This document shows, piece by piece, positions 1 to 45,754 of a stretch of 45,754 nucleotides of DNA; position 1 is the first letter of the stretch; the number at the start of each line of letters is the position of its first letter. The notes below the pieces were generated by a model. That model ran no database searches. It was not told the origin of the DNA and saw only the letters and a list, made by a program, of their open reading frames with translations. Position numbers and translations under genes: made by a program. The stretch comes from Nitrospira sp. (lineage in GTDB: Bacteria; Nitrospirota; Nitrospiria; Nitrospirales; Nitrospiraceae). Location of the stretch: positions 1-45,754 of the forward strand of contig JANDJG010000009.1 in assembly GCA_024331085.1 (NCBI GenBank), read 5' to 3'.

Positions 1-46
1 GGCTTTGACGCTCGGACCTGCGTGAGATTTGCGCGTCAGATCTGCG

Positions 47-802
47 TTAGATCCGAATGGTCAGCAAGTCCTTTCCCTTCCGGATTCGTCCCCCGTACTC
101 TTCCGCCGCTTGACCGGTGACGTCCTCGCGATCCGCCACCGGATAGAAGTGCGACAGCACGAGGCGGTCCACCCCGGCCTCCCGAGCGACCCGACCGCAT
201 TCGCCCGCGTGCATGTGCACGGGGCCGGGACGATTGGCCGGGAACGAGCAATCCAACACGGCGAGATCGGCCTCGCGACACAGGCGAACGAGACTGTCGC
301 AGTACTGGGCATCGCCCGAATAGACGAGCGTCTTGTTCCGGTATTCCAACCGATACCCTACACAATTCAAATCCGGCACATGGACGACGGGCTTGGGAAT
401 CACAACCGTGTCGCCGATCCGGAAGGATCGTCCTTCCACCTCTCTGACGCGGACTCCGAACGGCGAATTCGAGAAACCAGGGAAGGTGGTCATGATGCCT
501 TGGATCAGCCGCTTCGTCCCCCTGGGACCGATCAAGGTCAGATCCGGACGACGGCCTCCTTCATGTTTGGTGTAGATCAACGCGTCGAAGAAAAACGTGA
601 TGAAGTCCGAGAAGTGATCCGCGTGCAAATGAGAAACGAGCACATGGGTGACCCGATGGCGATCCACACCGGTCTTGATCAAATTCATCAGTGTACGCGG
701 GCCAAAGTCCAGCAGGATGGTCTGGTCCGTCTGCACCAGATAGCCAGCGGCGGCTCTGGTGGGATGAACGTTAGTCCCTGAGCCGAGAATCGTCAGATGC
801 AT
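47..802 (-). CDS. MBL-fold metallo-hydrolase, ribonuclease Z-like
   Basis: This 251-aa protein is a metallo-beta-lactamase-fold hydrolase of the RNase Z/ElaC-like group. The zinc-binding motif HLHADH lies at residues 58-63. Further likely ligands are H141, D164 in YSGD and H218 in SHFYP, and a HMHAGE motif lies at about 196-201. The length is that of short single-domain RNase Z-like proteins. The substrate cannot be read from sequence: tRNA 3' processing is possible, but many such proteins act on small phosphodiesters or esters. It lies 49 nt downstream of the cyclase/ATPase gene on the same strand and may be co-transcribed with it. The ATG at 802 has no clear Shine-Dalgarno sequence. Confidence 0.85.
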   Translation of the reverse strand: MHLTILGSGTNVHPTRAAAGYLVQTDQTILLDFGPRTLMNLIKTGVDRHRVTHVLVSHLHADHFSDFITFFFDALIYTKHEGGRRPDLTLIGPRGTKRLIQGIMTTFPGFSNSPFGVRVREVEGRSFRIGDTVVIPKPVVHVPDLNCVGYRLEYRNKTLVYSGDAQYCDSLVRLCREADLAVLDCSFPANRPGPVHMHAGECGRVAREAGVDRLVLSHFYPVADREDVTGQAAEEYGGRIRKGKDLLTIRI

Positions 803-851
803 CGTTCACAGGAGAGAGATGGCGGTGTACCGTCCATCAGCAAGCCCCCCC

Positions 852-3800
852 TCACGTCCGAAGTTGATCCATAACGGTTTGCGCGTCTTGCAGGTCTATA
901 CAATTACAATTTGCTCGTTGATTGAATCGGGAATAAACAGTTTCTAGGAGACACCGGGCATCTTCCGGCCTGTTCAACGTCTTCAACAGCCTCGCCAGAC
1001 TCGTCGCCGCCCGAAGCTCCAACATGAAGGCATGTTGGCTCCGCGCGATCGTCAGCGCCTCTTGAAAACACTGTTTCACATCCTCGATCGGCGGATCGGC
1101 CCGCCCGAGCAACAATTCGCCCTTAAGCCTGCTCAGTTCAGCCATCCAAAACCGCTCGCCCTGTGTCGTAGCGAGCCGCTGCGCCTCTGCGATGGCGTCC
1201 ACCCCTTCATCGATTCGTCCATAATGCAGATCACTCTCCGCGAGCAAGGCCAACGTGTAGGTGTTATTGAGCGCAGCCCCCGTCGCTTGGGTCGCGGCGA
1301 GCCCCTCTCTCAACCGGGCAAGCCCCCTCTCATCACCGTTTTGGGCCAACGCCCAGCCCTGCGAGGAGACGGCCCAGGCTCGCGCCACTTCAAACGAATA
1401 CTTCGTTGAGATCGCGATCGCTTCCTCGGTCAACTCCAACGTGCGATTCGCGTCGCGCAGCATGGACGATATCCATGCCGTCGTCGCCAGGGTAAAGGCC
1501 AAGGTGAACGGATGCGCCAAGTCCCTCGCTTTGCCGATGGCCTCCGACACCAGCGGATCGACCCGGTCCACTTCGCCCACGATCCATAACGTCCGGGCCA
1601 GCATGATGCTCGCCGTGATGCCGGGGTCCTGCGTGTACGGCAAGGCGTGGGAGCGGCATGGACGCGGATCGGCCGTGGCAGCTTCGAGATGGCTCTTGGC
1701 CTCCTCGAACCGACCGATGAAGGAGCTGGTGGACCCTACACTCTCATGGGCACGAACTAAGAGCTCGGGAACCTGCCGGCGGCGGGCCAACGACAGAAGA
1801 TCTTCGGCCAGATCCGAAGCCCGCTCCAGGGGCCCCCGCACCAGATGGAACACCCAGAGTCCCCAGACAGCAAGGAAATGCTGGTCCGACAGACTGTCTT
1901 CGTTCGAGAGCTCCCTGGCTCGGCGATAGTTCCGCTCGATGTCGTCGGACGCATACCCCTTGAGGGTCACCATGGGAGCTCCACGCGCGATGAGGAGATC
2001 CAATTCCAAGGCGTCGCGATCTGGCCCTGCGGGTAACTCCTTCAACAAGGCCAACGCTTTGTTGAAATGATTGAGGGCTTCAATGTCAGCCGACCGCTCG
2101 GCATCCCTGCGAGCCGCGAGGCGGCGGTAGTGGACGGCGGCTCCTATCAATCCGGCCTGCTCATAGTGATAGGCCAAGAGTTCCGGCTCCGCCTTGACAC
2201 GCTCGGTGAACTTGCCCTCCAGCGCGCTTGCAAGACGGGCATGCAGGCTTCGGCGGGATTTTCTGGGCAACGTGTGATAGGCGGCGTCCTGCAACAACGC
2301 ATGTTTGAACTGAAACTTGGCGTTCGGGATGTCGCCTTCCTGGAAAATGAGCCCCGACATCACCAGACGGCGGAGCGCCTGCTCCAACTGGCTCTCCTCC
2401 AGATCGACCGCTTCCCGCAACAGTTCATAATCGAATTCCCGCCCGATCGCCGCTCCGATCTGCACGATGTCCTTGGCCGAACCCAATCGGTCGATCCGCT
2501 CCATGAGCAGAGCCTGCAAACTGTCGGGAATGGCCAAATCCGTCAATCGCGTGTTCAAGCTGAACGAGTCGGTCCCTTCGGTCAGCACGCCGGACGCGAG
2601 CAGATTTTCCGTCAACTCTTCGATATAGAGAGGAATCCCGTCCGTTTTCACCAGGACCGCCTGCTGCACCTCGGGCGGCAGCGCCTTGCCCCTGGTCATC
2701 TCCGCAATCAGCTCGGCGCTCTGCCGGCGCGGAAGTCGGTTCAAGGAAAGACAGGTGACGTGGCTGGAGTCGGCCCACATCGGCTTGAAATCAGGGCGAA
2801 AGGTGACGACCAACAGCACGTGCATCTGCTGAATGCGATCGATCATCCTCGTCAAAAAATCCAACGTGGTCGGATCAAGCCAATGGGCGTCCTCCACCAC
2901 GAACAACACGGGAGATCGATCGGCCAGTCTGTGAACGGACTGCACGAGCGCCTCCAGCGTCAGGTCTTTGCGCCGCTCCGGCGACAGAGCCGGCAGCCGA
3001 TCTGAATCGTCCGCCGATATCCCCATCAATTCGGCGATCAAAGCGACCGTGATCGGGTCGGCAAGCCCGATAGCAGCCATCAGATCATGGAGCTTTTGTC
3101 GTTGTGTCTCGGCGCCGTCCTCTCCCGTCATTCCCGCCATCTGCCGCAGAGCGGTGATCGCCGGATAGAGCACGGTGTCGGTATGGTGCGGCGAGCATTG
3201 AAATTGGACCAGGGCATGAGCGGAACCGGCAAGCCGATCGCTCACATAGCGGACCAATCTCGATTTGCCGATGCCGGCTTCGCCGCTGAGCAGCACGACC
3301 TGGCCTTCACCGTCGGCGGCTTCCCGCCAGCGGCCCATCAACAGCGCGGTCTCATGCTCCCTGCCGACGAAGCCGCCCATTCGGCCGGCTCGACGCGACT
3401 CGAACCGGCTGGCCGACGGCTTGCTCCGCAGCGCCCGCCATGCCTGGACTGGCGTTGAGAAGCCCTTGAGCGCGAACGTCCCGTGATCGGCGAACTCGAA
3501 CTCCCCGCCGACCAGACGCTTCGTCGCCGAATCCACGATCAATTGATTCGGCGCGGCCAGTGCCTGGAGTCGAGCCGCCAGATTCGGGGTCTCGCCGAAC
3601 ACCGACCGTTCCTTGGCGGTCGCCGTGCCGATCAGCTCTCCGACCATGACGGGTCCGGTCGCAATCCCGATTCTCACCGCCGGGTCAAACCCTTCGGGAA
3701 ACGGATGGTCGCGGGGCAGCACCTTGACCAGCTCCAAGACGGCCAACCCCGCGTGGACGGCCCGCTCGGCGTCATGTTCATAAGCCTGGGGATAGCCGAA

Positions 3801-4247
3801 ATAGGCCAACAGCCCGTCTCCCATGTATTTCGCGATGTAGCCGTTGAACCGGCCGATCGCTTGGCTGCACGCGTCCAGGAATCCCCGGATTGCGGCTTGA
3901 AGATCTTCGGGGTCCAGTCGGCAGGCCAACGCCGTCGACCCCGCAAGGTCGCAAAACATGACCGTCAATTGGCGGCGCTCTCCTTGGTCTTGGCCGGAGA
4001 GGACCGACACGGGTTCTTCGTTCCCGGCGATGGACCCGGGCGCCTCGCCGATGCTCGCCGGCCGTGGCGACAATTGGGCGATAGCACGCAACAGTTTTTT
4101 TCGATGTCCCAACAACACGCCCAAGGCAATCAAGTCTTGATCGTTCAGCTCCGGCAGCACGTCCCACGTAACGGCCTGCTGCTGAAACGCCTCTCGGTAT
4201 TGATCAAGGCCGAGATCTTTCAACCATGTCGAGACACGATCATCCAT
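852..4247 (-). CDS. SAM domain / class III nucleotide cyclase / AAA ATPase / TPR protein
   Basis: This 1131-aa cytosolic multidomain signalling protein starts with a SAM domain (about 1-60). A class III adenylate/guanylate cyclase domain follows (about 90-270). Its metal aspartates are D100 (FCDLAGS) and D144 (YMGDGLLAYF), and the transition-state pair N222/R226 sits in PNLAARL, so the catalytic site looks intact. A STAND-type ATPase follows, with Walker A SGEAGIGKS at about 321-329 and a Walker B-like LFVVEDAHWLD further on. The C-terminal ~450 residues are helical TPR-like repeats. This architecture is common in Nitrospira and rhizobia-type genomes, but no ligand or partner is known to me. 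Whether it makes cAMP or cGMP is not decided here. It probably shares a transcript with the downstream metallo-hydrolase gene. Confidence 0.88.
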   Translation of the reverse strand: MDDRVSTWLKDLGLDQYREAFQQQAVTWDVLPELNDQDLIALGVLLGHRKKLLRAIAQLSPRPASIGEAPGSIAGNEEPVSVLSGQDQGERRQLTVMFCDLAGSTALACRLDPEDLQAAIRGFLDACSQAIGRFNGYIAKYMGDGLLAYFGYPQAYEHDAERAVHAGLAVLELVKVLPRDHPFPEGFDPAVRIGIATGPVMVGELIGTATAKERSVFGETPNLAARLQALAAPNQLIVDSATKRLVGGEFEFADHGTFALKGFSTPVQAWRALRSKPSASRFESRRAGRMGGFVGREHETALLMGRWREAADGEGQVVLLSGEAGIGKSRLVRYVSDRLAGSAHALVQFQCSPHHTDTVLYPAITALRQMAGMTGEDGAETQRQKLHDLMAAIGLADPITVALIAELMGISADDSDRLPALSPERRKDLTLEALVQSVHRLADRSPVLFVVEDAHWLDPTTLDFLTRMIDRIQQMHVLLVVTFRPDFKPMWADSSHVTCLSLNRLPRRQSAELIAEMTRGKALPPEVQQAVLVKTDGIPLYIEELTENLLASGVLTEGTDSFSLNTRLTDLAIPDSLQALLMERIDRLGSAKDIVQIGAAIGREFDYELLREAVDLEESQLEQALRRLVMSGLIFQEGDIPNAKFQFKHALLQDAAYHTLPRKSRRSLHARLASALEGKFTERVKAEPELLAYHYEQAGLIGAAVHYRRLAARRDAERSADIEALNHFNKALALLKELPAGPDRDALELDLLIARGAPMVTLKGYASDDIERNYRRARELSNEDSLSDQHFLAVWGLWVFHLVRGPLERASDLAEDLLSLARRRQVPELLVRAHESVGSTSSFIGRFEEAKSHLEAATADPRPCRSHALPYTQDPGITASIMLARTLWIVGEVDRVDPLVSEAIGKARDLAHPFTLAFTLATTAWISSMLRDANRTLELTEEAIAISTKYSFEVARAWAVSSQGWALAQNGDERGLARLREGLAATQATGAALNNTYTLALLAESDLHYGRIDEGVDAIAEAQRLATTQGERFWMAELSRLKGELLLGRADPPIEDVKQCFQEALTIARSQHAFMLELRAATSLARLLKTLNRPEDARCLLETVYSRFNQRANCNCIDLQDAQTVMDQLRT

Positions 4248-4389
4248 AAAGAGGCCGGAGTGACGATCAAGCGCCCGCCCAAGCGTTCGGCTTGGACTCG
4301 GATCAGTGCATCATCGCGCGAACCACGGGCTTCTTGCAGCGGGCGATAGGCTCGTTGATAATGGGCGCATGCCCCACGATGTTTCCGCC

Positions 4390-4521
4390 ATGAAGCCGGC
4401 TCCCCGATCCTTGATTCGACGCATCGAATACCGGCTCATCTCCCTCGTCATGGCGGCCGTCGCCTTTTTGCTCGAACGGGCCGTGCTTCGCTCCATCACG
4501 CGCAGTAAGACCGAGCTGTAA
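4390..4521 (+). CDS. Possible small membrane protein (43 aa)
   Basis: A 43-aa reading frame starts at an ATG in the 317-nt gap between two minus-strand genes. It has a basic N-terminus (PRSLIRRIEYR), one hydrophobic stretch (LISLVMAAVAFLLERAVL) and a basic tail. The pattern suits a single-pass small inner-membrane protein, but no Shine-Dalgarno sequence is visible and I do not recognise the family. The rest of the gap shows nothing else I can support. It could be a chance ORF. Confidence 0.3.
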   Translation: MKPAPRSLIRRIEYRLISLVMAAVAFLLERAVLRSITRSKTEL

Positions 4522-4564
4522 CAGCAGAGGAATCAGAGCACGCCGCCGGGAGAAGGCCCCGCCG

Positions 4565-6655
4565 TTACCGTTCCCGCAGGAGATCGACGATCAGTCCGAG
4601 CGTCAACAGTCCGGCCACGATCCCGAACGTGACGGGCACCCAGTCGGCGACGGTCGCCGACATGGCGGTAAGCCCGCTGGACAGCAGGCTCGCCGCGGCG
4701 GCCGAGCTCAGCGCCAGGCGCCGTCCCGTCCGGCGAACCGTCCGTTCGAGTGTATTGGCCTGAAAATTCACGACCAGCTTCTGTCCGGGTCTGGCCCCGA
4801 TCAGGTGTTCGACGGCTTCGGCCACTCGCTCCGCCCGCACTTTGAACTTTTGCAACTGATACGCCAGCGATTTGGGATCGAGCGCGGCCCCCGCGCGCGT
4901 GATCATGACGCGCATCAAAAACTTGCCCGCAACGTCGTACGGATCGAGTTTCGGATCAAGATGAGCCGTCGCCAGCTGAACTTGCGCCAGCGCCTTGGCG
5001 GCGAGCGTCAGCGAAGCCGGCAGCGGCACTCCATGTCGAAACGCAATGGCGCTCATTTCCTGCAACAGCGGTCCGATCTGCATCTCGGCGAGCGCCGCCT
5101 TGCGGTACTTGGCCATCACGTCGCCGATCTCGCTCTGCAACCGCGGAACGTCCAGATCGCTCCGGTCGATCGAACTCGTCATCATCAGCGTGACGTCGGT
5201 CAGAAACGCCGCGTCCTCTTTCCATAGAGCCATGAGCATCAACAAAAGATGCTCGCGCAACCCGGCGTCGATGGCCCCGACCATTCCGAAGTCGAGCAAG
5301 TACACGCGGTCCTTCCACCACATGAGGTTGCCCGGGTGCGGATCGGCATGAAAGAAGCCCTCGACGATGATCTGCTTGTAGAAACCCTCCAACAATTGGC
5401 GCGCCGCCTCGATCCGTTCCCGGCCTTCCGGCGCCTGCGCGATCGGGATTCCTTGAATCTCCTCCATTACCAACAAACGGGCGGTGGACAACTCCTGATG
5501 GACGGCGGGGACCGCCAATCGGTCATAGTCCGCCAGCACCGTCCGCATCCGTTGGATATTCTCGATCTCCTGGCGAAAGTCGAGCTCGCGCTGAAGCGAC
5601 GTCGAGAGGTGCTTGAACACCGCCTCGATATCCACGACCTGCTGCAGAGCGGGGCGTCGCCCGACTTGGCGGGCAAAGATCTCGAAGAGAGCCAGATCCT
5701 GCTCGATGTCGGCCCGAGCGGTCGGTCGTTGAACCTTGACGACAACTCGGTCTCCGTTTTCGAGAGTCGCCCGATGGACTTGCGCGATGGTCCCGGCGGC
5801 GAGCGGTCTGGGATCGATCGACTCGAACACGTCTTCCCACGGCACCCCCAGCTCCTGCTCCGCCACCCGAACGACCTCGCTTTCCGGCATGGGAGGCACG
5901 CGGCTCTGCAACAGGGCCAGTTCTTCGATGTACTCGGCCGGCAGAAGATCCGGACGAGTCGACAAGATCTGTCCGAGCTTCGAGAAGGTCGGACCCAATT
6001 CCTCCAACGCCGAGCGGAGGCGCTTGGCCTGTTGGCGACGAGTGGACACGTCCGCTTGATCAGGCCGGCTGAAGAGTTCCTTGACGCCGTGCTTCGCCAT
6101 CACCGTGGCGATGCGCACGGCCCGTCCTCCCAGCCTGGGTTCAGGAGAGGAGTCCTCGGTGGAGCGTTGAAAAATCGGCGCGGCTTCGGGACCTGGCTCG
6201 CCCACAGCCTGAAGGGTGTTCACAATGATGACGGTACAACGGGCATTGTGACTGATGCGGTTCGGGACGTTCCCCAGCAAGAACTCCTTTCGTCCCGCCA
6301 TACCCGAATTCCCGACCACCAGCACGTCGATCGCTTCGCGCTCGGCGGCACGGACGATGGTCAACGCCGGATCGGAATCGACGGCGACAAGGGCGTGTCC
6401 CCGTTCTCCGGCCAGTTGCGTCACGATCCGGGTGAGTTCATCGCCGGCGGCTTCGGCCCGGGTCTGTTCGGCGGCGCCGAATTCCGTGGCGGTCGGCTGT
6501 TGCGGCACGATGACCTGCACCACAAACAGCTCGGCTCCGTAACGATTTGCAAACTCAGCGGCCCACTGGACGGCATGGTCCGCCGTTTTGGAACGGTCGG
6601 TCCCTACCATCACACGTCGTATGCCGGTGGTGGGTACGGGTGAAGGAGGGGTCAT
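4565..6655 (-). CDS. Universal stress protein domain fused to ABC1/UbiB-type atypical kinase
   Basis: The 696-aa protein joins two modules. Residues ~11-147 form a UspA domain, with a nucleotide-loop-like GNSGMAG...LGN segment at 115-129. Residues ~180-560 form an ABC1/ADCK/UbiB atypical kinase: KLGQILS (KxGQ motif, 226-232), the alanine-rich loop AAGTIAQVHRA (287-297) replacing the usual P-loop, the VVVKVQRP lysine at 307, HADPHPGNL with the catalytic aspartate, and LLDFG as the metal-binding motif. Two hydrophobic segments close the C-terminus and would anchor the protein in the membrane. UbiB-like proteins support quinone biosynthesis or lipid homeostasis. The N-terminal USP suggests control by a bound nucleotide, which is inference. 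No ubiquinone or menaquinone genes lie next to it. Confidence 0.88.
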   Translation of the reverse strand: MTPPSPVPTTGIRRVMVGTDRSKTADHAVQWAAEFANRYGAELFVVQVIVPQQPTATEFGAAEQTRAEAAGDELTRIVTQLAGERGHALVAVDSDPALTIVRAAEREAIDVLVVGNSGMAGRKEFLLGNVPNRISHNARCTVIIVNTLQAVGEPGPEAAPIFQRSTEDSSPEPRLGGRAVRIATVMAKHGVKELFSRPDQADVSTRRQQAKRLRSALEELGPTFSKLGQILSTRPDLLPAEYIEELALLQSRVPPMPESEVVRVAEQELGVPWEDVFESIDPRPLAAGTIAQVHRATLENGDRVVVKVQRPTARADIEQDLALFEIFARQVGRRPALQQVVDIEAVFKHLSTSLQRELDFRQEIENIQRMRTVLADYDRLAVPAVHQELSTARLLVMEEIQGIPIAQAPEGRERIEAARQLLEGFYKQIIVEGFFHADPHPGNLMWWKDRVYLLDFGMVGAIDAGLREHLLLMLMALWKEDAAFLTDVTLMMTSSIDRSDLDVPRLQSEIGDVMAKYRKAALAEMQIGPLLQEMSAIAFRHGVPLPASLTLAAKALAQVQLATAHLDPKLDPYDVAGKFLMRVMITRAGAALDPKSLAYQLQKFKVRAERVAEAVEHLIGARPGQKLVVNFQANTLERTVRRTGRRLALSSAAAASLLSSGLTAMSATVADWVPVTFGIVAGLLTLGLIVDLLRER

Positions 6656-6792
6656 CGCCTATCGCGGGGCTCCAAAGACTGTTGATCGGACTGTCGATCC
6701 GCCGCATGGGGTCGGAAGAGCCGACACGGCAACAGCCGGCATCATGCCATTACGACCGTCATTGTGATCTATGGTGAGTCCCGGCCGCAACC

Positions 6793-7248
6793 TCACCGGT
6801 CTTGATCAAAACTGTCCCTGATTCGCAACAGGAATGCGCGTGCCTGCTCCACTTCCTGCGGGGTCAAGGCCCGCTCGAAAAACGGACGGATGAACGCGGT
6901 GTGGGCACTGAACGTTTTGCGAAACAGGGCGTCGCCCTTGGCCGTCAGTGAAATTTTCGTGTACCGCCGGTCCCCGTGCATCGCCTCGCGCTTGATCAAC
7001 CCTTTCGCGGCCAAACGATCCAACACGCCGGTCAAGGTGCCTTTGGTCACCAGCGTCTGGTGAGACAGTTCCGAACAGGTCATCCCGTCCGTATCGCCTA
7101 AGGTGGCGATCACGTCGAACTGCGAAGGTGTGAGCCTCAGGGATTTCTTAATATGGCGACTGCCGGTCCGCCAGAACGCCAAATAGGCCTCCACCAGCGG
7201 CCGAACCAGTTTTAAATAGGGATCATCTTGTGGATTTGGCAATGTCAC
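6793..7248 (-). CDS. MarR family transcriptional regulator
   Basis: This 151-aa winged-helix DNA-binding protein has a typical MarR core: helix-turn-helix segment LTPSQFDVIATL...MTCSELSHQ, recognition helix VTKGTLTGVLDRLAAKGLI, and wing GDRRYTKISLT. The frame stays open upstream to 7404. I prefer the GTG at 7248, which gives MTLPNPQDDPYLKL and the usual family length. The upstream residues are low-complexity and would overlap the divergent gene starting at 7383. MarR proteins act as dimers, usually repressing a divergent or own promoter, so the HEAT gene at 7383 is a natural candidate target. The effector is unknown. Confidence 0.85.
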   Translation of the reverse strand: MTLPNPQDDPYLKLVRPLVEAYLAFWRTGSRHIKKSLRLTPSQFDVIATLGDTDGMTCSELSHQTLVTKGTLTGVLDRLAAKGLIKREAMHGDRRYTKISLTAKGDALFRKTFSAHTAFIRPFFERALTPQEVEQARAFLLRIRDSFDQDR

Positions 7249-7382
7249 GACCGGAGCATAGTGGGAAGACTCCACACCGTCAAGATGGAGACCGCCATTC
7301 CGGCTGCTCGACGTCGCGTGCCGCGTCTCCGAGGCAAGCAGACTCGTTGACCGGCTGTCCGGTCTATCCGTAAGATCCTGCC

Positions 7383-8045
7383 ATGCAGCAGCAACAACAA
7401 ACAAACGAGCGGAGTCCTATTCAATTAACTGCGATCCTTGTCCTGGTGGGAATGATCGTGGCCGGCGTCTGGGTATGGAAACGGCTGCCGACCGAGACCC
7501 AGATCTTTCTCATCGACCACGCCGTTCCGATCGCGGCGGGAGCGGCGACCGTCGGAGCGGTCGTCCTGCTCGCGATCCGGAACATCCGCCGGCGGATCGC
7601 GCGTCGACGCAAGCGGGACCGTTTGCTCGCATCGTTCCGGCAAGAAGCCGATCCGGACAGAAAACTGGCTCTGTCTTTCGAGCTGATCGAATGCAACGGC
7701 TATCGAATCGACGGCCTTGAATCGGTTTCTCCGGCCCTCCGAACCCTGTGGGACCACACCCTTCTGCACTCGCCGGGCGACGAGCGCCATCGAGTGCGGG
7801 GGATGGCGGCGAGCCACTTGGGTCTGTTACGGGACAACTCCGTTCTGCCCCTGCTTCTTCGAGCATTGGAGGACGATCACGCCTACGTGCGCGCGTGCGC
7901 GGCCCTGGGCCTGGGGCGGTTGCGGGCCTTGGAAGCAAAGCCGAAGCTGGAATATCTTGCCAAAGAGGATTGGGATCAAACCGTTCGCAGTCGATGCCGG
8001 GAGGCGCTGGACCAACTGAGATACGTGAGCCCGGAGAAGTCTTAG
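7383..8045 (+). CDS. Membrane-anchored HEAT-repeat protein
   Basis: The 220-aa product has a short polar N-terminus, a hydrophobic helix at about 14-32 (LTAILVLVGMIVAGVWVW) and a second at about 47-64, followed by a very basic stretch (RNIRRRIARRRKRDR) that should stay cytoplasmic. The C-terminal ~130 residues are HEAT/PBS-lyase-type repeats (for example SVLPLLLRALEDDHAYVRA and ALGLGRLRALEAKPKL). Such repeats usually bind protein partners. No enzymatic motif is seen. It is divergent from the MarR gene. Its stop codon overlaps the start of a heptamer repeat tract. Confidence 0.8.
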   Translation: MQQQQQTNERSPIQLTAILVLVGMIVAGVWVWKRLPTETQIFLIDHAVPIAAGAATVGAVVLLAIRNIRRRIARRRKRDRLLASFRQEADPDRKLALSFELIECNGYRIDGLESVSPALRTLWDHTLLHSPGDERHRVRGMAASHLGLLRDNSVLPLLLRALEDDHAYVRACAALGLGRLRALEAKPKLEYLAKEDWDQTVRSRCREALDQLRYVSPEKS

Positions 8046-8092
8046 TTGCCAGTTGTCGGTTGCCAGTTCTCAGTTGTCAGTTCTCGGTTGAT
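8044..8092. repeat. Degenerate tandem heptamer repeat, 7 units, consensus RGTTSYC
   Basis: Seven consecutive 7-nt units read AGTTGCC, AGTTGTC, GGTTGCC, AGTTCTC, AGTTGTC, AGTTCTC and GGTTGAT. The tract begins on the last two bases of the HEAT gene's stop codon and ends about 66 nt before truD. The period is exact while the units vary at positions 1, 5 and 6. It codes for nothing I can identify and lacks the spacer structure of a CRISPR. Confidence 0.85.
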
Positions 8093-8158
8093 GGACCTCA
8101 TGATGGCTGAACGGCATTCTCTTCTGACAACCAAGAGAACACCTTGTCACGACACCAA

Positions 8159-9238
8159 ATGATGAGCCACGCGATCGGTCCCTACTTGACGAGCGAGATT
8201 CCCGGCATCGGCGGGCGAATCCGCGTCGAGCCGGAGGATTTTCGCGTGGAAGAATTGCCGCTGTACCTCCCCTGCGGCACCGGCGAGCACCTCTATATCA
8301 AGGTCACCAAGCAGCTCCTGTCCACCCCTGATCTCATCAAACTGATTTCGAGCACGACGGGCCTGAAAGCCAAAGCCATCGGAACGGCAGGCCTCAAGGA
8401 CGCGCGGGCCGTCACGACCCAGATGCTGTCTTTGCAGCTCGCCACGCCCGAACAGGTGGCCCGCCTCAAGCCCAACGAGCGGATTCTTTCAATCGAGATC
8501 CTTGGACGCCATCGGAATCGGCTGCGTCCCGGCCATCATGCGGGCAATCGGTTTCACCTGACGATTCGCCATGTCGCGCCCCATGCCAAGGACACGGTCC
8601 CGGCCGTTCTTGAGATGCTCCGACGACGAGGGGTCCCCAACTATTTCGGTCCGCAACGGCAGGGACGGGACGGAAGCAATTATCGGATCGGCGCGACGTT
8701 GCTGACCGATCCAGCCGAACGGACCTCGATGAGTCGCGCCAAGCGCATGTGGTACCTCAACGCCTTTCAGTCCCATCTGTTTAACCGCATTCTCGCCAAA
8801 CGGATCGACTCGCTCGATCGTGTCTTTGCCGGAGACTGGGCGATCAAGACCTCGACGGGCGCCTGTTTTCAAGTCGAAGACGAGAGCGCGGAACAGCCCC
8901 GAGCCGACCGCTTCGAGATCAGCCCGACGGGGATCCTGTTCGGTTCGCGCGCCTCATGGGCCGGCGGCGAGCCGGGACGGATCGAGGAAGCCGCCGCCGC
9001 GGAACTGGGCACGACAAAAGACCTGCTGATTCACGCGGCCAAGGCGTGCGGCTTCCGTGGCGAGCGCCGGGCCTTGCGGGTCCCGCTCACGGATCTTGAG
9101 TGGTCGCTCGACGGATCAACCCTGACCCTGACCTTTCTCCTCCCTCCCGGCGCGTACGCCACCAACGTGCTGAGAGAACTGATGAAAACCGAGGAACTCG
9201 GCTCTTCCAACGATGCTCTCCACCGAGCGGAGAAGTGA
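8159..9238 (+). CDS. truD: tRNA pseudouridine(13) synthase TruD
   Basis: The enzyme isomerises U13 of tRNA-Glu-type tRNAs to pseudouridine. The 359-aa protein has the N-terminal FRVEELPLYLPCG region and the TruD catalytic motif GLKDARAVTTQ, whose aspartate (about residue 81) is the nucleophile. Further family motifs are HAGNRFHLTIR, PNYFGPQRQGRDGSNY and MWYLNAFQSHLFNRIL. The frame extends to a TTG at 8144. I chose the ATG at 8159; the adjacent ATG at 8162 is equally possible. The gene is followed 36 nt later by the LOR/SDH gene. Confidence 0.93.
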   Translation: MMSHAIGPYLTSEIPGIGGRIRVEPEDFRVEELPLYLPCGTGEHLYIKVTKQLLSTPDLIKLISSTTGLKAKAIGTAGLKDARAVTTQMLSLQLATPEQVARLKPNERILSIEILGRHRNRLRPGHHAGNRFHLTIRHVAPHAKDTVPAVLEMLRRRGVPNYFGPQRQGRDGSNYRIGATLLTDPAERTSMSRAKRMWYLNAFQSHLFNRILAKRIDSLDRVFAGDWAIKTSTGACFQVEDESAEQPRADRFEISPTGILFGSRASWAGGEPGRIEEAAAAELGTTKDLLIHAAKACGFRGERRALRVPLTDLEWSLDGSTLTLTFLLPPGAYATNVLRELMKTEELGSSNDALHRAEK

Positions 9239-9274
9239 TAGAATCAAAAAATCAATCTTCTCATGGGAGAGCCG

Positions 9275-10519
9275 ATGAACATTCATCAAGAAACCGTCGT
9301 CTTGAGCGGACACATCATCGACTCGCTCTTGCTCGCCAAGGTGCTGGACATCATCCTGATGATGGGCGGCACGTTCGATATCGAGGACGTTCGGATCGGT
9401 AAAACCAGGGAGGACCCCTCTTGCGCCCGCATCACCGTTCAGGCTTCCTCCCATACGCTCCTGAACGACATCCTTAAATCGATCCAGCCGCACGGCGCCT
9501 CCGTCGAGCGCGAAGCGGACTGCCGGTTCGAAGCGGCGCCGGCGGACGGGATTTTCCCGGAGGATTTCTACGCCACGACCCATCTGCCGACCCAAATCAG
9601 GCTCAACGGCCGATGGATCGACGTCGAACACATCGAGATGGACGTCGGAATCGTGGTGGATCAAGAACGGGCGACCGCGCGAGCCGTTCCGATGGGCGAG
9701 GTTCGGCGGGGAGAGCTGATCGTCACCGGCCGCGAGGGCGTGCGCGTGATTCCCCTGGCGCGGCCGCGCGAGCGGGACGTCTTCGGCTTCATGGAATCCC
9801 ACGTGTCGGCGGAGCGGCCGCATGGCCACGTCATCGCCGACGTCGCCTCCCGAATGAGTCGGCTTCGGGAGCAACACAGGCGGGAGGGCGCCGCCTGCCG
9901 GGTTCTGCTGGCGGGAGGGCCGGCCATCATTCACGCCGGAGGGCGGGACGCCCTGACCTGGCTGATCGAGGAAGAATTCATCCACGTCTTGTTTTGCGGC
10001 AACGCCCTGGCGGCCCACGACATGGAAGCGGACCTCTACGGCACCTCCTTAGGCTACGGACTCACGGCCGGCCGCACGGTTCCTCACGGCCATGAACATC
10101 ACTTGCGAACGATCAATCGGATTCGCGCGATCGGCAGCATCGAGCGGGCCGTGGCCTCCGGCGTCGTGAAAAACGGTATCATGGCCGCCTGTGTCCGGAA
10201 GAACGTCCCAGTCATCATGGCCGGCACCATCCGCGACGACGGCCCCCTGCCGGGCGTCATCACCGACTCAATACAGGCCCAACAGGCCATGCGCGCCGCG
10301 ATCGGCGGTGTGAAGCTCGCGCTCCTGGTGGCCTCCACGCTGCACGCCGTTGCCACGGGCAACCTGCTGCCGGCGACGGTCCCGACCGTCTGCGCGGACA
10401 TCAATCCCTCCGTGCCGACCAAGCTCGCGGACCGCGGGAGTTTTCAGGCCGTCGGTCTGGTGATGGACGCGGCGTCGTTTCTCTCTGAGTTGGCCAGATT
10501 GCTGGGAAGGCCGGCATGA
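9275..10519 (+). CDS. TIGR00300 / LOR-SDH family protein, probable ornithine cyclodeaminase
   Basis: The 414-aa protein belongs to the LOR/SDH (TIGR00300) family, known from archaea and from the C-terminal half of the cyanobacterial arginine-degrading enzyme AgrE. Characterised members deaminate and cyclise ornithine to proline with bound NAD. Visible features are the N-terminal ferredoxin-like segment (ETVVLSGHIIDSLLLAKVLD), GGPAIIHAGGRDALTWLI, LFCGNALAAHDMEADLYGTSLG, GVVKNGIMAACVRKNVP and the nucleotide-fold end (ATVPTVCADINPSVPTKL). The ATG at 9275 has GGAG 5 nt upstream, better than the ATG at 9263. The stop overlaps the next start by 4 nt (ATGA), so the pair should be translationally coupled. 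The ornithine activity is inferred from family and partner. Confidence 0.85.
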   Translation: MNIHQETVVLSGHIIDSLLLAKVLDIILMMGGTFDIEDVRIGKTREDPSCARITVQASSHTLLNDILKSIQPHGASVEREADCRFEAAPADGIFPEDFYATTHLPTQIRLNGRWIDVEHIEMDVGIVVDQERATARAVPMGEVRRGELIVTGREGVRVIPLARPRERDVFGFMESHVSAERPHGHVIADVASRMSRLREQHRREGAACRVLLAGGPAIIHAGGRDALTWLIEEEFIHVLFCGNALAAHDMEADLYGTSLGYGLTAGRTVPHGHEHHLRTINRIRAIGSIERAVASGVVKNGIMAACVRKNVPVIMAGTIRDDGPLPGVITDSIQAQQAMRAAIGGVKLALLVASTLHAVATGNLLPATVPTVCADINPSVPTKLADRGSFQAVGLVMDAASFLSELARLLGRPA

Positions 10520-11319
10520 CCCGCCTCCTTGTCTGCCCGCCGGACTTTTTTGGAATCGAATATGAAATCAATCCCTGGATGCGACTCAACAATCAGGTGG
10601 ACCATGAACGGGCGATCCTCCAATGGAACAGCTTGATGGCGGTATTCGAACGGGACATCGGTGTGACGCTCGAACGGCTGGCGCCCGTGCCCGGCCTCCC
10701 CGATTTGGTCTTCACGGCCAACGCCGGCGTCGTGGTCGGCAAGACGGCGGTGGTCAGCCGGTTTCGGCATCCGGAGCGACGGCGTGAGGAAGCCTGCTTC
10801 GAACAGTGGTTTCGCGACCACGGCTACAAGGTTCTGGCGTTGGAGCCTGGCCTGTTCTTCGAAGGAGCGGGAGACCTCCTGGGTTTCCCGGACTATTGGT
10901 TCGGCGGCTATCGACAACGATCGGATATCCGCGTATTCCCGATCCTGAGCGAATGGTTTCATCGGGAAATCATCCCGCTCGAACTGGTGGACGGCCGCTT
11001 CTATCATCTGGATACCTGCTTCTGCCCCTTGAGCGGAGGCGAGTTGTTGTATTTTCCGGCCGCCTTCGATCGCTATGGCCAAACCGCCATTGCCGAGCGA
11101 ATCCCACCGACCAAGCGACTCGTAGTCCCCGAGCAGGATGCGCTGCGATTCGCCTGCAACGCCGTCTGTATCGACAGCCACGTGGCTCTGCCCGCCGGCT
11201 GCCCCACGACCGAACGGATGCTCCATGAGCGGGGCTATCAGGTTCACGCCGTGCCGCTCGATGAGTTCATGAAATCAGGGGGATCAGCCAAGTGTCTCAC
11301 GTTAAAGCTGGACGAGTGA
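10516..11319 (+). CDS. argZ: Arginine dihydrolase / amidinotransferase-superfamily hydrolase (ArgZ/AgrE N-domain type)
   Basis: This 267-aa guanidine-group-modifying enzyme has the pentein-fold triad expected of the superfamily: E116 in FFEGAGD, H164 in YHLDT and C260 near the C-terminus (GGSAKCLTL). N69 lies in VFTANAG and an INPWM motif at about 18-22; both are typical of ArgZ/AgrE arginine dihydrolases, where an asparagine replaces the aspartate found in arginine deiminases. Predicted reaction: arginine to ornithine, CO2 and two ammonia. It overlaps the ornithine cyclodeaminase-like gene by 4 nt, so the two genes together equal one bifunctional AgrE. Alternative: dimethylargininase or another amidinohydrolase, which the neighbour makes less likely. 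Confidence 0.82.
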   Translation: MTRLLVCPPDFFGIEYEINPWMRLNNQVDHERAILQWNSLMAVFERDIGVTLERLAPVPGLPDLVFTANAGVVVGKTAVVSRFRHPERRREEACFEQWFRDHGYKVLALEPGLFFEGAGDLLGFPDYWFGGYRQRSDIRVFPILSEWFHREIIPLELVDGRFYHLDTCFCPLSGGELLYFPAAFDRYGQTAIAERIPPTKRLVVPEQDALRFACNAVCIDSHVALPAGCPTTERMLHERGYQVHAVPLDEFMKSGGSAKCLTLKLDE

Positions 11320-11338
11320 GAAAAGCCTCGCCAACGAC

Positions 11339-11359
11339 CCGGTTTCTCGAAGAAACCGG
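11339..11359. terminator. Perfect 9-bp hairpin between convergent genes
   Basis: CCGGTTTCT and AGAAACCGG pair perfectly around a CGA loop. The hairpin lies between the ends of the arginine dihydrolase gene (plus) and the zinc-ribbon gene (minus). No T run follows on either strand, so it is a candidate bidirectional terminator rather than a classical intrinsic one. Confidence 0.55.
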
Positions 11360-11398
11360 CTCTCGACGCCGCGCCCTCAAAGCCCGCGCGTCGTCGCA

Positions 11399-11755
11399 CT
11401 ACTTTGTTCGAAACAGGAACGCCCCATAGAGACCGGCGATCGCAATGGTGACCAGCTCGATCGTGAGCAACATGCGACTCACCACGGCTTCCGGCGTCGG
11501 AGGAGAGAGAAGAAAGTGCATGCCCAGGAACTCCGGCGGCTGATCGGGCGGCGTCTCCCAGGGAGGGAACAGCAACGCAAGCACCAGCGCCGCGACCATT
11601 CCATAGAGCACGCGGATGTTCAACTGTCCCGGCTCACGGCCGTCTGAACGCGAGGCGGGTCCGGGACGAGCGTCTCCTCCAAGCCGACTCCCGCAGGCGA
11701 CGCAGAAGCGATGGATTTCAGGCTGGGAGCGGTGACACGCCGGGCACGTTTGCAT
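11399..11755 (-). CDS. Zinc-ribbon membrane protein
   Basis: The 118-aa protein opens with a four-cysteine zinc ribbon (CPAC at 4-7, CVAC at 18-21). A proline/arginine-rich linker follows, then two hydrophobic helices (VLYGMVAALVLALLFPPW and LLTIELVTIAIAGLYGAFLF). This looks like a two-pass inner-membrane protein with a cytoplasmic zinc finger. I do not recognise a characterised family. It converges with the arginine dihydrolase gene and is divergent from gpsA. Confidence 0.7.
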   Translation of the reverse strand: MQTCPACHRSQPEIHRFCVACGSRLGGDARPGPASRSDGREPGQLNIRVLYGMVAALVLALLFPPWETPPDQPPEFLGMHFLLSPPTPEAVVSRMLLTIELVTIAIAGLYGAFLFRTK

Positions 11756-11862
11756 GGCCCAATCCTCTCAATGTCAATGGCGTTGCTCCGCCATCCGTTT
11801 GATGACCGACGAGTAGGCTACACGCATCGGGTTCGATTTGCGAGAGGCGGCCGCCCGTTTCA

Positions 11863-11892
11863 TTGACAGGGGGAAGAGGGGCTTTCTATAAT
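11863..11892 (+). promoter_or_regulatory. Near-consensus sigma70 promoter for gpsA-larB
   Basis: TTGACA at 11863-11868 and TATAAT at 11887-11892 are both exact consensus hexamers, 18 nt apart. Transcription should start near 11899, leaving a leader of about 78 nt before gpsA. No obvious Shine-Dalgarno sequence precedes the gpsA ATG. Confidence 0.72.
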
Positions 11893-11976
11893 CCGTCGGC
11901 TTCAAGAAATGGCTTCCTCTCGCCGTGACGATCTCCCGACGTTCAACGCCATGCCGGCGGGCGACGTACAAATGCC

Positions 11977-12996
11977 ATGCAACCGAGCACCAGCATAGCC
12001 GTCATCGGAGCGGGAGCATGGGGAACGGCTCTTGCCAAATTGCTGGCCGAGAAGGGGTTGACCGTTCGCCTCTGGGCCTATGAGCAAGAGGTGGCTCGGT
12101 CGATCAACTCGTTTCACGAGAATCCGGTTTTTCTGAAAGGCGTTCCGCTTCCCTCCGCCCTCACCGCCACCTCATCTCTCCCGGATGCCGTGGAAGGCTG
12201 TGAAGCCCTGCTCTTCGTCACGCCTTCTCACGTGGCGCGGGCGGTTCTGAACCGGTTGGCTCCCTGTCTGAGCCGTCCGATTCCTTTGATCAGCGCCACC
12301 AAGGGTCTTGAGGAGGACACCGGGAAGCTTATGACCCAGGTGATGGAAGAGATCTTGCCTCCATCCATGCATCAATCCCTGATGGTCCTTTCCGGACCCA
12401 GTTTTGCCGGCGAGTTGAGTGCCGGACGCCCTACCGCGGTTTGTCTTGCCGGTTCGGACGACCGGCTTGCCCGGCGGTTCCAACAGACCTTGATGACGCC
12501 GGTCTTTCGCGTCTATGCCGATCTCGACGTGATCGGCGTCCAGTTGGGCGGGGCGTTGAAAAACGTCATCGCTCTGGCGGCCGGCATCGTGGACGGCCTG
12601 GATCTGGGGCTCAACGCGCGCGCGGCGCTCATCACGAGGGGACTGGCGGAGATCGTTCGATTGGGCGCGGCCATGGGAGCCGATCCCCGCACTTTCTACG
12701 GCCTGTCCGGCGTGGGAGACCTCGTGCTGACCTGCACCGGCACGCTGAGCCGAAACCATACGGTCGGCATGCGCATCGGGAAAGGCGAACCGCTCGAAAC
12801 GGTTCTGGGCACCATGCACGCCGTCGCCGAAGGGGTCCGGACCGCCCGCGCGGCGCTGCAACTGGCTCGGCGACACGGCGTGGAGATGCCCATTACGCAA
12901 GAGATCAACGCCGTGCTGTTCGAAGGCAAGTCCTGTCGAAAGGCCGTGAGCGACCTGATGGAACGCGACGCCAAAATGGAAAAATCCTCCGCATGA
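11977..12996 (+). CDS. gpsA: Glycerol-3-phosphate dehydrogenase [NAD(P)+]
   Basis: GpsA reduces dihydroxyacetone phosphate to sn-glycerol-3-phosphate, the backbone for phospholipids. The 339-aa protein has the Rossmann motif GAGAWGTALA (11-20), SATKGLEEDTG, the LSGPSFAGE segment and the catalytic-lysine region GGALKNVIALAAG (about 191-203), followed by GLAEIVRLGAAMG, GLSGVGDLVLTC and SRNHTVG. The length is normal. Its TGA overlaps the larB start (ATGA), so the two genes are coupled behind the promoter at 11863-11892. Confidence 0.96.
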   Translation: MQPSTSIAVIGAGAWGTALAKLLAEKGLTVRLWAYEQEVARSINSFHENPVFLKGVPLPSALTATSSLPDAVEGCEALLFVTPSHVARAVLNRLAPCLSRPIPLISATKGLEEDTGKLMTQVMEEILPPSMHQSLMVLSGPSFAGELSAGRPTAVCLAGSDDRLARRFQQTLMTPVFRVYADLDVIGVQLGGALKNVIALAAGIVDGLDLGLNARAALITRGLAEIVRLGAAMGADPRTFYGLSGVGDLVLTCTGTLSRNHTVGMRIGKGEPLETVLGTMHAVAEGVRTARAALQLARRHGVEMPITQEINAVLFEGKSCRKAVSDLMERDAKMEKSSA

Positions 12997-13766
12997 GTCC
13001 GGAACAACTTGAGCGACTCCTCCGGCAGGTTCGTCACGGGCGGGTGACGATCGAGCAGGCGCTTCAACGGCTGCGATCCCTGCCGTTTGAGAACCTGGGC
13101 TTCGCCTCTCCCGACCATCACCGTTCGTTGCGCCAGGGGTTCCCCGAGGTGGTGCTGTGCGAAGGCAAGACGCTCGCCCAGATTCTTGCCCTTACACGAT
13201 CGCTCGTGAAACACGGCGGCCCTTTCCTTGCCACACGGGCTGAACCGTCGGTGGCCCGCGCCATTCGGCGGCTCATCCCTCGGGCTCGATATGCCCCCGA
13301 TGCCCGCGTCGTCGCCGTCCCGCCACGCCCCTGGACAAAACGCGGCCATGTCCTTGTGATTACCGCCGGCACCGCCGATATCCCGGTGGCGGAGGAAGCC
13401 CGAGTCACGGCGGAAGTCATGGGAAGCCGAGTGGACCGACTATACGACGTGGGAGTCGCCGGTCTTCACCGGCTGCTGGACAGAAAAGAACGGCTCTTTG
13501 ACGCCAGGGTGATCGTCGTCGTGGCGGGTATGGACGGAGTCTTGCCGAGCGTCGTGGGCGGCTTGGTGAGTTGTCCGGTGATCGCGGTCCCCACCAGTCG
13601 CGGCTATGGGGCGAGTTTCGGCGGGCTGTCGGCGTTGCTCACGATGCTCAACTCCTGCGCGGCCGGCGTCGGGGTCATGAACATCGACAACGGCTTTGGG
13701 GCGGGCTGCCTGGCCCACCGGATTAATACGCTGGGACTGAAAGATAGGGAAGAAGCAGGCGCGTAG
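12993..13766 (+). CDS. larB: Nickel pincer cofactor biosynthesis protein LarB
   Basis: LarB carboxylates and hydrolyses nicotinic acid adenine dinucleotide to pyridinium-3,5-biscarboxylic acid mononucleotide, the first step of the nickel-pincer nucleotide pathway. The 257-aa protein has the characteristic N-terminal LLRQVRHGRVTIEQALQRL and FENLGFASPDHHR segments and a C-terminal PurE-like domain (VITAGTADIPVAEEA, RLYDVGVAGLHRLLD, VVVAGMDGVLPSVVGG, VPTSRGYGASFGG). The ATG overlaps the gpsA stop by 4 nt. The frame is open further upstream inside gpsA but that part is a shadow. LarC is encoded 0.8 kb away; LarE and any NPN-dependent enzyme such as LarA are not in this window. Confidence 0.93.
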   Translation: MSPEQLERLLRQVRHGRVTIEQALQRLRSLPFENLGFASPDHHRSLRQGFPEVVLCEGKTLAQILALTRSLVKHGGPFLATRAEPSVARAIRRLIPRARYAPDARVVAVPPRPWTKRGHVLVITAGTADIPVAEEARVTAEVMGSRVDRLYDVGVAGLHRLLDRKERLFDARVIVVVAGMDGVLPSVVGGLVSCPVIAVPTSRGYGASFGGLSALLTMLNSCAAGVGVMNIDNGFGAGCLAHRINTLGLKDREEAGA

Positions 13767-13808
13767 CTGCTCTTGCCGACGTATCCGGCTCTCTCCCCCA
13801 ACCGTCCG

Positions 13809-14402
13809 TTATTTGACTTCCAACGTGCCCCGCTTGGGCCATGCCACCATGACGGTGCGCGGGCCTTTTTCACCGTCGGCAAGCAACTTTGTCCGGACTT
13901 CGTAAGAGTAGATGCCCGCCGCGGCTTGTTGTTTCCGGTGGTCCTGCCCGTCCCAGACGAGTTCGACGGACAGTCTCGGCCGCTCCGCTTGGCTTTCTTC
14001 TCCCTGTGGAAGCTCAACCGGCTGTCGGTGGGTCAGAAAGCGAAGCGACGTTTTGGACGGCGAACTGATCAATGACGTCACTTCCAGAATAAGCGCCTCG
14101 TCCAACTCCTTGGGGAGCTGCACGGTCACCATGATTTGCAAGGGCCCGTTCCCCGGTTCAAACGGAAGGGGGTCCATTTTCAGATCGACGATCTTGAGCT
14201 CCGGTTCCGGGCGCGGAACGCGATCGGGCTTGGTTCGAGCCTCGCCGTCGATCGACACGAAGACGGCGAGACAGAGACACAGCGCCGCCGTCCATGACAA
14301 CACCGCCCGCGGCGGAGACGCATGGAATTCCGGACCCTTGCGGCGCGGGGACGTGAACCGTCTGATGCGCGTGGTGAACGGTCGTGCGTTTTCGGTCTTC
14401 AT
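13809..14402 (-). CDS. Hypothetical exported or membrane-anchored protein
   Basis: The 197-aa product (ATG at 14402 preferred over the upstream ATG at 14456) has a basic N-terminus and a hydrophobic segment (VLSWTAALCLCLAVFVSI), consistent with an uncleaved anchor or a late signal peptide. A predicted periplasmic beta-rich domain follows. The segment MVTVQLPKELDEALILEVTS and the end segment AGIYSYEVRTKLLADGEKG resemble an immunoglobulin-like or FlgD-like fold. I do not recognise a family. It sits between larB and larC on the opposite strand. Confidence 0.6.
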   Translation of the reverse strand: MKTENARPFTTRIRRFTSPRRKGPEFHASPPRAVLSWTAALCLCLAVFVSIDGEARTKPDRVPRPEPELKIVDLKMDPLPFEPGNGPLQIMVTVQLPKELDEALILEVTSLISSPSKTSLRFLTHRQPVELPQGEESQAERPRLSVELVWDGQDHRKQQAAAGIYSYEVRTKLLADGEKGPRTVMVAWPKRGTLEVK

Positions 14403-14550
14403 GAGGCGAGCAAGATCTCCGATGACGTCGCGCGATCGTGTCGTTTCGGATAACACAGCGCCGGGAGGCTGTCAACGAGAGGACGGAAACGAATTGCCGC
14501 GCGCCGTTCCCTTGGGTAAGATGATCGGCCATTTCGCGAAGAGGAGACCG

Positions 14551-15774
14551 GTGGGGCGCCGTCTGCATTTCGATTGTTTTTCCGGCGTCAGCGGCGACAT
14601 GATGCTGGGCGCGCTGGTCGACGCCGGACTGCCTTGGACCACATTGGTGAACGGACTCAAAGGCTTGAAGTTGAACGGATACCGGCTGCGCAAGCGAACC
14701 GTGCGTCGGGGATCGTTGGATGCCACGAAGGTCGACGTCATCGTCCGACAGGGGTTCGAGCGGCCCCTTTCGCTTCCTCGCATCCGCCGGATCGTGGCCG
14801 CCGGCGTCCTGCCGCCCGTCGTCAAACAACGGAGCCTTGATGTGTTCGATCGATTGGCCGAAGCGGAGGGAACGGCCCATCGCACGGCCGGCCGCAAGGT
14901 TCGGTTTCATGAAGTGGGCGTCATCGATTCGTTGATCGACGTGGTGGGCAGCGTGCTGGGTTGCCATCTCCTGGGCATTACCGACGCCACGGCCTCCGCC
15001 GTCAACGTGGGGAGCGGAACGGTGCCGACGTCCCACGGCCCGTTGCCGGTGCCTGGGCCGACCGTGGCGGTTCTGGCGAAAGGGATTCCCGTCTATGCCG
15101 AGGGGCCGCGTTGCGAACTCGCCACCCCCACCGGCATGGCGCTGTTGCGAACTCTCGTATCGGATTTCGGTTCGACTCCGACGATGAAAATCGCGGCGGT
15201 CGGGCACGGCGCCGGCGATCACGATCCGGAGAATTGGCCGAACGTCTTGCGCGTGTTCCTTTCCGAGCCGACAGCCGGCGGAGGCCTGGCGATCGACCGT
15301 GTGATCCAGCTTGAGACGAACCTCGACGACCTGGCCCCGCAGACCTACGAACACGTCATGGACCGCCTGTTTCAAGCCGGCGCTTTGGATGTCGCGCTGA
15401 TTCCGGCCATCATGAAACAAAGCAGGCCCGGCGTGATTCTCACTTGCCTGGCCGCGCCGGAGCGGAGCGAGGCGATCCTCGATGTGTTGTTCAAGGAAAC
15501 GCCCACGCTCGGCGTGCGCCTGCAAGAACTATCCAGGCGGGTGCTCCCCCGGCGTCTCGTGTCGATGAAGGTCGCCGGAGGCACGGTCCGCATGAAGGTC
15601 GCCACGATGGCCGATGGGACGGAGAAGGCGGCTCCCGAGTATCGCGACTGTAAGGCCGTCGCCGACCGCACCGGACTGCCTCTCAGAAGCGTGATGGAGG
15701 AGGCCTGCCGCATCTATCACGCCGATCGGAGGACGGAACGAAACACGACAACGGAGATCAAGCCGAAGAGCTGA
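14551..15774 (+). CDS. larC: Nickel pincer cofactor biosynthesis protein LarC
   Basis: LarC inserts nickel into the pincer nucleotide, forming Ni-C and Ni-S bonds in a CTP-dependent reaction. The ~407-aa protein shows HFDCFSGVSGDMMLGALVDAG at the N-terminus, KVRFHEVGVIDSLIDVVG, GSGTVPTSHGPLPVPGP, TPTGMALLRTL and the C-terminal domain LETNLDDLAPQTYEHVMDRL...DVALIPAIMKQSRPG. I chose the GTG at 14551, which has GAGGAG just upstream; an in-frame ATG lies at 14521. LarC is read as one uninterrupted frame here, unlike Lactobacillus plantarum, where a programmed frameshift joins LarC1 and LarC2. larB lies upstream, separated by a minus-strand gene. Confidence 0.93.
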   Translation: MGRRLHFDCFSGVSGDMMLGALVDAGLPWTTLVNGLKGLKLNGYRLRKRTVRRGSLDATKVDVIVRQGFERPLSLPRIRRIVAAGVLPPVVKQRSLDVFDRLAEAEGTAHRTAGRKVRFHEVGVIDSLIDVVGSVLGCHLLGITDATASAVNVGSGTVPTSHGPLPVPGPTVAVLAKGIPVYAEGPRCELATPTGMALLRTLVSDFGSTPTMKIAAVGHGAGDHDPENWPNVLRVFLSEPTAGGGLAIDRVIQLETNLDDLAPQTYEHVMDRLFQAGALDVALIPAIMKQSRPGVILTCLAAPERSEAILDVLFKETPTLGVRLQELSRRVLPRRLVSMKVAGGTVRMKVATMADGTEKAAPEYRDCKAVADRTGLPLRSVMEEACRIYHADRRTERNTTTEIKPKS

Positions 15775-15813
15775 TCTCGAGGAAAGAAACGACCCGCTCC
15801 ACGGTTCATACCT

Positions 15814-16821
15814 ATGAATGCTTTGTTTTATGCGCTGCTGTTTCTCATCTCCATCGCCGTGACGTTGGGCGCCTGCACGTTGTTTACCAACGGCATCGAA
15901 TGGCTCGGCAAACGATTGGGCATTTCGGAAGGCGCCGTGGGCAGCATTCTCGCGGCCATCGGCACCACCTTGCCCGAAACGTCCATCCCGATCATCGCGA
16001 TCTTTTTTGGAGAAAGCCAGGATGAGGTGGACGTCGGACTGGGAGCGATTCTGGGAGCGCCATTCATGCTCAGCACGCTGGTCCTCCCCCTTCTCGCCCT
16101 CCTCCTGCTGCTCTATGCCTGGGCCGGGAAGCGAACGGCGCGATTCCATCTCAACTACAGCGAAGTGGTGACCGATCTGGGTTTTTTTCTGGTCGGCTAC
16201 ATCATCGCCTTGGGCTGTATTTACAGTCCCTATCGACTCGTGCATCTGATCGCGGCCGTGGTTCTGGTGTGTCTCTACATCTATTACATGAGGCTCAAGC
16301 TGAGCGCCCCGCAGGAAGATGGGGACGGCAGCCAGCCGGAGCCGCTCATTTTCGCAAAATCAAAGGCCACGCCTCCCCGCCTGATGATCGGGCTGCAAAC
16401 GTTGATCGGCCTGGCCGGATTGATTTTGGGGGCGCACCTCTTTGTGACGGCGACGGAATCGATGGCCGGCGCCTTTGCGATTTCTCCGCTGTTGCTGGCG
16501 CTTTTGATCGCCCCGCTCGCGACCGAGCTCCCTGAGATGTCGAACAGTTTCCTCTGGCTCTACCGGAAGAAAGACCGTCTGGCGGTCGCCAACGTCACGG
16601 GCGCGATGGTCTTTCAAGGCACCATCCCGGTTTCCGTCGGCTTGATCGGGACCGATTGGGTGATTACGGCCTCGGCCAGTTCGACGATGGTGCTGGCCCT
16701 ACAGGCGGCGAGTTTTTACCTGCTCCAGTTGTTCATCGGCGGCTATTGGCGCGCCTGGCTCCTCGGAAGCGGCGCCTTGCTCTACATCGGGTACACGGTG
16801 TACCTTGCTCTTCGCCCCTGA
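15814..16821 (+). CDS. Sodium/calcium exchanger (CaCA) family membrane transporter
   Basis: This 335-aa integral membrane antiporter has two inverted halves. The first alpha repeat contains GSILAAIGTTLPETSIPIIA and the second contains LLALLIAPLATELPEMSN followed by VANVTGAMVFQGTIPVSVG. The conserved acidic residues that bind cations (E of LPET and E of TELPE) are present. About ten hydrophobic segments are visible. Members exchange Ca2+ or other cations for Na+ or H+. The ion cannot be decided from sequence. Its neighbour larC handles nickel, but that alone is no evidence for nickel transport. Confidence 0.85.
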   Translation: MNALFYALLFLISIAVTLGACTLFTNGIEWLGKRLGISEGAVGSILAAIGTTLPETSIPIIAIFFGESQDEVDVGLGAILGAPFMLSTLVLPLLALLLLLYAWAGKRTARFHLNYSEVVTDLGFFLVGYIIALGCIYSPYRLVHLIAAVVLVCLYIYYMRLKLSAPQEDGDGSQPEPLIFAKSKATPPRLMIGLQTLIGLAGLILGAHLFVTATESMAGAFAISPLLLALLIAPLATELPEMSNSFLWLYRKKDRLAVANVTGAMVFQGTIPVSVGLIGTDWVITASASSTMVLALQAASFYLLQLFIGGYWRAWLLGSGALLYIGYTVYLALRP

Positions 16822-16837
16822 TTCATCAACGCCGACC

Positions 16838-17902
16838 ATGACAGCCGGACCGATCAAAATGCCATCCTCTCAACCGCCCCTGCTCGGCATCACAATGGGA
16901 GATCCGGCGGGAATCGGACCCGAAGTGATCGCCAAAGCCGCCGCCGACCGGAGCCTCCATTCTTTGTGCCGGCCTGTGGTGATCGGATCGGCCGCCGTGA
17001 TGGAGCGTACGATTGACGGCCTGAAACTGCCCTTGACCGTTCACCAGATCCAGAGTCCCGACTTACTCCAACCGCTTGAGGGGACCCTTGCGGTGCTTGA
17101 TCCCCTCGACGGTTCATTAGGGCCGTTTACACCAGGCGTCGCGGCGGCCTCCACCGGCGGAGCCTCGGTCTCTTTTATCAAAAAAGCCGTCGAGTTGGCC
17201 CTTGCCGGCTCTCTTGACGGCATCGTCACCGCGCCGATCAACAAAGAAGCGATCAACTTGGCCGGCTGCCGCTACCCGGGCCACACGGAGCTGCTGGCCG
17301 ACCTGACTCACACCGAGGAATCCGGCATGATGATCGTCGGCGGACCGTTGCGCGTCATGTTCACCACGACTCATCTCGCCATCAAGGATCTCCCGGCCTC
17401 GCTGACCCAAGCCAAAATTGAAAAGGCCATCCGGCTGGCCCACATGGCGCTCACGGGTCTGTTCGGGATTAAACACCCTCGGATCGGTGTCGCGGCGCTC
17501 AATCCCCACGCGGGCGAGCATGGTCTCTTCGGAGACGAAGAGACTCGCGTGATCCTTCCGGCCTCGAGAGCGGCGCAAGCGCAAGGCATCGACGCCAGCG
17601 ACCCCTTGCCCGCCGATACCCTGTTCGGGAAGGCGGCGAACGGCCGATACGACGCCGTCGTCGCTCTGTACCACGATCAAGGATTGATTCCGCTGAAATT
17701 GGTGGCCTTCGGCAAATGCGTGAACCTGACGGTCGGCTTGCCGATCATCCGCACGTCGGTCGATCACGGGACTGCGTTCGATATCGTGGGGAAAGGCATC
17801 GCCGATCCCGGCAGTCTACTTGAAGCGATCAAACTGGCCGCGACAATCGCCGCAACCCGCGCATGCCGCTCGCGCGAGTGGAGGGAGGTTCCTTCCTCAT
17901 GA
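16838..17902 (+). CDS. pdxA: 4-hydroxythreonine-4-phosphate dehydrogenase PdxA
   Basis: PdxA oxidises 4-phosphohydroxy-L-threonine in DXP-dependent pyridoxal phosphate synthesis. The ~354-aa protein has GITMGDPAGIGPEV at the N-terminus, the metal-ligand histidines in YPGHTELLADLT and ALNPHAGEHGLFGDEE, and YHDQGLIPLKL followed by RTSVDHGTAFDIVGKG. The start is uncertain: ATGs at 16838 and 16859 are both possible and neither has a clear Shine-Dalgarno sequence. Its stop overlaps the next gene by 4 nt. Confidence 0.94.
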   Translation: MTAGPIKMPSSQPPLLGITMGDPAGIGPEVIAKAAADRSLHSLCRPVVIGSAAVMERTIDGLKLPLTVHQIQSPDLLQPLEGTLAVLDPLDGSLGPFTPGVAAASTGGASVSFIKKAVELALAGSLDGIVTAPINKEAINLAGCRYPGHTELLADLTHTEESGMMIVGGPLRVMFTTTHLAIKDLPASLTQAKIEKAIRLAHMALTGLFGIKHPRIGVAALNPHAGEHGLFGDEETRVILPASRAAQAQGIDASDPLPADTLFGKAANGRYDAVVALYHDQGLIPLKLVAFGKCVNLTVGLPIIRTSVDHGTAFDIVGKGIADPGSLLEAIKLAATIAATRACRSREWREVPSS

Positions 17903-18216
17903 CGGACGATCGTTCCCGATCCCTCGCCGTCGTTCGGCGACAACTCGAGGAACTGGACGTCCTGGAGCGACGGACGCTGCTCGACCTCAACACGGTCGCC
18001 GGAACGGAACGAATCGCGCAATGGAAGAGCAAGACCGCCGCCCTGTTGACCGAAACCGTGGGGCGGCAAGAAGGACTAGCGTTCGCCGCGATCCGGCCCG
18101 GGCCCTCCTTCACCAACGACTTGGTTGAGGAATTCACCGATCTGGTGGACTGTTACCGTGCTCCCCTTACGGCCTTGGCCAAACGCCTGGCCGAGGCCTC
18201 TCACCCCGGAGGCTGA
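17899..18216 (+). CDS. Conserved-looking hypothetical protein between pdxA and ksgA
   Basis: The 105-aa soluble protein starts at an ATG overlapping the pdxA stop (ATGA), with GGGAGG about 11 nt upstream. It is rich in charged residues and mostly helical (RSLAVVRRQLEELDVLERRTLLDLNTVAGTE, split here only by prediction), with no cysteine cluster, signal peptide or transmembrane segment. I do not recognise it. The tight spacing on both sides (4-nt overlap, then 3 nt to ksgA) argues that it is real and co-translated. Confidence 0.7.
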   Translation: MTDDRSRSLAVVRRQLEELDVLERRTLLDLNTVAGTERIAQWKSKTAALLTETVGRQEGLAFAAIRPGPSFTNDLVEEFTDLVDCYRAPLTALAKRLAEASHPGG

Positions 18217-18219
18217 CGG

Positions 18220-19020
18220 GTGGAGAGGAGCGCACCGCCCGTCCCCATCAAGCACCTGGGCCAGCATTTTCTGATCGATCCCAACATCGCCCGAAAAATC
18301 GTCTCGCTGGCGGCCCTCACTTCCAAGGATTCGGTGCTGGAGATCGGACCGGGCCGAGGAATTCTCACCGTCGAACTGTGCCGCGTCGCGAATCGCGTGA
18401 CGGCGATTGAGATCGACCGTCGCCTCTATGATTATCTGATCGAGCGGGATCTTGGTCATTCCAATCTCCACCTTGTGCCGGCGGATGCGATGGTCTATCC
18501 GTTTCAGGAACTTCCGATCGGCACGGTCGTGGTGGCGAATCTGCCCTACTACATTTCGACGCCGCTCTTGTTCAGATTGCTGGAGCACCGGCGGCGGTTC
18601 CCCCGGCTGGTGCTCATGTTGCAGAACGAAGTGGCGGACCGTTTGGTTGCGAAACCCGGAACGTCCGACTATGGCGTCTTGTCGGTCATGGCTCAATATG
18701 CGGCGACCATTGAGAAACCGCTCAAGGTGTCGCCTCGATGCTTTCGGCCCCGGCCGGAAGTGGAATCGGCCGTCGTCATCCTGCAAACCAGAGAGACGCA
18801 GGCCCTTTCGTCTGAAGAGGAGCTCCGGTTTGCCTCCTTGGTCAAAGCCTCCTTTGCCCATCGGCGAAAAACCCTCGTCAATTCCCTCAAAAACCAAGGG
18901 TATCCCCAGGAGGCAGTCCTGACGGCTCTTCGGGCTTTGGCCCTTCCCTTGGAAATCCGAGCCGAAACCCTCTCTGTCGAGCAGTTCATCGAATTGACCC
19001 GTTTGCTCCCTACTCCATAG
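18220..19020 (+). CDS. ksgA: 16S rRNA (adenine(1518)-N6/adenine(1519)-N6)-dimethyltransferase
   Basis: KsgA (RsmA) dimethylates two adjacent adenines in the 3' hairpin of 16S rRNA late in 30S assembly. The 266-aa protein starts at a GTG with GGAGG upstream. It shows the family opening KHLGQHFLIDPNIARKI, SAM-binding motif I LEIGPGRGILT, the acidic ribose-binding AIEID, motif IV VANLPYYIS (NLPY) and C-terminal CFRPRPEVESAVV plus SFAHRRKTLVNSL. The pdxA-ksgA linkage is also found in other bacteria. Confidence 0.95.
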   Translation: MERSAPPVPIKHLGQHFLIDPNIARKIVSLAALTSKDSVLEIGPGRGILTVELCRVANRVTAIEIDRRLYDYLIERDLGHSNLHLVPADAMVYPFQELPIGTVVVANLPYYISTPLLFRLLEHRRRFPRLVLMLQNEVADRLVAKPGTSDYGVLSVMAQYAATIEKPLKVSPRCFRPRPEVESAVVILQTRETQALSSEEELRFASLVKASFAHRRKTLVNSLKNQGYPQEAVLTALRALALPLEIRAETLSVEQFIELTRLLPTP

Positions 19021-19038
19021 AGCCGCGGACCGTTGGAA

Positions 19039-19047
19039 TGCTATACT
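19039..19047 (+). promoter_or_regulatory. Extended -10 promoter candidate
   Basis: TGCTATACT at 19039-19047 matches an extended -10 element (TGnTATAAT) with one mismatch. No -35 hexamer is evident. It lies just after ksgA and about 54 nt before the lipoprotein start at 19101. Confidence 0.45.
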
Positions 19048-19100
19048 TTGAAGGCCGTGCGCTGAGGCAGCTCGGTGTCACGACGATCGAAAGGGATCTC

Positions 19101-19439
19101 ATGGGGACAAAAGGCCGATCACTGGTTTGGTTGTTGCTCGCGGTGGTACTTCTCCCGGGCTGCGCCGGTGAGTTCGTGATGTTTCACAGTGAGTCGGGAT
19201 CCCCCATTTTGATCGCCCGCCGCGCCTACTCGGTCGACGCCTGCGTCCAAAAGGTCAAGGAGGACGCTGCCCGTTTGGGCGTCACATTCCGCTATATCCA
19301 CATGCGGGGGAATCTTGCCGGGCGCTCATTGCTCTGGCCGTTGGAACCGGGCTATGCCTGCGAAGCCGCCATCGGCCCAGAACAACCTCCGATCGGCGCC
19401 TATCCGAACGGCGCGAGCCTCCTGATGAAGGGCTCCTGA
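19101..19439 (+). CDS. Small lipoprotein, function unknown
   Basis: The 112-aa precursor, starting at the ATG at 19101, has a basic n-region (GTKGRS), a hydrophobic core (LVWLLLAVVLLPG) and a lipobox LLPGC, so it should be lipidated at the cysteine near residue 21. The mature part has two further cysteines (DACVQK and YACEAA) that could form a disulfide. I do not recognise a family. It is preceded by an extended -10 promoter candidate and is probably transcribed separately from ksgA. Confidence 0.7.
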   Translation: MGTKGRSLVWLLLAVVLLPGCAGEFVMFHSESGSPILIARRAYSVDACVQKVKEDAARLGVTFRYIHMRGNLAGRSLLWPLEPGYACEAAIGPEQPPIGAYPNGASLLMKGS

Positions 19440-19536
19440 CGTCGGAAGAAAGACGCGGGCGCCGCTGATTTGATCCGGTGCGCTCCTTCTTATCCTCCGG
19501 CTTTTCACCCCCCGTTGCCGAAACGAAGCGAGATTC

Positions 19537-19564
19537 TTGTTGATCCGGCTCCATCGGCTATACT
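19537..19564 (+). promoter_or_regulatory. Promoter candidate for the receiver-GGDEF gene
   Basis: TTGTTG (19537-19542) and TATACT (19559-19564) are 16 nt apart. The predicted start near 19571 gives a leader of about 65 nt before the ATG at 19637. Confidence 0.45.
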
Positions 19565-19636
19565 TGTAGAAGGGACGGCGGACGCCGCCCGAAGGGGGCG
19601 GCCGGATCTTCACCCAGATGAATTCGCGGCGCGTCG

Positions 19637-20569
19637 ATGCTTAAGATTTTACTGATCGAGGACAACGAAACGGACGCCCTGTTGACCCAAGACATCCTGG
19701 CCGAATGGAGCGTCGGGTCATTTGAAGTCACGCACGTCGTGCGTCTGGACGAAGCCGTCGACCGACTCGCCCGCGATCGCTTCGATGCCGTTCTGTTGGA
19801 CCTTTCTCTTCCGGATGGATACGGGCTCGCCTCTCTCGGCCAGATCCAAGCGGCAAACCCCAGAATTCCGATCATCGTCCTCAGCGGGCTGAGCGATCAA
19901 GTCTTGGCTCTTCAAGCCGTTCAATCCGGCGCGCAAGACTATCTCGTCAAAGGACGGAACCAAGGCGAATTGCTGGCGCGCTCGATCCGCTACTCCATCG
20001 AGCGGAAGCGGGCCGAAGAACGGCTGACCTACTTGGCTCAGTACGACCAGTTGACCGGTCTCGTCAATCGCACGCTGTTCCGTGACCGGTTGCTTCACGC
20101 GATGGCGCGAAGCAAACGGCTTGGGCAACCGCTGGGGCTCATGCTGCTCGATCTCGATCGATTCAAGATCGTCAACGATACGTTGGGGCACGAGGCGGGC
20201 GATCGCGTGTTGAAAACCGCCGCCGATCGGATCAAAACGTGCGTGCGCGAAGCGGACACGGTCGCGCGCATGGGCGGCGACGAATTCACGATCATCCTGG
20301 AAGGCCTTTCTCATGAAGACGATATCATCCACGTCGCCGAGCGAATCACCAAGTCAATGGCCCAGCCGTTTTTTCTCGAATCGGGGCGGGCCTCCATCGG
20401 CGTCAGCATCGGCATTACCGTCTATCCGCTGGACGATCATGACATCGACGATCTCCTACGACACGCGGACGCCGCGATGTACCGCGCCAAACAACTGGGA
20501 GGAAACGCTTTTCAGTTTCACGTGACCGCCTGCTCTTTTTCATCCGCCCTTCGCGTCAAGCCGGTCTAA
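19637..20569 (+). CDS. Response regulator with GGDEF diguanylate cyclase output
   Basis: The 310-aa protein has an N-terminal receiver domain (about 1-120): acidic pocket EDNE, phospho-acceptor D55 in LLDLSLPD, and K105 in YLVKG. A GGDEF domain follows (about 135-300) with intact RMGGDEF (213-217 for GGDEF). The I-site RxxD (READ, 204-207) lies five residues before GGDEF, so feedback inhibition by c-di-GMP is expected. It should make c-di-GMP on phosphorylation by a partner kinase. No kinase gene is adjacent, so it is an orphan regulator here. Confidence 0.93.
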   Translation: MLKILLIEDNETDALLTQDILAEWSVGSFEVTHVVRLDEAVDRLARDRFDAVLLDLSLPDGYGLASLGQIQAANPRIPIIVLSGLSDQVLALQAVQSGAQDYLVKGRNQGELLARSIRYSIERKRAEERLTYLAQYDQLTGLVNRTLFRDRLLHAMARSKRLGQPLGLMLLDLDRFKIVNDTLGHEAGDRVLKTAADRIKTCVREADTVARMGGDEFTIILEGLSHEDDIIHVAERITKSMAQPFFLESGRASIGVSIGITVYPLDDHDIDDLLRHADAAMYRAKQLGGNAFQFHVTACSFSSALRVKPV

Positions 20570-20662
20570 GCCTCTCTACGCTATCGCCACAGAGAACGGA
20601 CCTTCGAGCGTCTCTCCCGATCACGCCGCTAAAATCACCGTCCGAGACGCTCCCGGTCGAAA

Positions 20663-20693
20663 AAGAGACAGGGCCCGTACAATTCTGTCTCTT
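20663..20693. terminator. 9-bp inverted repeat, hairpin candidate
   Basis: AAGAGACAG (20663-20671) and CTGTCTCTT (20685-20693) are perfect inverted repeats with a 13-nt loop. It lies about 95 nt after the GGDEF gene in a 287-nt gap. There is no T tract, so termination is not certain. The rest of the gap shows no further gene I can support. Confidence 0.4.
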
Positions 20694-20856
20694 CCATGGC
20701 ATCGACATAGAACATCCTCCGGTTCACACCGAACCCGACTCTCGAACAAGTTGTTTTCATGGAATTTCTCCGTCCTCCGCGCACCAGGCATGGCATGGTG
20801 ATTGCGAGAATGTCTTCCTGCTGAGACCGTGGCCAAGCCGGTATGGAGGCACACCT

Positions 20857-21351
20857 ATGGCACAGACGATGATCGCAATTTTCTTGTTGTTCTCTATCAT
20901 CCTGTCAACGGCCGACGAGTCCCTTGGAGCTTCCGGCCAAATGCGCGACACGTCTCGACGTCTGTACGATCGCGTCATGGAGGAATTCAAACAGCGGGAT
21001 TATGAAGCGGCGCTGGCGGGGTTTCGGCTCTTCATCGAGCTGCACGGCCAATCCTCGCTGGCCGCCAATGCTCAATACTGGATCGGTGAATGCCAGTTTC
21101 GAATGCGTCGATACAAAGACGCGCTGGATTCATTCTACAACGTCCTCATGTACTACCCCCTCAGCCAGAAACTGCCCGCTTCGACGCTCAAGCTCGGGCA
21201 AATCTATGCAAAATTGGGCGATCATGAAAAGGCTCGCATGATGTTTGATCGGGTCATCGATCAATATCCCGGCAGTTCGGAAGCGGAGTTGGCACAGAAG
21301 GCCGTTGAGACGACCATCAAGTCCGAGCAAGGATCCCAAGAGTCCGATTAG
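20857..21351 (+). CDS. Exported TPR protein, CpoB/YbgF-like
   Basis: The 164-aa precursor has an N-terminal signal peptide (MAQTMIAIFLLFSIILSTADESLGAS). About 130 residues of tetratricopeptide repeats follow: YDRVMEEFKQRDYEAALAGF, AQYWIGECQFRMRRYKDAL and KLGQIYAKLGDHEKARMMFDRV. The repeats match the C-terminal domain of CpoB/YbgF, which couples outer-membrane constriction to peptidoglycan synthesis. The N-terminal coiled coil of CpoB is missing and no tol-pal genes are near. A general periplasmic scaffold role is the cautious reading. Confidence 0.8.
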   Translation: MAQTMIAIFLLFSIILSTADESLGASGQMRDTSRRLYDRVMEEFKQRDYEAALAGFRLFIELHGQSSLAANAQYWIGECQFRMRRYKDALDSFYNVLMYYPLSQKLPASTLKLGQIYAKLGDHEKARMMFDRVIDQYPGSSEAELAQKAVETTIKSEQGSQESD

Positions 21352-21363
21352 GCGGGCCTGGGA

Positions 21364-21388
21364 TCGTGAGGGGCCCCGTTTCTCACGA
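21364..21388. terminator. Hairpin between convergent TPR and DUF2726 genes
   Basis: TCGTGAG (21364-21370) pairs with CTCACGA (21382-21388) around a GC-rich loop that itself contains GGGGCCCC. It overlaps the last codons of the minus-strand gene ending at 21383. No T run is present. Confidence 0.45.
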
Positions 21389-21898
21389 CGCGGGCTCCTC
21401 CTCGGACAGTCCCAGGAGATCGATCAGTTCGGGGATGGTGTACGAGCGAGTCGATCGGGCCTTGGCCACTCTGATGCCCGCGGCGGCCATGACCGACTCC
21501 ACGACCCGGTGGCGATCGTTCTGAGTCGTATCGGAAGGCTCCCCTTGGAGCAGCACGACTTGTTCCACATGCCGCGATCCCGGATGCACCAGCACAAAAT
21601 CGACTCGCGTCAACACGAGCCGCTTGAGAATCCGGAATCGATGTTTCCCCGACACATCGACGGATACAAACGACCAGAGAGGAACATGGGCCAAAATAAG
21701 GTAGCGGTCTCGAGTCGCAATCTGTAATCGGTTATAGAACGCACTCTCCTCCTCCGTCAGCAAGGGCTGTGCGGTGACGACCGCCTGGGCCGGCAACGTA
21801 AAATCGGCCGCCGAGCCCTCCGACGTCTTCGATCGGACGACGAGCCACCACAGAATGGCGACGGCCGCCGCCGCTCCCCCTATGACGAGATCCTTCAT
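21383..21898 (-). CDS. DUF2726-like membrane-anchored protein
   Basis: The 171-aa protein has one N-terminal hydrophobic helix (LVIGGAAAAVAILWWLVV). A soluble domain follows that resembles DUF2726: LLTEEESAFYNRLQIAT, then DFVLVHPGSRHVEQVVLLQ, then a histidine/arginine helix ending in AAGIRV. DUF2726 has similarity to restriction-endonuclease-like folds, but I cannot confirm catalytic residues. It is the downstream neighbour of anmK with 6 nt between them and is probably in the same transcript. Confidence 0.7.
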   Translation of the reverse strand: MKDLVIGGAAAAVAILWWLVVRSKTSEGSAADFTLPAQAVVTAQPLLTEEESAFYNRLQIATRDRYLILAHVPLWSFVSVDVSGKHRFRILKRLVLTRVDFVLVHPGSRHVEQVVLLQGEPSDTTQNDRHRVVESVMAAAGIRVAKARSTRSYTIPELIDLLGLSEEEPAS

Positions 21899-21904
21899 CG
21901 CCGG

Positions 21905-23095
21905 TCACTTCTTTGCGGCTCGGGACCGCAGACGTTCCATCCATCCCGGTCCGTTGGGGACGATACAGCCCAACAAACGAGGATGCGCCGCGCCGGTCAC
22001 CGACGGCACATTCCCGCATTGGTCCGTCGCCGTTTGATAGCCCAAGACGGCAAAGGCCACCGCCTCGAAGGCCTTGCTGTCCCATCCATACGATTCGAAC
22101 GGCGCCACCGGCGTCGGCGCGAACACGTCGGCGAGATGATGCATGATGGCTCGATTGCGCACGCCTCCCCCGCCGACGATGACTTCGTCGATTCCCCCCG
22201 TAATCCACCGCCGAACCGTTCCGACCGCTTCCGCGGTCCAGCGGCTGCACGTCGCCAGCAGATCCTCGATCGTCAACTGCTGCGCCTGCGGCATCGTCGT
22301 CAATTCGTCGATCATCTTGGCTCCGAACACCTCTCGTCCGGTGGATTTGGGAGGAGGCTGGGACAGATAGGGATGAGCCAGCAGCTTGGCTAACAATCTG
22401 CCGTCGACCCGCCCCCGGAAAGCCGATCGTCCCTCGCGGTCCATCGCCATCCGTCCGTTGGTGCTCCACGCCATGAGCCCGTCCAGCACCATGTTGGCCG
22501 GACCAGTATCGAACGCGACGATTCCGTCATATCCCGATCCGCGCGGCAAATACGTGACGTTGCTGATACCCCCCAAGTTGACGATCAGCCTGGCCCGACG
22601 GGCATGCCGGAACAGCAGCGCATGGACCGCCGGCGTCAGCGGCGCCCCCTGCCCGCCGGCGGCCATGTCACGGGGGCGAAAATCGGCGATGGTGGTGATA
22701 CCGGTCCGTTCCGCGATGACGGCGGGCTCCGCGATTTGAAGGGTCGAGCGCACGGCTCCGACCCCGGCGTCCTTGATCCCGTACGGAAGGTGATGCACGG
22801 TTTGGCCGTGCGATCCGATCAGGTCGACGTCTTTCGGCTGCAACGACGCGGCGCGGATCACTCCCAACGCCGCATTGGCGAACCATTCTCCCAACAGCAC
22901 GTTGAGATGGCACACCTCCGCCACGGTCCCCGAGACAGAGGTCGCCAAAATCCTCTGCTGGAGCGACCTCGGATACGAAAGCGGGTGAAACGCGATCATT
23001 TTGACGCGAAGCGCGGATTTCTCTCTCCGGATTTCCACCAACGCCGCATCGACTCCGTCACCGGAGGTTCCCGACATCAGCCCGACAACGTTCAC
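21905..23095 (-). CDS. anmK: Anhydro-N-acetylmuramic acid kinase
   Basis: AnmK cleaves and phosphorylates 1,6-anhydro-MurNAc, returning recycled peptidoglycan sugar to MurNAc-6-phosphate. The 396-aa protein has the family's opening LMSGTSGDGVDAALVE, DLIGSHGQTVHHLP, ADFRPRDMAAGGQGAPL, VNLGGISNVTYLP, FDTGPANMVLD and the C-terminal VGGGGVRNRAIM...FESYGWDSKAFEAVAFAVLG. The size is slightly above the usual ~370 aa because of a short C-terminal extension. Presence of AnmK fits a Gram-negative murein-recycling cell. Confidence 0.94.
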   Translation of the reverse strand: MNVVGLMSGTSGDGVDAALVEIRREKSALRVKMIAFHPLSYPRSLQQRILATSVSGTVAEVCHLNVLLGEWFANAALGVIRAASLQPKDVDLIGSHGQTVHHLPYGIKDAGVGAVRSTLQIAEPAVIAERTGITTIADFRPRDMAAGGQGAPLTPAVHALLFRHARRARLIVNLGGISNVTYLPRGSGYDGIVAFDTGPANMVLDGLMAWSTNGRMAMDREGRSAFRGRVDGRLLAKLLAHPYLSQPPPKSTGREVFGAKMIDELTTMPQAQQLTIEDLLATCSRWTAEAVGTVRRWITGGIDEVIVGGGGVRNRAIMHHLADVFAPTPVAPFESYGWDSKAFEAVAFAVLGYQTATDQCGNVPSVTGAAHPRLLGCIVPNGPGWMERLRSRAAKK

Positions 23096-23242
23096 GATGA
23101 CGCCACCCTTTCTTCGAGGGATCTCCCGGTCGTTACGTCCACGCGGCTACGCTAATGGAACTCCGCCGGATGGTCAAGCGATCCTTTGTACGGTCACACC
23201 GGTGCAATCGCGATCATGTAACCGATTCGGGCCCACTTACGT

Positions 23243-23266
23243 TGACATCCTCCAAGTCGGATGTTA
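23243..23266 (+). promoter_or_regulatory. Imperfect inverted repeat over the znuA promoter region
   Basis: TGACATCC (23243-23250) and GGATGTTA (23259-23266) form an inverted repeat with one mismatch and an 8-nt spacer, 12 nt before the znuA ATG. A TTGACA hexamer (23242-23247) overlaps the left arm. The site could be an operator for a metal-responsive repressor, but it does not match a Zur or MntR box that I know. Confidence 0.3.
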
Positions 23267-23278
23267 CCGTCCTCCCCC

Positions 23279-24217
23279 ATGTCGCGGGTTCGACATCAGC
23301 GGTCACCGGTTTCTTTTCTCCTTGTATTTTTTCTGGCCGGATTGGCGGGCGGAACTTCGGTCGCGAGAGCTCAGGACCCCATCGAGGTCGTGGTGACCAT
23401 TCCTGTCCTGAAAGATCTGACCGAGCAAGTCGGACGCTCCCGCGTTCACGTGAAATCGCTGCTCACCGGGTTGGAAAACGAACACACGTACTCGCCCAAG
23501 CCCACGGACTTGGTTGCGGTGCGCAAAGCGCGGCTGTTGTTCGAAATCGGCCTCGGGCTCGAAGTGTGGGTCGCCTCGCTGGTGAAAAATGCGGGGAGCC
23601 CGTCGCTGCGGGTCGTCACCACTTCCCAGGGAGTCCCCTTGATCCATGATGATTCGGATGATCGACACGATGCGCGGCACGAAAACGGCGAGCCCCTTTC
23701 GTCGCAAGGGAATCCCCATATCTGGATGGATCCTGACAACGTCGGAATCATGCTGCGTCACATCACCGACGCTTTGATCGAGGTCGATCCCCCCCACGCG
23801 GGCGAGTACCGGCGAAATCTTGCCGCCTATCGCGAACAGGTGGACCGGCTTCGAGGTGACCTCTTGGATCGCGTCGGCCGACTGACGGACCGGCGCATTG
23901 TCGCGCACCATCCCGCATGGCCGTATCTGGCCAAACGGTTCGGGTTCGAGATCGCGGCGACGATCCAAATTCACTCGGGAACGGAACCGTCCGCCCTTCA
24001 CCTACAGAATCTGATCGGCAAGATGAGAAAAGATCGGCTGAGAGTCATTGCTTCCGAAATTCAGTTGAGTCAACGGATTCCCAACCTCCTCTCAAAGGAA
24101 ACGGGAGCGAGCGTCGTCGTCTTGACCACCCTGCCAGGAGGCTTGCCGGGTACCGAGTCGTACCTCGACATGCTCCGCTACAATGTGCTGAAATTGGCCG
24201 ACGCCCTGGAGCGTTAG
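23279..24217 (+). CDS. znuA: Zinc ABC transporter substrate-binding protein ZnuA
   Basis: The ~312-aa periplasmic metal-binding protein (cluster A-I) has a signal peptide (VSFLLVFFLAGLAGGTSVARAQ). Metal-site histidines are visible in NEHTYSP, GNPHIWMDP and VAHHPAWPYL, with a late acidic ligand in ASEIQLS. A His/Asp-rich loop (HDDSDDRHDARHENG) precedes GNPHIWMD. Such loops mark zinc rather than manganese importers. It is the first gene of znuA-znuC-znuB, with 13 nt to the next gene. The ATG at 23279 is preferred to the one at 23261 because it starts the signal peptide. Confidence 0.88.
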   Translation: MSRVRHQRSPVSFLLVFFLAGLAGGTSVARAQDPIEVVVTIPVLKDLTEQVGRSRVHVKSLLTGLENEHTYSPKPTDLVAVRKARLLFEIGLGLEVWVASLVKNAGSPSLRVVTTSQGVPLIHDDSDDRHDARHENGEPLSSQGNPHIWMDPDNVGIMLRHITDALIEVDPPHAGEYRRNLAAYREQVDRLRGDLLDRVGRLTDRRIVAHHPAWPYLAKRFGFEIAATIQIHSGTEPSALHLQNLIGKMRKDRLRVIASEIQLSQRIPNLLSKETGASVVVLTTLPGGLPGTESYLDMLRYNVLKLADALER

Positions 24218-24230
24218 TTCTCTTCTGGCG

Positions 24231-25061
24231 ATGCCCTTCTCTCAACATGAAAAAGAGCAGCATTCCATACCGAGAGGGCCTCGTCCGCCGATTATCCGAT
24301 TTGACCACGCCTCGTTCGGATTCCCCGGCGTGACGGCGCTGGAAGACATCACCCTTTCCATCGAAGCCGGTGAGTTCGTCGGCGTCATCGGCCCGAACGG
24401 CTCCGGCAAGACCACCCTGTGCCGGGCGGTGCTCGGACTTCTTGCGCCGATCAAAGGACAGCTCCATATCTTCGATTGCGCCTGCCAAGAGCTCCGATGC
24501 CACCACCGAGCGAAGATCGGCTATCTTCCCCAGAAAGGCGTCGTGGATCGCGACTTTCCGGTCACCGTCTTCGAGACGGTGATGATGGGTCGATACGGCG
24601 CGTTGGGTTTGTTTCACCGGCCCGGCCCAGAGGACCGCCGGATCGCCTTGGAGTCACTGGCTCTCGTCGCCATGGAACGGTATAAGGACACCGCGTTGGG
24701 TCATTTATCGGGAGGCCAACAGCAGCGTGTGTTCATCGCGAGGGCCTTGGCTCAACAACCGAAGGTCCTCTTGCTGGATGAGCCGACGACGGGGCTGGAT
24801 CTTCCCATGCAGCATAACGTCATCGAGCTGATTCAACACCTGCACGAGACGTTGGGATTGACGGTGCTGCTGATTACGCACGATATCAATATGATCCGAT
24901 CGCGGGTGGACCGTCTCGTCCTCCTCAAAACCCGCCTGCACGCCGCGGGCCCCCCCGCCGATGTTCTCAAACCGAACATCCTCGAACAGGTCTATGGGAA
25001 AGGCCTGGTCATTTCCGACAAGGACCTGGTCATTGTCGAGGATTATCATCATTCCCACTGA
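24231..25061 (+). CDS. znuC: Zinc ABC transporter ATP-binding protein ZnuC
   Basis: The 276-aa ATPase energises metal import. It has Walker A GPNGSGKTT, the Q-loop in YLPQKG, signature LSGGQQQRV, Walker B LLLDEPTTGLD and the switch histidine in LLITHD. A short 20-residue N-terminal extension precedes the first strand. It lies between the binding-protein and permease genes of the same operon. The metal specificity comes from the binding protein. Confidence 0.92.
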   Translation: MPFSQHEKEQHSIPRGPRPPIIRFDHASFGFPGVTALEDITLSIEAGEFVGVIGPNGSGKTTLCRAVLGLLAPIKGQLHIFDCACQELRCHHRAKIGYLPQKGVVDRDFPVTVFETVMMGRYGALGLFHRPGPEDRRIALESLALVAMERYKDTALGHLSGGQQQRVFIARALAQQPKVLLLDEPTTGLDLPMQHNVIELIQHLHETLGLTVLLITHDINMIRSRVDRLVLLKTRLHAAGPPADVLKPNILEQVYGKGLVISDKDLVIVEDYHHSH

Positions 25062-25084
25062 ACGGACATGGACCGATCGATCTG

Positions 25085-25912
25085 ATGTTGGAACTGTTCG
25101 CGTACGATTTCATGCAGCGATCCCTTCTGGCCGCAGCGATGGTGGGAGGCTTGTGCTCACTGATCGGCGTTTTCGTCGTGCTGCGCGGCCTGGCGTTCGT
25201 GGGAGCGGGAACCTCGCACGCGGCGTTCGCCGGCGTGACTCTGGGGTATCTCATCGGATGGCCTCCCCTCTTGTTGGCCGTCGCGTTCGGCGTGGCGACC
25301 GTCTGGATCACGGGCTGGCTCGAGGAACAGGGCCGAATGAAACTGGACGTGTCCATCGGCATTCTGTACACGGCCACCATGGCGCTGGCCATCGTGTTCA
25401 TCGGCCTGATGAAAACTTACAACGCCGAAGTGTACGGCTATTTGTTCGGCAGCGTGCTCTCGGTGACCGGCGAAGAACTGTTCCTCATCGGAGGGTTGGC
25501 CACGCTGGTGCTCGGCCTGTTGGTCGCCTTCTGGAAAGAATTGCTTTTCATCGCGTTCGATCAAGAGATGGCGGAAGCGTCGGGCGTTCCGGCACGCCGA
25601 ATTTTTTTCCTCCTGCTGACGCTGGTGGCGCTCACCGTCGTGGTCTCGCTGAAAACCGTCGGGGCCATCTTGGTGTTCGCCATGATCCTCATCCCCGCTT
25701 CCACGGCCTATCAACTCACACACAGTCTGACGGCCCTGACCCTGTACTCGGTGATCATCGGAACGGCGACGGCCTTGACCGGCGTAGTGGTCTCTACGGT
25801 CTGGGACATTCCATCGGGACCATCGATCGTGCTGCTGGCGACGGCGGTGTTTTTTTTCTCGCTCGTGATTTCACCGAAAAGATTGAGAATCAGTTCCGGC
25901 CGTCTCCGCTGA
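25085..25912 (+). CDS. znuB: Zinc ABC transporter permease ZnuB
   Basis: The 275-aa membrane subunit of the ABC-3 family has about eight hydrophobic helices. The family segment GLAFVGAGTSHAAFAGVTLGY is present (as in the SHA motif), with DVSIGILYTATMALAIVFIG and LKTVGAILVFAMILIPASTAY further on. It follows znuC by 23 nt and completes the transporter. The next gene, a beta-barrel protein 165 nt later, may or may not be part of the same regulon. Confidence 0.92.
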   Translation: MLELFAYDFMQRSLLAAAMVGGLCSLIGVFVVLRGLAFVGAGTSHAAFAGVTLGYLIGWPPLLLAVAFGVATVWITGWLEEQGRMKLDVSIGILYTATMALAIVFIGLMKTYNAEVYGYLFGSVLSVTGEELFLIGGLATLVLGLLVAFWKELLFIAFDQEMAEASGVPARRIFFLLLTLVALTVVVSLKTVGAILVFAMILIPASTAYQLTHSLTALTLYSVIIGTATALTGVVVSTVWDIPSGPSIVLLATAVFFFSLVISPKRLRISSGRLR

Positions 25913-26077
25913 TTCTCTCTTCTCAACGACAATCCCCAGCCGACAAGCCGGTAGGCCGGCAAGTCGATGGAACGGAGAATTGTGATTTGACCATTCCGGC
26001 AAATTATGCGACAAGGAACCTGCTGTTTCGATCGGCGTGCTGTCACGCCGGACACGCCGGAAAGGAGGAATCGCCGG

Positions 26078-26755
26078 ATGAGAGTCGAACGTCATTCCTC
26101 ATGGCTTGTGACGTTCCTGTGCGTCAGCATGGTGAGCGTGCTGGCTCCGAGCGGGCGGCTTCTGGCCGCTGAGGACCTTCAATCGTTTGGGGGAATCCAA
26201 CCGAAAACGTGGGTCCTGGGAGCTCGAGCCGGATTCGCCGTCCCCACACAATCCCTTTCGCACGATGTGGTCGGCATCGCGGGCTTTGATAGAGGTTCCG
26301 CCGGGATCGGTCCGCTCGTCAATGTTCAGGCCCTCTACAGCCTCAACCGTTGGTTTTTGGTGGGCCTCATGGTGGAGTGGGAGCGACACGGCGTTGATGC
26401 CGAGGATCGACGGTTATCCTTGGACGTGGGAAGTCAACATACCGTGTCGGTGCTTCCAACGATCGAACTGCGTCCCGTTAAATTGGGATCGGTCGTCCCC
26501 TATGCCAACATGAGTTTCGGCGTGAACGTGAACAGTTTCAGCGAGGCGGTTTCCAGCGAGATCAGCCCCAGCAATACGTTCGCCTGGAGGCTGGGATGGG
26601 GTGTGGACTATCTGGTGAACAGGCACCTGGCGGTCAACGCCGAGTGGGCCTATAAGCGAAACGACGGTCACGCACATGTCGATGACCGGTTTCGAATCAA
26701 CGATTGGAACCTCTCGTCTTTCGGATTTCTCTTCGGCCTGAAAGCCTTCTTTTAG
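26078..26755 (+). CDS. Outer-membrane beta-barrel protein
   Basis: The 225-aa precursor starts at an ATG with AAAGGAGG upstream. A signal peptide (WLVTFLCVSMVSVLAPSGRLLAAE) is followed by alternating amphipathic strands typical of an OmpW/OmpA-like 8-stranded barrel (for example LVNVQALYSLNRWFLVGLMVEW and NTFAWRLGWGVDYLVN). It ends in a phenylalanine (LKAFF), the usual signal for outer-membrane insertion. The substrate is unknown. The frame is open further upstream but without a signal peptide. Confidence 0.78.
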   Translation: MRVERHSSWLVTFLCVSMVSVLAPSGRLLAAEDLQSFGGIQPKTWVLGARAGFAVPTQSLSHDVVGIAGFDRGSAGIGPLVNVQALYSLNRWFLVGLMVEWERHGVDAEDRRLSLDVGSQHTVSVLPTIELRPVKLGSVVPYANMSFGVNVNSFSEAVSSEISPSNTFAWRLGWGVDYLVNRHLAVNAEWAYKRNDGHAHVDDRFRINDWNLSSFGFLFGLKAFF

Positions 26756-26785
26756 AGGCGCTCCCTCATGCCGGAGGGGGTGCCT
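26756..26785. terminator. 12-bp hairpin between convergent genes
   Basis: AGGCGCTCCCTC pairs with GAGGGGGTGCCT, including two G-U type pairs, around a 6-nt loop ATGCCG. It starts right after the barrel gene's stop and lies before the end of the convergent GNAT gene. No T run follows. Confidence 0.5.
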
Positions 26786-26819
26786 GCGCCGACGACCACG
26801 ACCGAGATGCCCTTTCTGA

Positions 26820-27251
26820 TCACTCCCGACGAGCCTGAGTATTTCTGGCCCAGACCATCCCCGTTTGTTCTTTTGAGCTGAAACCCAACTTTTCATAGAA
26901 ACCGGGGCGCCTCGTACACAGCCAAAAGAGTTCGACTCTCTGTAGTCGCGGATGATCCAGGATTCGTCGAACGATTTCCGAGCCGATTCCTTGCTTTTGA
27001 TAAGCCCGATCGACGATCACGTCCCAGATCGTCGCTCGATAAACAAAATCGGTCAACACACGGCCGAATCCGACCAAACGTTCGCGGTCCCACGCACAGA
27101 CGGCGAGATCGGTGTGACGAAGCATCTCCTCCGTCTCTTCGGCCGTCCGATCCTTGGCCCAGGGAGCCTGATGAAAGAGACCGAGCAGTCGATCCGCCTT
27201 GGGCAGGGTATCGTCCGAATAGAGAATTGCGGGCTTGAGGGTCGCTCGCAT
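26820..27251 (-). CDS. GNAT family N-acetyltransferase
   Basis: The 143-aa GCN5-related acetyltransferase should transfer acetyl from acetyl-CoA to an unknown amine. It has LVGFGRVLTDFVYRATIWDVIVD (strands 3-4) and the pyrophosphate-binding loop of motif A, YQKQGIGSEIVRRIL (Q/RxxGxG/A). The last strand is RPGFYEKLGF. A small soluble enzyme, divergent from the zinc-ribbon gene at 27314. Confidence 0.88.
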   Translation of the reverse strand: MRATLKPAILYSDDTLPKADRLLGLFHQAPWAKDRTAEETEEMLRHTDLAVCAWDRERLVGFGRVLTDFVYRATIWDVIVDRAYQKQGIGSEIVRRILDHPRLQRVELFWLCTRRPGFYEKLGFSSKEQTGMVWARNTQARRE

Positions 27252-27313
27252 CTTATACTAGATTATCCTCCGCGCACGTAACAGCCGCCAGGAGGGAGTG
27301 TACGAGGAACATC

Positions 27314-27493
27314 ATGTCAACGCAAGTCCGTACGTGTCCGAAATGCTTTCGATTGATGTGGCTGACTTCAGAACACTATGAGATGTTGGACGACGCCACC
27401 ATCCGCGCCCAATGTCCCCATTGCCGATCCACGGTCCGGTTTTCTCTCGTCTCTCAAGGAGCAAATGCCGCAGGGCCAAAGATGGGCCATTGA
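27314..27493 (+). CDS. 59-aa zinc-ribbon protein
   Basis: A short frame from ATG 27314 to TGA 27491-27493 encodes 59 residues with two cysteine pairs, CPKC (8-11) and CPHC (34-37), spaced as in a rubredoxin-like zinc ribbon. A Shine-Dalgarno-like GAGG precedes the ATG. The position is convincing: divergent from the GNAT gene and closed by a strong hairpin. The CxxC pairs resemble those in the zinc-ribbon/MJ0042-type domains often found near signal proteins. Function unknown. Confidence 0.65.
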   Translation: MSTQVRTCPKCFRLMWLTSEHYEMLDDATIRAQCPHCRSTVRFSLVSQGANAAGPKMGH

Positions 27494-27497
27494 TCAA

Positions 27498-27528
27498 GGC
27501 GCCTCGCGCGCGTTGCGCGCGAGGCGCC
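27498..27528. terminator. Perfect 14-bp GC-rich hairpin between convergent genes
   Basis: GGCGCCTCGCGCGC (27498-27511) and GCGCGCGAGGCGCC (27515-27528) pair perfectly around a GTT loop. It fills the 38-nt gap between the zinc-ribbon gene and the convergent gene ending at 27532, so it can serve both strands. No T tract follows on either side. Confidence 0.7.
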
Positions 27529-27531
27529 GGT

Positions 27532-27966
27532 TCACATCCCTCCGGTTTCTTCCAATTCCGGCCTATTACCCGGCAGAACTTTGCGAAGCGACCTTCGGTA
27601 TTCATCCACGCGGTTCTCGTCGGCAGGCTGCGCTTCGATGTCTCGATCTTTGATCATCTGCTGGATCTGATCCAGCAGCGAGAGCAGCGGCTGCACCGTT
27701 TCCAGCAATCTCCCTGACTCAAAGGCTTCAAGAGACTCAAGCAAGGGGGTGCTCAGGTGTTTGTACGGCGTGCCGACGATCCTGGTGCGCAGGCGCATCA
27801 CCAGGTCATCATACGCTTCGACGGCGTCCGGAGGAGGTTTGATCCCCGTCGGCGCGACCGACAGATTGACGACGGCGGGCAGCTTGGCCGCATACTCTTT
27901 GATCCTCGACACCAGCCCGCCGACGGCATCGAGTACGTCCCCGATCCGCATACGAACGTCCTCCAT
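27532..27966 (-). CDS. Hypothetical helical protein downstream of rluD
   Basis: The 144-aa product (ATG at 27966; the frame is open to a TTG at 28023) is almost entirely helical and charged, with segments such as VRMRIGDVLDAVGGLVSRI and LLETVQPLLSLLDQIQQMI. It has no signal peptide, membrane helix or cysteine motif. It follows the pseudouridine synthase gene with a 19-nt gap and ends at the strong hairpin, so it is probably the last gene of the atp-rlu transcript. I do not recognise the family. Confidence 0.6.
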   Translation of the reverse strand: MEDVRMRIGDVLDAVGGLVSRIKEYAAKLPAVVNLSVAPTGIKPPPDAVEAYDDLVMRLRTRIVGTPYKHLSTPLLESLEAFESGRLLETVQPLLSLLDQIQQMIKDRDIEAQPADENRVDEYRRSLRKVLPGNRPELEETGGM

Positions 27967-27985
27967 GGTGATCGAACCGTCTCTC

Positions 27986-28936
27986 TTAGCCGTCCCGCGC
28001 GAGTCGCTCCAGTCCTTCGGCAATGGCTTCCATGTCGGCCGGATATCCGCGAGTAAACTCTCTAAAGTCTCCCGTCAAGGGATGGTGAAATCCAAGGGTT
28101 CTCGCATGGAGCATGACGCGCGGAACGGCGAGCGGTCCGATCATTTTGACTTTGGCGCCGCCATAGGTCTGATCGCCCAGAATCGGGTGCCCCAGAGACT
28201 GCAGGTGAACCCGCAATTGATGGGTTCGGCCCGTTCGAGGATAGAGCAGAAGATGGGCCGCCAGGTTGCCGAAGCGTCGCTCGACTCGATACTCCGTGAT
28301 CGATTCCTTGGGCCGTGAAGTCCTTGAGGAGATTTTTTTCCGCTCTTTGACGTCCCGCCCGATCGCGAGGGTAATCACCCCGCGGGCTTTCTTCGGGACT
28401 CCCCACACCAAGGCTTCATACACGCGGGTGATCGTGTGACGCTGAAATTGCGCGGCCAGATGCCGGTGCGCATGGTCCGTTTTCGCGACGACCATGATCC
28501 CGGACGTTTCCTTGTCGAGACGATGAACCAGCCCGGGGCGTTCTTTCCCCCCAACGGTGGAGAGGGTGCCGCCAGAAGCGTCGAAATGATGCAGCAGTGC
28601 GTTGACCAACGTTCCGGTCCAGTTCCCAGGGGCCGGATGCACGACGATCCCAGCGGGTTTATTGAGGACCAGAACGGCTTCATCTTCATACAACACCTCA
28701 AGCGGGATGGCCTCTCCTTTGAGCTCCAGAGGTTCCGGTTTGGGGATATCCATCGTGATGGTATCGCCCGGTTTGATTTTGTGGCTCGGCTTCACCGCGA
28801 CGTTGTTGACTCGGATACGACCGAGTTCGATCAGTCGCTGCAAGGCGGACCTGGAGATGGCTCGCTCCCGGTTGACAAGAAAGACGTCGAGCCGTTTGGG
28901 TTGCTCGCCGGGCGTGATAACAAACTCCGTGATCAC
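27986..28936 (-). CDS. rluD: RluA/RluD-family 23S rRNA pseudouridine synthase
   Basis: The 316-aa enzyme has an N-terminal S4 RNA-binding domain (RLDVFLVNRERAISRSALQRL) and the catalytic motif HRLDKETSG, whose aspartate attacks the uridine. It also shows LVLNKPAGIVVHP, IGRDVKERKKIS and TGRTHQLRVHLQSLGHPILGD. The architecture is that of RluD, which modifies helix 69 of 23S rRNA, but RluC-like targets cannot be excluded. The GTG at 28936 has GGGAGG about 11 nt upstream and is preferred over the GTG/ATG further up at 29008. It follows atpC on the same strand. Confidence 0.92.
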   Translation of the reverse strand: MITEFVITPGEQPKRLDVFLVNRERAISRSALQRLIELGRIRVNNVAVKPSHKIKPGDTITMDIPKPEPLELKGEAIPLEVLYEDEAVLVLNKPAGIVVHPAPGNWTGTLVNALLHHFDASGGTLSTVGGKERPGLVHRLDKETSGIMVVAKTDHAHRHLAAQFQRHTITRVYEALVWGVPKKARGVITLAIGRDVKERKKISSRTSRPKESITEYRVERRFGNLAAHLLLYPRTGRTHQLRVHLQSLGHPILGDQTYGGAKVKMIGPLAVPRVMLHARTLGFHHPLTGDFREFTRGYPADMEAIAEGLERLARDG

Positions 28937-29121
28937 GGAGATCTTCCTCCCGTCATGAACGGCCGGTCGCCAATCCGATCCACTCCCTCGGCGGTCTGAG
29001 TCGCACAAAGCATCGCCGTGAAACCGGAAACGTTTGCCGGATTATTGAATGGGCGGCGAGGATGACGGCCTGAACAACCGAGGCGCGAACCCGCGCGGGT
29101 GAAGGCTTGAATACGAGGCGG

Positions 29122-29544
29122 TTAGGCGTGGGCGACCTTCCGCGCCCGCTCCGCGATTTTTTTTCGCAGACGGGCTTTTTCGAGACTGATTTGAGCTTCC
29201 TTGACGTCGGACGGCAGGCCTCCCTGCTTGAGCCGACGTTCCGCTTCTTCCACTTTGGCCGTGGCGCGCTCCACGTCGATGTCTTCGGCCTTCTCGGCGA
29301 TCTCGGCCATGACGGTCACCCTGGTCGGCGTCACCTCGGCATACCCCCAAAGCACGGCCATATGGTTGACTTGATCGCCGATGCGATACCGCAGTTCCCC
29401 GATCCGCAACATCGAGAGGAAATGACAATGACCCGGAAGGACCCCAAAGTCACCTTCCAGACCCGGCGCGATGACCTCATCCACCTGCTGGCTCAGCAAC
29501 AGTTTTTCCGGCGTAACGACTTCCAAGAGAAATTTTCCAGCCAT
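29122..29544 (-). CDS. atpC: F-type ATP synthase epsilon subunit
   Basis: The 140-aa subunit of the central stalk has the N-terminal beta sandwich (FLLEVVTPEKLLLSQQVDEVIAPG, GDFGVLPGHCHFLSML) and the C-terminal two-helix domain (AEKAEDIDVERATAKVEEAERRL). The length is normal. Its helical domain can inhibit ATP hydrolysis in bacteria. It is the last gene of atpHAGDC. Confidence 0.93.
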   Translation of the reverse strand: MAGKFLLEVVTPEKLLLSQQVDEVIAPGLEGDFGVLPGHCHFLSMLRIGELRYRIGDQVNHMAVLWGYAEVTPTRVTVMAEIAEKAEDIDVERATAKVEEAERRLKQGGLPSDVKEAQISLEKARLRKKIAERARKVAHA

Positions 29545-29585
29545 TTTGTCTTCTCTCTCGCTATGCGCCCGCAGTATCTCGACTC

Positions 29586-31031
<1,446 letters not shown>

Positions 31032-31144
31032 TCACCTTTCCAAATCGATGTCTGGTTTCCACGCCCCTTGACCGACGAATCGATCCTCCGGGGTTCATCC
31101 GCTTCTCCTTGCTCGCGTGTCGCGAAACGCGCTCGTGACAGTCC

Positions 31145-32023
31145 CTATTTCAGCGCTTCCGCGCCTCCTACGATATCCATCAATTCCTTGGTGATCGCCG
31201 CTTGCCGAGTCTTGTTGTAGTACAGCGTGACTTTTTTGATGAGCTGTCCGGCGTTGCGCGTCGCGCCGTCCATGGCGGCCATGCGTGCCCCGTGCTCGGC
31301 GGCGGCTGATTCCAGGAGAATTCTATAGGTTTGAACTTGAAAATGCTTGGGCACCAGAACGTCCAACAGTTCCGCTTCGCCCGGCTCGTAGAGATAGCCG
31401 CCTCCCGCCGCGCCTTCGACCGGCGCCACACCGAACTCGGAAGCCGCATCGACGGGAAAGAGTTTCTCGACGATCACACGCTGCTGGATCGCCGACTTAA
31501 ACTCATTGTACACGACGTAGAGTTCATCGAACGTGCCCTGGACGAACTGGTCGGTGAGATCGCCGCCGATATCGATGGCGTGCTCGAAACTCAACTTATC
31601 GAAAATCCCCGTCCATTCTTGGCGAATCGGCCACGCGCGGCGGCGAAAATAATCCCGCCCCTTTCGCCCGACGATACTCAGATGGACCGCCACTCCCCTC
31701 GCCTCGCACTGCCTCACGAACTCCGTACTCCGCCGCACGATGTTGCCGTTGAAGCCTCCGCACAAACCGCGGTCGCTCGTCACCACCAGCACTTCGACTT
31801 TTTTGCCCTCGCGCTTCTGCAGGAGCGGATGGGCGGAGCGATTTACCCGTTGGCTTAAATTACTCAAGACACCTCGCATTTTATGAGCGTAGGGACGGGC
31901 CGCCAGGATACGGTCCTGGGAGCGTTTCAGCTTCGCGGCGGCCACCATTTTCATGGCCTTCGTGATCTTCTGGGTGTTCTTGAACGCCGCGATCTTGCGG
32001 CGGAGCGATTGGAGACTTGGCAT
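31145..32023 (-). CDS. atpG: F-type ATP synthase gamma subunit
   Basis: The 292-aa rotor shaft subunit has the conserved N-terminal helix SLQSLRRKIAAFKNTQKITKAMKMVAAAKL and the C-terminal helix MAAMDGATRNAGQLIKKVTLYYNKTRQAAITKEL; both are typical coiled-coil ends. The central SDRGLCGGFN motif is present. It lies between atpA and atpD in the usual order. Confidence 0.97.
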   Translation of the reverse strand: MPSLQSLRRKIAAFKNTQKITKAMKMVAAAKLKRSQDRILAARPYAHKMRGVLSNLSQRVNRSAHPLLQKREGKKVEVLVVTSDRGLCGGFNGNIVRRSTEFVRQCEARGVAVHLSIVGRKGRDYFRRRAWPIRQEWTGIFDKLSFEHAIDIGGDLTDQFVQGTFDELYVVYNEFKSAIQQRVIVEKLFPVDAASEFGVAPVEGAAGGGYLYEPGEAELLDVLVPKHFQVQTYRILLESAAAEHGARMAAMDGATRNAGQLIKKVTLYYNKTRQAAITKELMDIVGGAEALK

Positions 32024-32098
32024 GGTGTCTTATTTCGAAGTATCGATCGAGAGGCTAAAGATCCTTTTAGGAGAAGCCCTCTCACCCGCGCCTTTCAC

Positions 32099-33619
32099 TC
32101 AGGCTTTGGCTCCATACCCCATCTTCTGCTTAAAGGTTGTGATTATTTCTCTCAGACGGCCTCCGACTTTGTCGTCGATCTTGCCGATCGACGTCACTTC
32201 CTTCCTCAGTTCAGGATGATGCTGCTGAATGTAATGCAGCAAATCCGCTTCAAACTGCTGCACTTTATCGACGGCCACATCGTCGAGAAAACCATTGACG
32301 CCGGCAAAAATGGAGAGCACCTGATCGGCCACCGGCATCGGCTTGTACTGGCCCTGCTTGAGCAGCTCGACCATGCGAACCCCTCGCGCCAATTGCATCT
32401 GGGTCGCCTTGTCCAGCTCGCTTCCGAATTGCGCAAAGGCGGCCATCTCCCGATATTGAGCCAGGTCGAGCCGAAGCGTTCCGGCCACTTGCTTCATGGT
32501 CTTAATTTGCGCCGCCCCTCCGACACGAGAGACGGAGAGGCCGACGTTGATGGCCGGGCGAATACCCGAATAAAACAGATCACTGCCCAGATAAATCTGC
32601 CCGTCGGTGATTGAAATCACGTTGGTCGGAATGTATGCCGACACGTCTCCGGCCTGCGTTTCGATGATCGGCAAAGCGGTCAAACTGCCTCCCCCGAGCG
32701 CATCACTCAGCTTCGCCGCCCGCTCGAGAAGGCGGGAATGCAGATAGAACACGTCGCCCGGATACGCTTCCCGGCCAGGCGGTCGACGGAGCAACAGCGA
32801 CAACTGTCGATAGGCGACGGCGTGCTTGGACAAATCATCGTACACGATCAGGGCGTGCTTGGCGTTGTCGCGGAAGTATTCGCCCATGGCCGCCCCGGCA
32901 AACGGCGCCAGAAACTGCATGGGAGCAGGCTCGCTGGCCGTCGCGGAGACGACCATGCTGTAGTCCATCGCGTGGTGCTCCTCAAGGGTTTTAACGACCC
33001 GCGCCACGGTTGACCGCTTCTGGCCGATGGCCACATAAATGCAGAAGACTCCCAGACCTCGCTGATTGATGATGGTATCGACGGCAATGGCGGTTTTGCC
33101 GGTCTGCCGATCTCCGATGATCAACTCGCGCTGTCCGCGGCCGATCGGAATCATCGCGTCGATGGCCTTGATGCCGGTCTGTAGCGGCTCACGCACCGAT
33201 TGGCGGGTGTTCACGCCCGGAGCCACCACCTCGATGCGGGAAAAATGCTGCGACTTGATCGGCCCTTTTCCGTCGATCGGCTGGCCGATCGCGTTGACCA
33301 CCCGACCGATCAATGCCTCGCCCACGGGAACCTCCGCGATGCGGCCCGTACGCCTGACCGGATCGCCTTCCTTGATGCCGACGTCGTCGCCCATAAGCAC
33401 GGCCCCGACGTTGTCCTCTTCAAGATTCAGCGCGATTCCATAGAGCCCGCCGGGAAACTCGAGCATCTCACCCGCCATGGCTCCGTCGAGCCCGTACACC
33501 TTGGCGATGCCGTCTCCGACCTGGATGACGGAGCCGGTCTCTTTCACGTCGACTTGTTTGTCGAATCCCCGAATCTTTTCTTTGATGATCGCGCTGATTT
33601 CATCGGCTTTGATCTGCAT
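32099..33619 (-). CDS. atpA: F-type ATP synthase alpha subunit
   Basis: The 506-aa non-catalytic nucleotide-binding subunit has Walker [35 protein letters not shown] and the conserved arginine-finger region [15 protein letters not shown]. The start at ATG 33619 ([16 protein letters not shown]) has GGAG nearby; the longer frame to 33652 adds 11 residues unlike AtpA. The length is then the family's usual 500-510. Confidence 0.98.
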
Positions 33620-33678
33620 GACCACTCCTTCATCCGCAGGACGGCGAGACACCGGACGGCCATCCCGCCTCCGCCGAC

Positions 33679-34218
33679 CTACTCTCTCGTCAGCAATGAC
33701 TGGATATCGTTTAAGCGGCCCCGGATCGTGCCGTCGACCACCATGTTTCCGACTTGAATCCGGACTCCGGCCAAGAGGTTCGCATCGGTATGGAACGTGA
33801 CCGCGACTTCTCGCTTCAGCGCATCGCGCAGTCGTGCTTGAGTCCGATCCCGCTCGGCCTGGGAGAGTTCCGTAGCCGACGCTACCGAGACTTGTTGCAC
33901 GCCTTTCGATTGATCGACCAGCTTCCCGAACGCCTCGGCAATTTCCGGCAAAAACCCGATGCGATTTTTCCTGACCAATTGCCCAAGAAAAGCTTTTCCC
34001 TCCGAAGGACAGTGAAAGCGACCGCTCAATTCCGTCAGCACGGAGATTTTTTCCTCGGCGCTGAACGCCGGCGACGCGGTAACGTAGCGAAGATCCCCGG
34101 ACTCTTTTATAGCCTGTCCGAGGCCGTTCAGGGTCTCTCGAGTGGCTTCGATATCGGTTGGGTCAAGAAGCTCGAAGAGCGCCCGTGCGTAACGCCGCGC
34201 AACTACCGTTTTAATCAC
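33679..34218 (-). CDS. atpH: F-type ATP synthase delta subunit
   Basis: The 179-aa peripheral-stalk subunit joins F1 to the membrane sector. It shows [11 protein letters not shown] near the N-terminus, [21 protein letters not shown] in the middle and [26 protein letters not shown] at the C-terminus, all typical. The GTG at 34218 gives the correct length; the frame is open to 34293. It is the first gene of the cluster. The F0 genes atpB, atpE and atpF are not next to it: upstream lies a 309-nt gap and a divergent gene. Confidence 0.94.
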
Positions 34219-34420
34219 TGTCGGTGATCCACTTGCCGAATCGTGGGACAAACAAAATCGTTCGCGCGAAACGCACGACAATCGACCCGGCACACTACCA
34301 TTGAAGAATGTCGGCTGTCAATCCGACCAAGCCGACCGAGCGTCGAGCAGGCCGTCCTCAAGCCAACCACTGCTCGATTTTCACTCTGCCACGTCCATGA
34401 GACCAAGAATGCAACCGGTA

Positions 34421-34426
34421 TATAAT
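34421..34426 (+). promoter_or_regulatory. Consensus -10 element in the atpH / HEAT gene gap
   Basis: An exact TATAAT lies about 100 nt before the HEAT gene at 34528, with no good -35 hexamer. The 309-nt gap 34219-34527 holds no gene I can support. A matching minus-strand promoter for the atp genes is not obvious by eye. Confidence 0.4.
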
Positions 34427-34527
34427 GAAAATGTGAACTGCCTCTATCGTCGCTGTATTCCCAGCTATTCTCGAAATTGCGCCATGCGATACCGCCACCC
34501 CGACTCCATCGATGAAAGGGGGATCAG

Positions 34528-35616
34528 ATGCGCATGATATCACCCTCTACGGCGAAGGTTTTTTTGCTCTTGCCGGTTCTCGCACTCATCACCGATCCCG
34601 TGCTGGCCTATCGCGATTATTTCACACCCGAACAAAAATCTCAGTTGGAAAAGATTCGCGTCGTCCTGGTGGAAGCCCTCGCTCTGACGGACAAGGGCGA
34701 AGTGGACGCCGGCCCCATTACACAAACCGTATCACGCCGGCTTCGCGAAGTCGGGTATACCATCGTCTTCAATCGAGAAGAACCCCATGATGTCGTCTTT
34801 CGCGTCAAGTGCGAGCAACGCAAAACTTGGGAAGGCACGACCGCGGCCGGCGGCGATGCCGATCTACCGGACGCGCCATCCCGATTGTGGAAAGGTCCGG
34901 CCTGTCAATTGACCTATCTGTTGAGCGGCATGAAGATCAAATGGCAAAAGGAAGTACGGACGGAGTTTGACGACGCCGCGGCAGCCGCTCAAGCCGCGCA
35001 GGCCGCCGATCCCGGCGCCTACGCGATCGACAAATTGACGGAGGAACTCGAACGGCATGAGTTCCCTCTGTTTTTGGCGGCGGAGTGGGGGCATCCGGAA
35101 CGCCTGCTTGCCCTGCTTGATTCACCCAACACGAGTCAAGCCAGGAAAATCCAAATCATCTCTCTCTTGGGAGAAATGCAAGCCGACGAAGCCTTGCCCA
35201 AACTCAAAGAAATCCTGAAAGACCGCGACTTGGCCACACAGGCGATCGTCGCCATGGGGAACCTGGGCAGAGAAAGCATCCCGTTGCTCATTAACATCTT
35301 GAACTCTTCCGCCCAGGTGGAAATTCAAGCTGCGGCGGCCAAGGGGCTGGGACAGATCGGAGGCATTGCCGGCGACGCCTCCGTCGTTCTTCCGCTGCTG
35401 GCCAAACTTCAAGATCCCGAGACGGACTGGACCGTCCTGACAGAGATCGCTTGGGCCCTGGGAAAAGTGCCCGACAAACGGTCGATCCAACCGTTGTACG
35501 ATCTTGACAAAAAACTCCAAGCCATCCGCGATCCTGACAACATCGTGTTGAAGAAACTGAAAGAAGCCGTATTTTGGGCGATCAAACAGTGCGACACGTG
35601 GGATCAATACAGTTAA
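34528..35616 (+). CDS. Exported HEAT-repeat protein
   Basis: The 362-aa precursor starts at an ATG behind AAAGGGGG and has a signal peptide (VFLLLPVLALITDPVLAYR). Residues ~25-185 form a domain of unknown type with an alanine-rich helix (FDDAAAAAQAAQAADPG). The C-terminal ~170 residues are HEAT repeats, for example KLKEILKDRDLATQAIVAMGNLG and LINILNSSAQVEIQAAAAKGLGQIGG. It should be a periplasmic scaffold. The organism has a second, membrane-anchored HEAT protein at 7383 in this window. No family name is recognised. Confidence 0.78.
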   Translation: MRMISPSTAKVFLLLPVLALITDPVLAYRDYFTPEQKSQLEKIRVVLVEALALTDKGEVDAGPITQTVSRRLREVGYTIVFNREEPHDVVFRVKCEQRKTWEGTTAAGGDADLPDAPSRLWKGPACQLTYLLSGMKIKWQKEVRTEFDDAAAAAQAAQAADPGAYAIDKLTEELERHEFPLFLAAEWGHPERLLALLDSPNTSQARKIQIISLLGEMQADEALPKLKEILKDRDLATQAIVAMGNLGRESIPLLINILNSSAQVEIQAAAAKGLGQIGGIAGDASVVLPLLAKLQDPETDWTVLTEIAWALGKVPDKRSIQPLYDLDKKLQAIRDPDNIVLKKLKEAVFWAIKQCDTWDQYS

Positions 35617-35696
35617 CGCCGCGAGTGAAGGCCCCGGCCCGTTCGAGGGGAGAAGACACCTGGCAGAGAAACAAAGATGAAATGCGTCTCTGACGA

Positions 35697-38132
35697 TCAG
35701 AAGGTATCGTCAAGCAGCCGACGCAACTGCGCGGCCAACTCGGTCGGCAAAAACGGTTTTTGGATGAACAGCGTGCCCGGCGAATTGAGAAACATCGGTT
35801 TGACTCGTTCCGTGTAGCCCGACATGAAGAGCACCTTGAGGCCCGGCCACCGCCGCCTGAGCCGCTCCGCGACCACCGGTCCCGTGAAGCGCGGCATTAC
35901 CACGTCCGTCACCAGGACGTCGATCGGCTCCGATATCACGGCTGCCAGGCGGAACGCCTCGTCTCCGTTCGCCGCTTTAAACACCTGATAGCCGTACTCC
36001 TCAAGGGCCAGGCAGACAAGATCCCGCACCGACTCTTGGTCTTCGACGAGCATGACTCGCTCGCCTCCCCGGGCGGGGCGGGACGACTCGGGGATCGCCA
36101 CCTCGTCGTCCCGCTCGACGAAGCGCGGGAAGTAGAGATCAAACGTCGTGCCCTCGCCAGGCGCGCTGTCGACGAAGATGACGCCGCGGCTTTGCTTGAC
36201 GATTCCGTACACCGTCGCAAGCCCGAGCCCCGTGCCCTTGCCCTCTTCTTTGGTCGTAAAGAACGGTTCGAAAAGATGCGCGCGCACGTCTTGATCCATG
36301 CCCAAACCGGTGTCGCGGACGGTCAACTGCACGTAGTCGCCGGGCGTGAACAGCGGATTGGACACCGGCGTCCACGGATGCAGGACAAAATTGGCCGTTG
36401 AAAGCGTCAGCTTGCCGCCGTCCGGCATCGCGTCTCTCGCGTTGACCGCCAGATTCATCACCACTTGGTCGATTTGCCCCTTGTCCACCTGGATAGGCCA
36501 GAGACCGGGGTCAAGATCCAGCACCACTTCGATGTCTTCGCCCATCAGTCTCTCAAGCATGGAGGTGATTCCCTTGAGGGACTCATTCAGATCGACGCGC
36601 TGCGGTTTGAGCACTTGCTGCCGGCTGAACGCCAGGAGTTGTCTCGTCAGGTCGGCGGCGCGAGCTCCCGCCTTGGATATTTCGTCGAGCAGATGATGGA
36701 TCGGGTCCTCACGCCGTACCCGATCAAGCAACAAGGCGCTGCAGCCGTTGATGACGGTCAGAAGATTGTTGAAATCGTGCGCGATGCCTCCCCCCAGACG
36801 CCCCACCGCCTCCATCTTTTGAGCCTGCCGGAACTGTTGCTCCAGTCGTTTTTGTTGGGTGATGTCGATGCAAAACGCCAATGCCCCCGTCACCCGTCCC
36901 TCGGCATTGCGGCGCGCCACGCCCCAAAAACTGATCTCGGCCGTCGAGCCGTCCTTCCGGTGCCGACGCAGCTCGACGTTTCTGACCGGAACACCTTGCA
37001 TGATCGATTGCCAAAGTTGGAGCGATTGTTCCTCCTCTTTTTCGTTGGACGGCACATACGGCAGTTCTCGACCCACCACTTCTTGCTCCGTCCACCCGAA
37101 GATGCTCGCGGCGGCGGTATTCCAACTGACGACCTTGGCGTTTTCGTCGAGTTCGATGATGGCGAACGGCGATTCTTCGATCAAAGTTTGGAGCTGCGAC
37201 GTCGTCTGGCGAAGCGCCTCGTTGGCCGCCAGCAACTCGCCCGTCCGTTCCGTCACCCGTTGTTCAAGCTGTTGATAAATCTCCTTGAGCGCCCGCTCAT
37301 GCCGAACCCGTTCGGTAATATCCTGACAGACGACGAGCACGACGGGCCGCCCGTCGCTGCCGGGGACGACGCGCGCGCGCTCATGAACTTGGACGGTGGC
37401 GCCGTCTTTCCGAACTTTCCGCAGCTCCCACTCGCACACGACGCCGGGACGCTCCAGACACGTCTCCATTTGGCTCCTCACGCTGTCCCGATCCTCGACC
37501 AGAAACATATCCAAGATGGACCGCCCGACCAACTCGGACATGGTATAGCCAAGCTGTTCGGCCCCGGACCGATTCACGGACAGAATCGTCCCCTCGCTGT
37601 TCAGGGTGAAATACATGATCGGAGCGTCGTGAAAAAAACTTTGAAGCTTCTCTTCGCTGGCGCGACGCGCCTGCTCGGCTTGCTTGATCACGGAAATATC
37701 GCGGACCACGGCTTGAAAGCCGATGACTTCCTCGTCGCGCTGCAGCAGTTGCACGTTTTGCCCGACCCAAATTTCCTTGCCCGTTCGGGCGACCAGAGGA
37801 AGTTCCAGATAGCTCGACGGGCGGCCGCGTAGGAACTGCCGCACGTGAAACCACCACACCTTCGCGCGGTAGTCCTCGCGAATGAATTCCGTGATGTGGT
37901 GGCCGAGCACTTCCACCATCGCGTAGCCCAGGATTCTGGTCACGGCGGGATTGGCGAAGGTGATGCGGCCGGACAGATTGGTGCGGCAAATGATATCGGA
38001 GGCCTGCTCGAGCGCGAATCGATAATCCTCCCGATCGATGTCCAGCATCAACTCCATCTGTTGGTCGGCGGGCGGCACACGAGGAAATCGGCTGCCCGTT
38101 TCGGAGGGCTGTGGGGAAATGCGTTCGGTCAT
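35697..38132 (-). CDS. Triple-PAS hybrid histidine kinase with C-terminal receiver
   Basis: The 811-aa cytosolic sensor has no transmembrane segment. Three PAS domains lie at about 35-150, 162-275 and 315-430, with a coiled coil (IYQQLEQRVTERTGELLAANEAL) between the second and third. The HisKA helix carries the phospho-acceptor H452 in GGGIAHDFNNLL, the class common in hybrid kinases. A HATPase domain follows with the N box NLAVNARDAMPDGG, DTGLGMD and GKGTGLGLATVYG. A C-terminal receiver has its aspartate in VLVTDVVMP and lysine in FIQKPF. The ligand is unknown. The receiver points to a phosphorelay or autoregulation. Confidence 0.93.
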   Translation of the reverse strand: MTERISPQPSETGSRFPRVPPADQQMELMLDIDREDYRFALEQASDIICRTNLSGRITFANPAVTRILGYAMVEVLGHHITEFIREDYRAKVWWFHVRQFLRGRPSSYLELPLVARTGKEIWVGQNVQLLQRDEEVIGFQAVVRDISVIKQAEQARRASEEKLQSFFHDAPIMYFTLNSEGTILSVNRSGAEQLGYTMSELVGRSILDMFLVEDRDSVRSQMETCLERPGVVCEWELRKVRKDGATVQVHERARVVPGSDGRPVVLVVCQDITERVRHERALKEIYQQLEQRVTERTGELLAANEALRQTTSQLQTLIEESPFAIIELDENAKVVSWNTAAASIFGWTEQEVVGRELPYVPSNEKEEEQSLQLWQSIMQGVPVRNVELRRHRKDGSTAEISFWGVARRNAEGRVTGALAFCIDITQQKRLEQQFRQAQKMEAVGRLGGGIAHDFNNLLTVINGCSALLLDRVRREDPIHHLLDEISKAGARAADLTRQLLAFSRQQVLKPQRVDLNESLKGITSMLERLMGEDIEVVLDLDPGLWPIQVDKGQIDQVVMNLAVNARDAMPDGGKLTLSTANFVLHPWTPVSNPLFTPGDYVQLTVRDTGLGMDQDVRAHLFEPFFTTKEEGKGTGLGLATVYGIVKQSRGVIFVDSAPGEGTTFDLYFPRFVERDDEVAIPESSRPARGGERVMLVEDQESVRDLVCLALEEYGYQVFKAANGDEAFRLAAVISEPIDVLVTDVVMPRFTGPVVAERLRRRWPGLKVLFMSGYTERVKPMFLNSPGTLFIQKPFLPTELAAQLRRLLDDTF

Positions 38133-38258
38133 GGAGCCCGAGAATGAGATCGATGGCGATACCCGGACACGTTCTTCGGAGACGCGATCTTACCCCAACT
38201 TGGAAGAGTTTGACTAGCTACATAAATGTACGTATATCTCATCGATCGCATCTTGCTC

Positions 38259-39914
38259 TCACGGTTTTGATCTCCCGAGGATCTCGCTCAACAACGGCCG
38301 TCCTCGACGCTTGAGAACGTCCGGCGCCGTGCCGCCGAGCAATCCGTCGACGACTTGCGCCGCCTTCCGTTGAATCTGCTCATGCAGGTTCTCCGTCACG
38401 CCTTTGAGATCCAGCCTGTAGGATGGCGATTGAACCGTGCCGCCGATGACGAGCGGGAGAACCATTCTGCCGTCTCGCATGGCGAGTTGGGCGACCGGCG
38501 AAACCCCCGCAATTTTTTCGCTGAGGTCCCGAGAGAGGCTCACGGTCACCGCCAGGCTCAGACGGCGGTCGAACCCGATCGTGCCGCTTCCCGTCGCCTG
38601 AAAATCATGGCCGTCCATCAGGAGCCGCTGCACCCTGATCATGCCTTGCTCCACGGCAAGGTCCGCCTCGATCGTCGAAAACGCCGTGGCTTTGGGATCA
38701 CCGAGCGCCACACCGGCGACGTTGAAGATCGTCGTCATTTCGCGGAGGAGATTGATACCCTCGATCGTTCCGTCGCGTATCGCCAGGCGGCCCGTCCCTT
38801 CCAAATCTTTGGTCATGCTCGGCATGGAGAACCCGCGTCCTTTCAGCGCAAGCGTGACGTCGGCCGTTCCGCTGATCGCCGGCGGAGCATCGACAACGGC
38901 GTGCCAGATCGGACCGACGAGGAACCCTTCTATTGCCAGGTGTCCGCTGAACGGAGGATCTTCCGATCCGACAACAAGCTTCCCTCCTCCCCGCACCCTT
39001 CCTCCAAAGAAGTGAAAGGACACATCGCGCATTTCGATGGTTTGCCCCTTGACATCGGCCGTGACACGGAAGTCGGCGGCGTCAATCGATTGTTTGACGG
39101 GAATGCTCACGGGCAGATCCGTCGTTCTGACCATCGGTGCGCTGACGTGAACGGTCCCCTCGTGGCCGGTGACGCTCCCCGTCACGGTGAAATGTGTGCT
39201 CCCCAGATTCAGTCGAACATTGATCACCTCGATGCCGGCCGTTTCCTTCAGCGGACCGAACGTCCCGTCAAGTTTCAACGGCAGGTTGAAGGGCTGGGCC
39301 ACGGCGTCAAGATGAAGACTGGGCGTTCGGCCGATCCCAACCGATCGAAGCAACAAGTCGAGATCCTGCAAGACATACTCGGTTGGCTTCGCTGCCGAGA
39401 AATCTCGAAACGTCAGCGTACCTCCCGCGATCGACACCCGATCGGCGGCCAACATGCCTAAGATCTTGAGCAGCCCCTCCATCGAAGGAATCGGCGCGCG
39501 CGACGGACGGTCGGGAATCGGAACCCCTTTGCGACCGAGCGTCGAGACGTTGAGAACCCCGGCCTTGTTTTTGATGACCGCGACGACGGGCCCGCGCAGC
39601 GCGACATTTTCCACTTCGACCCGCCCGCTCAGCAACGGCAGCAGTTTCACCCCTACATCCAACGAAGCCGCCGAGGCGAAGGCCCCCGCGCCGAACGCCG
39701 GATCATCCAGGATGGATAGGCCGGTCACCCGCGCGCCGATGGTGGGCCACAGGGTCAGTCGGACGTCCTGAATCTCAATCGTCCGGTTGAGAGCATCTTC
39801 GATGAGCGGCTTGTATTGGTCTTTATACTTGTTGAGGTCGATCAGAAAGGGCAAGGCCAACGCAAGCCCGGCGACCGCTGCGACCAGAGTCAACACGCCT
39901 ATCGCGACTTTCAT
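38259..39914 (-). CDS. AsmA-family inner-membrane/periplasmic protein
   Basis: The 551-aa protein has one N-terminal transmembrane helix (IGVLTLVAAVAGLALALPFLI) directly followed by the AsmA signature DLNKYKDQYKPLIEDALNRTI. Long beta-rich repeats follow (VTGLSILDDPAFGAGAFASAASLDVGVKLLPLLSG and similar), plus the C-terminal AsmA_2-like segment (GTGRLAIRDGTIEGINLLREM, ATGSGTIGFDRRL). AsmA-like proteins form hydrophobic grooves moving phospholipids between membranes. The ATG at 39914 has GGAGGAGG upstream and is preferred to 39944. Confidence 0.87.
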   Translation of the reverse strand: MKVAIGVLTLVAAVAGLALALPFLIDLNKYKDQYKPLIEDALNRTIEIQDVRLTLWPTIGARVTGLSILDDPAFGAGAFASAASLDVGVKLLPLLSGRVEVENVALRGPVVAVIKNKAGVLNVSTLGRKGVPIPDRPSRAPIPSMEGLLKILGMLAADRVSIAGGTLTFRDFSAAKPTEYVLQDLDLLLRSVGIGRTPSLHLDAVAQPFNLPLKLDGTFGPLKETAGIEVINVRLNLGSTHFTVTGSVTGHEGTVHVSAPMVRTTDLPVSIPVKQSIDAADFRVTADVKGQTIEMRDVSFHFFGGRVRGGGKLVVGSEDPPFSGHLAIEGFLVGPIWHAVVDAPPAISGTADVTLALKGRGFSMPSMTKDLEGTGRLAIRDGTIEGINLLREMTTIFNVAGVALGDPKATAFSTIEADLAVEQGMIRVQRLLMDGHDFQATGSGTIGFDRRLSLAVTVSLSRDLSEKIAGVSPVAQLAMRDGRMVLPLVIGGTVQSPSYRLDLKGVTENLHEQIQRKAAQVVDGLLGGTAPDVLKRRGRPLLSEILGRSKP

Positions 39915-40009
39915 CGCGTACACCTCCTCCCTGGCATCCATCACTCTATCCTAAGACGGGGGTCCGATGAATCACGCAACCGGAGAGTCGGAGAAAGCTT
40001 CATGGGGTT

Positions 40010-40037
40010 GAGGGGCCCGCCTGGAGGCAAGCCCCTC
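40010..40037 (-). terminator. Hairpin downstream of the guanidinase gene
   Basis: GAGGGGC (40010-40016) pairs with GCCCCTC (40031-40037), and an inner GCCT/AGGC pairing extends the stem. It lies 36 nt beyond the stop of the guanidinase gene on the minus strand. No U tract follows, so it is a candidate 3' end of the guanidine operon. Confidence 0.4.
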
Positions 40038-40073
40038 GATCCACTGCGCCGCCGTTCGGCGATTGATGCGTAC

Positions 40074-41222
40074 TCAGCGTTTCTTTCGATTGCCCAGATG
40101 CCCGGAACGCACCTGACAGGCCAGCACGTCGCAGATGACCCGCGTGGCCATGAGGCTGGTGATCTCCGCCGCGTCGTAGGGCGGCGCGCATTCGACGATT
40201 TCCATACCGGCCAGCGGCTTGGTGTCGGCGATGATCTGGAGAAACTTCAGCACCTCGCGCGGGAGAAACCCGCCCGGCTCCGGCCAGCCGGTGCCCGGCA
40301 CGAACGCGGCGTCCAAGCAATCGACGTCGAAGCTCAACCACACGGCGTCCACGCCGTCGAACGCCACTTCCAGCGCCTGCTTGGCGGCGTTTTCAATGCC
40401 CATTTCCACGCAATCGGTCACGGTCATGATGGTCGTTTGGCGCTCCCGCCCAACTTTCACGCCGGGCCTGGGCGCTTGCCATCCGCCGATGCCGATCTGC
40501 ACCAGATTTTTGGCCGGAACGTTGGGAATGTTCGTCGCGTGAAACCACGGCGTGGTGTGCATGCGCTCGTCGAGATCGGTGTCCTGCGTGTCCACGTGCC
40601 TGTCGAAGTGAAGGATGCCGAGCTTCTTGCCGTTTAAGTGCTGCGCCACGCCGCGCACCGTCGCGAAGCCGAGCGAATGGTCCCCGCCGAGCACCACGGG
40701 AAACGCGCCGCTGGCGAAGACATGCCCCACGCCCTTGCTGACTTGGTCGAAGGTTTTCTCGATGTTGCCGGGAATCGTAAAGATGTCGCCGACGTCGCAA
40801 ATCGAGACGGATTCCCGTAGATCCACGCCGAGTTCGAAACTGTACGTCCCGTATAACGCCGAAATTTTGCGAATACCCTGGGGCCCGAACCTGGTGCCGG
40901 CACGATATGTCGTCCCGCCGTCGAACGGCGCGCCGAGAATCGCCACGTCGTACTGGCCGCATTTGCGCACATCTTCCACATACGGTGCCTTGATAAACGT
41001 GTTGATGCCGGCGAAATGGGGCAGCTCTCCTCGGCTGAAGGTGGGAATCCGGCGATCCTTGATGGAATCGGCCCCGGGCAGGCCCAATTCAAGGCCGCGG
41101 GCGATCTCTTCTTCAAATTTCGTCGTCGGCAGCAGCGCCTCCGCTTCAACGGCGTACTTCGCTTCCGGCCCGTATTTGTCATGCAGCGGAACCTTGCCTT
41201 GGTACGTTCTCTTTTTCGCCAT
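40074..41222 (-). CDS. gdmH: Guanidinase (guanidine hydrolase) of the ureohydrolase family
   Basis: This 382-aa ureohydrolase is predicted to hydrolyse guanidine to urea and ammonia. Metal ligands are H182 (GGDHS), D207, H209 and D211 in HFDRHVDTQ, and D299/D301 in SFDVDCLD. Two points favour guanidinase over agmatinase. The length matches the ~390-aa guanidinases, with an N-terminal extension of ~70 residues, while agmatinases are ~300 aa. The motifs DRHVD and PGTGWPEPGG, in place of DAHxD and PGTGTPEPGG of agmatinases, match my memory of guanidinases. The permease gene 86 nt upstream and its guanidine-I riboswitch give independent support. AAAGGAG precedes the ATG. Known guanidinases need nickel. 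Urea released would need urease encoded elsewhere. Substrate not proven. Confidence 0.85.
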   Translation of the reverse strand: MAKKRTYQGKVPLHDKYGPEAKYAVEAEALLPTTKFEEEIARGLELGLPGADSIKDRRIPTFSRGELPHFAGINTFIKAPYVEDVRKCGQYDVAILGAPFDGGTTYRAGTRFGPQGIRKISALYGTYSFELGVDLRESVSICDVGDIFTIPGNIEKTFDQVSKGVGHVFASGAFPVVLGGDHSLGFATVRGVAQHLNGKKLGILHFDRHVDTQDTDLDERMHTTPWFHATNIPNVPAKNLVQIGIGGWQAPRPGVKVGRERQTTIMTVTDCVEMGIENAAKQALEVAFDGVDAVWLSFDVDCLDAAFVPGTGWPEPGGFLPREVLKFLQIIADTKPLAGMEIVECAPPYDAAEITSLMATRVICDVLACQVRSGHLGNRKKR

Positions 41223-41308
41223 GATTGCTCCTTTCTACAAGATGATGAATGGATGCTCTCCCCTGTTCGACCCCTCTGACGACGCAAGACGCGGTGAATA
41301 ACCGGCCT

Positions 41309-42859
41309 TCATTCTTGACCGGGCTCGGCCTTTCCCGATTCGACTTTTCCCAGGTAAACCGGCGACCTGTTTCTGCCGACGATGACGGACAGCGTCGTCG
41401 ACGTGAGAATGCCGCCGAGCACCAACGGGACGGCCCAGAGTTGCCACCAGGGCGCATCGGGAGCGACGGCGTAGGGACGCGGCCACGCGATGTTGACGAA
41501 TTCAAACACCGACCAGAGAAACGCCACCGTATTGATCGGGAGTCCCCACGAGCCCAACTTCAGGTGACCCAACGAAGGATCCCACCGGCCGGTAAGACGG
41601 GTGAAGAGTCCGACTCCCGTCGTCATTGCGAACATGGCGTACAACCCGCCCGTGCCGAACGCCAGCACCGTGGCGACCGCTTCATCATTGAGCCCAAACA
41701 ACAATCCCAGCGTGGCCAGGGCGACCGTGAACAGGACGGCGCGGCGCGGCGCACCGGCGGCGGTGACCCGACTGAGAGCGCCCGGCAGGCTTCCTTCGCG
41801 AGCCATGGAAAACACGATGCGGGAGGTGTACCGGACCATCGACGAGCCACAAGCCAAGAACGCCACCAAGACGATGGCCAGGAACGGGGTTTCCGCCCAG
41901 GCTCCGAAATTGTCGACGATCACGGGCGTGACAGGGTCGGAGGCGGCGCTGGTCTGTTGCAGAGCATCGCGGTGAAAACTCAGGGTCAGGGCGGCGGAAT
42001 TGAAGAGCACCACGCTTCCGACCATGCAGAGCGAGAAAAAGATCGCGCGCGGCACCATCCGTTTGGGGTCGTGCGTTTCTTCGGCGATGGTCGAGCAGGC
42101 GTCGAAGCCGATGAAGGCCCAACCCGATATCGCGAGCGCCGCCAAAAACGCGGCGGTTTTACCGGGAGCGCTCCCGGTCCCAAGGTGTGCGAACAGTTCA
42201 GAGAATTCATGCTGCCGGAAAAAGAGAAACAGCAGAAGCGCGACACCAAATGAACCGACGATTTCCGCGTAGACGCCGAGAGAAATGAGCAGCTTAAAGG
42301 CCGAGACGTGGACGAGGTTCAGCACGGTGCAGACCAGCATGAACGCCGCTCCCCAGAGGACCAGGTACAAACCCGTTTCACTGTGGGATCCGAAAAAAAT
42401 CGCCAGCCAGATGCCGCCGGTATAGGCGGTGGTGGTCAACATCGCGATCGTGGAGCTGATGTAAATGGCGCCGGCGTACGTGCCCGTGATTTCGCCGCCG
42501 AGTTGCCTCGCCCATTTGTACGCGCCCCCCGCGATCGGGATCTGCGAGGACAGTTCCGCATAGACCGTCGCGACCAGCAACTGCATCACCAAACACAGGG
42601 CCAGGGCGGGAAACCATCCGCCTCCGGCGACGACCGTCTGAACGCCGATAATGGCGTAGAGCCCCGCGACTGGGGAGACGGTTGCAAATCCGATGGTCAG
42701 GCTGTTCCAGAGACTGAGGCTCCGATGGAGCGTCGGAGGGACACTCGCCGCGTGCGCAGAACGAACGTACTCCGCGTTTTCTTCGGTGAAGACGGCCGCT
42801 TTTTCCGGCTCGATCGACGACGGACTGTGCTGAAGAGGATCGGTGGGGTGGATTTCCAT
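41309..42859 (-). CDS. APC-superfamily permease, predicted guanidine importer
   Basis: The 516-aa integral membrane transporter has about 12 hydrophobic segments. It carries the APC motifs GFATVSPVAGLYAIIG, ELSSQIPIAGGAYKWARQLGG (TM3 region) and ISGWAFIGFDACSTIAEETHDP (TM6 region). It groups with amino acid/amine/choline transporters. The frame is open to an ATG at 42916, but that codon lies inside the riboswitch hairpin. The ATG at 42859 has GGGAGG 8 nt upstream, so I take it as the start. The leader carries a guanidine-I riboswitch and the guanidinase gene follows, so guanidine is the likely substrate. Direction of transport is inference; exporters under this riboswitch class usually are SMR or MATE types. 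Confidence 0.85.
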   Translation of the reverse strand: MEIHPTDPLQHSPSSIEPEKAAVFTEENAEYVRSAHAASVPPTLHRSLSLWNSLTIGFATVSPVAGLYAIIGVQTVVAGGGWFPALALCLVMQLLVATVYAELSSQIPIAGGAYKWARQLGGEITGTYAGAIYISSTIAMLTTTAYTGGIWLAIFFGSHSETGLYLVLWGAAFMLVCTVLNLVHVSAFKLLISLGVYAEIVGSFGVALLLFLFFRQHEFSELFAHLGTGSAPGKTAAFLAALAISGWAFIGFDACSTIAEETHDPKRMVPRAIFFSLCMVGSVVLFNSAALTLSFHRDALQQTSAASDPVTPVIVDNFGAWAETPFLAIVLVAFLACGSSMVRYTSRIVFSMAREGSLPGALSRVTAAGAPRRAVLFTVALATLGLLFGLNDEAVATVLAFGTGGLYAMFAMTTGVGLFTRLTGRWDPSLGHLKLGSWGLPINTVAFLWSVFEFVNIAWPRPYAVAPDAPWWQLWAVPLVLGGILTSTTLSVIVGRNRSPVYLGKVESGKAEPGQE

Positions 42860-42892
42860 AACGAGGACCTCCCGCTCGAAGGACTCACTCCC

Positions 42893-42917
42893 AAAAGGCC
42901 ATGTACCGCCGTACATG
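42893..42917 (-). terminator. Riboswitch-linked hairpin with U tract (possible expression platform)
   Basis: On the minus strand CATGTAC and GTACATG (42917-42911 and 42906-42900) pair perfectly around a 4-nt loop. GGCC and then TTTT (42896-42893) follow. It begins at the last bases of the guanidine aptamer. Placed there, it looks like the attenuator that ligand binding would regulate. The stem is only 7 bp and moderately GC-rich. Confidence 0.5.
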
Positions 42918-43013
42918 ATCTCCCGGGTTTTTATCCCTCCGTGGAGCCTCGTTATGCGAGGCCGAAAACTCTTGGCCCAGACACTTTCTTTTACGAGAAA
43001 GCCGGAACCCTAG
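42917..43013 (-). ncRNA. Guanidine-I riboswitch (ykkC-yxkD leader) aptamer
   Basis: Read on the minus strand, the conserved core CTAGGGTTCCGGC starts at 43013. The second conserved block CTGGGCCAAGAG starts at 42980. A 6-bp hairpin follows (GCCTCG, loop, CGAGGC; 42962-42946). The 3' block GGAGGGATAAAAACCCGGGAGA lies at about 42940-42919, split here as GGAGGGATAAAA and ACCCGGGAGA. Order, spacing and these sequences match the guanidine-I consensus. The aptamer is about 97 nt and sits directly upstream of the permease gene. This class senses guanidinium and usually turns expression on. Confidence 0.93.
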
Positions 43014-43037
43014 TTTTCCTTTTGGATTTTTTACAGC

Positions 43038-43066
43038 ATCCTATTGGTCCGTCCCGACAAAGTCAA
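43038..43066 (-). promoter_or_regulatory. Sigma70 promoter of the guanidine operon
   Basis: On the minus strand TTGACT (43066-43061) and TAGGAT (43043-43038) are separated by 17 nt. Initiation would occur near 43031, about 18 nt before the aptamer core. A second copy of AAAGTCAAG (plus strand 43075-43083; first copy 43059-43067) lies one 16-nt period upstream. Confidence 0.65.
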
Positions 43067-43226
43067 GCCCAACCAAAGTCAAGTCTCCTCTCCTTGGACG
43101 TTTCCGGAGATTTGCAAGAACGACTTTTCCCCGACGTGCCGACTCGCCCGCATCGAGCAATTGTGCTAGCATGCCCCTCCCTCTCGCGTCTCGCGCGTGA
43201 AGACCGTTGCGTCAAGGCCGACGATC

Positions 43227-44255
43227 ATGACTTCGCCCTCTTCCGCCTCCGCTTCCGACTATCGGTTTCTGTTCCTCATGATCCCGTCACTGTTCATCCT
43301 ATTGCTCGCGATGGGTTTGTTTGAATTCAGCTCCAACATCACGGTGGACAATTTTCACTATCTGACGAACCGGCTGATGCACCCTGATTCAGAACGCTCC
43401 ACCCATTCTTTCAATCCCGCCCACTTTCTGGTGGAGGTCAAATCACGGTACCTCTGGCTCACCACCGTTGTCATCATGCTGGTCGCCGGACTCTATGCCT
43501 CGATTCTCTGCGGGATGATCGTGTATCAATCGCATCCGCGACCACGGATGGCCGTAGTCGCAGGGGTCGGCATCCTCCTCGCCGCAATGGGACTCTTCTC
43601 TCTCTCGGCGTTGGATGAAACCCATACGCTTTATCGGGCGGTGTTCGCCTTCAGCTACGAAAACCTGCGCCAAGCCGGCCCCGAGCGAATCAGTCCGGAA
43701 CTCTTACGCTATGCCAAAACCGTGGTTTCCCTCATCAATGTGGAGGCCGTCGTAGTGCCGGTGGTGGCGATCCTGGCCGCTTGCAGCACGCTCGCTTCTC
43801 CGCTCAGGGGTGATCAGGCCGACCCTGATTTTTGTGCGACGCAGATGAAACGACTGAAAGAAGTCCTGGGCGCGTCCTCGGCGGTCCTCGTGGCGGGAGT
43901 CCTCCATATGGGGGCCTGGCTTCGATGGCCGGCGGCGTTGATCTCCGACAAGGCCGCGCACGAAGCGGTGCTTGGGGCGGCCATGGCCGTCACGCTTTTT
44001 TGGGGCGTCACCTTCACCTTGATGTTGGTATCCACCTACCTTCCAGCCGCCTTCATCCTGGCGAAACGAGCACAAGCCCTCTTACAAGCCGACCCCGACA
44101 CCCGGTCTCCCTCGGCTCAGGAAGCGTGGCTCAAACAGCACGGTCTGTTTCTGTCGTTGCACGATCATGTTCCTCAATTCGGCCTGATGTTGGCTCCTCT
44201 GTTGGCAAGTCCCTTGAGTTCTCTCCTGCTCGCTCCCCTTGCCCCCTCCGGGTAA
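43227..44255 (+). CDS. Polytopic membrane protein of unknown function
   Basis: The 342-aa product has about seven hydrophobic segments, e.g. FLFLMIPSLFILLLAMGLF, LWLTTVVIMLVAGLYASILCG, AVVAGVGILLAAMGLFSLSA and VLGAAMAVTLFWGVTFTLMLV. A ~40-residue polar loop carries FAFSYENLRQAGPERIS. No transporter or enzyme signature is recognised. The frame extends to a GTG at 43197; I chose the ATG at 43227. An extended -10 (TGCTAGCAT, 43164-43172) precedes it. The gene is divergent from the guanidine operon. Confidence 0.65.
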   Translation: MTSPSSASASDYRFLFLMIPSLFILLLAMGLFEFSSNITVDNFHYLTNRLMHPDSERSTHSFNPAHFLVEVKSRYLWLTTVVIMLVAGLYASILCGMIVYQSHPRPRMAVVAGVGILLAAMGLFSLSALDETHTLYRAVFAFSYENLRQAGPERISPELLRYAKTVVSLINVEAVVVPVVAILAACSTLASPLRGDQADPDFCATQMKRLKEVLGASSAVLVAGVLHMGAWLRWPAALISDKAAHEAVLGAAMAVTLFWGVTFTLMLVSTYLPAAFILAKRAQALLQADPDTRSPSAQEAWLKQHGLFLSLHDHVPQFGLMLAPLLASPLSSLLLAPLAPSG

Positions 44256-44329
44256 AACCGACGCGGGGAGTCCGGCTCATCACCGGCGACAAGACGCGCA
44301 GGATGGACCTCGGTTCGCGGCCGGTCACG

Positions 44330-45733
44330 TCACCGGCAGGTGAAGTGGCAATACTCGACGGGGCTCGGAGGAGCATGCAACACCATGTCGATGGCATCCG
44401 GGTCGTACCCGATCTCCTCCAGATTCTTCTGCGCGCGGGCGAGCTCTTCTTCCGTGACGTAGGCGACGGTGTCGGGAATTCCGTCGTCTTTCAACGAAAG
44501 AAGAAGGGCGTTCAATGTTTCACGCTCGTCCGGCGGGGCGTCCTTGGACAGCGGAAAATCGATCCGCCGACGGTAGGGGCTCTTGTACGTCTCGTTCAGC
44601 GCCTTGATCGTCTTCAGCGCGAGCCGATCCTGCTCCCACGATCGAAGCTTCGGCCCGGCGGACGGATGCACGGCCAGCAGGTCCATGAGCGTGATGACGT
44701 TGGTGTTCAACGACCGGCCGACGAATTCGCGCTGCGGCTCGAGCGCCGCGTGCGTGAATCCCAGGTGTCGGGCCACCGCTTCGACCAACGAAAAATTGAT
44801 CATGAAACTGTATTGTCCGCCGAACTGGCCGTAACAGGGCTTGTCCGGATCGTTCAAGACCTTCGGATCCGCCGTGCCGGCGTCGAAGGCGCTGAAGCCG
44901 ATGGCATTCGGCGCTAAGAGCCGCTTGGCTTCTTTCAAAACGGCGAAGGCGCCAAGGTTCACCGGCACCAACACACGTTGATCGATATCTTTGAAGAACT
45001 CTACGATGGTTTTCCGATAGGGAACCTGCTTCCATTCGACGGCGCGATGCTCTTTTTCCCAGACCAAGTCATCAAGAAAGGGAGGGCAACTTTTCAGATG
45101 GTCGATATCCTTCGTGTCAAAGGCCCGTAGGAAGGCGGACCAATCGTGGATCCCGGCATGCAGCGCTCCGCTCACGTTCGGCCGGACGTACTCCTCTTCA
45201 AGGTCCCCCGCGTTTTTGGCCATCAGCTTGGTCGGCAAATCGTTCCACAACTCGTTGCAGATGATCCGATCGACCGTTCCATCTCCCACCCCCGTCACCT
45301 GTTCGATCGAACCGCAATGAACCTCCACGCGATCCCGATGCGCCGCCAAGTCCGGATGGGCCATCGCGCCTTCCAACACCGATCGGTCCCAATCGACCAT
45401 CAGGTATCGCACGCGGGGATAGACCGCGCCATCTTGATCGACCGTTTTGAGATGGCAGAGAAAGCAGGCGGCCAGGTTGCCGTTGCCGGGCCCCAACTCC
45501 ATCACCGTCAAGCGTGACGGATCGGACGATCGGTCACGCCTCCTGACACGCTCGCAATAATCGGCCGCCAAGGCATGGGCGAGTCGATAATCGGCGGAAG
45601 CGAACGTTTGGTAATACGACCGCAGCTTGTTCCCTCGAAGCCCGTAGAAAATCCGGTTCAGATGGGCCTGCCATTGATCGAGCGGTTTGAATTCTCCGAT
45701 CGGCTGCGGAAGGTCGTCGATGGTCTGTAACAT
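44330..45733 (-). CDS. SAM-dependent methyltransferase, MidA/NDUFAF7-like
   Basis: The product of about 467 aa has a SAM-binding motif I VMELGPGNGNLAACFL, an acidic motif II YLMVDWDRSVLEG and IICNELWNDLPTKLM, similar to the NELxDALP motif of the MidA/NDUFAF7 protein-arginine methyltransferases. The rest is a long C-terminal region I cannot assign, ending in a Cys-His-rich tail (EYCHFTCR). The ATG at 45733 is preferred; an in-frame GTG lies at 45748, and the frame runs out of the window, so a longer start is not excluded. Substrate unknown. Confidence 0.7.
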   Translation of the reverse strand: MLQTIDDLPQPIGEFKPLDQWQAHLNRIFYGLRGNKLRSYYQTFASADYRLAHALAADYCERVRRRDRSSDPSRLTVMELGPGNGNLAACFLCHLKTVDQDGAVYPRVRYLMVDWDRSVLEGAMAHPDLAAHRDRVEVHCGSIEQVTGVGDGTVDRIICNELWNDLPTKLMAKNAGDLEEEYVRPNVSGALHAGIHDWSAFLRAFDTKDIDHLKSCPPFLDDLVWEKEHRAVEWKQVPYRKTIVEFFKDIDQRVLVPVNLGAFAVLKEAKRLLAPNAIGFSAFDAGTADPKVLNDPDKPCYGQFGGQYSFMINFSLVEAVARHLGFTHAALEPQREFVGRSLNTNVITLMDLLAVHPSAGPKLRSWEQDRLALKTIKALNETYKSPYRRRIDFPLSKDAPPDERETLNALLLSLKDDGIPDTVAYVTEEELARAQKNLEEIGYDPDAIDMVLHAPPSPVEYCHFTCR

Positions 45734-45754
45734 GCGCCGCCCATGCACGTAAGG

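Follow-up and report, generated by a model that had tools for sequence, protein, structure and literature searches.

The closest described relatives of the locus reported here are two fused enzymes, AgrE of Anabaena (Alr4995) and ArgZ of Synechocystis (Sll1336). AgrE carries both of the domains, the catalytic residues and the predicted overall reaction that we find in Nitrospira, in a single polypeptide of 703 aa that begins with the dihydrolase (PMC8262935), and ArgZ is likewise fused to a cyclodeaminase domain. Fused proteins in the PDB have the dihydrolase at the N-terminus and the cyclodeaminase at the C-terminus. Stand-alone relatives of the cyclodeaminase half exist in archaea as TIGR00300/LOR-SDH proteins, among them that of Methanococcus maripaludis (3c2q) and MJ1480. 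A further point of comparison is the lactate racemase LarA with its homologues, whose nickel-pincer nucleotide (NPN) cofactor comes from LarB, LarE and LarC.

Fused AgrE/ArgZ, stand-alone TIGR00300 proteins and the NPN pathway are already known. What we add is that in Nitrospira the two are conserved as separate, overlapping genes in reversed order, and that they are linked to larB and larC. Our literature search returned no paper describing such a pair or its larBC link, which is not proof of absence, and the novelty of the nickel link is limited because the NCBIfam name of TIGR00300, which reads NPN dependent, is evidence that the connection is already known or suspected elsewhere.

Results

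The window, by which we mean the whole 45,754-nucleotide stretch of Nitrospira DNA that was analysed, encodes on the forward strand a putative ornithine cyclodeaminase of 414 aa (OCD, 9275..10519), a TIGR00300 protein with Saccharop_dh_N and ArgZ-like C-terminal domains, followed by a putative ArgZ/AgrE-type arginine dihydrolase of 267 aa (AgD, 10516..11319). The stop codon of the first gene and the start codon of the second share the forward-strand letters ATGA at 10516..10519. An in-frame ATG at 9263 offers an alternative OCD start, but we prefer 9275 because GGGAGAG sits shortly 5' of it. The earlier note had described the two halves of AgrE as separate genes that overlap by 4 nt in reversed order, and both the coordinates and the shared ATGA agree with this description; the order is reversed because the fused proteins in the PDB put the dihydrolase first, whereas here the cyclodeaminase precedes it. 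The term "split AgrE" of the earlier note would suggest a fused ancestor; we use it for two genes as against one, with no order of descent implied.

A search for the pair recovered 80 genome contigs from Nitrospira, other Nitrospirota and one Nitrospinota, and none in plasmid searches. OCD and AgD are adjacent in every locus where both could be read, and the pair is conserved throughout Nitrospira and its order. A 4-nt overlap, ATGA or GTGA, is present in 91 of 109 loci, and deeper lineages have short gaps in its place. For OCD and for AgD alike, dN/dS is about 0.08-0.12 in all pairs that allowed a calculation, which means that purifying selection acts on both wherever dS could be estimated. 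The arrangement is not due to chance. Translational coupling across the overlap is probable, and the overlap would serve to maintain co-translation of the two proteins.

Within Nitrospira, including N. moscoviensis and N. defluvii, the pair lies in a conserved block that reads TruD, OCD, AgD, an opposite-strand gene, GpsA, LarB, LarC, CaX and PdxA. The gpsA-like glycerol-3-phosphate dehydrogenase gene (11977..12996, forward strand), an ORF recognised by sequence whose position is conserved in the genus, is a neighbour outside the pathway. It overlaps by 4 nt with larB (12993..13766, forward strand; NF033503, 285.4 bits against a cut-off of 175), which belongs to the biosynthesis of the nickel-pincer cofactor. 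The larC gene, for nickel insertion into that cofactor, is a single ORF at 14521..15774 of the same strand (TIGR00299, 173.3 against 90; NF052512, 138.8 against 50). The two lar genes are thus 2.5-5 kb downstream of OCD-AgD. A single operon holding OCD-AgD and larB-larC was considered and rejected, as the two are separated by the opposite-strand gene and by a perfect promoter. The latter is a sigma-70-like TTGACA-18-TATAAT ahead of gpsA (11863..11892, forward strand) that agrees with the consensus at 12 of 12 positions; the promoter scan found one site against 0.9 expected at a looser threshold, the site found being this perfect match. Because it precedes gpsA, the predicted gpsA-larB transcript is probably separate from that of OCD-AgD. 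In deeper Nitrospirales there is no larB or larC within 10 kb of OCD, and a distant OCD relative in Acetoanaerobium has neither gene nearby.

Other features of the window lie on the opposite strand: a large protein that combines SAM, adenylate/guanylate cyclase and AAA domains (852-4247), a fusion of a universal stress protein domain with an ABC1 atypical kinase domain (4565-6655), and an ATP synthase cluster (29586-34293) in which Pfam assigns a V/A-type C-terminal domain to the first ORF (29586-31028), next to F-type subunits.

OCD scores 469.5 bits with TIGR00300, above the cut-off of 410.8, and covers positions 4-402 of the 407 in the model. Its Pfam domains (PF04455, PF21571 and PF21570) are the three that make up the C-terminal half of AgrE/ArgZ, and its closest PDB matches are 3c2q and the C-terminal halves of AgrE and ArgZ. 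With the archaeal TIGR00300/LOR-SDH proteins it shares family and the invariant His, Asp and Lys; these differ in that we have not seen them paired with an arginine dihydrolase, and 3c2q matches OCD from residue 82 on. AF2 models OCD with modest confidence (pLDDT 73.7, pTM 0.57), and we therefore build no active-site argument on that model. From its sequence, OCD is a TIGR00300 ornithine cyclodeaminase predicted to convert ornithine to proline.

The earlier note had taken NAD as the defining cofactor of OCD, and the homologue AgrE was crystallised with NAD+ (PDB 6lrg, by its title, an entry that contains NAD+ and ornithine), which counts against dependence on NPN. OCD could accordingly depend on NAD for its cyclodeaminase activity, as has been published for AgrE, with the lar genes serving another protein and their linkage incidental. 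By structure comparison its Rossmann domain resembles that of the NAD-binding deoxyhypusine synthase, and the same block holds unrelated housekeeping genes (gpsA, pdxA and truD). We nevertheless consider this explanation unlikely, since NCBIfam assigns TIGR00300 to NPN dependence and the window genome retains larB, larC and larE in the absence of LarA or a GSU2086-family protein. All three Lar proteins were found there by profile searches, with larE at G000:C158:9016-9786 (319.7 bits against a cut-off of 150), and LarA (PF09861) was found neither in the window genome nor in any of 59 relatives. Because the genome keeps these genes with neither LarA nor GSU2086, we think it most likely that OCD uses NPN. 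Our literature search found no source publication for the NCBIfam label and no paper linking nickel-pincer with cyclodeaminase.

Co-occurrence across 138 Nitrospirota likewise speaks against an incidental linkage: LarB is present in 45/45 genomes with OCD as against 69/93 without it, although these counts take in related genomes that are not independent points, and Fisher values thus overstate the association. Two apparent absences of OCD (G002 and G023) were dismissed as artefacts of contigs that start downstream of the gene, and the association would therefore be stronger. Most OCD genomes carry GSU2086 too, so that the presence of larB there cannot be tied to OCD specifically. In 12 relatives, counting the window genome, OCD occurs without LarA or GSU2086, and all 12 retain larB and larE.

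A joint loss offers a further argument. In one Nitrospira metagenome-assembled genome that is 95% complete (G003; locus L186, G003:C54:30000-46000), OCD is a pseudogene of which the first 20-odd codons and the last ~90 remain, with a stop codon, the catalytic domain being lost. At the same locus larB is missing and larC is reduced to a 62-aa remnant, while TruD, AgD, GpsA, CaX and PdxA are intact. Searches of this genome recovered neither LarB nor LarE above cut-off, and GSU2086 and LarA were likewise absent. Although the assembly could be in error, this is made less likely by two separate lesions that lie between intact genes and by the loss of larE, which is unlinked. The decay of OCD together with the lar genes connects it with the genes for NPN and is hard to square with lar genes that serve another protein. 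AgD in this genome is open across 266 residues with its motifs present, which indicates that the dihydrolase can be retained when the cyclodeaminase is lost.

It is thus doubtful that NAD is the defining cofactor, given that the NCBIfam label, the lar neighbourhood, the co-occurrence and the co-loss all point to NPN. The probable separate transcription of OCD-AgD and gpsA-larB weighs on the other side, as does the distance of larB and larC from OCD in deeper Nitrospirales. This genome evidence suggests that the second step uses NPN made by the products of neighbouring genes, not NAD alone; OCD would draw on the nucleotide produced by LarB, LarE and LarC, and would probably share this cofactor with LarA and its homologues. 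No sequence relation between LarA and OCD was found, and the OCD fold is deoxyhypusine-synthase-like.

The GSU2086 family (NF052581) tracks larB even more closely than OCD does. Among 91 Nitrospirota without OCD and LarA, 66 have both GSU2086 and larB, 20 have neither and 5 are mismatched, and the co-absences are spread over four or more families within the phylum. OCD and GSU2086 share a weak HDxE-containing Rossmann segment, and the HMM hit between the two families, though weak, comes back at one and the same segment; comparing their profiles with each other yielded a 49-column match with a probability of 4.5%, which is not significant. GSU2086 may be another NPN enzyme, which we offer as a lead only. 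Some Nitrospira also have divergent second copies of larB (L190-L194 and L196; 52-64% to the window LarB) off the conserved block. Two of their neighbourhoods were read by ORF (G006 and G030; L191 and L193) and held no evident NPN user, and the remaining ones were compared with the window's own genes only.

Discussion

Taken together, families and residues point to a two-step pathway. AgD would hydrolyse arginine at its Cys260/His164/Asn69 site, yielding ornithine, CO2 and two NH3, and OCD would cyclise the ornithine to proline and release a third NH3. The sum that the earlier note had predicted, arginine to proline, CO2 and three NH3, is still the best reading of the pair. PutA, which is encoded elsewhere in the genome, could then oxidise proline to glutamate. 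The window genome has PutA at C10 and ProC at C5, and because both share a genome with OCD-AgD, a route from arginine through ornithine and proline to glutamate, releasing CO2 and three NH3, is likely. It matches the Anabaena scheme, in which AgrE is followed by PutA (PMC8262935). From this we infer a role in arginine catabolism that feeds ammonia and glutamate.

One could instead imagine that the main role is biosynthetic, with OCD supplying proline and AgD recycling arginine in an ornithine-ammonia cycle largely independently of it. That AgD stays intact in G003 despite the decay of OCD would fit such a division, as would the occurrence of related TIGR00300 proteins in archaea. We hold it to be improbable: ProC is found in 54/59 relatives, the window genome included, and OCD is therefore probably not the sole proline route, an idea that we had entertained and dropped on finding ProC; PutA, in 53/59 relatives and in the window genome as well, speaks for catabolism.

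The host is a nitrifier, one of the settings that the earlier note had considered, namely a Nitrospira. A guanidine-use cluster lies elsewhere in the window (40074-43024, reverse strand), with a Guanidine-I riboswitch (42918-43024), an APC permease (41309-42916) and a guanidinase that is identical in 380/382 residues to that of comammox N. inopinata in structure 9FEK. Judged by this one protein, the organism and comammox N. inopinata are probably very closely related, and the near-identity leads us to propose that ammonia released from arginine may feed energy metabolism directly. The further proposal of an arginine store is weakened by the literature alone: a published survey (PMC10687191) found cphA, the gene for cyanophycin synthetase, in none of the nitrite-oxidiser genomes and not in comammox N. 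nitrosa either. Going by that survey, cyanophycin storage in this nitrifier is unlikely.

A catabolic route from arginine presupposes that AgD is a dihydrolase. Residues C260, H164 and N69 and the motif INPWM, all pointed out in the earlier note, are present, and the three residues align with C264, H168 and N71 of ArgZ, where this asparagine is reportedly essential, as also in AgrE. AgD matches the N-terminal half of ArgZ along its entire length, and at FTANAG, FEGAGD, HLDTCFCPL and AKCLTL it has ArgZ-type residues where dimethylargininases differ. It is 47% identical to the ArgZ/AgrE dihydrolases. Its AF2 model (pLDDT 83) has ArgZ and AgrE as its top structural matches, with a TM of 0.90 to ArgZ structures and ~0.78 to dimethylargininases. 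With the arginine dihydrolase model NF052232 it scores 297.1 bits over the full length, below the cut-off of 450, and with the dimethylargininase model NF045659 229.9 bits, below 300, and because it falls short of both it lies outside the curated family limits; the fused model NF052231 (cut-off 1025) gives 376.9 and 296.1 bits on the two separate proteins. Unlike ArgZ, then, AgD is stand-alone and under the NF052232 cut-off. By motif and predicted fold it is best read as an arginine dihydrolase like ArgZ. Were it a dimethylargininase or an arginine deiminase, the pair would form no arginine-to-proline pathway, but despite its score with NF045659 and an identity of 39-40% to two actinobacterial proteins annotated as dimethylargininases this is very improbable, since motifs, identity and structure comparison led us to reject a dimethylargininase and the partner gene is the C-terminal half of AgrE.

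Overall, the OCD-AgD pair is real and conserved and represents a variation on a known pathway, with a nickel link that can be tested. The full reading, in which a two-gene AgrE made up of the dihydrolase AgD and a cyclodeaminase operating on NPN serves arginine catabolism, appears to us reasonably probable. The wider proposal, that Nitrospirota, mostly without LarA, make NPN for two non-LarA enzymes, the TIGR00300 cyclodeaminase and the uncharacterised GSU2086, is more tentative, and we would put it slightly below even chances. Both bear on a published puzzle: larBCE occurs without larA in about 15% of genomes, and in Synechocystis the larBCE genes make NPN for a user that is unidentified (PMC11796402). 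If OCD depends on NPN, it is a candidate for that missing user in larBCE-positive, larA-negative genomes, and if GSU2086 does too, the two families would largely explain it. The pair is also a ready system for comparing fused and split forms of one two-step pathway. For the nitrifiers themselves, arginine catabolism would be nickel-dependent, by way of a cofactor known biochemically from LarA-family racemases.
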